A stretch of 64,000 bases of DNA from Acidobacteriota bacterium (GTDB lineage: Bacteria > Acidobacteriota > Terriglobia > Acidiferrales > UBA7541), in contig QHYZ01000046.1 in assembly GCA_003225295.1 (NCBI GenBank), forward strand, positions 124,001 to 188,000, in the 5' to 3' direction. A program made the translations under genes and the position numbers. This document shows positions 1 to 64,000 of the stretch, in pieces. The notes under the pieces are model-generated. The model saw only the letters and a list, made by a program, of their open reading frames with translations, did not search any database and was not told where the DNA came from. Numbering within the stretch: position 1 is the first letter of the stretch; each line of letters opens with the position of its first letter.

Positions 1-1308
1 AGGCAGTACCGGGCCGCGTCCGAAGCGCTGATCAAGATCAAGACGGGCAAGGAAGTAAAAGTGGAAACGGCGGAAGGTCGCGCACCGGATTTCTCGCGAG
101 AAGAGGCGCACACCTTTATCGGGCCGCAGGTTTCCATCGCCGTGGACCGCCAGCCGTGGGAGGAACGAGTCCGCGCTTATACCAAGGCCTTTCGGGAATC
201 GCCGGCAATCATCAATTCCATCGTCACGTTCTCGGCGCAAGCACAAAACGCCTATCAGGTGACTAGCGAAGGGACGCAGCTGCAATTCGGGCAAATTCGC
301 TACCGGCTGGAGTTGTTCGTCCAAGGCAAGGCGCCGGACGGCATGGACATCGACCGCTACTACAATTTCGATTGGGTCGACGCCAAGGACGCACCGGACG
401 ACCGGGCGGTCCATGCGGCAGAAGCGACGATGCGCAAGGAATTGGAAGGGCTGGTGGCCGCCCCCATCAACGATCCGACCGTTGGGCCGGCCCTGCTGAC
501 GGGACGCGCCGCAGCGGTGTTTTTCCACGAAGTCTTCGGCCATCGCGCCGAAGGTCATCGCCAAAAGGACGTAACCGAAGGACAAACGTTTTCGAAAAAG
601 GTGGGCGAGCAAATCTTGCCGGCTTTTCTGAGCATCACCGACGACACCACCATGAAAAAGCTCGGAAAGCAGGACCTACTGGGCTACTACCAGTTCGATG
701 ATGAAGGTGTGCCGGCGCAGCGCGTGCCGCTGGTGGATCACGGAGTGCTTAAGAATTTCGAAATGTCGCGGTCTCCGCTGGTCGGGTTTCCCCGTTCGAA
801 CGGGCACGGCCGGCGGCAGCTCGGCGCAACGCCGGTTTCACGGCAGGGCAACCTGATTGTGCAAAGCAGCAAGACGGTCACCAACGCTCAGCTGCGCGTC
901 AAGCTGATTGAATTGATCAAGGCGCAAGGCAAGCCCTTTGGGTTGCTGATCGATGACATTGCCGGCGGATTTACGTTCACGGGGCGCGGGCAGCCGCAGG
1001 CGTTCCAGGTGCTGCCCCTGGTGGTCTACAAGGTTTATCCCGACGGGCGGCCTGACGAATTGGTGCGGGGAGTGGATATTGTTGGCACGCCGCTCGCGGC
1101 GCTGACCAAGATTGTCGCGACCGGCGATACACCGGAAGTTTTTAACGGCTACTGTGGTGCGGAATCGGGATCAGTTCCCGTTGCCGCCGCGTCGCCCGCG
1201 ATTTTGACTTCGGAATTGGAAGTGCAGAAAAAAGAGAGTTCCACGGACCGACCGCCCATCCTGCCGCCGCCCGCGCACGATGTAATCAAGACCGGAGGCC
1301 TGCAGTGA
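1..1308 (+). CDS. TldD/PmbA-family metalloprotease, 5' end missing
   Basis: The frame is open from base 1, so the N-terminus lies outside the window and 435 residues are visible. A zinc-protease motif HEVFGHRAEGH (HExxxH type) sits near visible residue 176; this is the active-site signature of TldD, a peptidase that in Escherichia coli works with TldE/PmbA on small peptides such as microcin precursors. The C-terminal half shows the family pattern of glycine-rich strands and ends in a PPILPPP stretch. The next gene starts at GTG 1305, overlapping this stop codon (1306-1308), so the two are translationally coupled. Whether this protein is exported cannot be judged without its N-terminus. Family assignment is secure; the substrate is unknown. 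Confidence 0.9.
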   Translation, partial: RQYRAASEALIKIKTGKEVKVETAEGRAPDFSREEAHTFIGPQVSIAVDRQPWEERVRAYTKAFRESPAIINSIVTFSAQAQNAYQVTSEGTQLQFGQIRYRLELFVQGKAPDGMDIDRYYNFDWVDAKDAPDDRAVHAAEATMRKELEGLVAAPINDPTVGPALLTGRAAAVFFHEVFGHRAEGHRQKDVTEGQTFSKKVGEQILPAFLSITDDTTMKKLGKQDLLGYYQFDDEGVPAQRVPLVDHGVLKNFEMSRSPLVGFPRSNGHGRRQLGATPVSRQGNLIVQSSKTVTNAQLRVKLIELIKAQGKPFGLLIDDIAGGFTFTGRGQPQAFQVLPLVVYKVYPDGRPDELVRGVDIVGTPLAALTKIVATGDTPEVFNGYCGAESGSVPVAAASPAILTSELEVQKKESSTDRPPILPPPAHDVIKTGGLQ

Positions 1309-3140
1309 AGCACGCCGAGAGAATGGCAGGACTGATTCTGCTCCTGATGGCGATGGAGTCCGGAGCGGCCGCGGGGGCCCAGGTTCCGCAGGATAACGAC
1401 CACACGCTGCAGGCCATGCGCGATGAGATGGCACGCGCCAAGACTCGCCTGGAATTGAAAATTCCGAACATCGACCAGCCGGTGCGGCCGTACTATGTCG
1501 AATATCGATTGGTCGATCTTGAGGTGCGCGAAGTTGTCGCCGAATTCGGCACATTGCTCTCCAGTACGCATACCCGGAACCGCTACATGGATGTGGAAGC
1601 GCGTGTCGGCGGCTACAAGCTGGATAGCTCGAATTTTGTTAGCGACGACGGCTTCCGCGGCTTTATCGGACCGACCGGCTCGGTGGGCATCGACCGCGAT
1701 TACGATTCGCTGCGACAGGACCTGTGGATCGCCACCGATCAGGCCTTCAAGGAGGCGGTGGAGACCTATTCGCGAAAGCAAGCGTATCTAAGCAGCCTGG
1801 CGCGGCAATCGGACATCGACGATTTCTCGAAAGCCGAGCCCGAGCAACTCATTGAACCGCTGGAGACGCCGGATTGGACCGGCCGCAACTGGGACCAGGA
1901 AGCGCGCGACACTTCGTCCGCGCTGCGGGCGTTTTCCGAGATTCACGAATCGCGCGTGACCTATTACCTGGTCTACGGGACGGAATATCTGCTGACCAGC
2001 GAAGGAACGGAAATCCGCCAGAATCGCCGGTTCGCTGCGATCGAAGCAGGAATGAGCGCTTTGGCCGACGATGGCGTGCCGCTCAACCATTTTTATGCCA
2101 CGTACGCGACGCGCCCGGCGGACTTGCCGAGCGTCGAAACGGTGCGCAAAGGATTGAATGTTGCCTGTACCGAACTCATGGCACTGCGGGTCGCGCCTCC
2201 CGCGCAGGACTATACTGGCCCGGTCCTTTTCGAGGCGCGCGCGGCGGCGGCCATGCTGGCCCAGGTGCTTGGACCAGCGGTCAACGGCGCGCGGCCTCCG
2301 ATTTCGTTCAGCCCGGTGATGGAACAAATGCTCAGCGGACTGGGGGGAAAGAGCGACTGGGTGTCGCGGCTAGGCGCGCGCGTTTTGCCGTCCGGCGCTT
2401 CGGTGGTGGATGATCCAAGCGCAAAGGATTTCAGCGGCATGTCTCTGATTGGTGGCTACGCCGTGGACAATGAGGGCGTGCGCGCTCAGAAAGTCACGCT
2501 GGTGGAAAATGGCAACCTGAAGGCCGAGCTGATGTCCCGCCGGCCCGGGCCGGACGCCGATAAGTCCAACGGACACGGTCGCGCTGCGTTTTTGAACGAC
2601 GCCAAGCCCACGATGAGCAATCTGTTCTTTTCTTCGGCGGAAACTCTTTCCGCGGCAGAGTTGAAGAAGAAATTTCTGGACACCTGTCGCGCGGAAAAGC
2701 TGGCCTTTTGCCTGGTCGTACGCGAGATGGACAACCCCGCCCTGAGCCTGTTGCACCAGGAAGATTTCACCGACCTGCTGGCCAGCTACGGCGGCGGCGC
2801 CGGGACGGGCGATCGCCTGCCCCTGGTCGTTTACCGCGTGTACCCGGAAACCGGCCGGGAAGAGTTGATCCGTGGCTCGCGCATCATCGGATTGAACTCG
2901 CGCGCGTTGCGGAACCTCTCCGGAATCGGCAACGATAGTTTCGTTTACAACTACATGCAGAGCCAGATCAACGGATTTGCCGGCACGGCGCTAGGTGCCT
3001 TTGGTTCGGCAACCAGCGGCTTACCGGCCTCGCTGGTAGCGCCTGCGCTGCTGTTCGAGGAACTCGAAGTGCGCGGGGCACGCGGAGAAGCCAAGCGGCT
3101 GCCGCTCTTGCCTCCGCCGCCGATGAGCGCCACGAAGTGA
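1305..3140 (+). CDS. Exported TldD/PmbA-like protein lacking the HExxxH motif
   Basis: A 611-residue protein starting at GTG 1305. It begins with a signal peptide (hydrophobic residues about 8-25, ending near AAAGAQ). Its C-terminal 350 residues align by eye with the preceding TldD, including the NGHGR segment, the LPLVVYRVYP strand and a closing LPLLPPPP. Where the upstream protein has HEVFGHRAEGH, this one has AQVLGPAVNGA, so no zinc ligands are left. In the known TldD/TldE pair the partner also lacks the motif, so this may be the non-catalytic half of a heterodimer. At 611 aa it is longer than the usual roughly 450 aa because of an N-terminal extension. An exported partner suggests that the pair acts outside the cytoplasm. 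Confidence 0.82.
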   Translation: MKHAERMAGLILLLMAMESGAAAGAQVPQDNDHTLQAMRDEMARAKTRLELKIPNIDQPVRPYYVEYRLVDLEVREVVAEFGTLLSSTHTRNRYMDVEARVGGYKLDSSNFVSDDGFRGFIGPTGSVGIDRDYDSLRQDLWIATDQAFKEAVETYSRKQAYLSSLARQSDIDDFSKAEPEQLIEPLETPDWTGRNWDQEARDTSSALRAFSEIHESRVTYYLVYGTEYLLTSEGTEIRQNRRFAAIEAGMSALADDGVPLNHFYATYATRPADLPSVETVRKGLNVACTELMALRVAPPAQDYTGPVLFEARAAAAMLAQVLGPAVNGARPPISFSPVMEQMLSGLGGKSDWVSRLGARVLPSGASVVDDPSAKDFSGMSLIGGYAVDNEGVRAQKVTLVENGNLKAELMSRRPGPDADKSNGHGRAAFLNDAKPTMSNLFFSSAETLSAAELKKKFLDTCRAEKLAFCLVVREMDNPALSLLHQEDFTDLLASYGGGAGTGDRLPLVVYRVYPETGREELIRGSRIIGLNSRALRNLSGIGNDSFVYNYMQSQINGFAGTALGAFGSATSGLPASLVAPALLFEELEVRGARGEAKRLPLLPPPPMSATK

Positions 3141-3162
3141 GTTCTTTTCAGAAACCGCGGTT

Positions 3163-3764
3163 ATGAATGAATTTACACGCCGCGGACTTATCTTCGGGAT
3201 GGCCACCGCGGCAGCGTACGGCTTGCTGGTGGGCGTGGAACGTGTTTGCCTTTCGGCTTTCGCGGATAGCGCCGACCCGCAAGACGATCCGGGCCCGGTC
3301 AAGATCGTGAAATTCGCAGACGATGGCGAGAGGCTGGGAATTTATACCCTGGCGAAAGTGCGGAAGAGCAAGTCCGAATGGAAGAAGCGGCTCACTCCGC
3401 TCGAATACGAGTAACGCGGCGGGCGGCGACGGAATTCGCCTTTTCCGGTGCGCTCTACGATGAGCACGCGCCGGGACTCTACCGCTGCGTTGATTGCGGC
3501 AACGCGCTTTTCGATTCAAGGACGAAATTCGACTCCGGCACAGGCTGGCCGAGCTTTTGGGAAGCAATCGCCACCGCAAATGTGTGTGAGAAAAAAGACT
3601 TCCGCGCGGGCGTGCTGCGAACGGAAGTCAAATGCACCTTGTGCGACGCGCATTTGGGACATCTCTTCACCGACGGACCCCAGCCGACCGGGCTGCGCTA
3701 CTGCCTGAACTCCGTGGCGCTGCGATTCATCCCCAGGCCAGCCAACGCATCAGAAAAACCCTGA
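3163..3764 (+). pseudogene. msrB: Exported peptide-methionine (R)-S-oxide reductase MsrB, frameshifted
   Basis: Two overlapping frames together make one MsrB. The first (3163-3414) has a twin-arginine-like leader (RRGLIFG, then a hydrophobic stretch) and ends in the MsrB opening SEWKKRLTPLEYE. The second frame continues from codon 3411 as VTRRAATEFAFSGALY. It carries the two zinc CxxC pairs (CVDC, CTLC), the GTGWPSF and HLGHLF motifs and the catalytic cysteine in RYCLNS. Adding one G at 3411 restores a 200-residue protein (602 + 1 bases = 201 codons). MsrB reduces methionine-R-sulfoxide, and the leader predicts a periplasmic role. No slippery heptamer is present at the junction. A real mutation or a sequencing indel are the two explanations; nearby genes have similar indels. 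Confidence 0.85.
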
Positions 3765-3800
3765 CGAACCCCGGGGACAGGTGGCTCCGCCCGAAGTTTT

Positions 3801-6213
3801 TCACTGCTTCACATCCGCAAGCAGATCTTCATAGTCGTTGATGGAGACGCGGTCGACTTTTCCTGCCAAGGTAATGTCAACCGGTTCGCTGGAATGCGTT
3901 ACGCCGAGCGTTCCCAAGCGGACCGTTTTGTCACCCATGTGTGCATACAGCGGCACCGCGTCCTTCCACGTATCCGGCACGCCAGAGCGAGTCAGTTCTC
4001 CCTTGACGTGGGTCTTGCCGTCGGGAGTAGCCTCGACCGAAGCGTGGAAGCTGTACTGCGGGATCCCCGTGCCATATACATATTGGTTGAAGAACCAGTC
4101 CATCTTGTGGTTGCCGTCCAGATCCATGCCGCGGGTCATGTGCTTTTCGACGATGGCTTTGAAGTCTTCGGTGGAGGCCGCCTGGTTATCGAACGTCTTG
4201 CAGTAGTCCTGCATCATGTCCTTGAAGAGATGCTCGGGATCGGGGTTGCGCGGATCCACAAGCTGCAAATGAAGCATGTGCAACACATAGGCGCCCTTCG
4301 AGTATTCAAGTCCTGATACGATCCGGGCCCGGTTGCGGAAGAAGTGATCCGCCCGCCCATCCAAATAGGCCCGAGCGATTCAATCACGTGGCCATGGAGG
4401 TCTTTGTTGTGAAGTAGTTCTTTCTCTTTGCGCCAGCGTGCCAGGGCTTCCTTCATGTTTTGACCATACTGCACGTAAAGAATCCCAGAGAAGTCGGCAA
4501 AACCCTCCGAAAGCCACTGATCGTGATAGCTTTTCCACCCCACACGGTGGCCCCACCACTGGTGGGAGCTTTCGTGGGCTCGGAAAAAATCGGTGAGTTG
4601 AACGCCGTCGGGAAGACCAATCTCGTGGCGCTGAGTCGCATCCAAACAAGAACCCGACCACAAGTAAATCAGGCCAGGCCAACCCTGACCGTAAGAATAG
4701 CTGATCGGCAGGCTGGTGACCGCGAGATGCTTGTAAGGATAAGGACCGAAATAGAGAGAAAACAAGCGGATCGTGTTGGCCATCTCCTGACCCATGGTCT
4801 TGGCCATGGCCGAGGGTGTGAGATTGCCGACCGCGCCTTGAACGGTCCCGGCTTCGAAAACCGCTGCACCTGAGCCATTAAGTCGTCGGGCTCTCTGTTG
4901 GCGTAAATATCCACGGCGACTTCGCCGGCCTTGTCGTTAGCGATCTTATAGTCGCCGTAGCCGAAGCCAGCGACGGCGAGTGGTATCTCACTCTTCCAAG
5001 TGGTGACGCGTGTGTTTCCGTCCACGGTTTCGCTGGTTTTTTCACCCGTGGCAACCAACACGGCATTCTTCGGACTGTGAAACTTCAGATCAAAGTCGGC
5101 GCGCGCCGAGAAGCTGTTGGGGCGCTCGGGATACCAGCCGGAGGTCTCACAAAAGTAATTACCGTTGCCGGCCTTGCGAATGGCACGTTTGCCCGCGTAG
5201 CGAAATTCAAGCGACTGTGGCTCGCCGAGTTGGAGGGGTTGAGCGAGTCCTACGGCAACATAGTTGCCGTAGGACTGGAAGCGGTCTTTGTTTTCGCGAG
5301 ACTGATAAAAACTCAGCGCGTTTCCCTGCGAGTTTTTGATTGAATCAAGTCTGAGGTTGGAGTCCAGATCGAAGATAAGCACGCTCTGGCCAGCGAGACG
5401 AGGATCGATATCCACCCGCGTGGTGGCGTTCAGCTCGGTGCCCGAAGTAACTTGGGCGTCAATGTGATAGCCGCGGATAGAGAAATCTTCTTTGGCCCGC
5501 GGATCCTTCCAAACCTCGGCGCTCGTCTTGGCGCCCGCGGGAAAACTCATCCACACGTCAAAGAGTTTGACAGGCCCAACGTCCACCCAGCGGCCCACAC
5601 CAATCTCTTCGGGGTCCAGGGCGTCCTCATGAAATTCCACCCAGTCCTTCCCCGCAACCTTCAAATCCGCGAGAAAGTAAGCGGTTCGAACGCGGTCCGC
5701 CGACAAAACTCCCTGCCACAGGCGCGGCACGGCGGACTCGCCAAGATCTTCGCGATCCTTCTGGCGCTTGGCGTAGAAATCGTCATTCGTGGCGCCCGCA
5801 GTTTGCCACTTCACCTGCTTAGCGACGTCTTCCGCCAAATCATCCGTAAAACTGAAGGTGGCATCGGTGAACGACATGTCCAGCATGTCTTGCTTCTCGA
5901 ACAGCTTCAGTTGCTGCGCCTCGATGGGGTTCGGCGGCTCTACCTGGACTCTCCCTTTCCCATGAAATGCGGCTCCGAAAGTCACGCCGTTCGCCGGCTG
6001 GGCAAATTGAATCGTGCCGTCGAGTAGCGTGATGTGCAGGCGATCCCGGACGATCTCGACGCTCTCGGTATGGGCGGACTTTGCGGGATCCATCACTGGA
6101 GTGGACAGGGCATTCCATACCCTGGCCGCAGGCGAGGAAGCGGGAGCCTGCGCATATTCGCAAGTCGCAAAAAGGGATAGAAGAACGATCGAGAGGAAAG
6201 CTCGGCGGATCAT
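3801..6213 (-). pseudogene. Secreted M1-type zinc metallopeptidase, two one-base frameshifts
   Basis: Three consecutive minus-strand frames encode one M1 (gluzincin) aminopeptidase-like protein. Start ATG 6213 gives a signal peptide (MIRRAFLSIVLLSLFATCEYA). An N-terminal beta domain fills the first frame to about 4860. The catalytic part follows with HESSH and, downstream, WLSEGFADF, matching the HExxH...E zinc signature. The C-terminal helical part resumes with EYSKGAYVLHML. The joins lie at about 4857-4860 (a T run short by one) and about 4307 (a GG reduced to G). Restoring both bases gives 2,415 bases, 805 codons including stop, so the lesions are minimal. The substrate is unknown. Homopolymer sequencing errors are at least as likely as true gene decay. 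Confidence 0.82.
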
Positions 6214-6368
6214 AAGGAGGTCTCCCGGTGCCTGCGAGAAAGTACCGTCTGTAGGCTTCGGAGGCAAGTACCGCGCGATGAAACTCCAGACTTGAGGCCG
6301 CCATAGCCGGCGGAGCAAGGGCCGCGCGTTCGGGAGAATGGAGGGAATTGAGGTAGTCTAGGCGGACC

Positions 6369-7793
6369 ATGCTGGCGATCAACCAGGCCGAGGAAGGTCG
6401 GGAAAAGAAGCGGGCCGCGCTCCTGAGCGTAGGCTCCGCTCTGCTGTTAGTCTCCCTCAAGACGTTTTTGGTCGTCCGGACGGGAAGCTTGGGTGTCCTT
6501 TCCGAAGCATTGCATTCCGGTCTCGACTTGCTTGCCGCGATCATCACATTTCTCTCCGTGCGCATGTCCGACCAGCCGGCGGATGAGCGGCATCCCTACG
6601 GGCACGGAAAGTTTGAGAACTTCTCCGCCTTCGTCGAGACCGGGCTTCTCGCGCTCACGGCTCTGTACATCGTTTATGAGGCGTTTCACCGGCTGTTCTT
6701 CCGCAGCGTGCACATCCAGCCGAGCATGACCGCGATCCTGGTGCTGCTGGTGGCTTTGTCGATCGATGTAACGCGGGCGCGGGCGCTGGTACGTGTGGCT
6801 CAAAAATATTCCAGCGACGCCCTGGAGGCCGACGCGCTGCATTTTTCGACCGATGTATGGAGCACCGTTGTGGTGATCGTCGGCATCGGGCTGGTCTGGG
6901 CCGGTGAAACGTGGAATTTGCCCTGGCTGATCTACGCCGATGCCTTGGCGGGGCTGACCGTGGCGGCGGTCGTCTTATGGGTGGGCGCACAGCTCGGCAG
7001 ACGCACGCTGGATGCCTTGTTGGACGCGGCACCGCAAGGTTTGCAGCAGGAAATCGCCAAGGCCGTGGCGCACATGGATGGGGTGCTGGATGTCGATCGC
7101 GTGCGCGTGCGCCGCGCCGGCAATCGCCACTTTGTCGACGCGACCGTGAGTGTGGCGCGGACGGCGAGCCTCGAACAGGTCCACGCTCTAAGCGACGCCA
7201 TCGAGAAACGCATCGGCGAGATCGTTCCCGCAGACGTGATGGTGCACGCCGAACCTCGCGCACCTCAAGGCGAGCACTTATTCGAAGCGATTCGCGCGGC
7301 GGCCCAGAGCCTGGGCTTCGCGATTCATGACTTGACCGCCGTCCAGCAGGAAGGGCGACTCTTCATTGAGTTGCACCTGGAGGTTGATGAGAATTTGAGC
7401 CTCGGCGAAGCGCATCGCCAATCCACCGAGCTGGAAGAGAAAATTCGCGAGCTGCGCGACGGCCAGGTGGAAGTCAATATCCACATCGAGCCGCTGGGCC
7501 GGCACATTGCCACGCCGGACACGGGTGTTGGCGAGTTGAAGCAGCTTTCGCGGGCCATCGAGGAGTTTCTGAACAAGCTGACGCTGGAATTCGACGAACT
7601 GGTGAATTGCCACGACGCACGCGCGCGCCAGGTGGAACACCACCTTCTAGTTTCGTGCCACTGCACGATGAAGAGCGACCTACCCATCACGCAAATTCAT
7701 GATGTGACCGCGGTGTTGGAAGACCGAGTGAAGGAAAAGTTTCCGCAAATCTATCGCGTCACAATTCACCCCGAACCATTCGAGGAAAAGTAG
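6369..7793 (+). CDS. Cation diffusion facilitator (CDF) transporter with long C-terminal region
   Basis: A 474-residue inner-membrane protein. The first about 200 residues contain the CDF transmembrane block, with the LHSGLD motif in helix 2 and the HPYGHGKFE loop typical of divalent-metal/proton antiporters that export zinc, iron or manganese. After it comes the cytoplasmic dimerisation domain (VLDVDRVRVRRAGNRHFVDATVSV). A second and possibly third copy of that ferredoxin-like fold follow (IHIEPLG and VTIHPEP strands), making the protein about 170 residues longer than a standard CDF. It stands alone and converges on the glycosyltransferase gene downstream. Metal specificity cannot be read from the sequence. 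Confidence 0.9.
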   Translation: MLAINQAEEGREKKRAALLSVGSALLLVSLKTFLVVRTGSLGVLSEALHSGLDLLAAIITFLSVRMSDQPADERHPYGHGKFENFSAFVETGLLALTALYIVYEAFHRLFFRSVHIQPSMTAILVLLVALSIDVTRARALVRVAQKYSSDALEADALHFSTDVWSTVVVIVGIGLVWAGETWNLPWLIYADALAGLTVAAVVLWVGAQLGRRTLDALLDAAPQGLQQEIAKAVAHMDGVLDVDRVRVRRAGNRHFVDATVSVARTASLEQVHALSDAIEKRIGEIVPADVMVHAEPRAPQGEHLFEAIRAAAQSLGFAIHDLTAVQQEGRLFIELHLEVDENLSLGEAHRQSTELEEKIRELRDGQVEVNIHIEPLGRHIATPDTGVGELKQLSRAIEEFLNKLTLEFDELVNCHDARARQVEHHLLVSCHCTMKSDLPITQIHDVTAVLEDRVKEKFPQIYRVTIHPEPFEEK

Positions 7794-7794
7794 C

Positions 7795-7816
7795 AGCACA
7801 GGTTAGAGCCTGTGCT
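7795..7816. repeat. Inverted repeat between convergent genes, REP-like or terminator
   Basis: Perfect 8-bp arms AGCACAGG and CCTGTGCT around a TTAGAG loop lie just past the stop of the CDF gene and just before the end of the convergent glycosyltransferase gene. There is no T-run, so if it terminates it does so weakly. The right arm runs into TGCTACC, also found after a similar palindrome at 22947-22969, which hints at a dispersed short palindromic repeat. Confidence 0.5.
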
Positions 7817-9266
7817 ACCGCACCTCGGAACGGCGAGTCAAGACCTGCGCGCCCAGCGCGATCAGCGCTGGAAAACAAACCAGAACATAGCGTGGCTCGG
7901 GCGTTTCCAGGGTAGTCAGGAAGGCCGTGCGAAGTGCCATGAATAGCCCGAGGAAGGCCACCACCGGCCGGGCCGCCGGATTCGAGCGCCAAAGCCGCAG
8001 GGCGCCCCACACGCCTAGCCCCACATAAAACAAATTCAGCACAAAAAAAAGGATGGTGACTTGCTGATCGACGGGGTCATCCTCGCGCATTTGCGCCAGG
8101 GGAAAAACGTGTCCGGAAACCGGCAGCAATTCAATGCGCGGGGTAAACCAGATGGTGACGGCACGCGCCGCGGGCAACCACAGATACGTCCGCCAGGGAT
8201 GGCGCGCCACGCGTTGGCGCGCCAGTTGAGCAAAGGCGACGTCTTCGTCCGGCGTCAGCGTCAGATCATTGTTGTACTGCTCGAGAATCATGGCCACGTG
8301 CTGTTTTTCCTCCGGCGTGTCAAAGGCGCGCGTGGGGATGTCCTCCACGGAGATGGCTTCTTCATTCAGCTTCCAGGGCATCAAATAGCAATCGCGGACA
8401 CGGTAGAGCCAGGTCTTTTCCCAGGCCATGAAGCCGTTGGGAACCAGTTCCCCGGGCAGATTTGAGTTCTTAGGAGCGAGGAATTGCGGTTCGCCCAAGG
8501 TCATCCAGTTGCGCAACGCCCAGGGAGAGAGCACCAGGAAACCACCAAGCGCCATTGCCAGGCCAGTCGAGAGCCAACGCCGGAAACTCCGGAGAAAGAA
8601 GAGTCCACCAAACACCATGGCCGCGGCGAAGAGCAAGATCGGTGTTTCCGGGCGAAATAGCGTCCCCACGCCGGCAGTCAATCCGCCTACCAGGGCGGTG
8701 TATTCCACGCTCCTCGGTCGGGGCAGATGCGACTCGGTGACGAGAAAGTCAGGCTTCTTGACTCGCCGGAGAGCGAGCACAAGAGGGCAACAGGCCAGCC
8801 CCGTCCACCAAGAAGCAAAGACTTCGGTCAGCGGCACTGCCGTATAGTTGGCGGTGAAGGGACACAAAGCGGCGAGCCAGAGCGCCATGGAATAGGCACG
8901 TTTGTTCGGCGCGGAGTCTAGGGAGGTCGACGCCAAGAGTGCCGCCAGCCTGGCGATTACTAGGCAGGAAAGAAGATCCACGCCGATCTGCGCCAGCAGC
9001 ACGCCCGTGCGCGCGTCCGCGCCGGTGCGTCCCGTCAGAAGATAGATGATAACTAGAAACGCCGGATAACCCGGCATGCGCAGATCAACCGGGGTGATCT
9101 GGCCGCCGACGGTCATCGCGTAGACGTGGTGTTTCAACCAGTTTGTGGCGATCTGCTCGTAAAGAACCGTGTCGCCGGAGTTGGCGGGAAACTTCAGCAC
9201 GAAAAACAGCCGCAGGCAGAGGCCCGCAGTTAAGGCGGCCAGGGGATTCGAGAAAACTCGCTTCAT
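7815..9266 (-). CDS. Integral-membrane glycosyltransferase, GT39/ArnT-like
   Basis: A polytopic membrane protein of 483 residues from ATG 9266. That start is preferred because the longer frame would run under the divergent gene at 9370. It has the layout of lipid-linked-sugar-dependent transferases (GT-C fold): an N-terminal helix, then an acidic segment near SGDTVLYEQIA and LRMPGYPAFL, then about ten hydrophobic helices. The RMPGYP motif after the first periplasmic loop is frequent in the PMT/ArnT-like superfamily of Acidobacteriota. The likely role is transfer of a sugar from a polyprenyl carrier to a lipid, protein or glycan outside the membrane. Donor and acceptor are unknown. It is transcribed divergently from the polysaccharide synthase fusion. 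Confidence 0.72.
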   Translation of the reverse strand: MKRVFSNPLAALTAGLCLRLFFVLKFPANSGDTVLYEQIATNWLKHHVYAMTVGGQITPVDLRMPGYPAFLVIIYLLTGRTGADARTGVLLAQIGVDLLSCLVIARLAALLASTSLDSAPNKRAYSMALWLAALCPFTANYTAVPLTEVFASWWTGLACCPLVLALRRVKKPDFLVTESHLPRPRSVEYTALVGGLTAGVGTLFRPETPILLFAAAMVFGGLFFLRSFRRWLSTGLAMALGGFLVLSPWALRNWMTLGEPQFLAPKNSNLPGELVPNGFMAWEKTWLYRVRDCYLMPWKLNEEAISVEDIPTRAFDTPEEKQHVAMILEQYNNDLTLTPDEDVAFAQLARQRVARHPWRTYLWLPAARAVTIWFTPRIELLPVSGHVFPLAQMREDDPVDQQVTILFFVLNLFYVGLGVWGALRLWRSNPAARPVVAFLGLFMALRTAFLTTLETPEPRYVLVCFPALIALGAQVLTRRSEVR

Positions 9267-9369
9267 CAATGCCACGCATCTTACAATAGAGCAGACGGAA
9301 TCGCGCAGACGGACTGGAGCCCCAGCCTGATCTATCTTTGCCTGCCGGGCCGCCGGGTTGAAAGGTGAA

Positions 9370-12300
9370 ATGAAGGAACGCGGTCCCATATTCTATGACG
9401 CGGAACGTGTACGCTGGCGCCGCACCCGCCGCGTAATGGAAGTTACCGGCGTCCTGCTAACCCTCTTGCTCGCCTATTTTTTCGTGACTATCGCCGTCAG
9501 CGTGGAATTGCCCGCGGGACTGCTGCCGGACACAAAACCCAAATATCAGGCGCTCAAGTCCAAGAAGAAACCAGGGCCCACGCGGGAAGGCCGGCATCGC
9601 CGCGTGGCCAACATCGGAACTTTGCCGGCGAGTTACGATCCGTTGCGCGCGGCGTTTTTTGTGAGCTGGGATCCCAACAGTCTCGCGTCGCTGAAAAAAC
9701 ACTACAAGGACATTGACCTTCTGATTCCCGAGCAACTGCACGCTGTCTCCGCGGATGGCGCGCTGACGGTCGTGGATTATGAGCACGGGCAGAATACCGT
9801 CAAGGCGTCGCCCGCAGAAGCCATCACCCTGCTGAAGGACGACAAGCTCCACCAGTGGATGAAATCGTTCAATCCCCCGATCGAGCTCCCCATGATGGGT
9901 CTGGTGAACAATTACGACGGCGTGGAGTGGCGCATCAAGGAAATGGCGCAAATGCTTGCGAGCCCCACTGCGCGGCAGAGACTGGTGCGGGACGTTGCTG
10001 AATACGCAGCAGAGTCGCACGAGGCAGGCATCGTCGTCGATCTTGAAGAGGTTCCCGATGCCAGCCAAGCGCACCTCCGCGCACTCATCGGCGCGTTGGC
10101 GCCCGCGCTCCACTCCAAGGGCTTGAAATTAATGATCGCCTTGCCCGCGCGCGACGACTCTTACGACTACGAATATTTTGGCAAGAAGTGCGACGCCATC
10201 GTGCTGATGAATTACGACCAGCACTGGCCGTATTCCCAGCCGGGCCCCATCGCGGCACAGGACTGGTTCGTGGAAAACCTGCGCCAAGTGCGTGAAGTCG
10301 TTCCCGCGCAAAAGATCGTCGTGGGGATTGCCAGCTATGCCTACGACTGGGCTGCCGCGCCGAAAAAAGAGTACGGGGCCGCGGAGGAGTGGAGCATCCA
10401 GGAAGCTTTGCTGCACGCCGAAGAATCGGATGCCGACGTCGAATTCGACGGCGATTCTCTAAATCCTCACTACTCGTATTTCGACGAGCACAACCGCGTG
10501 CATCAGGTGTGGTTGCTCGACGCCGTAACCGCCTACAACGAATTGCGCGCGAGCGAAAGGCTCGGAGTTCAAGGCACAGCGCTGTGGCGGCTGGGGTCAG
10601 CCGATACTTCGCTCTGGCCGATCTGGGACGCGCTACGGGCCGATGATGGGGCTCGCCAAAAACTCGCCGATCTGCCGCCCGGTCCCGATCTAATCCTCGA
10701 AGGCGACGGCGACATCTGGCATATCACGGACACCCCCAAGCACGGCAAGCGCTCGTTCCAATATGACCCCGCCAGCGATCTATTCACCGATGAGTCGTAC
10801 GACGCGATTCCGCTCTCCTATAACATCGATCGCCTGGGCTGGGCGACCAAGAAGATTGCCATCTCCTTCGATGACGGCCCCGATTCACGCTGGACCCCTA
10901 AGATCCTGGACATACTGGAAGAAAAGAAAGCACCAGGCGTGTTCTTTGTCATCGGCGACGAGGCGAATAAAAGGCCGGATATCCTAAGACGCGAATTCGC
11001 CGAGGGTCACGAAATCGGGAATCACACTTTTACGCATCCGAAGTTCGACGAGATTTCACACACGCAAATCCGCTGGGAATTGAATCTGACACAGCGTCTG
11101 ATTGAAAGCACCCTCGGCGTCAAGACCATTCTCTTCCGTCCCCCCTACGGCATCGATCATCAGCCCGAGTATGCAGAGGAAGTGGCGCAGCTTCCCCTGG
11201 CTCAGGAGATGGGTTACTTGATTGTGGGCCAGCGCATCGACCCCGACGATTGGAGCCTGCGCGGTGGCAAGCCCATCCCTGCAAAGGACATTGTCGACAG
11301 CGTTCTGAAGCAAGCAGATAAAGGAAACATCATACTGCTGCATGATGGTGGCGGCGATCGTACCCAGACGGTGATCGCTCTTCCGCAGATCATCGACGCG
11401 TTGCGTGCACGTGGATACCAGCTTGTTTCCGTTTCGGACCTGATTGGAAAAACGCGCGCCGAAGTGATGCTGACGCTCTCCCCCGAAGAGCGCTTCGAGG
11501 CACGCGCCGACGGATTTATCTTCACATTGTACCAGTGGCTTCGTTTCCTCATTGGCACGATCTTCATTCTCGGCATCGTGCTAGTGAGCGGGCGCGCCGT
11601 GATCATCGGCCTGCTCGCGCTGATCGAGAAACTGCGGCCGGACCATTCCGTGATGCCTGATCCTCCGCCGAGCGTAACCGTACTGATCCCGGCGCACAAC
11701 GAAGAGCGCGTCATCGTGCAGACCATCACCTCGGTCCTGCTCGCGGATCTCCAGGACTTGCAGATCATCGTTGTGGACGATGGCTCCACGGACAAAACGG
11801 GCGAGTTGCTGGATACGAACTTTTCGCTTGAGCCGCGCGTCCGCATCATTCATCAGGTGAATCGCGGAAAAGCGGCGGCCCTGAATCAAGCCATGTCCCT
11901 GGCGGATACCGAAATCGTGGTAACCATCGACGCGGACACAGAAATTGAGTCGGATGCTCTCGACAAGCTAATTCGTCACTTTTCGGATCCCCAGGTTGGC
12001 GCGGTCGCCGGCAACGTGAAGGTCGGCAACCGCTCGCGCTGGCTCACGCGCTGGCAAGCGCTTGAGTACATCACCAGCCAGAACATGGAGAAGCGCGCGT
12101 TTGACCTCTTGAATTGCATTACCGTGGTGCCCGGAGCGCTTGGTGCATGGCGCAAAAAAGCCATTGAAGCCGCGGGCGGCATCACCGCGGACACCGTCGC
12201 CGAAGACGCCGATCTGACCATTGCCATCCGCCGCCTCGGTTGGCGCGTCACCTACGACGAAGAGGCCATCGCCTGGACGGAAGCTCCGGAAACAGCCGGG

Positions 12301-12825
12301 CAGCTCATCCGCCAGCGTTTCCGCTGGACCTTCGGCACGTTGCAATCCTTCTGGAAGCACGGGGACACGCTGCTCCGGCCAAAATACGGAACGCTCGGCT
12401 GGATCGCGCTGCCGAATATCTTTGTATTTCAGCTGGTGTTGCCGCTGATTTCGCCGATCATCGACCTCATGTTCTTTGGCTCGCTGCTGCTGTGGGTCCT
12501 GGCACAGTTCCGTGTCACCCGGCTGCCGCAACTGTGGACCACCTCGGATGTGGAAAAATCGGTCCTCTTCTTCCTGGGCTTTTTGCTCATCGACATACTC
12601 ACGTGCATGGTGGCCTTCGCCTTGGAACACAAAGAAGACTGGACGCTGCTAATCCCCGTGTTGTTGCAGCGCTTCTACTACCGCCAGTTGATGTACGTGG
12701 TGCTGTTCCGCTCCGTGAAGGAAGCTGTGAGCGGCCGTCCCGTGGGTTGGCGCGGCGTTGAGTCGGAAGCTCCGCCACAAGCACCCAAAACCCGGCCAAA
12801 ACCCGCCCCGGCTGAGGGAAACTGA
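9370..12825 (+). CDS. Fusion of GH18-like domain, NodB polysaccharide deacetylase and processive GT2
   Basis: A 1,151-residue protein from ATG 9370 (AAAGGTG just upstream; a TTG at 9358 is possible). A signal-anchor helix occupies about residues 26-45. Residues about 75-435 resemble GH18/spore-hydrolase-type glycosidases, with the catalytic-strand pattern GIVVDLEEV near residue 220. Residues about 490-700 are a NodB deacetylase with FDDGPD, HTFTHP, RPPYG and LLHDGG. From about 765 follows a GT2 synthase with DDGSTD, DADTE, EDAD and QRFRW, then four or so membrane helices. These are the activities of PgaB (deacetylase plus hydrolase) and PgaC (polymerase) in one chain. It probably makes, deacetylates and trims an N-acetylhexosamine polymer. 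The polymer itself is inferred. Confidence 0.88.
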   Translation: MKERGPIFYDAERVRWRRTRRVMEVTGVLLTLLLAYFFVTIAVSVELPAGLLPDTKPKYQALKSKKKPGPTREGRHRRVANIGTLPASYDPLRAAFFVSWDPNSLASLKKHYKDIDLLIPEQLHAVSADGALTVVDYEHGQNTVKASPAEAITLLKDDKLHQWMKSFNPPIELPMMGLVNNYDGVEWRIKEMAQMLASPTARQRLVRDVAEYAAESHEAGIVVDLEEVPDASQAHLRALIGALAPALHSKGLKLMIALPARDDSYDYEYFGKKCDAIVLMNYDQHWPYSQPGPIAAQDWFVENLRQVREVVPAQKIVVGIASYAYDWAAAPKKEYGAAEEWSIQEALLHAEESDADVEFDGDSLNPHYSYFDEHNRVHQVWLLDAVTAYNELRASERLGVQGTALWRLGSADTSLWPIWDALRADDGARQKLADLPPGPDLILEGDGDIWHITDTPKHGKRSFQYDPASDLFTDESYDAIPLSYNIDRLGWATKKIAISFDDGPDSRWTPKILDILEEKKAPGVFFVIGDEANKRPDILRREFAEGHEIGNHTFTHPKFDEISHTQIRWELNLTQRLIESTLGVKTILFRPPYGIDHQPEYAEEVAQLPLAQEMGYLIVGQRIDPDDWSLRGGKPIPAKDIVDSVLKQADKGNIILLHDGGGDRTQTVIALPQIIDALRARGYQLVSVSDLIGKTRAEVMLTLSPEERFEARADGFIFTLYQWLRFLIGTIFILGIVLVSGRAVIIGLLALIEKLRPDHSVMPDPPPSVTVLIPAHNEERVIVQTITSVLLADLQDLQIIVVDDGSTDKTGELLDTNFSLEPRVRIIHQVNRGKAAALNQAMSLADTEIVVTIDADTEIESDALDKLIRHFSDPQVGAVAGNVKVGNRSRWLTRWQALEYITSQNMEKRAFDLLNCITVVPGALGAWRKKAIEAAGGITADTVAEDADLTIAIRRLGWRVTYDEEAIAWTEAPETAGQLIRQRFRWTFGTLQSFWKHGDTLLRPKYGTLGWIALPNIFVFQLVLPLISPIIDLMFFGSLLLWVLAQFRVTRLPQLWTTSDVEKSVLFFLGFLLIDILTCMVAFALEHKEDWTLLIPVLLQRFYYRQLMYVVLFRSVKEAVSGRPVGWRGVESEAPPQAPKTRPKPAPAEGN

Positions 12826-12859
12826 GTTTGCTCACGCCCCGGGATGCCGGGCGTCTGAT

Positions 12860-15121
12860 TTGTTGGGTGCCGCACGCTTGTCCTCAAACGTCACACGCCG
12901 GAACTTCCTGAAGACTTCCGCCACGGCCGGCGCCGGCCTGCTCTTGCCCTTCCATATTGCGGGGCATGCTGGCAATTCCAAAAACTCAGGTCCCTTGGCA
13001 ACTGCTCCGTTTTCTCCCAACGCCTGGCTGGAGCTTTCCCCGGACGGCGATATAAAAATCTGGTGCGGCAAATCCGAGCTGGGACAAGGCGTTCGCACGG
13101 CACTCCCGATGATCGTGGCCGAGGAACTTTCCTGCGATTGGCGCCGCGTACGGGTCGCGCAGGCCGATCTGGAGCCGAAGTACGGTGAACAGCTCACGGG
13201 TGGAAGCCTGAGCGTTCGGACTTCCTATCAAAGCCTACGCAAGGCCGGCGCTGCCGCCCGCGAAATGCTGATCTCCGCAGCGGCCGCTGAATGGAACGTG
13301 TCCCGCTCCGAATGTCGCGCGGAATCCAGCTTCGTCACCCACGCACCCACTCAGCGCAAGCTGGGCTTTGAACACCTCCTCGCCGCGGCTTCTGTTCTTC
13401 AGCCTCCAGCCGATCCGCCGTTGAAGAATTCTTCGGACTTTACGCTCATCGGCAAGCCCACACGCCGCACCGACTCACTCGCCAAAGCAACCGGCGCCGC
13501 TAAGTTCGGTCTGGACACGCGGCTTCCGGGAATGCTCATCGCCTCCATGGAACGCAGCCCCGTTTACGGCGGCACGCCGCTCGGTTTCAACGCCGACGAG
13601 GTGAAATCCGCTCCGTACGTCCGCGCTGTTCTTGAAGTGAAGTCTGCTCATCTCACCCATCAATTCGGCGATACCTCCGGTCCCGGCAGCCGCAACTACT
13701 CCTGTGCGGGCGTCGCCGTGGTCGCTGATTCCACCTGGGCCGCCATCGAAGCCCGCAAGCTTCTCAAGGTCGAATGGCACGAACCTCCTTCGGCCTCCGA
13801 AACTTCCGCCCGCCTCAGCGAAAAAATGCTGCGGCTCGCTTCCGAGTCTGGAACCGTTATCCGCAATGACGGCGACTTCGACCAGGCTCATCGAGCCGCT
13901 GCGAACAAAATCGAAGCTGTCTACGAAGTGCCTTTCCTGGCACACGCCACGATGGAACCGGTCAATTGCACCGCCCATGTTCGCGGCGATTCCTGCGAAC
14001 TCTGGGCGCCCACGCAGATCCCCGGAGCAGCCGCCGCATCGGTGGCTAGCGCCCTCGGCATTCCGCGCGAACGCGTCAAAGTGCATGTAACGCTTATCGG
14101 AGGAGGCTTTGGCCGGCGCTTGATTCAGGACTACGCGGTCGAAGCCGCGCTCATTTCGCGCGACGCCGGCGCCCCAGTGCAGGTCGTTTGGACGCGCGAG
14201 GATGACATCCGCCACGATTTCTACCGCCCGGCCGCCTGCCACGTCTTGCAGGCAGGACTGGACGCGCAGGGGCAATTGGTCTCCTGGCGGCACCGCGCAT
14301 CTTCGCCCTCCATCGAAACCTTTTATAACGGCGCTGGCATATCACCGCAAGCTGCGGCGCAGGTCGACTCCCTTGATTTTCCGGCTCACTTCATTCCAAA
14401 TTTCCGGCTCGAATTCACGGTCGCCGAATCAGGCATGCCCCTCGGCTATTGGCGTTCCGTGGATGCCTCTGGCAACCAGTTCGTGCTCTCGAGTTTCTTT
14501 GATGAAGCCGCGCATGCCGCTGCCCGCGATCCCCTTGAATTCCTGCTCGCCGCGTTTGGCCCGGCGCGAAAGATTCCTGTGGGAAATGGAGAGACGCTCG
14601 ATGTCGGCCGCCGCCGTAGGGTCATCGAGCTTGCCGCGGAGAAAGCTGATTGGCCTAAACCGCTGACGGCGGGCCGTGGCCGCGGCATCGCCGCCGCGTT
14701 TGGCTGGGGCAGTTACGTTGCGCAAGTCGCCGAAGTTACCTGTGACGCCAAGAAAGGCGCACTGCGCGTTGATCGCGTCGTTTGTGCCGTGGATTGCGGG
14801 ACGGCCGTGAATCCCCTCGGCGTGAAGGCGCAAATGGAGGGGGCCATCAATTTCGGCTTGGCGCAAGCCCTGAAGAGTGCCATCACCGTGTCTGGCGGGC
14901 GAGTGGAACAAAGCAACTTCCACGACTACGAGGTGCTGCGCATGAGCGATGCCCCGCCCAATATCGAAGTCCACATCGTGGACAGCTCCGAGCCGCCAGG
15001 CGGCTGCGGCGAACCGGGTGTTCCCCCGGCTGCCCCGGCGCTTGCCAATGCCATTTTCGCGGCGACGGGAAAACGCGTGCGGCGGCTGCCGATCCGTGCT
15101 GCCGACCTGGGCTCGGCTTAA
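12860..15121 (+). CDS. Molybdopterin-binding large subunit, IorB-like, copy 1
   Basis: Large subunit of the xanthine oxidase/aldehyde oxidase superfamily, of the isoquinoline 1-oxidoreductase beta (IorB) type, which has no FAD subunit. A Tat leader TRRNFLKTSATAGAG lies near the start. All in-frame starts are TTG; 12860, 12863 or 12878 are plausible, while an upstream TTG at 12758 would overlap the previous gene. Seen motifs are KSELGQGVRTALPM, the molybdopterin-binding GGGFGRR, VDCGTAVNP, and GCGEPG with the presumed catalytic glutamate. The family hydroxylates N-heterocycles or oxidises aldehydes, using water as oxygen source. It is followed by the 2Fe-2S subunit and two further large-subunit paralogs. 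The substrate is unknown. Confidence 0.85.
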   Translation: MLGAARLSSNVTRRNFLKTSATAGAGLLLPFHIAGHAGNSKNSGPLATAPFSPNAWLELSPDGDIKIWCGKSELGQGVRTALPMIVAEELSCDWRRVRVAQADLEPKYGEQLTGGSLSVRTSYQSLRKAGAAAREMLISAAAAEWNVSRSECRAESSFVTHAPTQRKLGFEHLLAAASVLQPPADPPLKNSSDFTLIGKPTRRTDSLAKATGAAKFGLDTRLPGMLIASMERSPVYGGTPLGFNADEVKSAPYVRAVLEVKSAHLTHQFGDTSGPGSRNYSCAGVAVVADSTWAAIEARKLLKVEWHEPPSASETSARLSEKMLRLASESGTVIRNDGDFDQAHRAAANKIEAVYEVPFLAHATMEPVNCTAHVRGDSCELWAPTQIPGAAAASVASALGIPRERVKVHVTLIGGGFGRRLIQDYAVEAALISRDAGAPVQVVWTREDDIRHDFYRPAACHVLQAGLDAQGQLVSWRHRASSPSIETFYNGAGISPQAAAQVDSLDFPAHFIPNFRLEFTVAESGMPLGYWRSVDASGNQFVLSSFFDEAAHAAARDPLEFLLAAFGPARKIPVGNGETLDVGRRRRVIELAAEKADWPKPLTAGRGRGIAAAFGWGSYVAQVAEVTCDAKKGALRVDRVVCAVDCGTAVNPLGVKAQMEGAINFGLAQALKSAITVSGGRVEQSNFHDYEVLRMSDAPPNIEVHIVDSSEPPGGCGEPGVPPAAPALANAIFAATGKRVRRLPIRAADLGSA

Positions 15122-15193
15122 AACGAGGTTCTGCGGATTTTCATCTTGACCGGTAGTTGTTGTAGGATATCGGTCTGCTACAGGGAGGTCCCC

Positions 15194-15673
15194 ATGGCCA
15201 TCAGTTTCACCTTGAACGGCAAAGCACAATCGGTCGACGTCAGCCCGGACATGCCGCTGCTCTGGGTCTTGCGCGACACGCTGAACCTGACCGGCACGAA
15301 GTTTGGGTGCGGCATGGCGCTCTGCGGGGCTTGCACCGTGCACATTAACGGTGAAGCAACGCGCTCCTGCATCACTCCGGTCTCCAGCGTGGCCGGCAAG
15401 AAAATAACTACCATCGAAGGTCTTTCTGCCGATGGCAGCCACCCAGTGCAGCAAGCCTGGATGGAAGAAGACGTTCCGCAGTGCGGCTATTGCCAGTCCG
15501 GACAGATCATGTCCGCAGTGGCGCTGCTTTCCAAGAAACCCAACCCGACCGACTCCGATATCGACGATGCCATGAGCGGCAACATCTGCCGCTGCGGCAC
15601 TTACCAACGCATCCGCAAAGCCATCCACCGCGCCGCATCCATGCAGGCGGGCAAAGCGAAGTCCGCTGCTTAA
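15194..15673 (+). CDS. 2Fe-2S small subunit, IorA-like
   Basis: A 159-residue protein from ATG 15194, with GGGAGG six bases upstream. The N-terminal half is a plant-type 2Fe-2S ferredoxin domain ([13 protein letters not shown], then SC) and the C-terminal half carries the second cluster (CGYCQSGQ and [11 protein letters not shown]). It passes electrons from the molybdenum centre to an acceptor. It has no export signal of its own, as expected if it is carried out in complex with a Tat-targeted large subunit. It is the only small subunit for three large-subunit genes. Confidence 0.93.
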
Positions 15674-15720
15674 GCTATCTTCAGCAACCACGGTTGCCGC
15701 AACACATCGCGAGGTGTCCC

Positions 15721-17937
15721 ATGGCAATAGCTCCAGTTGTAAATCGCCGTGATTTTCTCAAGACGGGCGTCGCCGGAAGTGTGGCGCTAGTCATCGGCTT
15801 CCATCTTTCTCCTCGCGCTTTTGCCGATCAAGCGCAGGAGCAGGAAAAGAAGCCCCCTAACCCCTTCGACGCCTGGGTGCGCATCACGCCCGACAATCGC
15901 GTGACGCTCATTCTCGGCAAATCGGAAATGGGCCAGGGCATCATGACCGCTCTTCCCATGATCCTGGCCGAAGAACTCTGCCTGGATTGGAAACATGTCA
16001 AGATAGAGCAAGCGCCGACCAATCCCAAGCTTTATGACCACGGAACAGGCGGAAGCGGCAGCGTCTCGGGCTCCTGGCTGCCTTTGCGCCGCGCGGGCGC
16101 AGCAGCGCGTGAAATGCTTATTTCTGCCGCAGCGGCCCGCTGGAAGGTGAGTCCTGATACCTGCAAAGCTCAGGACGGAGGCATTCTCCACGGGGCCCGC
16201 AAGAGTTTCCTCACCTATGGCGAACTGGTGTCCGACGCAGCGCAACTCCCGGTGCCGGACTTCAACACCGTCCCGCTCAAGAATTCCAACGATTTCACCA
16301 TCGTTGGCCATGACACGCGGCGTTTTGAAGGCCGCGACAAGGCTACCGGTGCCGCGATCTTCGGCCTCGATTCACGCGTGCCCGGCATGCTCTACGCGGT
16401 CGTCGCCCGCTGTCCCGTTTTCGGCGGAAAACTGAAATTCTTGGACGCCGCAAAAACCAAGGCGGTACCCGGCGTCCGCGACGTCTTTGCCATCGATCCG
16501 GTGGGCCAGGGGGCCTTCACGGCCGGCGGTGTCGCCGTTCTTGCGGATAATTCCTGGGCGGCCATCCAGGGCCGCAAAGCACTTCAGATCACCTGGGATG
16601 AAGGCCCAGCCGCATCGGAATCTTCCGCTTCGCTGCGCCAGCAGTTTCTTGACCACGCCGCCAAGCCGGGCAAGGTCGTTCGCCAGGAGGGCGATGCGGA
16701 CGCCGCCCTCAACAGCTCCGCGAAAAGGGTCGAAGCCCTTTACGAATTTCCCTTCGCGGCTCACGCCACCATGGAGCCGATGAACTGCACCGTGCACATC
16801 CGGCCCGACGGCGCGGAAGCGTGGATACCCACGCAAGCGCCGCAGTGGGCACAAGGCGTCATCGCCGGCGTTTCCAAACTCCCTCCTGAATCCGTGGTTG
16901 TTCACACCACTCTGATGGGTGGCGGCTTCGGTCGGCGCTATCAGGCGGATTTCGTGATGGAAGCAGCGCAAGTGGCCAAGGTTTGCGGCAAGCCGGTCAT
17001 GGTATTTTGGACCCGCGAAGACGATATGCAGCATGGCTTCTATCGCCCCGCTTCTTATCATCATTTCGCTGGCGCGCTTGACGCCAAGGGCCAGCTGGCC
17101 GCTTGGAAACACTTTCAGACTTCTACCTCGATCGAGGCGATGTGGAGTCCGAAGGGCGAAGAAAACCCCGAAAAGTCCGAATTTGCCACCGCGGCGTTCA
17201 TCCCCTATCAAACTCCGAACTATCGTATCGAATACGCGCTCGCGAAGTCGTCGGTGCCGCGCGCCTGGTGGCGCTCCGTCGAGCATTCCACCAGCGGCTT
17301 CGTGGTCGAGTCGTTTGTCGACGAGCTTGCGGCGGCCGCCGGCGCCGATCCGCTGGAATTTCGCCTGCGCCTCATCGGAGAGGATCGCAAAATTCCCGAT
17401 TTCACCAACCCGAAGGAGGGCAAGCCCCTGGACACCGCTCGCCTCAAGGATGTGTTGCGCCTCGCGGCAGAGAAAGCCGGTTGGGGCAAGCCGCTGCCAA
17501 AGGGTGTTTCACGCGGAATCGCCGGATACTATTCCTTTGAAAGCTACACTGCGGCGGTGGTGGAAGCCAGCGTTAAAAACGGCGGTGTGAAAGTGCATCG
17601 CATCGTTTACGCGGTAGATTGCGGCCGGCCCATCAATCCGGAGGGTGTCCGCGCGCAAGTCGAAAGCGCGGCCATTTATGGCCTCTCGGCTGCTTTGCAT
17701 GACGCCATCACCATCAGCGGTGGCCGAGTCGAGCAGTCGAATTTCCACGACTACAAAATGCCGCGAATGAACGAGACTCCGAAAACGGAAGTCTATGTGG
17801 TCATGAGCAAGGAAGAGCCGACCGGCATCGGCGAGCCCGGATTGCCGGTAGTTGCTCCGGCCATGTGCAACGCGATCTTCGCCGCGACCGGGAAGCGCAT
17901 CCGGCGTTTGCCCATCCGATCCGAAGATTTGGTCTAG
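15721..17937 (+). CDS. Molybdopterin-binding large subunit, IorB-like, copy 2
   Basis: Starts at ATG 15721 (GAGGTG about eight bases upstream) and encodes 738 residues. A Tat leader with [11 protein letters not shown] and a hydrophobic region ends near PRAFA. It keeps [33 protein letters not shown] and GIGEPG with the expected catalytic glutamate. It is clearly homologous to the copies before and after it along its whole length, so the three arose by tandem duplication or were assembled from close relatives. It begins 47 bases after the small-subunit stop codon, probably in the same transcript. Confidence 0.9.
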
Positions 17938-17991
17938 CCCAGTCATCTGTCGGGCCCGGACATTTCGCGATGTTTCCTGAGGGAGGTGGTT

Positions 17992-20142
17992 GTGTCATCA
18001 TCCCACGTGCTGTTGCGCCGCGAATTCCTGAAAAAGAGCGCCAGCGGCGGAACTGCGCTGGTCATCGGTTTTTATCTCCCGGGAAAATTCGAAGCGCCAG
18101 CCGCTGCGCCGCCCGTTGAACCCGCGGCAGTGAACGCCTGGGTGCGCATCGCGCCCGATGACGCGGTCACCCTGGTTATCGACAAGTCCGAGATGGGCCA
18201 GGGGGTCGTCACCTCGCTGGCAATGTTGCTCGCTGAGGAGCTCGAGCTCGACTGGAAGAAGATTAAATTCGAGTTCGCTCCCGCAGCGCCTCAATACTTC
18301 AACCCGCTCTTCGGGCTCCAAGGCACGGGGGGAAGCACCAGCGTTCGTTCGTCTTGGGAACCATTGACGAAAGCGGGCGCTGCCGCTCGCGAAATGCTGA
18401 TCGCCACCGCCGCGAAGCAGTGGTACGTGCAACCCTCGGCGTGCCACGCGGAAAACGGCGCCGTGGTGCACGATGCCACGAGCAAGCGGTTAGGCTACGG
18501 TGTATTGGCCGTGGAAGCATCGAAACTTCCGGTCCCCGCCAATCCGGCGCGGAAAGATCCGAAGGACTACAAGTATATCGGCAAGCCCACCAAACGCCTG
18601 GACACGCCTGCCAAGGTCACCGGCAAAGCCAGCTTTGGCATCGACGTCCGTTTGCCCAACATGCAGTACGCGGTCGTGGCGCGCTGTCCCGTCTTTGGCG
18701 GTAAAGTGAGGAGTGTTGATGATTCGAAAGCCAAAGGCATTCGCGGTGTAAAGCAAGTTCTAGAAATCTCAACCGGCGTTGCCGTGGTCGCGGACAACAC
18801 GTGGTCCGCCATGGAAGGCCGCCGCGCGCTCGAAATCGCCTGGGACGAGGGTTCGAACGCCGCCATTTCCAGCGACGCCATTCGAAAGCTCTATCTTGCC
18901 GCTGCCGAAAAGCCCGGCGCTATCGCACGCCAGGATGGCGACGCCGACGCCGCTCTCGCCGGTGCCGCCAGAAAAGTCGAGGCCGCCTACGAGGTTCCTT
19001 TCCTGGCGCACGCCACCATGGAGCCCATGAATTGCGTCGCGGACGTTCGAACCGATGGCTGCGACATTTATGCCCCGACGCAGTTTCAGACTTTCACTCA
19101 AAACACCAGTCGAAAAATCACCGGGCTGAAGCCGGAACAGGTGCGCGTTTACACCACATACGTTGGCGGCGGCTTCGGACGCCGCGCGGAGCAAGACTTC
19201 ATTGCCGAAGCAGTCGAAATTTCGAAAGCTAGGGGCGCGCCGGTGCTGGTCACCTGGTCTCGCGAAGACGACATGCAGCATGACTTCTACCGGCCGGCGG
19301 CGTACACCACGATCACGGCGGGGCTGGATGCCGACGGGTGGCCGGTGGCATGGAAGAGCCGCGTGGTGAGCCCGTCGATCATGTCGCGGTTCTTTCCTGG
19401 CTCCGTGAAGAATGGTCTCGACAATAGTTCGGTCGAAGGCATCGTTGAGATGAAGTACGGCATTCCGAATTTTCTCTGCGAATACGTTTTGACGGATACG
19501 GGAGTGCCGGTGGGCTTCTGGCGCTCGGTGGGAAATTCGCAGAACGGCTACATAGTGGAAAGCTTTGTCGACGACCTGGCAAAAGCTGGCGGCAAGGACC
19601 CCTTCGAATTCAGGCGGAAACTTCTGGCCAATGCACCGCGCCACCGTGGCGTGCTGGAACTTGCCGCCGAAAAAGCGGGATGGGGAAAGCCGCTGCCCGC
19701 AGGTCGCACGCGCGGCATCGCGGTGGTGGAGTCGTTTGGAAGCTTTGTTGCCGAAGTTGCGGAAGTCAGTGTGAACCGGAGCTCCGGCAAAGTGCGCGTC
19801 CATCGCGTGGTCTGCGCTGTTGACTGCGGCCGCCATGTCAACCCGGACACGGTTGCGGCACAGATGGAAGGCGCGATTGTTTACGGCTTGAGCGCCGCGC
19901 TGAAGGGGCAGATCACCATCAACAAGGGCCGCGTTGAGCAAAGCAATTTTCACGACTATGAATTGTTACGCGTGAACGACATGCCTCAGGTCGAAGTCCA
20001 CATCATGCCGAGCAACGAAGCTCCGGGCGGCGCCGGCGAACCCGGCACTCCGCCGATCGCTCCTGCGGTGTGCAACGCGATTTTCGCCGCCACCGGCAAG
20101 CCAATTCGCCGGTTGCCCATCCGTGCCGAGGATCTGGCATAG
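17992..20142 (+). CDS. Molybdopterin-binding large subunit, IorB-like, copy 3
   Basis: GTG 17992 is preferred over GTG 17986 because GGGAGG occupies 17981-17986. The protein has 716 residues with Tat leader [13 protein letters not shown]. It retains [30 protein letters not shown] and the catalytic GAGEPG. It is slightly shorter than its two paralogs, lacking a loop after the RPAAYTT region. It is probably co-transcribed with the two preceding genes. Whether it shares the single 2Fe-2S subunit or uses one encoded elsewhere cannot be decided here. Confidence 0.9.
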
Positions 20143-20174
20143 CGTTTCGTTCCCGGCCCATTGCAGAATAGCGC

Positions 20175-21329
20175 GTGCCTCTGCCACCGACTCTTATCGC
20201 CGCAGTTCCTCTGTTCATCTGGATTTATCTGCTGCTGGCGCGCGGACATTTTTGGCGTGTCCGCGAGGACCATCTCGAACCGAAACCTTTAGAAAACTGG
20301 CCACGCGTCACCGTCATTGTTCCAGCCCGCAATGAAGCCCAGACCATTGCCCAATCAATTCTTTCGCTGGCGAAGCAGGACTATCCCGGAGAATTCTCCA
20401 TCATCCTTGTTGACGACCACAGCGAGGATGGCACCGCTGTGCTCGCCGAACAAGCTGCCAATGAATCTGGCACACCGCAGCGCGTGAACATTCACTCGGC
20501 GGCTCCACTCGTCCCAGGCTGGACCGGAAAACTCTGGGCGCTAAACGAAGGAGTCTTCGCGGCGGCGGAAAAAACCCCGGTATTCTTTTGGTTCACCGAT
20601 GCGGATGTGGTGCATGCGCCAGACACGTTGCGCTGCCTGGTTTTCCGCGCGGAGAGTGATTCGCTGGACCTCGCGTCGCTCATGGTGCTCCTGCAAGCGA
20701 AGACCCTTCCTGAACGGCTTCTGATTCCGCCGTTTCTCTATTTTTTCCTGATGCTTTATCCGCCGCGCTGGATCGCCGACCCGCATGCCAGCACGGCCGG
20801 AGCGGCGGGCGGTTGCATGGTGTTGCGCCGTAGCGCTCTCGAGCGCATCGGTGGGATGGCCGCAATTCGTGGACAGCTGATTGACGACTGTGCGCTGGCG
20901 CGCGCCGTGAAGAAAAGCGGTGGACAAATCTGGATGGGACTTACCAGCACCAGCGTGAGTTTGCGGAACTACGGAACGTTTGCGGAAATTCGCGACCTGA
21001 TTGCGCGCACCGCTTTCACCCAACTGCGCTATTCCTTTCTGCTGCTTATCGCCGCGCTAATCGGCTTGTTTGTAATCTTCTTACTGGCCTGGATTGCTTT
21101 TTTCACCCTGGATGATCCGGGGTGGTTGCTGGCGAGCACGGCCATTTCCATCATGACGGCGACGCACGGAGCGGCCGTCAGGTTTTACGGCCTCCCCTGG
21201 GTCTGGGCTTTGACGTTGCCGTTCGCGGCGGTGTTCTACGGCTACGCAACGTGTGTTTCGGCGGTGCGCTACTGGCTCGGCCGTGGCGGCCAATGGAAGG
21301 GACGCGCGCAAGCGCAGCGAAGAGACTAA
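20175..21329 (+). CDS. hpnB: Hopene-associated-type glycosyltransferase HpnB
   Basis: A 384-residue membrane GT2 from GTG 20175. After one N-terminal helix it has [20 protein letters not shown] and FTDADV (the DxD-like metal site). The segments [26 protein letters not shown] and [12 protein letters not shown] are typical of the HpnB group, and hydrophobic helices close the C-terminus. HpnB proteins lie beside hopanoid genes in many bacteria, with an unproven role in hopanoid glycosylation. No squalene-hopene cyclase gene is in this window. It starts 32 bases after the oxidoreductase cluster. Confidence 0.78.
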
Positions 21330-21472
21330 TGCGCATCGCGCGGCATCTAAATTTCTGGTTTTGCGCATCGAAATTTGTTATCCTCTCGAAAGGTGAAGTA
21401 CAGGGCTGTATCCCGTTGGCCGCTCGGCGGCCACCTTCTGACGAAAGGCAGGGAGCGGCACCGGAGGCCACC

Positions 21473-22363
21473 ATGAGCGTTCTCCACAATTCCGGGAACG
21501 GCAAAATCACCGTGCCCGATCTCCTGCAGCGCAAGAGCCAAGCGGCAGACTCACCTTCCAACTTCCAGAAAATCACTTGCCTGACGGCGTATGACTATCC
21601 GACCGCGCGGCTGCTCGACGAAGCCGGTGTGGATTTGATCCTTGTCGGCGATTCGCTCGGCATGGTCGTGTTGGGGCATGAGAGCACGCTGGCAGTAACG
21701 GTCGATGAGATGCTGCACCACACTCGCGCCGTGCGGCGCGGAACGCGCCGTGCGCTTCTTGTGGCCGACATGCCTTACGGCAGCTATCACGCGGACATGG
21801 CGGATTCGCTGCACAATGCCATGCGTTTCGTAAAGGAAGCTGGCGCCGAGGCCGTGAAGGTGGAGGGCGGTGAACGCCGCCTGGAGTTGATCTCCCGGCT
21901 GACAGAAGCTGAAATCCCGGTCATGGGTCATGTCGGACTGACACCGCAATCGGTGAATGCCCTTGGCGGATATCGCGTGCAGGGCAAGACAGCAGATACC
22001 GCCGAGCGGTTGATGCGCGATGCGCGGGCGGTGGAGGCGGCGGGTGCTTTTGCGGTTGTTCTAGAGGCGGTGCCTCGTGAGCTGGCGGCCGAGATTACGC
22101 GCGAATTGCGTATTCCGACGATCGGCATCGGTGCCGGCCCGGACTGCGACGGGCAGATTCTCGTCGTTCATGATCTTCTGGGTCTTACATTCAACCACAC
22201 GCCGAAATTTGCGCGCCAGTATGCCAATATCGGAGAAATGATCTCGCATGCGGTGCGCCAATATTGCTCCGACGTAGGCAACGGCGGATTCCCTTCCGAC
22301 GCGGAGTCCTACCACGCCCCGCAGATGGCCAAAGGGCGCAAGACGATTTTCATCGCGAGCTGA
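21473..22363 (+). CDS. panB: 3-methyl-2-oxobutanoate hydroxymethyltransferase
   Basis: A 296-residue protein from ATG 21473, the first step of pantothenate synthesis: ketoisovalerate plus methylene-tetrahydrofolate gives ketopantoate. Visible motifs are LTAYDYPTARLLDEAGVD, VGDSLGMVVLGHEST, DMPYGSY, AVKVEGG, MGHVGLTPQS and the conserved IGIGAGPDCDGQILV-type region. The cytoplasmic TIM barrel is full length. panC lies two genes downstream, separated by a DinB-fold gene, so the group is probably one operon. Confidence 0.97.
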   Translation: MSVLHNSGNGKITVPDLLQRKSQAADSPSNFQKITCLTAYDYPTARLLDEAGVDLILVGDSLGMVVLGHESTLAVTVDEMLHHTRAVRRGTRRALLVADMPYGSYHADMADSLHNAMRFVKEAGAEAVKVEGGERRLELISRLTEAEIPVMGHVGLTPQSVNALGGYRVQGKTADTAERLMRDARAVEAAGAFAVVLEAVPRELAAEITRELRIPTIGIGAGPDCDGQILVVHDLLGLTFNHTPKFARQYANIGEMISHAVRQYCSDVGNGGFPSDAESYHAPQMAKGRKTIFIAS

Positions 22364-22401
22364 GCAGTCCGCAAATCTGCAAACGCGAACAGGAGCCGGA
22401 C

Positions 22402-22941
22402 ATGACGCCCCAAGAGATGCGGATGCTGTACGACTACAACGCCTGGGCCAATCATCGGTCGCTAGACGCGGCGTCCAGCCTCTCGACTGACAAGTTCGTT
22501 CAGCCGATGGGTTCCAGCTTCGGTTCCGTGCGCGACACTCTGGCGCACGTTTTCGGCGCCGAATGGATCTGGCTGGAACGCTTTCAGGGGCGGTCCCCTG
22601 CATCGCTCCCGGATACGACGCAATTCAAAGACGTGGGGAGTCTGAAAGAGCGCTGGAGCGAACACGAAACGCGCCTGCTTGGTTTTGTGCGCGGATTGGC
22701 GCAGTCCGACCTAAACCGCGTTTTTGGTTACAAGACGCTGAAATTCGGCGTTTACAGCAATCCTCTTTGGGAGTCCATGCAGCATCTGGTCAATCACGGG
22801 ACCTATCACCGCGGACAGGTCACCACGCTGCTGCGACAGCTAGGCGCACAGCCCATCGCGACAGACCTGATGCACTTCTATCGCGAACGCGCCACGGCAG
22901 CGAGCTCCTATCCTGTGGGCACCGTTCCGACTTCGAGCTAA
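22402..22941 (+). CDS. DinB-family metal-binding four-helix protein
   Basis: A 179-residue protein from ATG 22402 with AGGAG seven bases upstream. It shows the DinB/YfiT fold signature: an N-terminal YDYNAWANHR helix, a first histidine in LAHVFGAEW, and the paired histidines NHGTYHRGQ near residue 135. Together these form a nickel- or zinc-binding triad. Some family members are thiol-S-transferases and most are uncharacterised. Its stop codon overlaps the ATG of panC (TAATG at 22939-22943), which fixes it in the pantothenate operon. A role in pantothenate or thiol metabolism is only suggested by that position. Confidence 0.85.
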   Translation: MTPQEMRMLYDYNAWANHRSLDAASSLSTDKFVQPMGSSFGSVRDTLAHVFGAEWIWLERFQGRSPASLPDTTQFKDVGSLKERWSEHETRLLGFVRGLAQSDLNRVFGYKTLKFGVYSNPLWESMQHLVNHGTYHRGQVTTLLRQLGAQPIATDLMHFYRERATAASSYPVGTVPTSS

Positions 22942-23855
22942 TGAAAGCCGGCAAGATGCCGGTGCTACCAACCGTGGAAACCATCCGCACGATTGCATGG
23001 ATGAAGGAACACACGCGGCAAGCACGCGCGGAAAGCCGCATCATCGGGCTGGTGCCGACCATGGGTGCGCTGCACGCGGGGCACTTGTCGCTCGTCGAAC
23101 GAGCCAGACGCGATTGCTCGCCGGTGATTGCGTCTATCTTCGTCAATCCGAAGCAGTTCGGCCCCCACGAGGATTTTGCAAAATATCCGCGCATGCTCGT
23201 TAGCGACAGCGAAAAACTTCAGCGCGCAGGCGTGGATTCGCTCTTTGCGCCGGAACCAGCGGACATCTATCCCCATGGATTTTCAACCTACGTTAATGTC
23301 GACGGCTTGAGCGATAGACTTGAAGGGCGATCACGGCCCGGCCACTTCCGCGGCGTCACGACAGTGGTCATGAAGCTGCTGCAAATTGTGCAGCCCAACT
23401 ATGCATACTTCGGACGTAAGGATGCGCAGCAATCGCGGCTCATCACGCAAATGACGCGCGACTTGAATCTGGATACGGAAATCGTGGTTTGCCCGCCAGT
23501 GCGCGAGCCGGATGGGTTGGCGCTTTCCTCGCGAAACATCTATTTGAGCGCGGACGAACGCAAGGCCGCCACGGTGTTGTATGGCGCGCTCCAAGCAGCG
23601 AAAAGCGAGCTTGCCGCGGGAGTTCGCGATGCGCTGCAATTGCAGGCCGTGCTCCACGGCACGCTCGGCGCGGAGCGTCAGGCAAGGGTGGACTATGCGG
23701 AGATCGTTGACGCCGAATCATTCGAGCCGGTGATTCGTGTGAGCAAACCTTGCTATGTTCTCCTCGCGGTTTTCATCGGCAAGACGCGGCTGATCGATAA
23801 TCTGTTTGTAGAACCGAAATCATCGAATTCCGAGGAACTGGTGTTTCACTTTTAG
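22941..23855 (+). CDS. panC: Pantothenate synthetase
   Basis: ATG 22941 overlaps the DinB stop codon and gives 304 residues. The enzyme condenses pantoate and beta-alanine with ATP. Motifs are VPTMGALHAGHLSL (HIGH-like nucleotide binding), IFVNPKQFGP, the pantoate site around RPGHFRGV, GRKDAQQ, and PDGLALSSRN. The first about 20 codons overlap a palindrome (22947-22963), so translation may begin at a later codon such as ATG 22956. The catalytic domain is complete. Confidence 0.95.
   Translation: MKAGKMPVLPTVETIRTIAWMKEHTRQARAESRIIGLVPTMGALHAGHLSLVERARRDCSPVIASIFVNPKQFGPHEDFAKYPRMLVSDSEKLQRAGVDSLFAPEPADIYPHGFSTYVNVDGLSDRLEGRSRPGHFRGVTTVVMKLLQIVQPNYAYFGRKDAQQSRLITQMTRDLNLDTEIVVCPPVREPDGLALSSRNIYLSADERKAATVLYGALQAAKSELAAGVRDALQLQAVLHGTLGAERQARVDYAEIVDAESFEPVIRVSKPCYVLLAVFIGKTRLIDNLFVEPKSSNSEELVFHF
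22947..22969. repeat. Palindrome at the panC start, REP-like
   Basis: GCCGGC-AAGAT-GCCGGT followed by GCTACC. The same end (TGCTACC) follows the palindrome at 7795-7816. The element lies inside the first codons of panC and would form a stable hairpin immediately after the start codon in the mRNA. It could be a dispersed palindromic repeat, a translational control, or both. Confidence 0.4.
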
Positions 23856-23872
23856 CGCCGTTCGAGCGCTTT
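23854..23872 (+). terminator. Weak intrinsic terminator after panC
   Basis: AGCGC-CGTTCGA-GCGCT hairpin overlapping the panC stop codon, followed by a short T-rich stretch (TTCATTCTGCTTT). The stem is only five pairs and the T-run is broken, so termination strength is uncertain. It suits the end of the panB-dinB-panC transcript. Confidence 0.4.
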
Positions 23873-23943
23873 CATTCTGCTTTCGCTGATTCCTTCTGCT
23901 AGGCTTTTCTTCGAGCCCCTAATCCATACCCGAGGTGACGGAG

Positions 23944-24522
23944 ATGAATACACGAATTCGCCTGGTTTCCATTTTTCTTGCCGTAGCACTGCTATGGCCT
24001 GCCCCGGCACAGGCCGGAGGCACGGTTCCAGAAGGAACGAAGATTTCGGTGGTTATCGACCAAGCAGTGAGCTCCAAGACGGCCAAGATGGGGCAGACGG
24101 TAACAGGCACGGTCTTGCAAGATGTGGCGTCTGGCGGCAAAGTAGTGATTCCCAGGGGCTCGGCAGCGAAATTGACGGTGAGCAGCGTGCAGGCTTCGGG
24201 CCGCTTGTCCACGCCAGCAAAACTGTATTTGCGGCTGCGCACGGTGACCGTGGGCGGGAAGACGTACACCTTGTCGACAAGCTCCGCCGGCCGAGCCGAG
24301 GGCGGCAAGGGTAAACGGGATGCCGGGTTCATCGGCGGCGGCGCAGCTGGCGGCGCGATTATTGGAGCGCTGGCTGGAGGCGGCAAGGGCGCAGCGATCG
24401 GTGCAGCGGCTGGCGCGGGAGCGGGAACCGCCGGCGCAGCGGCCACCGGGAAGAAAGAGATCGACCTTCCAGCCGAAACAAAGCTGGTTTTCACAACGCG
24501 GACAGCCATAGCCATCAACTGA
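23944..24522 (+). CDS. Secreted protein with glycine-zipper segment
   Basis: A 192-residue protein from ATG 23944, with GAGGTG seven bases upstream. A signal peptide ends near PAQAGG. The middle (residues about 27-115) is a beta-rich domain opening VPEGTKISVVIDQAVSSKTA, a pattern recurring in small exported proteins of Acidobacteriota. It is followed by a glycine/alanine zipper (GFIGGGAAGGAIIGALAGGG and on, about residues 128-170) of the type that inserts into or crosses membranes. The last residues return to the same beta pattern. The function is unknown; the outer membrane or periplasm is the likely location. Confidence 0.75.
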   Translation: MNTRIRLVSIFLAVALLWPAPAQAGGTVPEGTKISVVIDQAVSSKTAKMGQTVTGTVLQDVASGGKVVIPRGSAAKLTVSSVQASGRLSTPAKLYLRLRTVTVGGKTYTLSTSSAGRAEGGKGKRDAGFIGGGAAGGAIIGALAGGGKGAAIGAAAGAGAGTAGAAATGKKEIDLPAETKLVFTTRTAIAIN

Positions 24523-24804
24523 CATAATTCCTGAAAGCAGGCCGAGTTGCTGCGGAAGCTCTTTCCTCTCCTTCCCCCCTCGGCTAACTTCTTCAAGTAA
24601 ATCTTTAAACATGCGGTAGCGTCCCACACCCGCCTGTTTTCGAAGAGCGTGGGGAAGCTCATGACGGCAAGGAGCGGTCAAAGTTATGAAACACAATGAC
24701 TTACAGGTCTGCACCGGGCGCCAAAGAAGGAAAGAGTGGGCCAGCTGCTGATGGCTAAGAAGGGGAGAGGCCCACACAATTTGTGAGCGCATTGCCGCCC
24801 GGGG

Positions 24805-25266
24805 CTAGCTCGGGGAGACGCGTTTGAGGACCTCAGCGGCGTGGCCTTTGGCTTTGACCAGGGGCCAGATCACTTCGATTTTGCCGGTTTTGCCGATCAG
24901 GAAGGAGCTGCGCACGATACCCATGAAGGTGCGGCCCATGAATTGTTTTTTCTGCCACGCGCCGAACTTTTGGATGGTTTTGTGGCGGGGATCGCTGAGC
25001 AGGGGGAAATTGAGATTTTGCTTGGCCTTGAACGAGGCTTGAGCTTTGACGGGGTCGGCGCTCATGCCCAGAACGGCCACGCCGAGCTTGTCGAAATCTT
25101 TTTTTGCGTCACGAAACTCGGACGCCTCGATGGCTCAACCTGAAGTATTTGCTTTGGGAAAGAAAAAGAGGAGGACGCGCTGGCCGACGAAGTCTTGGAG
25201 CGCGATTTCCTTGCCTTCGTCGGATTGGAGCCGGAAGCCGGGGGCTTGGGAACCTACTTTAAGCAT
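24805..25266 (-). CDS. bcp: Bcp-type peroxiredoxin with in-frame TGA at the peroxidatic position (candidate selenoprotein)
   Basis: One frame runs from ATG 25266 to TAG 24805, 153 codons, the usual Bcp length. It is broken only by TGA at 25137-25135. The N-terminal part has QAPGFRLQSDEGKEIAL, then FFFPKANTSG directly before TGA. After the TGA come AIEASEFRDAKKDF, VAVLGMSADP, LLSDP, FMGRTFMGIVRSSFLI. In Bcp the motif PxxxTxxC puts the peroxidatic cysteine exactly at the TGA, and the catalytic arginine in GIVRSSF is present. No cysteine is encoded anywhere, so a resolving cysteine is absent too. This fits selenocysteine insertion, supported by a hairpin just downstream. The alternative is a TGC/TGT to TGA mutation or read error. 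The SelA, SelB, SelC and SelD genes would have to be elsewhere. Confidence 0.82.
25106..25125 (-). promoter_or_regulatory. Candidate bacterial SECIS hairpin
   Basis: Nine bases after the TGA, the RNA reads GCGUC-CGA-GUU-UCG-U-GACGC. It forms an eight-pair stem with one bulged U on the 3' side and a GUU loop, placed 18-20 nucleotides after the UGA. Bacterial SECIS elements sit immediately downstream of the UGA and carry a GU in the apical loop, and a bulged U is known to matter for SelB binding in E. coli formate dehydrogenase. The fit was made by eye. Confidence 0.68.
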
Positions 25267-25460
25267 TCAAGTTCCTCTTTCTAAAGCACCGCACCCGGCT
25301 AGGTGGGGGCGCGGCGGGCGCCCTGCACCGTTCGTCGGGGTACCTCGGGCATGAAGTATACGTTGCGATTGTCGGCGATCCTCATCGGTTCGCCTCAAAA
25401 TGACACCCTCAGGTTTAGCCTCGGGCTAGATCCGAAAATCCTTGAGAAAACTTAGCGCCT

Positions 25461-26939
25461 CTAAGCCAGCAGCTTGCGCAGGATGTCGTTGACGGCCTGC
25501 GGGTTAGCCTGGCCGCGCGTGGCCTTCATGACCTGGCCCACGAAGAACTTGAAGACGCCTTGGTTGCCGGCTTTGTACTTGGCGAGGTTCGCGGGTTCCT
25601 TGGCGATGATTTCCCGCGCGGCTTGTTCGATGGCGCTATCGCCCACCTGGGCGCCGAGGCCTTCGGCGGCGACGATCTCGGCGGCGCTGCGGCCGGAGTC
25701 CAACATCGTGGCGAAAACTTTCTTCCCGATCGTGCCGGTAATCTTGCCGGATTCGACTAGCTGGACGAGTTCCGCCAGCGCAGCTGGTTCCATGTGGCTG
25801 TCCGCGAATGCCCTGTCGGAGAGCCGACCGAGGAGTTCGGTTAGTATCCAATTCGCAGAACTCTTTCCGGGCGCTCCAGCTGCCACAACGGCTTCAAAAT
25901 AATCGGCCAGCGTGCGCGAGGTAGTCAAAACTTCGGCGTCATACGGCGTGATGCCATAGGAAGAGGCGAAGCGCTCGCGCTTAGCGTCGGGCAGTTCGGG
26001 GAGCGTGCGGCGGACTTCTCCGCGCCAAGCGGCACTGACGTGGACGGGAAGCAGGTCGGGCTCGGGAAAATAACGGTAGTCGTGGGCCTTTTCTTTCGAA
26101 CGCATGGAGACGGTGCGGCTCTCGGCTTGGTTCCAGTGGCGCGTCTCCTGCAAGATGCTTCCGCCGGATTCTAGTACCCCGACGTGGCGTTCAATCTCGT
26201 GCTGCAGTGCTTTTTGCAGGTAACGGAAGGAGTTCAGGTTCTTTACTTCGACCTTGGTGCCGAATTCTTTCGCTCCGCGCGGGCGCACGCTTACGTTGGC
26301 GTCGCAGCGAAGCGAGCCTTCTTCCATGTTGCAATCGCTGACGCCGGTGTAAAGCATGATCTGGCGGAGTGCGGTGAGGTAGGCATAGGCCTCCTCGGGC
26401 GTGCGCATGTCCGGTTCGGAGACGATTTCGCTGAGGGGCGTGCCACAGCGGTTGTAGTCGATGTACGCCTTGGTGGCGGATTGCGAGAAACCTTCGTGGA
26501 GATTTTTCGCTGCGTCTTCTTCCAGGTGAAGCCGCGTGATGCCAATCCGTTTCTTGGCGCCGCCAACTTCGACTTCCAGCCAGCCACCGGTAGCGAGGGG
26601 CAATTCGTATTGCGAGATCTGGTAGCCCTTGGGCAGATCGGGGTAGAAATAGTTTTTTCGGGCGAAGCGCGAATGTTCGTGGACCGTGCAATTCAGGGCG
26701 AGCGCGGCACGCATGGCCATTTCGACGGCGCGCTTGTTCACGACGGGGAGAGTTCCCGGCAAGCCGAGGCACACCGGGCAGACGTTGGTGTTCGGCGGAT
26801 CGCCGAACCGCGTCGAGCAGCCGCAAAAGATTTTCGTTCTGGTGAGCAGCTGGACGTGGACTTCCAAGCCGATGACCGGCTCGTATTTCGCGAGCACATC
26901 CGGCGCGAGCGAAGCTGCCTCTGGAGTGGATTTCGGCAT
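25461..26939 (-). CDS. gatB: Asp-tRNA(Asn)/Glu-tRNA(Gln) amidotransferase subunit B
   Basis: A 492-residue protein from ATG 26939. GatB activates mischarged Glu-tRNA(Gln) or Asp-tRNA(Asn) by phosphorylation before amidation with ammonia delivered by GatA. Visible are the opening YEPVIGLEVHVQL, the zinc-binding CGCS and CPVCLGLPG pairs, the RKNYFYPDLPKGYQISQYE signature, and the C-terminal helical tRNA-binding (YqeY-like) domain ending MKATRGQANP. It is full length. gatA and gatC are not in this window. Confidence 0.97.
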   Translation of the reverse strand: MPKSTPEAASLAPDVLAKYEPVIGLEVHVQLLTRTKIFCGCSTRFGDPPNTNVCPVCLGLPGTLPVVNKRAVEMAMRAALALNCTVHEHSRFARKNYFYPDLPKGYQISQYELPLATGGWLEVEVGGAKKRIGITRLHLEEDAAKNLHEGFSQSATKAYIDYNRCGTPLSEIVSEPDMRTPEEAYAYLTALRQIMLYTGVSDCNMEEGSLRCDANVSVRPRGAKEFGTKVEVKNLNSFRYLQKALQHEIERHVGVLESGGSILQETRHWNQAESRTVSMRSKEKAHDYRYFPEPDLLPVHVSAAWRGEVRRTLPELPDAKRERFASSYGITPYDAEVLTTSRTLADYFEAVVAAGAPGKSSANWILTELLGRLSDRAFADSHMEPAALAELVQLVESGKITGTIGKKVFATMLDSGRSAAEIVAAEGLGAQVGDSAIEQAAREIIAKEPANLAKYKAGNQGVFKFFVGQVMKATRGQANPQAVNDILRKLLA

Positions 26940-27191
26940 AAGCCGACGAAGATTATAGCAGAGCGGGGTTGTCAGTTCTTCGTTGTCGGTTTTCAGCAGG
27001 AAAAGAAATTTTGAGCGTTACTCGGGTGTGCCAGGATTTTTCTGAAGTGGGTTGGGCGGCGCACGGGAAGGAAGGTCATGGCGTCAGGCAACACACGGCC
27101 AGGGTGATCCGCCACTACCGCCACTCTAAGAGCCGGACGGCCACCCGGCTGTAACAAAGTAGCGAGAAGCCTGGCCAACTGTGCATGCAGG

Positions 27192-27743
27192 CTAGTGTTG
27201 GCAGGCGGGCTGCCGCAGTGCGGGGAAAACTTGCTCGGCTAAAGCGAATCCGCCAAACAGAAGCGCAGCGTAGCAGGCGTCGCCGGCGAGCGTATTCCAG
27301 AAGAAGGGCAGGCCGGCGAGGTAGCAGGCGGCCAAGCCGGAGGCGGTTTTTGCATAGGAATTCAAGAGCCACCAGACGGCAAAGTTGGTGACCAGGAAAA
27401 ATTGAGCGGAGCCCAGGAGCGTGGCTGCTCCGATGCGAAGAACGGTTCGACGATTCGCGAAGAAGCGGCCGATGAGCACGTTGAGGAGAAAGCTGGCGTA
27501 GACGACGGGGATGAGCTTGTGAAAGCCGATGAAGACGTCTCCCGCGAATAGGGCGACAAGCGGGACGAGCAAGGCGATTCGGCGGTCCTTGAGCACCGCG
27601 CCGGAGAAGAGCGCCATGGCTCCAACGGGAGTGAGATTCCACGGATGCGGTGCAACGCGCAAGGCCGCGGCAAGCATAATCAGGGCCAGAGCGAACAGCG
27701 TGCGACAGAGCAGACTTTCCTTTTGAGACATTTCCGTGTTCAT
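27192..27743 (-). CDS. Small polytopic membrane protein of the B12 locus (DUF6580-like)
   Basis: A 183-residue protein from ATG 27743, with GGAGG at 27758-27754. It has about five or six hydrophobic helices, and the patterns LRVAPHPWNLTPVGAMALFSGA, FAGDVFIGF and LLNVLIGRFF resemble DUF6580 proteins. The topology is like that of substrate-binding (S) components of ECF vitamin transporters. The start overlaps the stop codon of the DUF71-type gene by ATGA (27743-27740), tying it to the btuB transcript. A role in corrinoid or precursor uptake is inferred from position and topology only. No ECF ATPase or T component is nearby. Confidence 0.7.
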   Translation of the reverse strand: MNTEMSQKESLLCRTLFALALIMLAAALRVAPHPWNLTPVGAMALFSGAVLKDRRIALLVPLVALFAGDVFIGFHKLIPVVYASFLLNVLIGRFFANRRTVLRIGAATLLGSAQFFLVTNFAVWWLLNSYAKTASGLAACYLAGLPFFWNTLAGDACYAALLFGGFALAEQVFPALRQPACQH

Positions 27744-28435
27744 TTTGTTGCTTCCTCCATTTGCGGCAATAAATCGCAAAACACAAAGCCATCGCGATTG
27801 ACAACTTCTCCCGTTCGAACGGGAACGGGAGATTGGAAAATCGGGCCATCGAAGACAAAGCTGTGGAACTCGCCGTTTTCGCCGCAAGGGTCGGCGTCGA
27901 ACGGAAGATCGCGGAAGAAGGATTCGTCCAGTTCGCGACCGGCGAAGCTGGGATCGAGAACTTTGGGGTCGACGCAAGCGGCAACGGCGCGAAAGCGCTG
28001 CTGGTGAAAAAACCGGATCAGCTCGCGAGTGTCGCGTTTCCAGATGGGGAAGAGCGCGGTCATGCCGATGCGGGCGAGGTTTTTCTCGCGGTAGGCGCGC
28101 AGGTCTTCAAGGAAGATATCGCCGAAGGCGACCTTTCGAACACCTTGGCGGTAGAAGAGGCCGAGCGCTTCTTCCAGGCGCGCCTCGTAGACGGAATTGA
28201 CGCATTGAGGCGGGATCGAAACTTCGTGCAGCGGCAGACCAAGAGATTCTGCCTGCCGCCTGAGAAGTTCACGACGAACGCCGTGCATGGCGATGCGCTC
28301 ATAAGTTTCAGTGACGGTGGTGAGCAGCGCGACGACGCGGAAATGCCTCTGTTGCTGCAGGGTGTACAGCGCCATGGCGCTGTCTTTGCCACCGCTCCAG
28401 CAGAACAGGATAGGTTCGCGTGTGTTCGTTTGCAT
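27740..28435 (-). CDS. DUF71/COG2102 ATP pyrophosphatase, likely B12-salvage subfamily
   Basis: A 231-residue protein from ATG 28435. It has the PP-loop motif WSGGKDSAMAL near residue 15 of the adenine-nucleotide alpha-hydrolase fold. Further family motifs are TETYERIAMHGVR, KVAFGDIFLEDLRAYREKNL and the GENGEFHSF active-site loop shared with diphthine-ammonia ligases. Bacteria lack diphthamide, and a bacterial branch of DUF71 has been predicted from gene neighbourhood to act in cobalamin salvage, possibly on amide bonds. The location directly after btuB and under a cobalamin riboswitch supports that reading. The reaction is unproven. Confidence 0.82.
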   Translation of the reverse strand: MQTNTREPILFCWSGGKDSAMALYTLQQQRHFRVVALLTTVTETYERIAMHGVRRELLRRQAESLGLPLHEVSIPPQCVNSVYEARLEEALGLFYRQGVRKVAFGDIFLEDLRAYREKNLARIGMTALFPIWKRDTRELIRFFHQQRFRAVAACVDPKVLDPSFAGRELDESFFRDLPFDADPCGENGEFHSFVFDGPIFQSPVPVRTGEVVNRDGFVFCDLLPQMEEATK

Positions 28436-28489
28436 GGTTTCCGTGGTCCGTGTTTCGTCAACAGAGATTATGGAAGTCTCGCGGCAACC

Positions 28490-30790
28490 TCAGTTGTGGC
28501 CGCTGAAACGGTAGTTCATGCCCACGCGGACATCGCGACCGAGCGCAGGAAAGCCGACAACGTCCTGATATTTCTTGTCGAAAAGATTTGTCGACCGCGC
28601 ATACAAGGAGACCCCGCGCGCGAATTCGTAGCGGGTGGCCAAATCGAAGCGGGCGTAGCCGGGATTTCGTGTGATATTGAGACCCAGGAAATCGCTGTCG
28701 GTGCGCACGCCGGTGAAATAGCCAGCAAGCGAGACGCTGAGGTGACGGAGGGCTGCATTCATCGTCAGTGAGCCGGAATGGGGCGGCCTGCGGATCAGGC
28801 GGCTGCCAGGTTGCTCCGAGGGGTCGAATGCGTTTGGCGCGCTGATGACCAGACTATCGACGTAGGAATAGTTGCCCATGACCATCAGCCAATGAAGGGG
28901 ACGGACTTCCGCGGCGATGTTTGTTCCCCGAGCGCGGGCGCGATCGGTGTTGAAGAAATATCCAAAACTGGACGGCGCGTTGGGGAAGCTGATCCCGCAT
29001 GTGTTGGAGGTCGAGGGAGGCGCTAAGGCCGAGCAGAAGGCGAAGCTGATGATATTGTAGAAGCGATTCGAGAAGTACTCGCCGGAAATTTTGACCTGCT
29101 CGTTTGCCAGCTTTTGCTCGATGCCGGTGCTCCAATTTTTACTGGCTTCGGGCTTGAGCGAGGGATTCCCGAAATCGCCAAACTGGTCGTCATAAAGCTG
29201 GTCGAAACGCGGCTCTTTGATGCCCTGTCCGTAGAAGACGCGATAGCGTGTATCTCCCCAAAATCCTTTTCCGTAGCGCCAGGCGACGGATGCGCCGACC
29301 CGCGGGACCACACGCGTGCCGAAATTGGCGTTGGCTTCGGCGCGTGCACCGAAATCCAGGAACACGCGCGGACGGGGCAGGTACTGGAAGTCCAGGAATC
29401 CACCCTGATTGTTGCGGCGAACATGTCCGACATCCAGGGAAGGTATCGAGGCATTCTCTACTTCGTATTGATAGCCGGCGGTGGCGCCAAACTTCGGCAG
29501 AAGATAGCTCGCCTGTGCGCTCAGATTTGCGCGGTCGTACTCATAGTGGTTGTCGGAGGTGAAATCGCAGAATTCCGGCGTGGGAAGGGATGCCGGATTG
29601 GCTTGAGGACAGAAGGCGTTTGGGTCGGTGGCGTAGAAACTTTGTTGGGGATTAAAACTGTGCTGGCGGTAGTAAGATTCACCGCCGCTGATTTGGTGAT
29701 GCCAATGCGTACCGGTCGTGAAGTCCCAGTGGGCGCTCGAATCGAAAACATGAAGTGCATAGCGCTGGTAGCGGCTGGCAGGCTCGAAGACGGTTTCGCC
29801 GGGAATTCCCGCTTCGCTGGTGTTGTTGCGCAGCGAGAGGCGAAGCTGGTTTTGATCGCGGAAGGCATACCCGACGTTTCCGGAGAGCGTGCGGTTGAGG
29901 AAGTCATCATTGGGACCCTGCCCCGCAGTTTGCACGTAGGAGGCCGCGCCGGAATAATCGAAAGCGCCCAACAAGCCGCTGAGCTGCCCGCCGCCGCGCG
30001 CGGAAGAGAAGCTACCGCCTTCACCAAAAGCGCTGAACTCGGGAACGCGAGTGGTTCCGCGATGGGTGAAAAGCTGAATTACTCCGGAGACTGCGTCGGT
30101 GCCGTAGATGGCGCTCTCTGCACCGCGGACAATTTCGATTTTGTCGATGTTATCAAGGGTGAGGTTCGAGAAGTCCACGGCGCCGCCGGGCGGATTTATG
30201 GGCGTCCCATCAACAAGCACTTTGACAAAATTGGAATTCCCGCCGTTGAGGAAAATGGAAGTTGTCCCGCCTTCGGCACCCGTCCGGCCAATCGAAATGC
30301 CGGGCGCGAATAGCAGCAAGTCCGGAAGCGAGACCGTTTGCCGCGCGGCGATCTCATCCCGGCTGATAACCGTCACCGGCGCGGTCGTCTGCGGTGCCAG
30401 AGATGGTTCGGCCTGCGCAGTAACAACGACATTAGAGGAAAGACGCTCGAGATCGAGCCGGAAACTGAGCGTGCGCGACTGGCCCGCAGCAAGGTCGAGA
30501 ATGAAATCACGAGATACAAAGGGGGTCCGGTTGAATTGCACGTGGTAGCGGCCCGCTGGAACCGAGAAGGAATATTCGCCGGTGGCCGTGGATAAGGCCG
30601 ACCAAGTCCGTGCATTTGGTGACCCTTCCGGACGAGCGGTCACTTGGACGCCGCCGACGCCGGCGCCACTGGCATCGATGAGCGTCCCGTAGAGATGGGC
30701 ATCGGATGAATTGCTTTGTGCTGGTGATGAAAGGGAAAGTACAGAGCCCGCCATGAAGAGAAAGGCAGTAGCAAGGACAGCTGTTTTCAT
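28490..30790 (-). CDS. btuB: TonB-dependent cobalamin receptor with carboxypeptidase-regulatory-like N-domain
   Basis: A 766-residue outer-membrane protein from ATG 30790 (GGAGG five bases upstream, signal peptide ending near PAQS). Residues about 30-110 are a carboxypeptidase-regulatory-like beta domain (YGTLIDASGAGVGGVQV), and the plug domain follows (VTVISRDEIAA, GAESAIYGTDAVSGVIQLFTHRG). The remainder is a 22-strand-type barrel with repeated aromatic strands, closing with a GMNYRFSGHN-like terminal strand. Assignment to cobalamin rests on the riboswitch upstream and the adjacent btuFCD. The N-domain is characteristic of Acidobacteriota and Bacteroidota receptors, not the enterobacterial BtuB. 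Confidence 0.88.
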   Translation of the reverse strand: MKTAVLATAFLFMAGSVLSLSSPAQSNSSDAHLYGTLIDASGAGVGGVQVTARPEGSPNARTWSALSTATGEYSFSVPAGRYHVQFNRTPFVSRDFILDLAAGQSRTLSFRLDLERLSSNVVVTAQAEPSLAPQTTAPVTVISRDEIAARQTVSLPDLLLFAPGISIGRTGAEGGTTSIFLNGGNSNFVKVLVDGTPINPPGGAVDFSNLTLDNIDKIEIVRGAESAIYGTDAVSGVIQLFTHRGTTRVPEFSAFGEGGSFSSARGGGQLSGLLGAFDYSGAASYVQTAGQGPNDDFLNRTLSGNVGYAFRDQNQLRLSLRNNTSEAGIPGETVFEPASRYQRYALHVFDSSAHWDFTTGTHWHHQISGGESYYRQHSFNPQQSFYATDPNAFCPQANPASLPTPEFCDFTSDNHYEYDRANLSAQASYLLPKFGATAGYQYEVENASIPSLDVGHVRRNNQGGFLDFQYLPRPRVFLDFGARAEANANFGTRVVPRVGASVAWRYGKGFWGDTRYRVFYGQGIKEPRFDQLYDDQFGDFGNPSLKPEASKNWSTGIEQKLANEQVKISGEYFSNRFYNIISFAFCSALAPPSTSNTCGISFPNAPSSFGYFFNTDRARARGTNIAAEVRPLHWLMVMGNYSYVDSLVISAPNAFDPSEQPGSRLIRRPPHSGSLTMNAALRHLSVSLAGYFTGVRTDSDFLGLNITRNPGYARFDLATRYEFARGVSLYARSTNLFDKKYQDVVGFPALGRDVRVGMNYRFSGHN

Positions 30791-30801
30791 TTTATCCTCC
30801 G

Positions 30802-30819
30802 CTCCCTCTCGCGCGGGAG
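30802..30819 (-). promoter_or_regulatory. Hairpin next to the btuB ribosome binding site
   Basis: CTCCC-GCGCGAGA-GGGAG on the minus strand ends two bases before the GGAGG that serves btuB. CTCCC could also pair with that ribosome binding site. No intrinsic terminator is seen between the riboswitch and btuB, so control at translation initiation is the likely output. A second hairpin, GTGCGAT...ATCGCAC, lies at 30834-30855. Confidence 0.45.
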
Positions 30820-30859
30820 TTGAAGGTTGTCCGGTGCGATCCGTGTGAATCGCACGGCT

Positions 30860-31080
30860 GCGAACTTCGCCGGTCTCCTGGCTTGGCGGTAGCTCCGGCC
30901 TTTTCGAATCAGGACCGTTGCGGGACCTTCCCGCGGGTCGCCCAGCGATGGAGCGACTGGCCGCAGTGGCCTGCGCATACACTTAATCCGCCTTACAGTC
31001 GCGCGGCGGCGACGGCTTCCATCTTGGCGGTCCCCAACAGACCAGGATCACCAATCCGTCTTCCCGAGCACGAAGTTCGC
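30860..31080 (-). promoter_or_regulatory. Cobalamin riboswitch upstream of btuB, long form
   Basis: A perfect 10-bp P1 stem encloses the element (31080-31071 GCGAACTTCG with 30869-30860 CGAAGTTCGC). In minus-strand order between them lie CGGGAA, GGTGATCC, a GCGACTGTAAGG core box (about 31003-30991), GCCACTG (30970-30964), GGGAAGG, and AGCCAGGAGACCGGC (about 30883-30869). These are the conserved blocks of the full-length cobalamin aptamer. It fills most of the 352-base gap between btuD and btuB and should repress btuB and the two genes behind it when cobalamin is plentiful. Confidence 0.9.
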
Positions 31081-31142
31081 GGTGAATGTGATCTGCAGCG
31101 TGCGGCCGCAGGGTTGAGGTTAACGAAAACAAATTCCAACAA

Positions 31143-31997
31143 CTACGTTCCAGGCAAAACGGTGACACGCGGCCGACCGGAGGAACCGAATTCCACCGAC
31201 AGCGGCGTCTGGAAAACTTGTTCGAGCAACTCGCGCTGATAAATGTTTGCGGGAGGACCAACGCGCAAACACCTGCCGCGTTGCATCAAGACGACTTGAT
31301 CGGCATATTCCGCAGCAAGGTTCAATTCGTGCGTCACCACAACAACGGTGTAGCGGTTCTCCGCCGCGAGCCGCCGAAGAGCATCCAGCAAGCCGATCTG
31401 CGCGGCGATATCGAGATGGAGAGTAGGCTCATCGAGCAACAGAAGCAGCGGCTGTTGAGCCAACGCGCGCGCGAGGATCACGCGCTGCTTTTCCCCGCCG
31501 GAGATCTGATCCATCCAGCGGTCGCTCAGCTCAGCGGCGCCGACCTGGGCAAGGGCGTTGTTCGCGATCAAGACATCTTCTTCCGATTCAAATCGCAGCG
31601 AGTGGCCATGTGCATGGCGGCCTTGCAGGACGAATTCCCAGGCGCGCGCGGGGAAGAGCAAAGGGCTCTCCTGCTGGACCACGGCAATGCGCTGCGCGCG
31701 GGTGCGCGGCGTAAGCGTGTGGATGACGAATCCGTTGAGCAGGATCCGTCCGGAAAGCGGAGCGAGGGCGCCGGAGATCAACTTCAGCAGGGTGGATTTG
31801 CCGCTGGCGTTTGGTCCGAGGATGGCGACGATTTCGCCGCGCCTGGCCTGAAAACTTGTGGCTTCCACGGTGAAGAGCGGGGCTTGCGTCGGGTTGGCAG
31901 AATAGGCATAGCTGACCTGCTCCACACTGAGGCGGACTTCACTGGCCAAGCGGGCCGATTCGGCAGGATTGCGCGCGAGGGCTGAGCCGCTGCTCAT
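31143..31997 (-). CDS. btuD: Cobalamin ABC transporter ATP-binding protein
   Basis: A 284-residue protein from ATG 31997, which overlaps the btuC stop codon (ATGA). It has Walker A GPNASGKST, the Q-loop VVQQESPLL, signature ISGGEKQR, Walker B LLLLLDEPT and the switch histidine VVVTHE. It belongs to the FepC/BtuD group of iron-siderophore and vitamin B12 importers and powers uptake through BtuC. The assignment to B12 follows from the riboswitches flanking the operon. Confidence 0.92.
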   Translation of the reverse strand: MSSGSALARNPAESARLASEVRLSVEQVSYAYSANPTQAPLFTVEATSFQARRGEIVAILGPNASGKSTLLKLISGALAPLSGRILLNGFVIHTLTPRTRAQRIAVVQQESPLLFPARAWEFVLQGRHAHGHSLRFESEEDVLIANNALAQVGAAELSDRWMDQISGGEKQRVILARALAQQPLLLLLDEPTLHLDIAAQIGLLDALRRLAAENRYTVVVVTHELNLAAEYADQVVLMQRGRCLRVGPPANIYQRELLEQVFQTPLSVEFGSSGRPRVTVLPGT

Positions 31998-33031
31998 GGG
32001 AGTCTCCGGCGCAGGAGGTAGATGAACAGAGGTGCGCCCACGACGGCGGTGACCGCCCCGACGGAAACTTCCGTGGGGGCAACTACCGTGCGCGCCAGGG
32101 TGTCCGCAAAGACCAAGGCGATGGCCCCTCCGAGCGCAGCGGTGGGCAGCAAAGTGCGATGGTCCGATCCGAAAATGAAGCGCATGACATGAGGCACAAT
32201 CAGGCCGACGTAGCCGATGGCGCCGCTCACGGAGACTGCCAATCCGGTCAGCACAGACGCGGCAATGTAAACGACCAGCCGCACGCGCGGCACGTCCACG
32301 CCAAGATGCATAGCCTCTTTTTCCCCGGCGAGGAGCATATTCAAATCCGCCGCGGTGGTGTAGATCGCCCCGGTGGCCAACAGGAACCCGATGCCCAGGA
32401 ACCAATAGGCGCTTTTCTGCAGGGGCGTGGAGAGATCACCCATCAGCCAGAACGATAGACCGCGGAGATTGCCGCTGAGGGTGTTCATCAGGAACATGAT
32501 GATGGCCGAGAGGAAGGAGGAGATGATAACGCCCCCGAGAAGCAAGGTGGCGCTATCGATCTGGCCCTCACGGCGCCCCAGAAAATAGACCGCGGTGATG
32601 GTCGCAGCGGCTCCCAGGAAGGCACCCAAGGGGGTCAATAATGCGGCGAACAGAGGGGAAATCGTAAGGTGCGGCTCTGCGATCAGCGCGAGAATGGAAC
32701 CCAGCGACGCACCCATGGAGACGCCGAGCACGTAAGGATCCGCCAGGGGATTTCGAAGCAGCGCTTGAAAGCTGGTTCCCGCTACGGACAGCGATGCTCC
32801 CACGGTGATGCCGAGAAGAATGCGTGGCAAGCGGATATTCACGACGATCAGGCCGTAATCGCTGGAAATTTGGCTGCTCTGCCCGAAAACAACCCGCAGC
32901 AAGTCGCGCCCCAGGGCGTAGAGCGAAACGGGCACCGCCCCGAACTTCAAAGCAATGACCACAACTACAAATAAAATCACCGCCAGCATCGAACATTGGA
33001 GGAGAAGGCGTCGAAGCGTCAGTGGGCGCAT
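31994..33031 (-). CDS. btuC: Cobalamin ABC transporter permease (FecCD family)
   Basis: A 345-residue inner-membrane protein of the FecCD/BtuC type with about ten helices. Seen patterns are NIRLPRILLGITVGASLSVAG, LLRNPLADPYVLGVSMGA, LMGDLSTPL, GEKEAMHLGVDV (the coupling helix that contacts the ATPase) and IGYVGLIVPHVMRFIFGSDHR. The gene overlaps btuF by 13 bases upstream and btuD by four bases downstream, so the three are made together. Confidence 0.95.
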   Translation of the reverse strand: MRPLTLRRLLLQCSMLAVILFVVVVIALKFGAVPVSLYALGRDLLRVVFGQSSQISSDYGLIVVNIRLPRILLGITVGASLSVAGTSFQALLRNPLADPYVLGVSMGASLGSILALIAEPHLTISPLFAALLTPLGAFLGAAATITAVYFLGRREGQIDSATLLLGGVIISSFLSAIIMFLMNTLSGNLRGLSFWLMGDLSTPLQKSAYWFLGIGFLLATGAIYTTAADLNMLLAGEKEAMHLGVDVPRVRLVVYIAASVLTGLAVSVSGAIGYVGLIVPHVMRFIFGSDHRTLLPTAALGGAIALVFADTLARTVVAPTEVSVGAVTAVVGAPLFIYLLRRRLP

Positions 33032-34110
33032 GCCTGGCCTCCAGGAATTGTCAGGTAGCCTTCTAGCGCATGAGGAGAATAAGAATCATGCGATGCGCGG
33101 CGCTGGCTCGGCGGGGAATTCTCTTTCTCCATCTTGCCCTTGCTATTCTTTGGTTTTTCACCGAAGGCATCGGGGTGAAGCTGCCGGGCGAGATCTTCGA
33201 TTGCCGAGACGATCCGCGGCGCGGGCCGATTAACAGCCTCACTGATCACCGCAAAGCGGCGATGGCCGACGGCATCCACGATGCTCCAGCCTGGAAGGGT
33301 GGCGAGCGCTTCGACGGCAGGGGAAGCAGAGTCGGAATGCGAATCCGCGAAAACCAGGAAGTCGGGCTGCAACCGGGCGACTTCTTCGAGGCTGACCTGC
33401 GGCCAGTCTTGTTCGGAGTCCACGACGGAAACGGCCCCTGCCCTGCGCAGGGCATCCGCGATAAAAGTGCCCTTGCCAACGGAGATGAGTGGCTGACTCC
33501 AGACAACGAACAGGACACGCTTTGGCGGTAGCGCACCAATATGTTCCTGCAAATTCGAAAGGTGTTGCTGCATGACTTCGGCAATCGAAGCGCCGGCTTC
33601 CGGAGCGCCGAGCACATCCGCAAGTCTTTTCGACGAAGCGATGATTTCATCCACGGTGTGAGGGTCTGTAGCGTAAGAAGAAATCCCCAGCGTTTCCAGG
33701 GCGTGTACCGTCTCGAGGCGGTTGAACTTCTTGGTCACCAGCACGATATCGGGATGAAGACTGGCGATCTCTTCTAAACTAGGGTTGATTCCGCCGCCCA
33801 CCTTTGTTTTTTTTTGGGCCTCCGGGGGGTAGTCACAGTAATCCGTGTCCCCGACCAGATGATCCTCTAATCCGAGCGCGTACACCGTCTCCGTCAGACT
33901 TGGCGCGAGAGAAACGATGCGCCGCACTGGCTGAGGAATCCGCACGGTGCGGCCCGCCTCGTCGGTGACCTCCCGAAACACCGGCGGGGCCGCCGGAATG
34001 GAAGAGCCACTCTGTGCGCAGGTCGTGGCTGCCCATGACAATAGGATGGCAATCGCGCCACAGAGCGCAATTCGGAATCGCTGGGAAGCGAACTCTTTCA
34101 AGAATCTCAC
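33019..34110 (-). CDS. btuF: Cobalamin-binding periplasmic protein
   Basis: A 363-residue class-III periplasmic binding protein from GTG 34110, with a signal sequence ending near TTCAQS. Typical BtuF features are RIVSLAPSLTETVYALGLEDHLVGDTDYCDYPPEA, VGGGINPSLEEIASLHPDIVLV and the long central helix region. A tail of about 45 polar residues (KPKNSKGKMEKE onward) extends beyond the normal fold and overlaps the btuC start; it looks like a late extension. The protein delivers corrinoids from the periplasm to BtuCD. Confidence 0.9.
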   Translation of the reverse strand: MRFLKEFASQRFRIALCGAIAILLSWAATTCAQSGSSIPAAPPVFREVTDEAGRTVRIPQPVRRIVSLAPSLTETVYALGLEDHLVGDTDYCDYPPEAQKKTKVGGGINPSLEEIASLHPDIVLVTKKFNRLETVHALETLGISSYATDPHTVDEIIASSKRLADVLGAPEAGASIAEVMQQHLSNLQEHIGALPPKRVLFVVWSQPLISVGKGTFIADALRRAGAVSVVDSEQDWPQVSLEEVARLQPDFLVFADSHSDSASPAVEALATLPGWSIVDAVGHRRFAVISEAVNRPAPRIVSAIEDLARQLHPDAFGEKPKNSKGKMEKENSPPSQRRASHDSYSPHALEGYLTIPGGQACAH

Positions 34111-34136
34111 CGGTCGAGGCGTCTCTCTCTAGCAAG

Positions 34137-34166
34137 AAAAAAGCCCCACGAGACATCTTGGGGCTT
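34137..34166 (-). terminator. Intrinsic terminator of the btuFCD riboswitch
   Basis: On the minus strand AAGCCCCA-AGATGTCTCG-TGGGGCTT is followed by TTTTCTTG. This is a strong eight-pair stem with a T-run, placed between the aptamer and the btuF start codon, so the riboswitch most likely acts by transcription attenuation. Confidence 0.85.
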
Positions 34167-34199
34167 CCGGCATCGCTCCTTCTCGCGAAGAGCGTGGCC

Positions 34200-34312
34200 T
34201 TCTGCGGCATGGGAGGGTGGCCTGGCTTACGGCTCTTTAGCCGATCACAGTGGCGGGACCGCGGCCGATTCACACGGCCTTCCCCGCTTCCCTGGCCTGC
34301 AAATTAAATTTC
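34200..34312 (-). promoter_or_regulatory. Cobalamin riboswitch upstream of btuF, compact form
   Basis: Minus-strand blocks in order: AGGGAAGCGGGG, GCCGTGTGAATCGGC, CGGTCCCGCCACTGTGA (B12 box, 34257-34244), a short hairpin CGGCT-AAAG-AGCCG, and GTAAGCCAGGCCACC. The core matches the cobalamin aptamer, but the peripheral arms are much shorter than in the btuB element and the last block departs from AGCCAGGAGACC, as in class-II-like variants. An intrinsic terminator follows about 35 bases later. It should switch off btuFCD when cobalamin is bound. Confidence 0.88.
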
Positions 34313-34384
34313 GAGTCTATGCCGCACTCGCGGGGGTGTCAATGCGGGACTGCAAAGGGCGCGACTGAAAAAACGCCGCGGGGG

Positions 34385-35209
34385 TCAGCGGTTCTTCCAG
34401 TTGGGCTTGCGCTTTTCCACCATGGCGCGCAGACCTTCCTGCGAATCCTCAAGACGGTAAAGCTCATGCAAGAAAATGTTCATCGACTGCTTGAGGCCCT
34501 CGCGCAGCGACAAGCCCATGCCGCCTAGAATGGCTTTCTTCGCCATCGCCAGCACCGGACCCGAATGGCCGCTAATGCGGGTAACCAGATCTTTCACCGC
34601 TTGTTCCAGTTGAGGTTCCGGCACGAGGCGATTCACCATGCCGAGTTCCAAGGCGCGCTCCGCCGTTACCGGTTCGCCCGTCAGAACAAGCTCAAGCGCG
34701 ATCTTAGGTCCGACGAGGTATGGCAGAATTGTGGCTGCCAGCGGCGGGAAGATGCCGATGCTGATTTCCGGCTGGGCAAATCGCGCCTTGGGAGTGGCAA
34801 TCACTAGGTCGCCGAAGGCCGCCAGCTCAGCGCCGCCGCCGATCGCCGGTCCGTTCACTACGCAAACGACGGGCTTGCCAACTTCCAACATTCCCGCGAA
34901 TGCTGCGTGAAACGCGTCAAGCATCTGAAAAACGCGCTGCGACGTGTACTCACCAACGTCGATTCCGCCGCAGAAGACTTTGCAAGCGGAATCGAGAACT
35001 ATCAGTTTTACGTCGTTGCGCTCACCGGCAAGAGTGATTCCCCCGGCGATTTCGCGGAGCATGGCTTCATTGAGAAGATTATGTTCCGGACGGCTGAGGG
35101 TCATTCTCGCGACGCCGGCTTCGATGCGGAACTGCACATGCTTAAATTCTTCCGGTTTGCGCCGTTCCGGTTGCGAGGTGAAATCTTGGGTGTTGACAGG
35201 CTCAATCAT
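34385..35209 (-). CDS. Enoyl-CoA hydratase/isomerase family protein
   Basis: A 274-residue crotonase-fold protein from ATG 35209. It has CoA and oxyanion-hole segments: CKVFCGGIDVGEY and NGPAIGGGAELAAFGDLVIATPKARFAQPEISIGIFPP. The usual pair of acidic catalytic residues is only partly visible (E in AELAAF and in QPEISIG), which leaves hydratase, isomerase or dienoyl-CoA hydratase all possible. The IFPP stretch resembles cyclohexadiene-carboxyl-CoA hydratase-like members. No other aromatic or fatty-acid degradation gene lies next to it. Confidence 0.85.
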   Translation of the reverse strand: MIEPVNTQDFTSQPERRKPEEFKHVQFRIEAGVARMTLSRPEHNLLNEAMLREIAGGITLAGERNDVKLIVLDSACKVFCGGIDVGEYTSQRVFQMLDAFHAAFAGMLEVGKPVVCVVNGPAIGGGAELAAFGDLVIATPKARFAQPEISIGIFPPLAATILPYLVGPKIALELVLTGEPVTAERALELGMVNRLVPEPQLEQAVKDLVTRISGHSGPVLAMAKKAILGGMGLSLREGLKQSMNIFLHELYRLEDSQEGLRAMVEKRKPNWKNR

Positions 35210-35462
35210 TTCCCGCGCTCCTGGGCATCAATTGCCTTTTTTGACTTGAAGAAATCATTAGAACAAGCCAAATCTGATGCTAGCACGGCATGATCAACTA
35301 TCCGGGAAGTGCGCAGTCGATAGTGCGCAAAAAGTTCGCGGGCCGGGGGGACAGGGTTGATGAAAGACGCTGAAGCGATGGCCATGGAAAACTGCTCGCC
35401 TTGTTATTCAGCTTTTTTCTTGTGCATCTCCGGGCATTGGTTATTCTGGGAGTTCCCCGGTA

Positions 35463-36173
35463 ATGGAAGCGCCGGGGAACGCTCCGAAGCCATTCATAAG
35501 GATGTTTGGACACGACATTATGTCCACTGAACGAACAGCGGTGGCCGTTCGAATGCCCGCACTGCCCGATGCCTATGGATTCCCTACCCCGTCTTCCTGG
35601 GCACTGGCCGCGCCCGTACGATTCAACTCTGATTGGCGAGGCGAGAACGCGGATCCCGAAAGAGAAACCGAAGTACGGTTACTTTGGACTCCGCAATCGC
35701 TCTATCTGCGATTCCGCGCCAAATACCGGGTCATCACCGCGTTCTCCGATGCCGGGCCCGATGGGCGCCGCGATCAGCTGTGGGACCGCGACGTCGTGGA
35801 AGTTTTCGTGCAGCCCGACCCGTCGCAGCCCCGGCGTTACAAGGAATTCGAAGTCAGCCCGAACGGATGGTGGATCGATCTGGACATCGCGCCGGGCGAA
35901 AAACACGACTTGAAGAGTGGATTGCAGCGCCGCGTTATTTTGAACGAACTCGCGAAAACCTGGGTCGCGGAGATTGCCTTGCCCATGAAAGGCGTCGTCG
36001 ACCGCTTCGATCCTGCGGCCACCTGGAGAGTGAATTTTTACCGCGTTGAAGGCGCTGCCGAACCGCGATTTTATTCCGCTTGGCAGCCCACGCGAACACC
36101 GGCACCTAATTTCCACGTCCCGGAAGCGTTTGGCGAATTGGTCTTTCGATCATCCGACCTGCCGAGAAAATAG
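35463..36173 (+). CDS. Stand-alone CBM9-like carbohydrate-binding protein
   Basis: A 236-residue protein from ATG 35463; starts at 35502 or 35520 are also possible. No signal peptide is obvious. Residues about 40-230 are a family-9-like carbohydrate-binding beta sandwich: LYLRFRAKYRV, WDRDVVEVFVQPD, YKEFEVSPNGWWIDLDI and the closing NFHVPEAFGEL strand. A related secreted protein is encoded at 59795-60556. It stands directly before the GH13 gene and could bind the glucans processed by this locus, but a cytoplasmic location would be odd for that. The function is unknown beyond the fold. Confidence 0.75.
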   Translation: MEAPGNAPKPFIRMFGHDIMSTERTAVAVRMPALPDAYGFPTPSSWALAAPVRFNSDWRGENADPERETEVRLLWTPQSLYLRFRAKYRVITAFSDAGPDGRRDQLWDRDVVEVFVQPDPSQPRRYKEFEVSPNGWWIDLDIAPGEKHDLKSGLQRRVILNELAKTWVAEIALPMKGVVDRFDPAATWRVNFYRVEGAAEPRFYSAWQPTRTPAPNFHVPEAFGELVFRSSDLPRK

Positions 36174-36241
36174 CGCATTGGCCGGAGTAGGGCGAAAGAT
36201 CCAGGCTGGCATCCCTCCTTTTTTTTCCTTATGCTTTCCCC

Positions 36242-38206
36242 GTGGATAGTGGACGCCGGTATTTCCGCCATTTTACGACGGAGTGTTTTCCTCGAGCCTT
36301 TTTCTTGTTTCTACACACGGTCGCATTCGCCTGCGGCGGTTCGGCCCTGCGGGCCCGTCCGCAGCAGACAACCAACGAACCTGCTCCGGCGGTCACAAAA
36401 GTCGAACCTCCGGGCTGGTGGGTGGGACTTACGGCGGAGGTGATGCTTTTGCTTAGCGGGCACGATCTGGAAGCCACCCACGTGGGGTGCAATCTACCAA
36501 CGCTGCGCGTCTCGCGCACGCAAGCCGCGGCGGGCGGGAACTATCTCTTCATCTGGATGCAGATCGGGGCGGGCACCAAGTCTGGTACTGCGGTCTGCCG
36601 AATTACCGCGCCGAAGGGAGCGACGGCTTTCGAACTGCCTCTGGCTGTCCGCGCCCCGACGCTGGGAAAGTTTCAAGGACTTTCGCAGAATGATGTGATG
36701 TATCTCATCATGCCGGACCGCTTCGCGAACGGCGATCCCACGAATGATGAACCCGCGGGATCGCCGGGTTCCCAGGACCGTTCGAAACCTCGTGCCTACC
36801 ACGGCGGGGACCTGCTCGGGATTCAGAACCACTTGCCGTATCTGAAGGATCTCGGTGTGAACACCCTTTGGCTAACACCCATGGTGAAGAACGGGGCTAC
36901 GGAGGACTATCACGGGTACGGCGCCGTGGACCTTTATGCCGTGGACCCACATCTCGGGGCACTGCAGGATTATCAGAATCTGGTCGCGGCTGCGCACCAG
37001 CAAGGAATGAAGATTGTTTTCGACGTCGTTCCGAATCATGTCGGCCCGAAACATCCCTGGCTTTCGAATCCGCCGCTGCCCGATTGGTTTCACGGCACGG
37101 GACAACATCACATCGATTCGTTTTCCCCGCTCAAGGGCAGTTTCTACGGCAAGGCAGGCGGTCAGGCCGTCGGAAACGATCTGTTCGAATCGCTGATCGA
37201 TCCCCACGTCCCGGTGGGCATGAAACGAAATCTCACGGAAGGCTGGTTCTTGGGGATTCTGCCGGACATGAACACGGAGAATCCCCTGGTCCAGCAATAT
37301 CTTTTGCAAAACAGCATCTGGTGGGCGGAAATATCCGGGCTGGACGGCTACCGCGTCGACACGTTTCCCTATGTCGGGCGGAAGTTCTGGGCCAACTGGC
37401 ATACGGGATTGCGCAGGCTCTATCCCTTTCTAACTACGATCGGCGAAGTGTTTCATCCCGATCCGAGTGTGACTTCGTTTTTCGCCGGAGGAGTGCGGCG
37501 CTACGACGGCATCGATAGCGGGCTCTCCACGGTCTTCGATTTTCCGATGTTCTTCACGTTGCGGGATGTCTTGCTGCGGGGCGCATCCACGGGCCGCATT
37601 GCTGATGTTCTGAGGCAGGATTCCTCATATCCGCGACCCGAGGTGCTCGTTCCGTTCTTCGCGAATCATGACGTGCCGCGTTTTGCGAGCGCCCAAGGCA
37701 GCTCTCCGGCGAAGCTGAAGCTGGCGTTCGGACTCATCCTCGCGCTGCGGGGCATTCCTGAGATTTACTACGGCGACGAGATCGGAATGCCGGGAGGCGG
37801 CGATCCTGACAACCGGCGCGATTTCCCCGGCGGATGGATTGGAGATGCGAACGACGCGTTTACGGAGTCGGGCCGTACGCGTGGCCAACAGGAGATTTTT
37901 TCTTACGTCCAGGCGCTGCTCAAGCTTCGCCGCCAACACCCCGCCCTGCGCACCGGCCAGTTATGGCATCTGGCCTCGGATGAATCATCTTATGTCTTTG
38001 CGCGCGAATCAGAAGAAGAACGTGTTGTCGTCGCCTTCAACAACGCCGATCAGTCGCGAGAAGTTCAGATTCCGCTGGCCGACACGCCGGCCCAGAAGGC
38101 AATGGAGATGGCACTTCTTTTCGGCCCAGCCAAGGCGACACTGGCTGGTAGCGAAATTCGCATAACCATGCCCGCGCAATCTCTTTCGATTTTTACTCTG
38201 AACTAG
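36242..38206 (+). CDS. GH13 alpha-amylase-family glycosidase, exported
   Basis: A 654-residue protein from GTG 36242 with an N-terminal hydrophobic leader (FFLFLHTVAFACGG; the cysteine suggests a possible lipoprotein site) and an N-terminal beta domain to about residue 140. The catalytic barrel follows, with the four GH13 regions: DVVPNH (about 261), GYRVDTFPY with the nucleophile aspartate (about 372), GEVFHP with the acid/base glutamate (about 401) and FANHDVPRF (about 475). The architecture suits a neopullulanase or cyclomaltodextrinase. It converges on the GH31 gene with 19 bases between them. Confidence 0.9.
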   Translation: MDSGRRYFRHFTTECFPRAFFLFLHTVAFACGGSALRARPQQTTNEPAPAVTKVEPPGWWVGLTAEVMLLLSGHDLEATHVGCNLPTLRVSRTQAAAGGNYLFIWMQIGAGTKSGTAVCRITAPKGATAFELPLAVRAPTLGKFQGLSQNDVMYLIMPDRFANGDPTNDEPAGSPGSQDRSKPRAYHGGDLLGIQNHLPYLKDLGVNTLWLTPMVKNGATEDYHGYGAVDLYAVDPHLGALQDYQNLVAAAHQQGMKIVFDVVPNHVGPKHPWLSNPPLPDWFHGTGQHHIDSFSPLKGSFYGKAGGQAVGNDLFESLIDPHVPVGMKRNLTEGWFLGILPDMNTENPLVQQYLLQNSIWWAEISGLDGYRVDTFPYVGRKFWANWHTGLRRLYPFLTTIGEVFHPDPSVTSFFAGGVRRYDGIDSGLSTVFDFPMFFTLRDVLLRGASTGRIADVLRQDSSYPRPEVLVPFFANHDVPRFASAQGSSPAKLKLAFGLILALRGIPEIYYGDEIGMPGGGDPDNRRDFPGGWIGDANDAFTESGRTRGQQEIFSYVQALLKLRRQHPALRTGQLWHLASDESSYVFARESEEERVVVAFNNADQSREVQIPLADTPAQKAMEMALLFGPAKATLAGSEIRITMPAQSLSIFTLN

Positions 38207-38225
38207 CCCGGGGCGGGTGTGGCCG

Positions 38226-40676
38226 TTAGAACGTGAGGCGGACGCTCCAATTCTTTGCGGCATCGGGCACCGTCAGCGTGACGGCATGCGCCAGGCTGTC
38301 GTAGCGCCATTCGTGGATGAGTTCATCCCCGATGCGAACTTCTTTGGGCGCAGCCGCGGCGCCGTACAACGTCACCTCCGCGGTCTTCCACCAGGGCTGA
38401 AAGGCATTCTTCTCGATGGTGCTTGCCACCGTCACGGAGTCTTGCGAAACCTGACACGCATAGTTGACGCGCAGAATCTCACCCCTCTGATAAGCGAAGG
38501 TGTGGCCGTCGTCCTGATAGAGCGCGCCCCGACAATCACTGCCCGACGTGCTGGAAGGAAGATAGACGCGCAATTCGAACGGCCCATTTGGCTTCTCGCC
38601 AGAGTACTGCACGACGGGTTGCATGGGCACAATGGCGCCGGCCCGAACATAGAGCGGCAATTCGTCCAGACGAGGATGCAGGTTGATCTGGTCTTTGTTG
38701 GTGTGTTTCTCCGCTGTCCAATAGTCGTACCATTCCCCCGGCGGTAGAAACACTCCATGGGCATCGACTGTTTCGGTGACGACCGGGGCCACAAAAAAAT
38801 CAGGCCCAAAGAGAAAATCACGATCGTCGCCGTAAAATTCTTGAGCCTGGGGATATTCAAGGAAGATGGGTCGCATCAGAGGCATTCCCGTCCGCGTGCT
38901 TTCTTCTGTAATCGTATAGATATAAGGCAGCAGCTGGTAACGAAGCCCAATGTATTTGCGTCGAATCTCTTCCTGTTCTGGGCCGTTCACCCACGGCTCG
39001 TGATCCGCCGTGCCTTTCGCGGCGTGATCTCGGTAGATGGGATTGAAAGCACCGAGTTCATACCAGCGGGTCAGCAAATCCGGCGGGGGGGAACTCCCAA
39101 AGCCTCCGATATCGTCTCCCACGAGCGCATAGCCTGAAAGCCCCATGCTCATGAGCATCGGCGTGCTCATGGAGATGTGGTTCCACGTTGCGAGATTGTC
39201 CCCTGTCCACGTACCGGCGAAGCGTTGGGTACCGGAGTAGGCCGCTCTCGTGAGCACGAAGGGCCGCTCGTCCCCTTGCAGTTTGCGCAGGCCGTCATAC
39301 GTCGCCCGGGCGTTCTGCATGCCCATGATGTTATGCGCCGCGCGGTGGTCGACGCTTGTGCCGTCATCCAAACGATGCCTGACGTCGAGTGGCATGGTCT
39401 TCTGGGGGTAGCGGAATACCGCCGGTTCATTCATGTCATTCCAAAAGCCGGCTGCACCCATGTCCACGAAATCCTTGTATAAGTGGCCCCACCAATCGCG
39501 CGCCCGAGTGAGCGTGAAATCAGGAAATACACTTTCACCGGGCCATACCGGTCCCACGTAAACGGATCCGTCCGGATTCTTGACGAAAACATCGCTCTTG
39601 ATTCCCGAATCGAATGGCGCGTAACCCCGGTCGGGATTTCTCTTGATGTGCATGTCCGTGATCAAGATGATGTGGAAGCCCTGCTCGCGCAGGTCGGCGA
39701 TCATTTTTTCAAAATGCGGGAAATATTGCCTATTGATGGTGAACGGGGCGTAACCTTCCTGATAGTCAATATCCAGATAGATGGTGTCGGCAGGAATTTT
39801 CTTTTCGCGCAGGAGCCGCGCGATTTCCCGCACGCGGGCCTCGGGATAGTAGCTATAGCGGCACTGCTGGTAACCGAGTATCCAAAGCGGTGGCAGGGGC
39901 GGGCGCCCGGTGAGCGCGGTGTACTGCTCGATGATTTTTTTTGGTCCCCGCCCGGCAATAAAGTAATAATTCAGTTCCCCGCCTTCCGCTCCGAAAGAAA
40001 AATAGTCCGCGGACTCTTTCCCGAAATCGAAACTGCTGCGGTAGGTGTTGTCAAAGAACAGGCCGTAGGCCACGCCCTTGCGAAGTCCCACAAAAAAAGG
40101 AATGGTCTTGTAAAGAGGGTCGGTGGATTCCTGCCAGCCGAACGCATCCGTGTTCCAGTTGGTGAACGAGCGATTCCGGCGATTCATGGGTCCGGCTTTG
40201 TCACCCAGTCCGTAGTAGTTTTCCTCTAGCGGCATTTTCTTCCAGACGTGAACCCCCTGGCCATTCCAGGCCATCGGCAAGCTCGGCTCGTCGGCGAGAA
40301 ATACATTTCCAGCAACATCAGAGAAATTGATCAGCAGCGGTGACCGCTGAACGGTAGCCACCACGTTTCCCGCAGTGATTCGTATCTCCTTCGGATTCTC
40401 TTCGATGTTGAAGGCCGGCGGTTCGGGCGACTGGATCAGCGCCCACGAAGAATCCTTGGGAAAAGCACCGTTCGGGGCGAGGCGCACGCGGAACACGCCA
40501 TCGCGGAAGACCGTGACGCGCACCTTTGCGGCACCCGCCGTTAACTCAACGCCATCTTTCAGCTTCTCGACGCGCTGGAGCTTGCCAAGATGCTGCCAGC
40601 CTTGCGCAACTGCAATTGCACAACCGAGAACGGCGGCCAGCAGCGCAGTTCCGATGCGTGGAACAATTCCTGTCAT
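38226..40676 (-). CDS. GH31 alpha-glucosidase/alpha-xylosidase, exported
   Basis: ATG 40676 is preferred because GGGAGG lies six bases upstream; ATG 40682 would sit on it. The 816-residue protein begins with a signal peptide ending near IAVAQG. A GH31 N-domain with ENYYGLGDKAGPMNRR is followed by the barrel, which has LDIDYQEGYAPFT, FWNDMNEP with the nucleophile aspartate near residue 414, and TWTGDN. The C-terminal beta domains include YVRAGAIVPMQ. The enzyme should release glucose or xylose from alpha-linked oligosaccharides outside the cytoplasm, next to a sugar symporter gene. Confidence 0.93.
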   Translation of the reverse strand: MTGIVPRIGTALLAAVLGCAIAVAQGWQHLGKLQRVEKLKDGVELTAGAAKVRVTVFRDGVFRVRLAPNGAFPKDSSWALIQSPEPPAFNIEENPKEIRITAGNVVATVQRSPLLINFSDVAGNVFLADEPSLPMAWNGQGVHVWKKMPLEENYYGLGDKAGPMNRRNRSFTNWNTDAFGWQESTDPLYKTIPFFVGLRKGVAYGLFFDNTYRSSFDFGKESADYFSFGAEGGELNYYFIAGRGPKKIIEQYTALTGRPPLPPLWILGYQQCRYSYYPEARVREIARLLREKKIPADTIYLDIDYQEGYAPFTINRQYFPHFEKMIADLREQGFHIILITDMHIKRNPDRGYAPFDSGIKSDVFVKNPDGSVYVGPVWPGESVFPDFTLTRARDWWGHLYKDFVDMGAAGFWNDMNEPAVFRYPQKTMPLDVRHRLDDGTSVDHRAAHNIMGMQNARATYDGLRKLQGDERPFVLTRAAYSGTQRFAGTWTGDNLATWNHISMSTPMLMSMGLSGYALVGDDIGGFGSSPPPDLLTRWYELGAFNPIYRDHAAKGTADHEPWVNGPEQEEIRRKYIGLRYQLLPYIYTITEESTRTGMPLMRPIFLEYPQAQEFYGDDRDFLFGPDFFVAPVVTETVDAHGVFLPPGEWYDYWTAEKHTNKDQINLHPRLDELPLYVRAGAIVPMQPVVQYSGEKPNGPFELRVYLPSSTSGSDCRGALYQDDGHTFAYQRGEILRVNYACQVSQDSVTVASTIEKNAFQPWWKTAEVTLYGAAAAPKEVRIGDELIHEWRYDSLAHAVTLTVPDAAKNWSVRLTF

Positions 40677-40764
40677 GTCCATCCTCCCGGGCGCGACGAC
40701 AAGTGAAGAACCATCAGGTGTGTTTCCCACTTGCGCAGAAACGATCCGGGGCCTTCCGGTATTA

Positions 40765-41319
40765 TCAAGCTACCAGCCACTGTTCGAAAAACGCTGACGC
40801 CTTTGCGCCTTCGACTCGGCGCCGCAACGCATCCATCACGCGGCAGCGCACCAATCCGTTGCGGCCGTAAAAACCGAGCCAATAGGGAAGATACACTTCG
40901 CCCTGCTCCCGCGCGATATCGAGACGGGCTTCGCGAAGCTTGAAGAATCCTTGCTGGAAGACGACGCGCAACACCTTCTCTCGCAGAATTTCCTCGGCGC
41001 GTTCCCCGGTGAGCGACGGAAGCATGCGGTTGCGGCTATCAACAGAAATGAGTTCACGGTGTTTGGGGATTCGTGGCCATTCAAATAGGTCGAGCGAACC
41101 ATCTACAGCATCGAGCGCGAACAACCGAGCGTGGGGCGTTCTGCCGAGCTGGTAACGGACGCGATAGAGCCAGAAGGGCACGTAAGCGTCCGCAATCTTT
41201 TGCAACGGGCCGATGCGCAGGCGCCAGTACAGCGCCGAAAAGCCCGGCGCGGAGAAAGCCCGGACGGCTTCCCTCTGGGTGACGTTCGGTTTCAGGGTTC
41301 GAATGGCAGGCATGTCCAT
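40765..41319 (-). CDS. Conserved hypothetical protein, 184 aa
   Basis: Not recognised. From ATG 41319, 184 residues, no signal peptide and no membrane helix. It is rich in arginine and aromatic residues. Two similar segments, AYVPFWLYRVRYQLG (about 45-60) and VYLPYWLGFYGRNGLVRCRV (about 140-160), look like repeated beta hairpins, possibly an internal duplication. The gene is 22 bases downstream of the sodium:solute symporter gene on the same strand and 88 bases before the GH31 gene, so it belongs to the same likely transcript. Confidence 0.65.
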   Translation of the reverse strand: MDMPAIRTLKPNVTQREAVRAFSAPGFSALYWRLRIGPLQKIADAYVPFWLYRVRYQLGRTPHARLFALDAVDGSLDLFEWPRIPKHRELISVDSRNRMLPSLTGERAEEILREKVLRVVFQQGFFKLREARLDIAREQGEVYLPYWLGFYGRNGLVRCRVMDALRRRVEGAKASAFFEQWLVA

Positions 41320-41341
41320 GATTCGTTCGCCAAAGCTGCTG

Positions 41342-43027
41342 CTAGCGGAAATAGACCCACAAGCCCACCACTGTGGCGATCAGGACCCCCGTAAACGCCA
41401 GGTTGAACAAATGTTCCGTTCGCGTTTCTCGCTGGAGGTGCGGCGTACTCACATCCGTGGTCTCGAGTTTCTCGCCCACCGTCGCAAACGTCAGTCCGGC
41501 GATCTTTTTCCGCTCGGGGGCCGGATACATCATGCTAACGACGATCAGCACGGCCGCGCAGACGACGAACATCAAAATGGCGTAGTGCAAAAAGTTCATG
41601 TCCACGAGCCAGCGGATGGCGCCGGAATCATAATGGCGGGTCTTATCCAGCACTTCGAAGATGAAGCGCACGGAACCGAGGGCAAAACCCACCAGAAGCG
41701 AACTGATGGCGCCCTGCCCGTTCAGGCGCGGCCAGAGAATCCCGAAAATAAAGCACACCGCAATCGGCGGGCTGATGTAAGCCTGCACGCTCTGTAGATA
41801 GATATACAGCTGGGCACTGAGCAAGTGAATGAACGGCACCCAGAGAAGACCGAGGACAACCATGACCCCCGTAGCGATCCGTCCGAAAAATACCAATTGA
41901 GATTCGGTCGCCGCCGGGCGGAACTTCTTGTAAAAATCGAGCGTCACCATCGTGGATGCGGAATTGAAGACCGAGCTCATCGCCCCCATTAGCGCAGCAA
42001 GTAGCGCGGCGATCATTAATCCCACCAGCCCGCGTGGAAGCAAGTTCACGATCATGGTCGGGTAAGCAATGTCGCCGTTGGTGATTTTCCCATCCACCAC
42101 GTGGAACAACTCCGGATACAAGCCCAAGGCGATCAGCCCGGGCAGGACGAGCACGAAGACCGGGAGAATTTTCAGAAATCCTGCGAAGATGGTGCCCGCT
42201 TTGGCGTGGCCTTCGTCTTTTGCGGAGAGAACGCGCTGCACGATCACCTGGTCCGTACACCAGTACCAGATACCCAGGATCGGAGCTCCAAAGAAAATGC
42301 CTGTCCATGGGAACTCGCCGTCGGTGGCCGGCTTCATCATGTGAAAATAATCAACCGGCACCGCGGCGCGCAATCCGGCAAATCCGCCCACCTTGTCCAG
42401 GCCGATGATCGTCAAGGCAATCGCGCCGGCGAGCAGGATCAAGGTCTGCACCAGATCGGTGTAGATCACGGCGGCGAGTCCGCCCGCGATGGTATAGACT
42501 CCCGTCGCCACAACCAGGATGACCGCGGCAGTCAATGGACTCCAGCCCACCACGCGCTCCAGCACGATGGCAGCCGCGTACAAGTGCACCGAAATCTTCG
42601 TGAAGATGTAGGCGATGACCGAGATGCTTGCCAGATAGGTCGCGCAGTTGCGATTGAAGCGCCGTTCTAGAAACTCCGGCATGGTGAAAACGTTCGAACG
42701 CAGATAGAACGGTACGAAAACCCAGCCGAGCAGGAGCAGCATCAGGCAGGCCAGCCATTCGAAATGGCCAACGGCCAGACCCGACGTCGCTCCCGAACCA
42801 GCCAAGCCAATGAAATGCTCGGTGGAGATGTTGGAGACGAAGAGGGAGGCTCCGATCGCGAACCAGCCGATATTACGGCTGGCTAGAAAATAGTCCTCGG
42901 AGGTACGCTCTTTCTTGGAAAAGTAGAAACCGATGCCGAACACGATGGCGAAGTAGATCCCAATGATGACGAGATCAACGGTTTCCAGGGTCCGGTGGCT
43001 AACCGCGACCGAAGATGCGAAGAGCAT
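41342..43027 (-). CDS. Sodium:solute symporter, SGLT/SSS family
   Basis: A 561-residue membrane protein from ATG 43027, with AGGAGG five bases upstream. Fourteen or so hydrophobic helices carry SSS hallmarks: SEDYFLASRNIGWFAIGASLFVSNISTEHFIGLAGSG in helix 1, FYLRSNVFTMPEFLERRF after helix 3, and the sodium-site helix with LMGAMSSVFNSASTMVTLDFY. The sequence is closest in pattern to sugar transporters such as vSGLT. It is the first gene of the minus-strand sugar transcript and probably imports the monosaccharide released by the GH31 and GH13 enzymes. Confidence 0.9.
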   Translation of the reverse strand: MLFASSVAVSHRTLETVDLVIIGIYFAIVFGIGFYFSKKERTSEDYFLASRNIGWFAIGASLFVSNISTEHFIGLAGSGATSGLAVGHFEWLACLMLLLLGWVFVPFYLRSNVFTMPEFLERRFNRNCATYLASISVIAYIFTKISVHLYAAAIVLERVVGWSPLTAAVILVVATGVYTIAGGLAAVIYTDLVQTLILLAGAIALTIIGLDKVGGFAGLRAAVPVDYFHMMKPATDGEFPWTGIFFGAPILGIWYWCTDQVIVQRVLSAKDEGHAKAGTIFAGFLKILPVFVLVLPGLIALGLYPELFHVVDGKITNGDIAYPTMIVNLLPRGLVGLMIAALLAALMGAMSSVFNSASTMVTLDFYKKFRPAATESQLVFFGRIATGVMVVLGLLWVPFIHLLSAQLYIYLQSVQAYISPPIAVCFIFGILWPRLNGQGAISSLLVGFALGSVRFIFEVLDKTRHYDSGAIRWLVDMNFLHYAILMFVVCAAVLIVVSMMYPAPERKKIAGLTFATVGEKLETTDVSTPHLQRETRTEHLFNLAFTGVLIATVVGLWVYFR

Positions 43028-43358
43028 CCATCCCTCCTTGGCGTCCGGCAGGGGAGAAGCGCGCCGGACAATTCAACCACGCGCAGGAAATGAACGTGGC
43101 TACCCCTGCTAGAATCATGTCACTCGACTTCGACAGCAACGGGCCTTACAAATGGGCGCGAAGATTTGGACTGCGAAGTTTATAACAGGCCCCATCCAGG
43201 CTCAATGCTATTCGAGCGGCGGCGTATTTTCTTGCCGTTCCCGTTACCATGGAATAAGCGAGGGGCACGAACGGTATGCTCAAGTGCACCAGTCATCGGT
43301 CTGTTTCGGATTGCCACTGGGCACGGAACAGAGTAAAAAGAGACACAGGGAGAGGAAC
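43028..43358. other. Divergent intergenic region, no gene seen
   Basis: The region separates the minus-strand symporter from the plus-strand glutathione peroxidase and must hold both promoters. The frame upstream of the peroxidase is open for 69 codons, but it lacks any family similarity and the signal peptide begins only at 43359. No convincing -35/-10 pair or repeat was found. Confidence 0.5.
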
Positions 43359-43913
43359 ATGATGAAAGCAGTGCTTTGTTTGCTGTTCTGCGCGGCCGCG
43401 GTGATGGCTGCGGATAAGACGGTGTATGACTTCACTTTGAATTCGATCGATGGCCAGCCTGCGCCGCTCGCGGCCTACCGGGGCAAAGTCGTTCTCCTGG
43501 TCAACGTTGCCAGCCGTTGCGGTTTTACGCCGCAGTATACCGCACTGGAGTCGACCTATGAGAAGTACAAGGACCGCGGCTTGGTCATCGTGGGCATCCC
43601 CGCGAATAATTTCGGCGCGCAGGAACCCGGCACAAATCAGGAGATCAAGACCTTTTGCTCCTCGAAATATCACGTGACCTTCCCAATGATGGCCAAGGTG
43701 TCCGTGAAAGGCCAAGACATCACCGCGCTCTATCAGTTCCTGACCGACAAAGCCATGAATCCGCAAACGGGCGGAGAGATTCAATGGAATTTCACCAAGT
43801 TTCTAATTGGCCCCGACGGGCACGTCATTACGCGCTTCGAGCCCGAGGTGACGCCGGATTCGCCGCAGGTGACGTCGGCCATCGAAAAGACGCTGGCATC
43901 GCTCAAATCCTGA
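43359..43913 (+). CDS. Exported glutathione peroxidase-family thiol peroxidase
   Basis: A 184-residue protein from ATG 43359, with GAGAGG upstream. A signal peptide ends at VMAA. Family motifs are LVNVASRCGFTPQYTALE with the peroxidatic cysteine, GIPANNFGAQEPG with the glutamine of the triad, and EIQWNFTKFLIGPDG with tryptophan and asparagine. Bacterial members of this family usually use thioredoxin-like reductants and not glutathione. The catalytic residue here is an ordinary TGC cysteine. It probably detoxifies peroxides in the periplasm. Confidence 0.93.
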   Translation: MMKAVLCLLFCAAAVMAADKTVYDFTLNSIDGQPAPLAAYRGKVVLLVNVASRCGFTPQYTALESTYEKYKDRGLVIVGIPANNFGAQEPGTNQEIKTFCSSKYHVTFPMMAKVSVKGQDITALYQFLTDKAMNPQTGGEIQWNFTKFLIGPDGHVITRFEPEVTPDSPQVTSAIEKTLASLKS

Positions 43914-44022
43914 GCGCCGCACGCCCGGCTCGATCTGTCGGGCGGTCACTCCGACGCGAAAATCACGCGAGCTGCGGCCGACGGCCGAACATGCAAAAAT
44001 CGCTACTGGCCCAGCAATCCCC

Positions 44023-44700
44023 ATGCCCATACTCTCGTTCGAAGACGTTTCGAAAGACTATTTGACGGATGGCCAGCCAGTGCATGCGCTCAAAGGTCTT
44101 TCGCTGAACGTAAAGCGCGGCGAGTTTGTGGCGTTGGTGGGGCGCAGCGGCTGCGGAAAGTCCACGCTGCTCAATCTTGCCGGAGCCATGGATTTTCCGA
44201 CCACGGGCAAGGTGCTTCTGGACGGAGTTTCGACGTCGTCCCTGAAAGACAACGGCCTGACCCAACTGCGGCGCGAGAGGGTTGGCTTCATTTTTCAGTC
44301 GTTTCAATTGCTGCACACGTTGACGGTTTTTGAAAACGTCGAACTGCCACTGCTCCTCGCCGGGAAACACAACCCTCGCGAAGCGGCCCGGGAACGGCTT
44401 GCCTGGGTGGAACTCGAGGGCCTCGGCGATCGTCATCCCCACCAACTCTCCGGTGGCCAGATGCAGCGTGTCGCCGTGGCACGCGCGCTCATCCATTCAC
44501 CGAGTCTCCTGCTGGCCGATGAGCCCACCGGCAACCTGGACACCACGACGGGCAACGTGATTCTTGAGTTGCTCCGGCGTCTCACGCGGGAGCAAAACAC
44601 CGCGACCATTGTGGCGACTCACAGTCTTGAAGCCGCATCGCTTGCCAACACGCTCGTGCGGCTGCGTGACGGAAAAATCGAAGAGATCACCCGGCGCTAA
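44023..44700 (+). CDS. ABC exporter ATP-binding protein, LolD/MacB type (AttF-like position)
   Basis: A 225-residue protein from ATG 44023. It has Walker [11 protein letters not shown]-loop FIFQSFQLL, signature QLSGGQMQR, Walker [13 protein letters not shown] and switch histidine VATHS. This is the LolD/MacB/FtsE branch that partners with FtsX-type permeases. The permease starts one base after its stop codon and a CrtC/AttH-like protein follows, an arrangement matching the attFGH-like operons of other bacteria. Confidence 0.92.
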
Positions 44701-44701
44701 C

Positions 44702-47257
44702 ATGCCTCGTTTTCTCCTCTTTTACCGATTGATGGTGCGCCCGCTCTTCCGTGAACCGCTGCGGACCTTGCTGACCATCTTGGCTATCGCCTTGGGCGTC
44801 GCCGTCGTCCTGGCCATCGATCTTGCGAGCGACGCCGCCACCGGCTCGTTCCGTAGTTCGATGGAAACCCTGGCCGGCGAAAACGAGCTGGAAGTGGTCA
44901 CCTCGGGAGGTGTGCCGGAATATGTGGTTGGTACGCTGGCAACGCTGGCCTATTCAATTCGAGTCTCACCACGCATCGAGGACTACGCGGTGATCACTGA
45001 TACCAAGAAGTCACTTCCTCTCATGGGACTGGATCTTATTGCGGAAGGTGGCGCTTACGCGCAGAGTGCACTCCAAAAAACTGCTGAGTCCCAGACGCAA
45101 AGCGCTTCGGAACAGGTGTTCAACCGGCTTGGAGACGCCGACGGCATTTGGGTGGGGTCGAGTGTGGGCTACCGGACGAGCGACCGCGTCGAACTGCTCA
45201 TCAACGATCGAGTCCGGACTTACACGGTGCGAGGCGTGTACCCCGATTCGAACGGCAACGAGTCCGCTATTGTGATGGACCTGGCCGCCGCCCAACATGC
45301 ACTGGGGCGCTATGGTCGCGTCGATCGCATCCTGCTGAAAGTGCCGGAGACTCCCAGCCTGGGGGACTGGCAGCAGCGTTTACGGACCGTGCTTCCTGCC
45401 GGAGTGGAAGTTCGATTGCGAGGCACTGCCACGAACGAGAATCGCCGCATGCTTGCCGCTTTCCGCTGGAACTTGCGCCTCTTGAGCTGCATTTCTCTCA
45501 TTGTCGGCGCATTCCTGATCTACAACACCATCTCCGTCTCGGTCGTCCGCCGCCGCCCGGAGATTGGAATCGCGCGCAGCCTCGGCGCCAGCCGCGGCGT
45601 CATTCTCTCGGCATTCCTAGGTGAAGCTGCCTGCCTGGGTCTGGCAGGCGCTCTCATCGGGCTTCCTCTCGGCCGCCTCATGGCCACTGGTGCGGTTCGC
45701 TTGATGGCCGCCACCGTGGAATCACTTTATGTCAGCAGCCGGCCAGGAATCATCGAGCTGAACGGGGCATCCGTACTTCTTGCGCTGGCGATTGGCGTTG
45801 GAGTTGCGGTTGCTTCCTCCTATTCGCCCGCGCGCGAGGCTTCCCAGGTTTCTCCTGTCGAGGCGATGGCGCGGGGCCGGCGCGAATATGACGTGCGTGT
45901 GCACCAAGCCCGCGATTTGTGGCTGGCTCTTGTGCTCGGTCTGGCGGCCGCCGCAGCCTCTCGCGCTCCGGCGGTCGCCGGCAAACCGCTTCTTGGGTAT
46001 CTCGCCGCGATCCTGCTCGTAGCGGCCTCGGCGTTGGCAATGCCCGCTTTCGTCGACGCGCTGACCTCCGTTTCTTCGAATCTTCTCGGCAAGGTTTTCG
46101 GTGTGGAGGCAATGCTTGCCTCGCGCACCCTGCGAGCCTCCTTGCGCCGAACTTCTGTCCTGGTTGGCGCGCTTTCGACCGCCATCGCGATGATGACGGC
46201 GGTCGGGATCATGGTCGGGAGTTTCCGCCAAACGGTCGTGCTCTGGATGAGCGACCAGTTGCCCGCTGATCTCTATCTCCGTCCCGCTGGTTTTGCAGCC
46301 GCAGACCGCCATCCCACCATTTCTTCCGGTGTGGCGGAAGAAGTAGCAAAACTGCCGGGCGTCGCAGCCGTTGAACGCCTGCGCGCTTACGAAATCAGCT
46401 ATGAAGACATGCCTGCTACGCTCGCTTCCGCCGACCTGAACGTCCGGCGCTCCCATCGCAATTCCGACTTTTTCTCCGGACGCCCGAGCGAGCAAGTCCT
46501 CGCCGAATTGCGCGATTCGAATGCCGTCATCGTCAGTGAGCCCTTCACTTACAAGCACCATCTGAAGGCCGGCGATTCCCTGACCCTTTCACTGGGGGCA
46601 ACCCAGGCGTCATTCCGCATCGCTGACGTTTATTACGATTACTCCAGCGAGCGCGGCAGCATCCTGATGGACCGCCAGACCATGCTGCGGTTCTTGCCTG
46701 ATCCCGCACCCTCGAATGTCGCCATTTATGTTTCTCCGGACGCACCATTGGAGATAGTTCGAGCTGAAATCGAAAAAGCCACCGCTGGCCATCGCGTCTT
46801 ACTGTTTTCGAATCGGGACTTGCGCGCCGAAGCCATGCGCATCTTTGACCGCACGTTTGCCATCACCTACGCCCTGGAAGCGGTTGCGATCATCGTCGCG
46901 GTTATGGGCATTGCCGGAGCGCTTCTTGCTTTGGTGATTGACCGCCGCCGCGAACTTGGACTGCTTCGATTTCTCGGTGCGGCCACCTGGCAGGTTCGAA
47001 AGCTGATTCTAATGGAGGCCAGTTTGCTTGGACTCTTGGCCAATCTTGCAGGTCTCGCCCTGGGATTTGTGCTGTCGCTCATTCTCATCTATGTGGTCAA
47101 CAAACAGTCGTTCGGCTGGACGATCCGGTTTCACTGGCCGGTGGAAATTCTTTTTGGCGCGCTTGCGGTCGTGTATGGGGCCACTGTGCTTGCTGGCCTC
47201 TACCCGGCGCAGGTGGCCGTGCGCTTGAATCCAATTGAGGTCGTCCATGAAGACTAG
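44702..47257 (+). CDS. ABC exporter permease with two FtsX domains
   Basis: An 851-residue inner-membrane protein from ATG 44702, one base after the ATPase stop. An N-terminal helix (LLTILAIALGVAVVLAID) and a large periplasmic domain precede the first FtsX core (ISVSVVRRRPEIGIARSLGASRGVIL). After a second helix set comes another periplasmic domain (residues about 520-710) and the second FtsX core (LLALVIDRRRELGLLRFLGAATWQV). This doubled form resembles the LolE/AttG-like permeases that extract lipids or lipoproteins from the membrane. The cargo is unknown. Confidence 0.92.
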   Translation: MPRFLLFYRLMVRPLFREPLRTLLTILAIALGVAVVLAIDLASDAATGSFRSSMETLAGENELEVVTSGGVPEYVVGTLATLAYSIRVSPRIEDYAVITDTKKSLPLMGLDLIAEGGAYAQSALQKTAESQTQSASEQVFNRLGDADGIWVGSSVGYRTSDRVELLINDRVRTYTVRGVYPDSNGNESAIVMDLAAAQHALGRYGRVDRILLKVPETPSLGDWQQRLRTVLPAGVEVRLRGTATNENRRMLAAFRWNLRLLSCISLIVGAFLIYNTISVSVVRRRPEIGIARSLGASRGVILSAFLGEAACLGLAGALIGLPLGRLMATGAVRLMAATVESLYVSSRPGIIELNGASVLLALAIGVGVAVASSYSPAREASQVSPVEAMARGRREYDVRVHQARDLWLALVLGLAAAAASRAPAVAGKPLLGYLAAILLVAASALAMPAFVDALTSVSSNLLGKVFGVEAMLASRTLRASLRRTSVLVGALSTAIAMMTAVGIMVGSFRQTVVLWMSDQLPADLYLRPAGFAAADRHPTISSGVAEEVAKLPGVAAVERLRAYEISYEDMPATLASADLNVRRSHRNSDFFSGRPSEQVLAELRDSNAVIVSEPFTYKHHLKAGDSLTLSLGATQASFRIADVYYDYSSERGSILMDRQTMLRFLPDPAPSNVAIYVSPDAPLEIVRAEIEKATAGHRVLLFSNRDLRAEAMRIFDRTFAITYALEAVAIIVAVMGIAGALLALVIDRRRELGLLRFLGAATWQVRKLILMEASLLGLLANLAGLALGFVLSLILIYVVNKQSFGWTIRFHWPVEILFGALAVVYGATVLAGLYPAQVAVRLNPIEVVHED

Positions 47258-48335
47258 GCTCGCAGGACTCGCGGCCGCGCTGCTTCTCCAGCAGCCTCTT
47301 GCGCCGCAATATCGCACCGCCTTGCCGGGATACCGTTACGAATTCCCGCGGGATCATTTCAATCACCCGGATTTTCAAAGTGAATGGTGGTACTACACCG
47401 GAAATCTGAAATCGCTTGACGGCCACCGGTTCGGATTCGAACTGACCTTCTTCCGGCAAGCCGTCAGCCGCGATCCCACGAGGAACACCGTCTGGGAGGT
47501 GCGGGATCTCTACCTCGCGCATCTGGCGTTGAGCGACCTGGATGGCGGGAAGTTCTATCACCTGGAACGCATCAATCGATCCGGACCCGGCGTCGCCGCC
47601 GCGAGTGAATCTCTCGGTCGCATTTGGAATGGCAATTGGCAGACTCAATGGCACGGCAGCGACCAGGAGCTAAAAGCGGTCAGTGAGCGCTTTCAACTGC
47701 ACTTGACGCTGCATCCGGAAAAACCTGCTGTCATTCACGGTGAGAACGGCGTCAGTCAAAAGGCGGAGGGTCCGGGCCACGCCTCCCACTATGTTTCTCT
47801 AACCCGGCTGGCTACTTCGGGTGACATCGATCTCCGTGACAAAAAATTTGAAGTGCACGGAACGAGTTGGATGGACCACGAGTTCTTTACCCATCAGCTC
47901 GAACCCAACCAGACAGGCTGGGATTGGCTGGGCCTCCAACTCCAGGACGGCACGGAGTTGATGCTCTTCCACATTCGCCGGATGGATGGTTCGATTGATC
48001 CGCACTCGGCTGGCACTTACGTTGACGCAGAAGGAAAGACGACACACCTGCGCTCAAGTGATTTCAAGTTGCAGCCCACCGGAGAAAAATGGAAGAGCCC
48101 CCTTACCGGCGCCGAATATCCCATCCACTGGAAGGCAGCGATTCCGAAATTAGCCATCGAACTCGAAGCAAAAACACCGCTCGAATGCCAGGAACTGACC
48201 GGGCAAACAAAACTTGCTCCGAACTATTGGGAGGGCGCCATGGTCATCACCGGTCAGCGCAAAGCACAACCGCTCAGCGGCGCCGGCTATCTGGAAATGA
48301 CCGGCTACGACCGGCCCGTTCAACTCGTTCCGTGA
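47247..48335 (+). CDS. AttH/CrtC-like lipocalin-type exported protein
   Basis: A 362-residue protein from ATG 47247, overlapping the end of the permease gene by 11 bases. A short signal peptide (LAGLAAALLLQQPLAP) is followed by two lipocalin-like halves. Markers are FPRDHFNHPDFQSEWWYYTGNL, SHYVSLTRL, and the WMDHEFF and LGLQLQDGTELMLFHIR segments of the CrtC/AttH family (PF07143). Family members hydrate carotenoids or are called secreted hydrolases without proof. Translational coupling to an FtsX exporter suggests that it receives or modifies the lipid exported by it. Confidence 0.88.
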   Translation: MKTRLAGLAAALLLQQPLAPQYRTALPGYRYEFPRDHFNHPDFQSEWWYYTGNLKSLDGHRFGFELTFFRQAVSRDPTRNTVWEVRDLYLAHLALSDLDGGKFYHLERINRSGPGVAAASESLGRIWNGNWQTQWHGSDQELKAVSERFQLHLTLHPEKPAVIHGENGVSQKAEGPGHASHYVSLTRLATSGDIDLRDKKFEVHGTSWMDHEFFTHQLEPNQTGWDWLGLQLQDGTELMLFHIRRMDGSIDPHSAGTYVDAEGKTTHLRSSDFKLQPTGEKWKSPLTGAEYPIHWKAAIPKLAIELEAKTPLECQELTGQTKLAPNYWEGAMVITGQRKAQPLSGAGYLEMTGYDRPVQLVP

Positions 48336-48436
48336 CCAGGGTGTTCTGCCACCTCTTAACTTTGTCTAGATTCCGCCAAATCCTGACTGACGGGGCTACC
48401 GGACTGGCGTGCCAGCGCCATGCATTTGCCGAAATC

Positions 48437-49405
48437 TCAGTGGGAGGCCTTCATCTGGGTTTCCAGAAAGGCCAGTACATCGTTTCCCCAGACATCGGTT
48501 GCCGACGAACAAAATCCCCAGTGCCCATCCTGATGGGTGCTGCCGAAAGCCGGATAGATCTTTGATTGAAAGTCCTTCTTCTTTTTGTTGGCTTCTTCGC
48601 TCAAGACCCGGCTGGGAGCCAGGCTGTAATCGTTCGCCGCCTGGAGCAGAAAAACAGGTGCCTTGGCGAGATCCACTGCACGCACTAGGCGATCTTGAAG
48701 TGCCACATTCTGCTCCCACGACATGGCGCCCGGAGCGAACGGCACCAGCGCCTTTACGCCCAGGTCACGTTCACCAGTGAGTAGCGTTTGGATGCCACCG
48801 TAGGAGCACGCTGAAATGACAATGCGGGCAGGGTCAACAAAGGGCCGAGATTTCAGATAATTGAGGCCGGCAATCACATCGACAACTGCGGCTTGCTGAA
48901 GCTCGACCATACGCCGAGCACGCTCGCCTGGAGGCGCCTGGGCGACCAGGTCCTGGATGTAATTACCCGGCGAGCGTCCTTGTCCTCGGCGATGCGGCAC
49001 AAAGAAGACGTAGGAATGCGCGGTGTAGAACTTGGTTAAGGCTGGCTGAGAACCCGGCAATTTCTCGCTGCCATGATTCCACACGATTGCCGGAAAAGGT
49101 CCAGTACCCTCCGGCTTCCAAAGAAATCCGTGCAACTCCGGTCCACCGCTTGAAAACACAACCTCCTCAGGCTTGGTTTGGGCTACTGCTAAGGCCTGAG
49201 CTAATGTGCATAGCAAGAATCCGCAGAGGAATCTCTTCGTTCTCAGCGCGAGAAACGAGAGGCGAGTGATTCTTCGGACGGTTATCAGCGAGGAAGGGCG
49301 ACCGCACTCGCGTTGTGTTCCCGTGTCGCAGGCCGAGGTGCCCGTGGACCTTGGTGTCATTTTGCTTGCCCTTATCAAGCGAGAGCATAACTTAGGAAAC
49401 CCCAA
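48437..49405 (-). CDS. Exported alpha/beta hydrolase, dienelactone-hydrolase-like
   Basis: The hydrolase domain starts near TKPEEVVFSSGGPELHGFLWKP. It has the HGSE oxyanion region, nucleophile elbow ISACSYGG with A in place of the usual first G, the acid in AANDYSLAP and histidine in GHWGF. Just before it is a signal-peptide-like stretch (RFLCGFLLCTLAQALAVAQ). The first about 55 codons look non-coding in style, and no good ATG lies directly before the signal peptide, so the true start is unsure (ATG 49360, or a rare start codon). The substrate is unknown. Confidence 0.75.
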   Translation of the reverse strand: MGFPKLCSRLIRASKMTPRSTGTSACDTGTQRECGRPSSLITVRRITRLSFLALRTKRFLCGFLLCTLAQALAVAQTKPEEVVFSSGGPELHGFLWKPEGTGPFPAIVWNHGSEKLPGSQPALTKFYTAHSYVFFVPHRRGQGRSPGNYIQDLVAQAPPGERARRMVELQQAAVVDVIAGLNYLKSRPFVDPARIVISACSYGGIQTLLTGERDLGVKALVPFAPGAMSWEQNVALQDRLVRAVDLAKAPVFLLQAANDYSLAPSRVLSEEANKKKKDFQSKIYPAFGSTHQDGHWGFCSSATDVWGNDVLAFLETQMKASH

Positions 49406-49666
49406 AAAGACACGGGCACCATTCGAGCGTAAGAGTTAGGACCTGGGAGAAAAGTGTGGATGACCAACTCTTAGCAGGCAGGACGTTCAAGGCGATGCCG
49501 ACTCAGCCGGTGAATCCGGGATTCCTGCAGGAGATAAAGTAGTTCAGAAAGAACGTCGCGCTATTGGCCCTGCAAGATGCTGTGTGTCGAGGACAGGGGA
49601 AGCGTAAGATGCGCGGGTCAGTGGTCCGAATCGGAAATTCGAGTCAAAATCAGTCCGGGGGTAGGG

Positions 49667-50449
49667 ATGAAATCGATGGTGCTTCTTGGCGTGTTGAGTC
49701 TGCTGCCGGCCTTCAGTTGTTTTGCGCAAACGAAGAAACCCGAAGAGACCGCCTCGTCCCTTCCCGCGGGGCTCGAACGAATGCCCGAATCGCTCGACGT
49801 GCGCTTCGCGCTCAGCGCCGCGCCGCCGCATTTGCGCGATGCCGCGACGGTCTACGTGCTGGACCCTGCGAAAGGCTACGTCCTCAACCGCAAAGGAATC
49901 AATGGTGTGAGCTGCATCGTGGTCCGCAGCGACTGGCAATGGACGAATCACGCGTTCCGCGACGACATTTTCTGGGCCGTGTGCTACGACGCCGAAGGCT
50001 CGAAAACGCTCCTGCAGGACTACCTCGCCGCCGCCGAGCTGCGCGCGCGTGGGATGGACTCGAAGCAAGCGCACGAGGAAATCACCAAGCGGTTTGGCAC
50101 TGCCGCGTATCCTAATCCGGCTCGCGTGGGAGTTTCCTACATGCTGGCACCGATCATGCGCGGCTTTCCCGGCCCTCGCACCATGAACATGCCGCACTAC
50201 ATGTTTTACGCTCCCAACGTCACCGACGCCGACATCGGCGGAAAGCCGTACGGCCTGTACCCCTTCATTCTGAGCATGAGCCCGGGCCGCGACGACGTGA
50301 TCATCATGCTGGTGGGCCAGACCGAGAAAGACAAAATCCTCGGCGAAGGAAAGGATCTGCTCGCCGATCTGTGCTCCTATCGCAATTACTTGTGCACCTC
50401 GGCGGAAACGCGGGCGCGCATGCCCAACGATCCGCTGCCAAACAACTAG
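49667..50449 (+). CDS. Exported hypothetical protein, 260 aa
   Basis: From ATG 49667, 260 residues with a signal peptide ending near SCFAQ. The mature part is globular with RMPESLDVRFALSAAPPHLRDAATVYVLD near its start, a WQWTNHAFRDDIFWAVCYD segment and four cysteines. No catalytic motif is recognised. The pattern recalls small exported proteins found repeatedly in Acidobacteriota, but no function is known. It stands alone, upstream of the oxidoreductase cluster. Confidence 0.7.
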   Translation: MKSMVLLGVLSLLPAFSCFAQTKKPEETASSLPAGLERMPESLDVRFALSAAPPHLRDAATVYVLDPAKGYVLNRKGINGVSCIVVRSDWQWTNHAFRDDIFWAVCYDAEGSKTLLQDYLAAAELRARGMDSKQAHEEITKRFGTAAYPNPARVGVSYMLAPIMRGFPGPRTMNMPHYMFYAPNVTDADIGGKPYGLYPFILSMSPGRDDVIIMLVGQTEKDKILGEGKDLLADLCSYRNYLCTSAETRARMPNDPLPNN

Positions 50450-50790
50450 CCGTTCTGACTTGCTGGGTGCCCCATCCGCCGGGGGAACCTGTCTCTGGCG
50501 AATTGTTATTTCGCCCTGTTACTCCCAATGAGGTTGCGCGCATAGAAATTCACGTGCTGGTCGAAGAAGAGGGACCAAGAGTGGTTTTTTGCCCGTAGCT
50601 TTGATGATTTGCCGCCAAACGAGACTGCTTGGTGATCAACGGAAGCGTTTGACTGTCACGTGGGAAGCCAAATTTAGGAGGCCAATTTAGGAAGCCAATT
50701 TAGGAAGCTTGACAGCAATGCAAAAACAAAGTATTTGACATAGACCGTAATAAAAAAGCATCAATTCGAGAGTCAAGGCAACATCCATTG
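50450..50790. other. Intergenic region with tandem repeat and promoter-like signals
   Basis: No gene was found. The segment holds the short tandem repeat at 50664-50710, directly followed by AT-rich DNA with two TTGACA hexamers (50709-50714 and 50735-50740). The first is followed after 17 bases by a poor -10 candidate (TATTTG). It precedes a cluster running in the same direction and probably contains its promoter. Confidence 0.5.
50664..50710. repeat. 13-bp tandem repeat, about 3.5 copies
   Basis: Units are GAAGCCAAATTTAG, GAGGCCAATTTAG, GAAGCCAATTTAG and a partial GAAGCTT. The repeat ends where the first TTGACA begins, about 80 bases before the coding start of the oxidoreductase cluster. 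It could be a set of regulator binding sites or simple slippage. Confidence 0.8.
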
Positions 50791-51432
50791 ATGGACGACC
50801 GCGCGGTTTCCAGAAGAGGTGCACTGAGATATCTGGGCCTGCTGGCCGCCAGTGCCGCAGGCCGCCAATTTTTGGCTGCGTGGCTTCCTTCACCCGCCAC
50901 CTATGCAACTGGACGGAACGGTTTGGTGACCTTGCAGGGAATGAGCCACCCGCCTGAAGTGGAACCCGCCGCGCCGTACGCACCGCAGTTTTTCAAGCCG
51001 GGGGAATTCAAGACCGTCGAACTCCTGGCGGAGATGATCATCCCCACTGACGATAAACCAGGCGCCAAAGAAGCCAAAGTAGCGAGCTACATCGATTTCG
51101 TCGTTTTTTCAGCGCGCGAGTTCGAACCTGCACTGCAGCGGGAGTGGATGGATGGCTTGGCTTTCCTCGATCGTGAGAGCCACAGACAGTTTGGGAAGGC
51201 GTTCCGCATGGCCTCAACGGCAGAGCGGGTAGATTTGCTGACCGATGTGAGTTTGCCAGAACGCGATCCGGGAGCGCGTCACGAGGGTTACAGGTTCTTC
51301 CGGCTGGTCAAGAATATGACGGTAGAAGCGTTTTACACCTCACGGATTGGCTTGATCGATGTGTTGGACTTTCAGGGCATGAATTACATGAGCGAATTCC
51401 CCGGCTGCACGCACCCGGAGCATCAACATTAG
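50791..51432 (+). CDS. Gluconate 2-dehydrogenase subunit 3-like Tat subunit of a GMC dehydrogenase
   Basis: A 213-residue protein from ATG 50791. The leader SRRGALRYLGLLAASAAG is a Tat signal. The body matches the Gluconate_2-dh3 fold: FKTVELLAEMIIPTDDKPGAKEAKVASYIDFVV near residues 75-110 and FRLVKNMTVEAFYTSRIG near the end. In sugar dehydrogenases this small subunit carries the Tat signal and takes the cofactor-loaded large subunit across the membrane with it. The large subunit encoded at 52456 indeed has no signal of its own. No cytochrome c subunit is seen nearby. Confidence 0.88.
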   Translation: MDDRAVSRRGALRYLGLLAASAAGRQFLAAWLPSPATYATGRNGLVTLQGMSHPPEVEPAAPYAPQFFKPGEFKTVELLAEMIIPTDDKPGAKEAKVASYIDFVVFSAREFEPALQREWMDGLAFLDRESHRQFGKAFRMASTAERVDLLTDVSLPERDPGARHEGYRFFRLVKNMTVEAFYTSRIGLIDVLDFQGMNYMSEFPGCTHPEHQH

Positions 51433-51502
51433 CTTGGCCAGTCGAAGTAGCATTCAAAGGTCGGGAAATAGAACGTGGATGCGTTTGGGCTCGGAGGTTG
51501 GC

Positions 51503-52424
51503 ATGGATAAACCGATGTTACGCCGCCGATTTCTTGTTGCTGCGGGCGCTGCAGCTGTTGCCGCCCCCCCAGGAGGAAATGCTTTTGCCAGACCGCGCGC
51601 GGCCGCGACAATTCAAACGGCCAAGCAGGCCAGGCTCTTCGTGGGGTGCTGCGCATATTCCTATTTCAAATATTTCAATGCGGGCTCCATGACGATGGAG
51701 AGTTTTATTCACAGGGCTGTCGAACTTGAGGTGTATGGCGTTGACATTACAACGTACTGGCTGAAGTCCGTGGAGCCGGAATAGCTAGTCTCTTTACGGC
51801 ACCTGGCTTTTAAGAATGGCGTGTCTCTTTCTGGCATCGCGATTCGCACGGAAATGTGCCAGGCCGGCGGCGCCATCCGCGCCGAGGAAGTTCAGAGAAT
51901 TTCAGCAGTGGGTTGACGCGGCCGGGCTGCTGGGGGCGTCGCATATACGCGTATTCGCAGGGAATCTTCCCGGTGGCGCTACCGAAGAGCAGGGGATCGC
52001 GTGGGTAGTGGAAACGATGAAGCCGGCGTGCGATTATGCGGCCAAGAGGGGCGTTACTCTGGGAATCGAAAACCACGGAGGCATGACGGCTCGAGCGGCG
52101 ACAACTTTGGAAATTCTCCGGCGAGTGGATTCCCCGTACGCAGGAATTAACCTTGATATCTCCAACTTCGCAAGCAAGTCGGACGACGAGATGTATTCGG
52201 ATATCCAAGCGTGTGTCCCTTATGCAACCCACGCTCACATCCGCGATCTTTTTGGCGCAACAAAGCGGCCCATCGATTTGGACCGCGTTTGGCGGCTCTT
52301 CGCTCAGGGCGAATACAAAGGATACATGTCCGCGGAATATGAAGGTGAAGAAGATCCGATGACAGGCGTGCCAAAATTGCTGGAGAAAATCAAGGTTTTA
52401 TGCCGTAAGTATTCGAGCGCCTGA
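51503..52424 (+). pseudogene. Tat-exported sugar isomerase/epimerase-like TIM barrel, nonsense plus frameshift
   Basis: Start ATG 51503 has GGAGG seven bases upstream. A Tat leader (LRRRFLVAAGAAAVAA) and the barrel opening CCAYSYFKYF lead to YWLKSVEPE, then TAG at 51782-51784. The same frame continues sensibly as LVSLRHLAFKNGVSLSGIAIR, so TAG probably replaced a tyrosine codon. Near 51892-51896 one extra T shifts the frame; without it the sequence goes on as QQWVDAAGLLGASHIRVFAG. The rest is intact with GIENHGG, NLDISNF, HAHIRD and SAEYEGEED metal and active-site segments of the xylose-isomerase-like family. Two lesions of different kinds favour true decay over a single read error. Confidence 0.82.
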
Positions 52425-52455
52425 TTTGATTTGACGGGTAGCAAGGAGACCGGCA

Positions 52456-54153
52456 GTGGGCACGCAGACGGTCTATGATGCGGTTGTGGTGGGCTCCGGA
52501 GCTTCAGGGGGTGTTGCTGCTTACGCTCTTGCCAGCGAGGGACTTCAAGTCTTGTGCCTGGAAGCAGGGCCAATGATTGAGCCTCATAGGGATTTCCACA
52601 CCCACAAGTACCCCTTCAAATGGCCGTACCGCGGCTCCGGTAAACCTGGGAAGTACGGCAAGTTGCCGCAGGGAATGGAATGGAAAATCAACGAGTGGAC
52701 CGAGAATCTTTATACCGTGCCTCAGGACGATCCCTACGCACTGGCGCCCGGGGCAAAGTTCACCTGGACAAGACTGCGCGCCGTGGGCGGCCGGACGCTG
52801 GTGTGGGGCCGGGAATCGGGACGCTTCGGCCCGCTCGATTTCAAGCCCAGGAGTTTGCAGGACGGATTTGGCGAGGATTGGCCCATCACCTACGAAGAAT
52901 TGGCGCCCTATTACGACAAGGTTGAGGCACTGATCGGAGTAGCGGGAGGGGGAGAAGATGTTTACAACTCGCCCGCCAACAAGAACATTCTTCCGGCGTT
53001 TCGCCCACGCTGCGGCGAGTGGCTGATTAAGAAAGGCGCGGCCAAGCTCGGCATCAAGACCGTAGCATTCCCTCTGGCCGTACTCAGTAAGCCCTATGAT
53101 AATCGGCTTGCTTGCCACTATTGCGGAGCATGCAACTTTGGGTGCGATACAGCTTCTCGGTTCAGCACGTTGGAAGTGCTTTTTCCCAAGCTTCAAAAAA
53201 TGAACAACTTTACCCTGCGCACCAATGCTGTGGCGCACCGCGTCTTACTTGACGCTTCAACTGGTAAAGCGCGCGGAGTTTCTTTTGTCGATACCACCAA
53301 CAAACTGGAGTACGAGGCGTACGGAAAAACCGTGGTTCTGGGCGCATCCATGGTGGAATCCATCCGGATTCTCTTTAACTCACGCACCCGGGAGTTCCCG
53401 CAGGGGCTGGCGAATTCAAGCGGCACACTCGGGCGATATCTCATGGAACATGTGGCCTTCAATGACATTGAGGGATTTTTTCCGCAACTTGCCGGCCAGC
53501 CCTCGACCAACGACGATGGACCGGGCGCCAATAGCCTGTACATCCCCCGCTATAACTACGGAAGGAAAAATGACAAGTTTCTGCGGGGCTACCGCTTCAC
53601 TTTCTATACGGGTTGCGGCATGGGACCCGGGCCAGGATCGCATCTGCCGGGTTTCGGTTCCGCGTACAAGAAGAGAATCAAGGAGCTGTATCCAGCCGCT
53701 GTGAGCATTGGTGGGTACGGCGAAGGGCTGCCATTTGACTGGAACTACGTGGAAATTGATCCCGACGGACTGACCGACCGTTACCGGATTCCTCAGGTTC
53801 GTTTTCACACCAACGCAGAATACGATCATTCATTTGCCATGCGGGATGAGATGTACGGTCAGATGGAGGAGATCTTGAAGGCCTCCGGCGCGGAGGTCCT
53901 TCCTTACGAGAAGAGGAATCCGTATCCGCTCGGAAGCGTGACCCATGAAGCGGGTGGCGCGCGCATGGGAGACGATCCCAAGACTTCCGTGCTGGACCGA
54001 TGGAATTGTTGCCACGACATCAAGAATTTGCTGGTGGTGGACGCCGCATGTTTCACCTCTCATCCGGAGAAGTCGGTGACGCTCACGATTATGGCTTTAG
54101 CTCTTCGCGCCAGCGAACATTTGGCAGAGGAGATGCGACTCGGGGAAGTGTGA
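52456..54153 (+). CDS. GMC-family FAD sugar dehydrogenase, large subunit
   Basis: A 565-residue protein from GTG 52456, with AAGGAGA seven bases upstream. The FAD-binding GSGASGG lies near residue 15. A cysteine cluster [11 protein letters not shown] near residue 222 is like the iron-sulfur site of FAD glucose dehydrogenases. The C-terminal GMC region has [13 protein letters not shown] and the final FAD segment [25 protein letters not shown]. It has no signal peptide, so export with the Tat subunit encoded at 50791 is likely. This complex type oxidises sugars at C1, C2 or C3 in the periplasm; which one applies is not decidable here. Confidence 0.9.
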
Positions 54154-54201
54154 GAGTTGCCGCCCACTGGTAATCAGAGTGGTGCCCGGGTGCCAACAAA
54201 A

Positions 54202-56085
54202 ATGTGGACACTGAGCCCAACTGCTGTAAGCCGGATTCTCTTTATACTGGCGCTCTCCCCCGCGGTCTCCGCGCAAGAGTGGCAATCCTACGGTGGTGAC
54301 GCTGGCGGAACGCGATCATCACCGCTCAAACAAATCAATCGCCAGAACGTTGGAAGGCTGCGAAGGGCGTGGACGTATCACATGGGAGAGCTGGACCGCG
54401 AAAACAATGAAACGGGCCGGCATCACGTTGTGCCATTCGAATCCACGCCAATCGTGATTGATGGAGCGCTTTACTTCTCCACTCCTTCCAACCGCGTGAT
54501 TGCCCTCGATGCGGAAACGGGAAAGGAAATTTGGCGGTTTGATCCGCAAGCTGGGCGTGCCGGACCTCGCCACTTCTTCCAGCACCGCGGCGTAGCCTAT
54601 TGGCATGGTAAGACCGGAGACGACGGTCGAATTTTGTACGGCACTTTCGACGGGCGCTTGATCGCCCTGGATGCGAAAACCGGAAAACCTTGCCGCGAAT
54701 TTGGAAAAGACGGCACGGTCGATCTACGTGCAGGAATCGCCGACGCTTATCCTGGTGCGGAGTATGCGGTGACCTCGCCGCCGGCCATCTATCAAGACCT
54801 GGTCATTACCGGAGCGGCGGTCCCTGAATATCCGTCCAAAGGCCCCAGTGGCCAGGTGCGCGCTTTTGACGTTCGCTCGGGAAAACTCGCGTGGACCTTT
54901 CACACCATTCCCCGACCGGGAGAAGTGGGGCACGAGACTTGGGAGGGAGATGCTTGGAAGGAGCGCACGGGCGCGAACGTTTGGTCGATCATGAGTGTGG
55001 ACTTAGAACGCGGTTTGGTTTTTCTCCCCATTGGCTCGGCCTCCTATGATTTCTACGGCGCAGACCGAAAGGGTCTGGACCTGTTCAGCAACTCTTTGGT
55101 GGCGCTTGACGCCGCGAGCGGCCAACTGGTGTGGTACTACCAGATGGTGCATCACGATATTTGGGATTACGATATGCCCGCGCAGCCCGTGCTGATAACC
55201 GTGCGGCGCGATACCCGGGATATTTCTGCGATTGCGCAGCTGACTAAGATGGGATTTGTGTTTATCCTCGACCGACTTACAGGAAAACCGCTATTCCCGG
55301 TGGAGGAGCGCCTGGTTCCCAGCAGCGACGTGCCCAGCGAAGCCGCCTGGCCGACGCAGCCATCTCCGGTGAAGCCTCCGCCTCTTGTTCGACAGTCATT
55401 CAGCGAAGGCGACCTCAGCACAGTTACACCGGAATCCCACCGTTATTGCGCTCAACTATTTCATTCGCTCGAGAGCCACGGGATGTACACACCCTATGGT
55501 CGCAAGTTGACATTAGTGGTACCCGGCACATTGGGCGGAGCGAACTGGTCGGGCGCTTCCTTTGACCGTGCTTCCGGCTACCTGTTTGTTAACGCGAATG
55601 AGGTGGGCGCCGTTGGAGCAATGGAACCGCAGGCCGCTGACGCACCAGTGCGATACCGGCGAGCTTCGAAAGACGGGGAGTATGCCCGCTTCTGGGACCA
55701 GCACCAATGGCCATGCCAAAAGCCCCCTTGGGGAACCCTCAACGCCGTGGACGTGAACAAGGGAGAGATCGTCTGGAAGGTGCCCATTGGAGTTGTAGAC
55801 GGGCTGAAGACGACAACGGGCACGCCCAACCTTGGCGGCTCGATTGTGACCGACGGTGGAGTGGTGTTTATCGGGGCGACGACAGATAGCCGTTTTCGCG
55901 CATTCGATGCGCGGACCGGGGAGCAATTATGGGTCGGCGACCTGGAGGCCAGCGCGTACGCCACTCCAATGACTTACATGGGCAAGAAGACCGGCAAGCA
56001 GTTCGTTGTGATTGCCGCTGGGGGAGGCGGTTATTTCATCGGGAAGGTATCCGATGTGCTGGTGGCATTTGCGCTACCGGATTAG
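54202..56085 (+). CDS. PQQ-dependent quinoprotein dehydrogenase, exported
   Basis: A 627-residue protein from ATG 54202, with a signal peptide ending at AVSAQ. Eight-blade propeller features include WQSYGGDAGGTRSSPLKQINRQNVGRLRRAW, repeated ALDAETGKEIWRF- and ALDAKTGKP-type blade motifs, VWYYQMVHHDIWDYDMPAQP and TTTGTPNLGGSIVTDGGVVFIGAT near the C-terminus. This layout is the soluble or anchored glucose/alcohol dehydrogenase type. No CxxCH haem motif is present, so electrons must go to a separate acceptor. It follows the GMC gene by 48 bases. Confidence 0.92.
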   Translation: MWTLSPTAVSRILFILALSPAVSAQEWQSYGGDAGGTRSSPLKQINRQNVGRLRRAWTYHMGELDRENNETGRHHVVPFESTPIVIDGALYFSTPSNRVIALDAETGKEIWRFDPQAGRAGPRHFFQHRGVAYWHGKTGDDGRILYGTFDGRLIALDAKTGKPCREFGKDGTVDLRAGIADAYPGAEYAVTSPPAIYQDLVITGAAVPEYPSKGPSGQVRAFDVRSGKLAWTFHTIPRPGEVGHETWEGDAWKERTGANVWSIMSVDLERGLVFLPIGSASYDFYGADRKGLDLFSNSLVALDAASGQLVWYYQMVHHDIWDYDMPAQPVLITVRRDTRDISAIAQLTKMGFVFILDRLTGKPLFPVEERLVPSSDVPSEAAWPTQPSPVKPPPLVRQSFSEGDLSTVTPESHRYCAQLFHSLESHGMYTPYGRKLTLVVPGTLGGANWSGASFDRASGYLFVNANEVGAVGAMEPQAADAPVRYRRASKDGEYARFWDQHQWPCQKPPWGTLNAVDVNKGEIVWKVPIGVVDGLKTTTGTPNLGGSIVTDGGVVFIGATTDSRFRAFDARTGEQLWVGDLEASAYATPMTYMGKKTGKQFVVIAAGGGGYFIGKVSDVLVAFALPD

Positions 56086-56170
56086 TCGAACCCGGCAAGC
56101 GTAATTTGAAGTACGTTTTTCGCGCCAGGCAGCATTGCCGAACGGCTAGCTGGGAACGGAGAACTCCAAG

Positions 56171-57622
56171 ATGTTGCGGTCACCAAAATTATCCAGCAGG
56201 TGCGCTCGATTGATGATGGGGAATTGTTGCTTTGCAACGCTTGTGCTACTGGCGAGCCTGTACCAAGGTTTTGCGCAGTCAAATGTGGTTGTGATTCGCC
56301 CGAGAGAAATCCACGACGTATTGGTAAATCCAGGAATGGGCATTACCACGTTTCAAAGATTCAACGGGCAAGAGCCAAATGCTCCTTTGAAGTGGTCCGA
56401 AGTCGGGCCAGTTACGAAGCTGGGGCAAGCGCCCACGAAGCCGGATTTTCCGGAGGCCTCTATCTCGTATTGCCGCTGGTACTGGAACGTCCTTGAGACG
56501 GAGCCTGGAAAGTTTCATTGGGAAATTGTGGATCTCGCATTGGAGGAGGCCAGAACGCATGGACAAAGTCTTGCTATTCGCCTGATGCCATATTCCAACC
56601 AGGATCCGCTCCCGGGTTGGTATCGGAACTCGGGCGCGCGGCGTGCCAACAAACCGACAGACAAGGACGGAGAGATCTGGCAGCCGGATTTTAGCGATCC
56701 GCTATTTCTCAAGCACTGGGGTGAACTCGTTCTAGAGGCTGGAAAACGATACGACGGGAATCCGTATTTGGAGAGCGTAGATATCTCGTCGGTGGGGTAT
56801 TGGGGAGAGGGTTGGAGCCCCTATATGCCCCCATTCCCCTATCAAAAGGAGCTAATCGATATATGGCTGAATGCTTTTCAGCGCACGCCGTTGCTGATGA
56901 ATTTTGACGAGCAACAGGCGCTCACCTATGGCACGGAACATGGCGCGGGATGGAGGCTGGATTGTCTGGGGGACATGCGGACCAGTTCCACTAGTCCCTA
57001 CTTTCCTGCAGAGATGCTGGAGATCTACCCACAGCAAGTGGTGCGCGCGGGAATTCAGGACGTTTGGCAACACAAACCAGTCTCACTGGAAGTTTGTTTC
57101 ACGGTTGCCGGCTGGAAGGAGAGGGGCTACGACGTTGACTACATTCTCGATCAAGCGCTGCGCTGGCATGTGAGCTCGGTGAACATAAAATCCGCACCGA
57201 TTCCGTCTGACTGGAAGAGTCAATTCGAGAGCTTTCAGAAGAAGATGGGCTACCGTTTTATTTTGCGGCGCCTGGAATATCCGAAGACGGTTGGCGCCGG
57301 CTCGATGATGCCGATTCATATGTGGTGGCTGAACGCGGGAGTCGCTCCCATTTACAGAGAGTTTTCGCTGGCCGTTGAACTAAGATCTTCCAAGACCACG
57401 ACCGTCATTCCCATACCAGTGGACATTCGAAAATGGCTTCCCGGAGACGCGGTATTCGACGGCACGTTGTATGTTCCGGAAAATTTGGCAGCAGGCAGTT
57501 ACGATTTCCGCGTTGCGATGCTGGATCGAAGAACCGAGCAACCGGCCATTCGCCTCGCCATTGAGGGCCGTCAAGACGACGGCTGGTATAACATGGGTTC
57601 AGTCACGGTAAAAACACAGTGA
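56171..57622 (+). CDS. Exported DUF4832-type glycosidase-like protein
   Basis: A 483-residue protein from ATG 56171; a start at 56213 (the second methionine pair) would put the signal peptide first (CCFATLVLLASLYQGFAQ). The N-terminal TIM-barrel-like part has the opening LVNPGMGITTFQRFNG and a WYWNVLETEPGKFHWEIVD strand-helix pair, as in clan-A glycosidases. The C-terminal beta domain (MWWLNAGVAPIYREFSLAVELR) matches DUF4832. No enzyme of this group is assigned by me to a reaction. It sits in the secreted sugar-processing operon. Confidence 0.78.
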   Translation: MLRSPKLSSRCARLMMGNCCFATLVLLASLYQGFAQSNVVVIRPREIHDVLVNPGMGITTFQRFNGQEPNAPLKWSEVGPVTKLGQAPTKPDFPEASISYCRWYWNVLETEPGKFHWEIVDLALEEARTHGQSLAIRLMPYSNQDPLPGWYRNSGARRANKPTDKDGEIWQPDFSDPLFLKHWGELVLEAGKRYDGNPYLESVDISSVGYWGEGWSPYMPPFPYQKELIDIWLNAFQRTPLLMNFDEQQALTYGTEHGAGWRLDCLGDMRTSSTSPYFPAEMLEIYPQQVVRAGIQDVWQHKPVSLEVCFTVAGWKERGYDVDYILDQALRWHVSSVNIKSAPIPSDWKSQFESFQKKMGYRFILRRLEYPKTVGAGSMMPIHMWWLNAGVAPIYREFSLAVELRSSKTTTVIPIPVDIRKWLPGDAVFDGTLYVPENLAAGSYDFRVAMLDRRTEQPAIRLAIEGRQDDGWYNMGSVTVKTQ

Positions 57623-57696
57623 GTCATTTTACGGTGCGGTGCGGATGCGAAACAGGGCGGCCGGTTGGGGGCCCCAGACAGCTGCAAAGAGGCAGG

Positions 57697-59730
57697 ATGA
57701 TCCGGCCATGCGTCATGGCGGTGCTGGCTGGAGCGATTGCTGTGTGCGCGCTAGCCGCGGACGATGCACCCCCACCCGAAGCTTTCCGTGTCCGCGAACA
57801 GCCTTTGTCGCCGGGGCCACGAATAACACCTTTCTTGCAATATCAGGCGGAGCAAGCGTGGCGCGAGGACAACGATCGCCAAAGAGCCTGGGACGGCATC
57901 CATAACGAGAGAGAATTGCTTAGGACGCAAGACCAAGCGCGAAGAAAGCTTCTGCAAATGATCGGCGGCTTGCCGGCGGCAAAAACGGATCTGCAGGCGC
58001 GCGTCACCGGCAGGATTGAGATGGATGGGTTCTCTGTTGAAAAACTGATCTTCCAGAGTTTGCCAGGTGTCTATGTCACCGCGCTCCTATACGTGCCGGC
58101 TGATCACTCCAAGAAACATCCCGCTGTGCTGGTGCCTGCGGGTCATGCAGCCGATGGAAAATTCCACTATCAGTCGTTGAGTCAAAGGCTAGTGGGGCGG
58201 GGGTATGTCGTCATTTCCTGGGATCCCGTGGGGCAGGGGGAACGCAGCCAGTTCTGGGATTTGGCGGCAGGTAAGAGTCGCTATAACTTGGTTTGCGGCG
58301 AACACGCGGCAATGGGGAACCTGGCCTATCTGGCCGGGGCGAATCTTGCCAGATGGGAGATATGGGATGGTATCCGCGCGGTGGATTATCTGCTCACACG
58401 CCCTGAAGTTGACAGCCAGCGAATCAGCATTACCGGCACAAGCGGCGGCGGGTTTCAGGCTACTTTGATTGCCGCTCTCGATGAGCGCATCAAGGTGGCC
58501 GTGCCTTCGTGCTATATCAGCGCGTTGCCCATGAGGATGTATAACCGCATTTTTGCCGACCCCGACAGCGATCCCGAGCAAGATTTGTCTGGCATGATTT
58601 CCAATGGGGTGGACCATCCCGGACTGCTGCTGATGATCTATCCGCGGCCGGTGATGGTGGCCGCGGCAGTACTCGATTTTTTCCCCATTGAAGGCACGCG
58701 CAAGACTGTCCGCGAAGTGCGCAGCCTGTACGAGCGTTTCGACCGCGGAGAGCGGATTGCGCTGGTTGAAGGCTATCACGGGCATCAATTTTCATCGGAG
58801 AATCAGGAAGCCGCGCTCGACTTTCTCGACCGCTTCAATCAAATGCCAGTTCGACATGGACTTCCTGCGGTTAAGGAACTCGCTGATAAAGCTTTGCTGT
58901 GCACTCGAACAGGCCAGGTTGCGCTCGACTACCGCGATGCAAAATCTCTGATGGAGGTAATCCGAGAGTTTTACGAGGAACACAGAACCGCACCGGGGCA
59001 CCACCTTCTGAAGGAGTATTACGGTGACAAATACGGCGGAGTGAAACAGTGGCAGGTAAGCGAATATTCCGGCGCCACGGCCGTGCCGGGGCAGATTACC
59101 TGGGAAGACGTGGGGAGCTCAGAAGCAGCCGGCGTGTCGATTGACCGGTATCTACTGCGTCACAGCAAACTGCTCGAAATGCCTTTGCTGCACATTCATA
59201 AGTCCGCCGCCGGTAAACGAACAGTTCTCTTGTGGTTCCGCGAAGGCGGCAAAGCGACGGCGGCAGACTGGCCTGACATCAAGAAATATGTGGAGCAGGG
59301 CTACGATGTTGTCTCGTTTGATTTCCGCGGCCTCGGCGAGACGCGCATGCCATACACAGCGGTCTCTCCGGATGATCCGACCTTGGGTGCCTTGGATTTT
59401 GATCATGCTTATGTCAATTCCATTTCAGGCGTGTTGGCCAATCATGTATACAACTCTCTGTTGACCGGCAGGCCGTATTTTCTGCAAATGATCGAGGACG
59501 CAGAAATCGCCGGTCGATTCGCCCGTGAGAAGCTGGGCGCCAAAGGAGTAGCTGTAACCGCCCCAGATGGTGGGTACACGCTCGCGAGCGCCATTGCCGA
59601 GACGCTGCCCCGCATTGAGCTCTTGCCCCAGCCAGACGCGAAAGTCTTGAAATGGTCTGAAATCGTGGAGCAGAAACAGGAGATTTGGCCAATACAGTAT
59701 CTACTGCCATCGGGAGCCTATATTCATTAG
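57697..59730 (+). CDS. Large exported alpha/beta hydrolase, acetylxylan-esterase-like
   Basis: A 677-residue protein. ATG 57697 is chosen because a signal peptide (MAVLAGAIAVCALAAD) follows at once; an in-frame GTG at 57619 overlaps the previous stop. The N-terminal alpha/beta hydrolase has VLVPAGHAADGK, WDPVGQGERS, the nucleophile in ITGTSGGGFQ and a histidine in EGYHGHQFS. The second half (about residue 450 on) repeats hydrolase-like strands (RTVLLWFREGG, VVSFDFRGLGETR) but no nucleophile elbow is visible. It may deacetylate or de-esterify plant or microbial glycans. Confidence 0.82.
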   Translation: MIRPCVMAVLAGAIAVCALAADDAPPPEAFRVREQPLSPGPRITPFLQYQAEQAWREDNDRQRAWDGIHNERELLRTQDQARRKLLQMIGGLPAAKTDLQARVTGRIEMDGFSVEKLIFQSLPGVYVTALLYVPADHSKKHPAVLVPAGHAADGKFHYQSLSQRLVGRGYVVISWDPVGQGERSQFWDLAAGKSRYNLVCGEHAAMGNLAYLAGANLARWEIWDGIRAVDYLLTRPEVDSQRISITGTSGGGFQATLIAALDERIKVAVPSCYISALPMRMYNRIFADPDSDPEQDLSGMISNGVDHPGLLLMIYPRPVMVAAAVLDFFPIEGTRKTVREVRSLYERFDRGERIALVEGYHGHQFSSENQEAALDFLDRFNQMPVRHGLPAVKELADKALLCTRTGQVALDYRDAKSLMEVIREFYEEHRTAPGHHLLKEYYGDKYGGVKQWQVSEYSGATAVPGQITWEDVGSSEAAGVSIDRYLLRHSKLLEMPLLHIHKSAAGKRTVLLWFREGGKATAADWPDIKKYVEQGYDVVSFDFRGLGETRMPYTAVSPDDPTLGALDFDHAYVNSISGVLANHVYNSLLTGRPYFLQMIEDAEIAGRFAREKLGAKGVAVTAPDGGYTLASAIAETLPRIELLPQPDAKVLKWSEIVEQKQEIWPIQYLLPSGAYIH

Positions 59731-59794
59731 GCTTACTGCTTTGTCCGGCGTCCTTGGTACCACTTACGGCCAGTCGATTGTCGGAAGGTCAGAA

Positions 59795-60556
59795 CTAATT
59801 CACCAGCCGTAAGATTCCAAACCGAGTTGGCACGTGAAATGTTTTCCCTTCAGGAATGATGCTCCAGGCCAGAAACTTACGGTGATCATCACCGCCCTTT
59901 CCTGCTGCCCGAAAGAAATTCGCTCGCCATTGAGCACCCGGATGAATCGCGCTGATATTCATCGACGAGATCGGTATGCGCATTTCCGCGGTCCAAATGT
60001 GATTCTGGGCGTCGATGCGGGTGGCGTGCTCAAAGCCTGAATTCCAAGACGCATCATTAAAAGGCTCTTTGGTCTTATCGATTTCAAGGTCTATCCACTG
60101 GTTATTGGGGGCTATCTCAAACTCGTAGTAGTGATTCACTCGCTCTGGCTGAGGGTTCAGGAAAACTTCGGCCACGTCGCGATCCCAAAGCTGCCATCGT
60201 TCAACGGCCGCGTCTTCTCCTTGATACACATTCAGCGAGTCGTAGCGGCACCAGAAGAAAAAGTAAACATGAGTTTCGGTCCAAACGGATGCAACCTGAG
60301 TGGGAATGTCCGGGTAGTGGGGCTTGCCCGAAGCGTCGTTGTCAAATTCCACCGATTTGGCCTGCCGCCAGGAAGGCTTAGTAGCATCGCCATCCGCCAC
60401 GAAATCCACAGGCGATCGTTTGGCCTGGAGTTCTGCGTCACTGGTATAGGCTTGCTGCCCTATCGTAGCGATCTGGCCGGTACTCGAAAAGGGAAGCAAA
60501 GTGAACGCTGCCCCGGCAAGAGCACCAATCAAAACCGCCATTTTCCAATTAACCAT
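59795..60556 (-). CDS. Exported CBM9-like carbohydrate-binding protein
   Basis: A 253-residue protein from ATG 60556, with a signal peptide (WKMAVLIGALAGAAFTLLPF). The rest is one family-9-like beta sandwich: VYFFFWCRYDSLNV, WDRDVAEVFLNPQ, YYEFEIAPNNQWIDLEID and TFHVPTRFGILRL. The same landmarks occur in the protein encoded at 35463-36173, although the two differ elsewhere. It has no catalytic domain. It is the only minus-strand gene in the last 14 kb and is divergent from the amidohydrolase gene. Confidence 0.82.
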   Translation of the reverse strand: MVNWKMAVLIGALAGAAFTLLPFSSTGQIATIGQQAYTSDAELQAKRSPVDFVADGDATKPSWRQAKSVEFDNDASGKPHYPDIPTQVASVWTETHVYFFFWCRYDSLNVYQGEDAAVERWQLWDRDVAEVFLNPQPERVNHYYEFEIAPNNQWIDLEIDKTKEPFNDASWNSGFEHATRIDAQNHIWTAEMRIPISSMNISAIHPGAQWRANFFRAAGKGGDDHRKFLAWSIIPEGKTFHVPTRFGILRLVN

Positions 60557-60664
60557 CAGCGCGTCCCTGGGTTCTCGGCCGGCTCGCTCTGTTCAAGGTC
60601 GAGGTGCATCGTGGACGTTGGCATTCACCTTTAGGGAAGCCGAACCCCCGAGAGTTATCCCACT

Positions 60665-60691
60665 TTGACAAGGGAAAGTAAACGATATAGA
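60665..60691 (+). promoter_or_regulatory. Possible sigma70-type promoter
   Basis: TTGACA at 60665-60670 and TATAGA at 60686-60691 are separated by 15 bases, shorter than the ideal 17. It lies 50 bases before the amidohydrolase start in the divergent gap. Confidence 0.3.
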
Positions 60692-60740
60692 AGAAGTCGC
60701 ATGAAAACGGGAATCCCTAGATTTGAAGACGGGAGGATTC

Positions 60741-61943
60741 ATGAGTGGAATGGGCCGGAGACGCTGGTTGGAAAGCATGGGGATGTCTTTCTTTGCAGGC
60801 AGATTACCGATAAGGTCGTCGCCAGTCGCTCCGGAGGGAGCGGGAAAACCACTGCAGCTCGCGGACTTCCAACCGCGCAGCATGCTACACGTCCCGGAGA
60901 CAAAGGTGCTTCGCTCACGACATCCAGTCATAGATATTCATACGCATCTGTCGTTCACCGCGAAGTCAGCCAACGGAGTAGGCCTAGGAGAGGCGATGGA
61001 ATATCCCGCCCCTGTCGAGGAGCTGCTGCCGCTGATGGATCGAAAGAACATCCGTGTGATGGTCAACCTGACCGGCGGAGTTGGCAAAGGACTAGAGCAG
61101 ACCATTCGAAAGTTTCAGCAGCCATATCCGGAACGCTTCGTAACCTTCACGGAACCGTGGTGGGAACGCAGCAATCAACTCGGATATAGCAAATTTCAAG
61201 CCGATGAGATTGTTCGGGCGCAACAGGCAGGCGCGCGCGGACTCAAGATTCTGAAGACGCTGGGTCTTTATTTGCGGGAGGAGATCTCGAAAGGCCCATT
61301 GGTAAGAATTGACGATCCACGCTTCGACGCCATGTGGGAAACATGCGGATCACTGGGGATGCCGGTAGCGATTCACGTTTCGGATCCGGAGGCGTTCTTC
61401 CTTCCCATCGATCGTTTCAATGAGCGCTTCGAGGAATTGAATAAGCATCCTGATTGGTCCTTTCACGGCGGCGATTTTCCCAGCAACGCGGAATTGCTGG
61501 AGGCACGTAACCGCGTTTTGGCTCGCCACCCCAAGACCCAATTCATTGTGCTTCATGTGGGCAATGACGCTGAGAATCTTCCCTACGTCGGCGAATGTCT
61601 GGACCGCTTCCCCAATATGCATGTGGAACTTGGTGCGCGGATTGGGGAGTTAGGACGCCAGCCACGGATGGCCAAAAAGCTCTTCGAGAAATATCAGGAT
61701 CGAATTCTCTTTGGAACGGATGCCGTTCCCCATGGTAGCGACACGCCTCAGCAAATCTGCAACGACGAGCTGTACGAGATTTACTACCGCTTTCTGGAAA
61801 CCGAAGACGAATACTTCGATTATGCGCCCGCACCGGTCCCCCCGCAGGGGCGCTGGCGGATCTACGGCCTCGGTTTACCCGACGGCATACTCAAGAAAGT
61901 TTATTTCGAAAATGCTGCCCGACTTTTGCGATTCAAGACCTAG
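60741..61943 (+). CDS. Tat-exported amidohydrolase-2 family metal hydrolase
   Basis: A 400-residue protein from ATG 60741, with GGGAGG five bases upstream. The leader GRRRWLESMGMSFFAG is Tat-like. The TIM-barrel metal site is complete: DIHTHL (HxH), VAIHVSD, FIVLHVGND and the aspartate in FGTDAVPHG. This family contains decarboxylases, lactonases and hydratases as well as amidases, so the reaction is open. It probably shares a transcript with the BNR-repeat gene 87 bases downstream. Confidence 0.88.
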   Translation: MSGMGRRRWLESMGMSFFAGRLPIRSSPVAPEGAGKPLQLADFQPRSMLHVPETKVLRSRHPVIDIHTHLSFTAKSANGVGLGEAMEYPAPVEELLPLMDRKNIRVMVNLTGGVGKGLEQTIRKFQQPYPERFVTFTEPWWERSNQLGYSKFQADEIVRAQQAGARGLKILKTLGLYLREEISKGPLVRIDDPRFDAMWETCGSLGMPVAIHVSDPEAFFLPIDRFNERFEELNKHPDWSFHGGDFPSNAELLEARNRVLARHPKTQFIVLHVGNDAENLPYVGECLDRFPNMHVELGARIGELGRQPRMAKKLFEKYQDRILFGTDAVPHGSDTPQQICNDELYEIYYRFLETEDEYFDYAPAPVPPQGRWRIYGLGLPDGILKKVYFENAARLLRFKT

Positions 61944-62030
61944 CGGTTCTTCAAGGGGATTGACAAAGCAAGTAGTTTCTGCCAAAAAAGAAACCGAAAC
62001 AATGATAACGAAAGTAAAGGAAAGAAATAG

Positions 62031-64000
62031 ATGATCTTTTTCCTCTTTCGCCTTGTCGTGGCCGCGCTGCTCTTGGCTGACGGTGGCGACTCTCGTCCCG
62101 GTGATTTTAGGATCATTGGCCCAGGCGGTGGTGGGGCAACGTTCCATCCCAGTATCAGTCCTCACGACCCGCAGACCGTGCTGGTCAGTTGCGATATGAC
62201 GGGGTCCTATATCACCCATGATGCCGGCAAGTCTTGGCGCATGTTTAATCTACGAGGAGTCGTGGAGTTCTTCGTTTTCGATCCGCTCGATCGCAAGGTG
62301 ATTTATGCGCAATCTAACGGATTGTGGCGCAGTCGGGACGAAGGTGAGACCTGGCGCCTGGTTTATCCGGGCCCGTCCTCGGTGAAGAGCATCAAAATGA
62401 GTTCGGATCACTCGGACGAAGATCTAATTGCGGAACCGAATCCTCTCGGCAACATAACGGCAATGGCCATCGATCCCTCCGATTCCAAAACCCTCTATGT
62501 TGCCGCAGGCGATAGAAAAAAAGAGTCGTTTGCCCTCTTTATCTCGCGTGACGGGGGCCAGAATTGGATTAGAGAGGAGAACTTACCCGGACGGGCCTAC
62601 AAGATGTGGGTCAATTCTCACTCACCTAGCGGTGCTCGGATGGTTCTCATTGCCGGTTCACATTTCATTGAAAAGAAAACCTCCTCCGGCATGCAGGGGC
62701 TATCCGGCCCCTCGGCAAAGACTTTCACAGATTTCTCTGCCGGATTCAGGAAGGATGGCCAGCCGATCATTTATGTTATCGGTGACGCATCGGCCTATAC
62801 GTCGGATGACGAAGGGACCACTTGGCGAAAGGCCAGCTTGGGTGAGGGGGGTGCGAAAGTGCGAGCCATCTCGACCAGCTTGCGCAATCCAGAGACGGCC
62901 TATGTCTCCTATCGAGACCTGGAAGAGCGCGGCATCAAATGGCTAGGAGTTGCCAAGACCACGGATGGGGGACGCCATTGGCGACCGGTTTGGAAAGAGG
63001 ACAGCAATCCTGCGGCTAACCCCGCCACAAATATTCACGATGCGTGGATCACCGAACGATTTGGATCGGATTGGGGTGAAAATCCCTTGGCGCTGGCCGT
63101 GGCCGACGCGGACGCCAATATAGGTTACGGGACGGATTTGGGAAGAGTGATGCGCACGACGGACGGAGGTGCAAGTTGGGTGGCAGTTTATTCAAGAAAA
63201 TCCGGCGAAAACGGATGGGTCAGCACGGGTCTTGATGTGACGACCACCTATGGCTACCACTTTGATCCCTTTGATCACCATCGGCAATTTATCACTACGA
63301 CAGATATTGGTCTTTTCCGCAGCGAAGATGGCGGGCAATCCTGGATTAGTTCCACTCGAGGTGTGCCGAAGGAGTGGACGAACACCACCTACTGGATTGA
63401 ATTCGACCCCCAGGTGAAGGGGCGTATCTGGAGCGTGAATAGTTGGACGCATGATTTACCGCGACCAAAGATGTGGAGAAGGAGTGGGATTCGGGGTTAT
63501 CGGGGGGGCGTATGCCGCACCGAGGACGGGGGAAAGACCTGGACAAAGTCGAATGACGGAATGGCGGAAACTGCAGCGACGCACATCCTATTGGACCCCG
63601 CGAGTCCGCCTGCGGCGCGCGTGCTCTACGTTGCCGCCTTCGGGCAAGGCGTATACAAGAGCGCGGATGGAGGCAAGAGCTGGAAGCTGAAAAACGCTGG
63701 CATTACCCAGAAAGAACCTTTTGCCTGGAGAATTGTCAGGGATACCCGGGGGACACTCTACGTGCTGGTGGCGCGTCGTTCCGAGGATGGGAGCATAGGA
63801 ACAGAGGGCGACGGCGCGATTTACAAATCCACCGATGGAGCGGAGAACTGGAGCCCGGTGACCATGCCCGAGGGAAGCAACGGTCCGAATGGGCTGGCCG
63901 TTGATCCCCGCGAACCGGATCGACTCTATCTCGCGGCGTGGGCCAGGGACAAGGGAGAACGCGGTGAGGGTGGCGGCATCTACTTGTCGACGAATCGAGG
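62031..64000 (+). CDS. Exported BNR/Asp-box beta-propeller protein, 3' end missing
   Basis: The frame runs from ATG 62031 past the end of the window, at least 656 residues. A signal peptide (IFFLFRLVVAALLLADGG) is followed by propeller blades carrying Asp-box motifs: SRDGGQNW, TTDGGRHW, TTDGGASW, SEDGGQSW, TEDGGKTW, SADGGKSW and a weaker STDGAENW, at roughly 60-130-residue spacing. Such sortilin/Vps10-like or GH74-like propellers bind or cleave glycans. The GH74 catalytic aspartates cannot be confirmed by eye. It follows the amidohydrolase gene and closes the visible part of the secreted-enzyme locus. Confidence 0.88.
   Translation, partial: MIFFLFRLVVAALLLADGGDSRPGDFRIIGPGGGGATFHPSISPHDPQTVLVSCDMTGSYITHDAGKSWRMFNLRGVVEFFVFDPLDRKVIYAQSNGLWRSRDEGETWRLVYPGPSSVKSIKMSSDHSDEDLIAEPNPLGNITAMAIDPSDSKTLYVAAGDRKKESFALFISRDGGQNWIREENLPGRAYKMWVNSHSPSGARMVLIAGSHFIEKKTSSGMQGLSGPSAKTFTDFSAGFRKDGQPIIYVIGDASAYTSDDEGTTWRKASLGEGGAKVRAISTSLRNPETAYVSYRDLEERGIKWLGVAKTTDGGRHWRPVWKEDSNPAANPATNIHDAWITERFGSDWGENPLALAVADADANIGYGTDLGRVMRTTDGGASWVAVYSRKSGENGWVSTGLDVTTTYGYHFDPFDHHRQFITTTDIGLFRSEDGGQSWISSTRGVPKEWTNTTYWIEFDPQVKGRIWSVNSWTHDLPRPKMWRRSGIRGYRGGVCRTEDGGKTWTKSNDGMAETAATHILLDPASPPAARVLYVAAFGQGVYKSADGGKSWKLKNAGITQKEPFAWRIVRDTRGTLYVLVARRSEDGSIGTEGDGAIYKSTDGAENWSPVTMPEGSNGPNGLAVDPREPDRLYLAAWARDKGERGEGGGIYLSTNR

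Follow-up and report, generated by a model that had tools for sequence, protein, structure and literature searches.

A peroxiredoxin (Prx) that contains selenocysteine (Sec), of the type COG1225/PF00578 with a TxxU motif, was reportedly described from Eubacterium acidaminophilum. As far as the accessible parts of these sources go, COG1225 (Bcp) is listed as a selenoprotein with TxxU (PMC9312934), the motif of Sec peroxiredoxins is given as PxxxTxxU (PMC13188914), and 91 Prx selenoproteins were counted in 78 organisms (PMC5029168). Sec peroxiredoxins of the Bcp group are also described in the available text of a further source, which for 2006 gives four selenoproteins of three families in Acidobacteria (PMC1794560). 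According to the accessible part of a 2026 review, changes from Sec to Cys seldom occur, with FdhA and SelD as the main documented cases (PMC13188914).

The locus studied here resembles the known Sec Prx (TxxU) in that Sec would replace the peroxidatic Cys of PxxxTxxU, and differs from it in that the protein is free of Cys, has Ser at +5 and belongs to a large clade of Acidobacteriota. Sec peroxiredoxins of the Bcp type are thus already known, while a replicated, coupled exchange of Sec and Cys and a hairpin with two registers were not found in the literature searched; in the open-licence literature searched, no listed title or abstract dealt with Sec-Bcp of Acidobacteriota or with a paired exchange of Sec and resolving Cys in peroxiredoxins.

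A probable Sec-type bcp gene and the Sec machinery of its genome

The window (the whole stretch of DNA that was analysed, 64,000 nucleotides) holds on its minus strand a frame of 153 residues and a stop codon that is interrupted once, at residue 44, by an in-frame TGA. The following features of this frame are referred to below:

24805..25266, minus strand: gene for a predicted Bcp/PrxQ-type peroxiredoxin selenoprotein of 153 residues, the TGA being read as Sec, based on the frame, family profiles and an AlphaFold2 model
25135..25137, minus strand: TGA codon 44, putative Sec at the peroxidatic position; 59 of the 83 distinct genes compared within the order share this TGA
25144..25158, minus strand: codons 37-41, Pro37 to Thr41 of the PxxxTxxU motif, with P37 and T41 invariant in 34 aligned proteins
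25120..25122, minus strand: codon 49, TCC (Ser), which lies in the hairpin stem and corresponds to the resolving Cys at +5 in Bcp, from sequence comparison
24910..24912, minus strand: codon 119, encoding the active-site Arg of peroxiredoxins, unchanged across 34 aligned proteins
25273..25278, minus strand: AGAGGA as a possible ribosome binding site, 6 bases upstream of the ATG, read from the sequence

The motif at residue 44 reads PKANTSGU, and the TGA occupies the peroxidatic Cys site of PxxxTxxC. In the available text of PMC5302317 the motif P(K/A/R)(D/A)xTxG precedes the catalytic residue in Bcp/PrxQ, and PKANTSG followed by TGA conforms to it. The translated frame matched the AhpC-TSA profile with 119.6 bits (cut-off 26) and, over residues 2-150, the family model NF006960 (PRK09437, thioredoxin-dependent thiol peroxidase) with 162.4 bits (cut-off 140), which places it in the Bcp/PrxQ family; the NCBIfam PrxU model NF040737 gave 45.4 bits against a cut-off of 270. 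An AlphaFold2 model, in which the TGA was read as Cys, adopted the thioredoxin fold of the Prx type with a mean pLDDT of 96.6. Its best structure match was 9a4d_B, an integrative model titled ACKA-BCP (Z 27.3, rmsd 1.2, 153 aligned residues), and Xylella PrxQ 3ixr matched with Z 26.3 and rmsd 1.1 over 151 residues. Pro37, Thr41, position 44 and Arg119, the last of which we take to be catalytic in the peroxiredoxin active site, were invariant among the 34 aligned proteins.

In many Bcps the resolving Cys is usually found at +5 after the peroxidatic Cys. Residue 49 of the window protein, at this place, is Ser, and the 153-codon frame contains zero Cys codons, which separates the protein from atypical 2-Cys Bcps with a resolving Cys at +5 or elsewhere. 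With UGA/Sec instead of the peroxidatic Cys, it represents the Sec form of the family and not a Cys peroxiredoxin, and, as in bacterial selenoproteins, the in-frame UGA stands at a conserved redox Cys position. An ORF listing with table 11 shows only the 91-residue tail (24805-25080), so the gene is likely misannotated. A sequence-only reading of this DNA had described a 153-codon Bcp-like minus-strand frame with one TGA on the peroxidatic position and no cysteine, of which standard calling would report only the 91-residue tail; the frame together with the NF006960 and AhpC-TSA matches, the codon count and the table-11 listing bear this out, and its further proposal that the enzyme would use Sec alone, without an internal resolving thiol, agrees with Ser at +5 and the lack of Cys. 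The hairpin and the linked change at codon 49 described below were not part of that reading. Very probably, the gene encodes a Sec peroxidase of the Bcp/PrxQ peroxiredoxin family that would be reduced by an outside thiol; peroxidase activity with a thiol donor is suggested by the family and the active-site residues.

The source genome, from a soil member of the Acidobacteriota (G000; 8.1 Mb in 385 contigs, 96% complete), contains selA (574 bits), selB (359 bits) and selD (345 bits), all above the cut-offs, as well as a tRNA-Sec (selC, 68.7 bits) with TCA anticodon, which ARAGORN calls tRNA-SeC (tca). All of selA, selB, selC and selD, which the sequence-only reading had proposed to search for in the same genome, are thus present. 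The selD gene (L014, G000:C197:16214-17179) itself carries an in-frame TGA, in KAAGU, and is a selenoprotein candidate in its own right. Two further candidates in this genome, both with a TGA at a likely redox position, are a Prx-like gene with TGA in FAFTGGU (L029, G000:C147:74751-75122), and a Prx-like domain with WUPFC in a 472-residue frame (L030, G000:C77:86209-86532), for which the relatives comparison gave no blastp match. L029 and two other Prx-type genes of this genome (L027, L028) were dropped before the bcp tree and the later counts.

Among the genomes with a TGA gene (n=56, that of L173 not counted), a selA match was found in 54 and selB above the cut-off in 53. G316 and G370 had no selA match, and G323, G353 and G375 no selB above the cut-off; most of these five are incomplete or fragmented assemblies. 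Genomes with a Cys gene had selA in 20 of 24 cases and selB above the cut-off in 17 of 24, the four without selA all belonging to genus g178. At G387:C20, G367:C113 and G382:C233 (genera g177/g178) the selA matches span only about profile positions 160-454 and adjoin selB matches, an odd or split sel locus.

Codon 44 and the hairpin after the TGA

A scan of genome contigs gave 37 loci. Among the 20 closest (L063-L082, 62-93% identity), codon 44 is TGA in 19 and TGC in L078. Within the order, 85 of 95 genomes produced a match at E 1e-20, some by a weaker paralogue only; 83 of the 111 listed matches, all distinct, were used, and the 28 weakest, most of them of a different Prx type (33-39% identity) and two of them partial, were not taken. 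Codon 44 is TGA in 59 of these 83 genes, one of which (L173) is doubtful, and the remaining 24 are Cys genes, including L180, which lies in the order but outside the family. In the rest of the phylum at least 8 genomes have TGA at codon 44 (200 genomes with a match among 297 searched). TGA-containing relatives in Acidobacteriota, for which a search had been suggested earlier, are therefore many, both in the order and elsewhere in the phylum.

Compared with six relatives, the window gene showed dN/dS values of 0.12-0.20 for codons 1-43 (five pairs; the sixth relative, L063, has no synonymous difference there and hence no value) and 0.10-0.22 for codons 55-151. Eight further pairs gave 0-0.37 and 0.05-0.19, respectively. 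All computable pairs are below 1 on both sides of the TGA, and by this measure both sides evolve as protein.

In bacterial SECIS elements the apical loop usually lies about 16-37 bases after the UGA, with a G near the start of this loop. Shortly after the UGA of the window gene, a SECIS hairpin is predicted by sequence:

25106..25125, minus strand: SECIS-like hairpin GCGUCCGAGUUUCGUGACGC, starting at the tenth base after the TGA, with loop 25115-25117 and bulged base 25111

The consensus of bases 13-32, counted from the T of TGA, is GCGUCCGAGUUUCGYGACGC and folds by itself. Codons 48-51 and 53 of the 59 TGA genes are nearly fixed at synonymous sites (Ala GCG 57/57, Ser TCC 54/54, Glu GAG 58/58, Phe TTT 58/59, Asp GAC 59/59), and the third base of codon 52, which forms the bulge, varies. 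Among the 24 Cys genes the codons at these places are mixed, e.g. GAC in 9 and GAT in 6 for Asp, or TTT in 12 and TTC in 12 for Phe. This synonymous freeze in TGA but not in Cys genes is, judged from codon usage, a SECIS signature. Paired cells amounted to 96.8% in 66 TGA rows (order and other Acidobacteriota) versus 58.7% in 23 family Cys rows, and seven of the 66 TGA rows carry an A-U to G-C double change. The hairpin alignment (A1) held identical 48-base stretches once, and L029, L091, L092, L093 and L095 were left out of it. Against 500 shuffles, cells paired, cells with double change and the covariation score beat all, whereas pairs with double change (324/500) and further pair types (500/500) did not pass; since two of the five measures failed, conservation carries the case for the hairpin more than covariation does. 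The covariation is slight, and the score was nearly equal when the hairpin was slid by -1 (0.054 versus 0.058). An Rfam search of the region returned no SECIS match and one sub-threshold snoRNA-like match.

The five TGA genes of other Acidobacteriota that have Cys49 (TGC) keep the hairpin in a second register, where a G at base 17 pairs with C27, replacing the C17-G28 pair, and the bulge moves. The hairpin thus appears to have two registers, one for Ser49 and one for Cys49, and at the level of base pairing Cys49 seems compatible with it. Codon 43 (25138-25140) is GGT in 54 of 59 TGA genes versus 3 of 24 Cys genes, and the base 5' of the UGA also seems to be under selection.

These data bear on two other accounts of the TGA. 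It might be a nonsense change of TGC/TGT, by base error or in a pseudogene, and one locus would fit this account: the TGA44 of L173 (G376:C343:10608-11054) lies inside a Cys clade, lacks the hairpin and may be spurious, whether by base error, by nonsense change or with the gene out of use. For the window gene, the TGA in 59 of the 83 order genes, dN/dS well below 1 on both sides and the frozen hairpin codons leave such an origin a negligible probability; a base error in particular is very unlikely because the same TGA occurs in dozens of other assemblies. Scarcely more credible is that the TGA stops translation and that the downstream part is made as a separate protein from GTG 25080. An ORF of 91 residues does exist there, but codons 45-62 precede this start and hold E47, A48 and F51, conserved at 90% or more, and neither half alone has Pro37, Thr41, position 44 and Arg119, which are jointly invariant.

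Second cysteines and the chromosomal place of bcp

In the order, and position 44 aside, Cys is absent from 30 of the 59 TGA genes, as compared with two of the 24 Cys genes. Cys49 occurs in none of the TGA genes and in six of the Cys genes; Cys68 occurs in 27 and 16, respectively, and two more TGA genes have a Cys elsewhere. The window gene's own genus includes five Cys44 versions, all with Cys49 and none with Cys68. Cys forms lacking a second Cys were found in the family (L162_1 and L177), in three more rows of Acidobacteriota and in one of another phylum. Sec is also not always found without a second thiol, since five Sec rows have Cys49 and 29 of the 59 TGA genes keep another Cys. The former five (L039, L181, L182, L183 and L184, from other Acidobacteriota families) combine TGA44 with Cys49, possibly as a pair forming a selenenylsulfide. 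A second model, that of L138, made for comparing position 44 with Cys68, reached a pLDDT of 97.3, and Cys68 is proposed here as a resolving Cys. In one genome a Cys44/Asn49 Bcp gene stands directly before a TGA44/Ser49/Cys68 one as a tandem pair (L162/L199, G371:C20:55732-56757). An independent-pairs sign test of Sec/Cys against Cys49 (135 rows) gave a null result, with seven pairs on supported branches, about two of them differing in Cys49, and a median p of 0.5. From the distribution of cysteines we infer that Sec makes an internal resolving thiol dispensable and that lineages returning to Cys usually have a second cysteine, which would be Cys49 in the own genus and Cys68 in sister genera.

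The gene gatB adjoins bcp in all 41 loci tested, in TGA and Cys genomes alike. On the other side panC follows in 31 of them; the remaining ten, every one a TGA locus from the own group, showed no panC within the stretch. For the bcp tree, 17 of 135 rows (other phyla and some long branches) were dropped and codons 43-54 masked. The family formed one clade (100/100, 82 rows) in which the Cys rows are nested in several places; a single clade was rejected for all family Cys rows (p 1e-8) and for the Cys rows without Cys49 (p 3e-4), and with bcp alone it was not rejected for the five genus Cys44/Cys49 rows (p-AU 0.12). A tree of the neighbouring genes (GatB+PanC+PanB, 40 of 41 candidate loci) was calculated under the simpler model LG+G4. 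L078 was left out as a copy of L189, L065 and L201 are among rows representing the same organism twice, and in 11 of the 40 rows fewer than half of the columns are filled. On this tree codon 44 changes at least six times. The five genus Cys44/Cys49 rows fall in three places, a placement that rests on the neighbour genes and on bcp sharing their history, and one clade was rejected with p-AU 5.9e-73, although the clade p values are too favourable because the groups were chosen with a tree already in view. L191 is the fully supported sister of L081 (TGA), and L189/L190 of L080/L205 (TGA).

Sec is favoured as the ancestral state of the family by the way the Cys rows are nested and by the common hairpin, although trees do not prove direction. 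With Sec as the older state, three lineages would have changed in place from Sec44/Ser49 to Cys44/Cys49, and the Cys68 lineages would have reached Cys44 with no Cys49. In the genus, the five genomes with Cys44/Cys49 have selA (5/5) and, in four, selB above the cut-off, with G334 just below; as the machinery is largely kept there, its loss does not explain the change.

Alternatively, the link of Sec or Cys44 with Cys49 or Cys68 could stem from shared ancestry and horizontal replacement of bcp, not from repeated exchange in place. Many rows are closely related, and a single Cys/Cys clade of the genus is compatible with the bcp tree (p 0.12), but the neighbour-gene tree, the conserved gatB-bcp-panC order and the two one-clade rejections on bcp itself argue against it; we consider this explanation rather unlikely, if still to be taken seriously. 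Less probable again is that the resolving Cys was lost through RNA and not through chemistry, codon 49 in the SECIS stem demanding TCC so that Ser replaced Cys. The codon is indeed TCC in all 54 Ser rows and its bases are paired in the hairpin, yet the five genes of other Acidobacteriota with TGA44 and TGC at codon 49 still fold.

Taken together, we lean slightly towards the reading that in one family of Acidobacteriota bcp, placed between gatB and panC, went from Sec to Cys several times in place, that the return to Cys in the genus came with a +5 resolving Cys in three of three lineages, and that the hairpin has two registers. This would amount to a replicated natural experiment on Sec making the resolving thiol dispensable.

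Predicted mechanism and relation to known enzymes

Read from the sequence, the enzyme is most likely a one-residue Sec peroxidase. SelB with Sec-tRNA would read the UGA at codon 44, and the selenolate would attack the hydroperoxide and yield a selenenic acid. As the protein has no internal thiol, the selenenic acid would then be reduced by an outside one, bacillithiol and/or thioredoxin. Bacillithiol is a candidate reductant because the bacillithiol synthesis enzyme BshC, which the search for outside reductants covered, is encoded in the genome (290 bits); thioredoxin is another candidate.

It is an old question why enzymes should use Sec instead of Cys. In this case, closely related Sec and Cys forms of a single gene, located at one chromosomal place, can be compared pairwise (for example L080/L205 with L189/L190, L081 with L191), and such pairs allow a test of whether Sec does away with the need for a resolving cysteine. 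The coupled exchange is of more interest than the single gene.

With Cys Bcp/PrxQ proteins (PrxQ of Xanthomonas and Xylella, and others) the window protein shares fold, motif, Arg119 and length, and it differs from them by the putative Sec in place of Cys and by the lack of a resolving Cys. The selenoprotein MsrA of Clostridium oremlandii likewise has one Sec and no Cys and, according to the accessible part of the source, is reduced by an outside redoxin; however, it belongs to another enzyme family with another substrate, and its reductant is glutaredoxin (PMC4479559). For animal Sec GPx, the available text of PMC8614756 makes the case that with Sec the resolving Cys was no longer required and disappeared, and that some lineages later went back to Cys. 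That case concerns another family and animals, whereas in the bacterial one a single gene, at one chromosomal place, exists in Sec and Cys versions.
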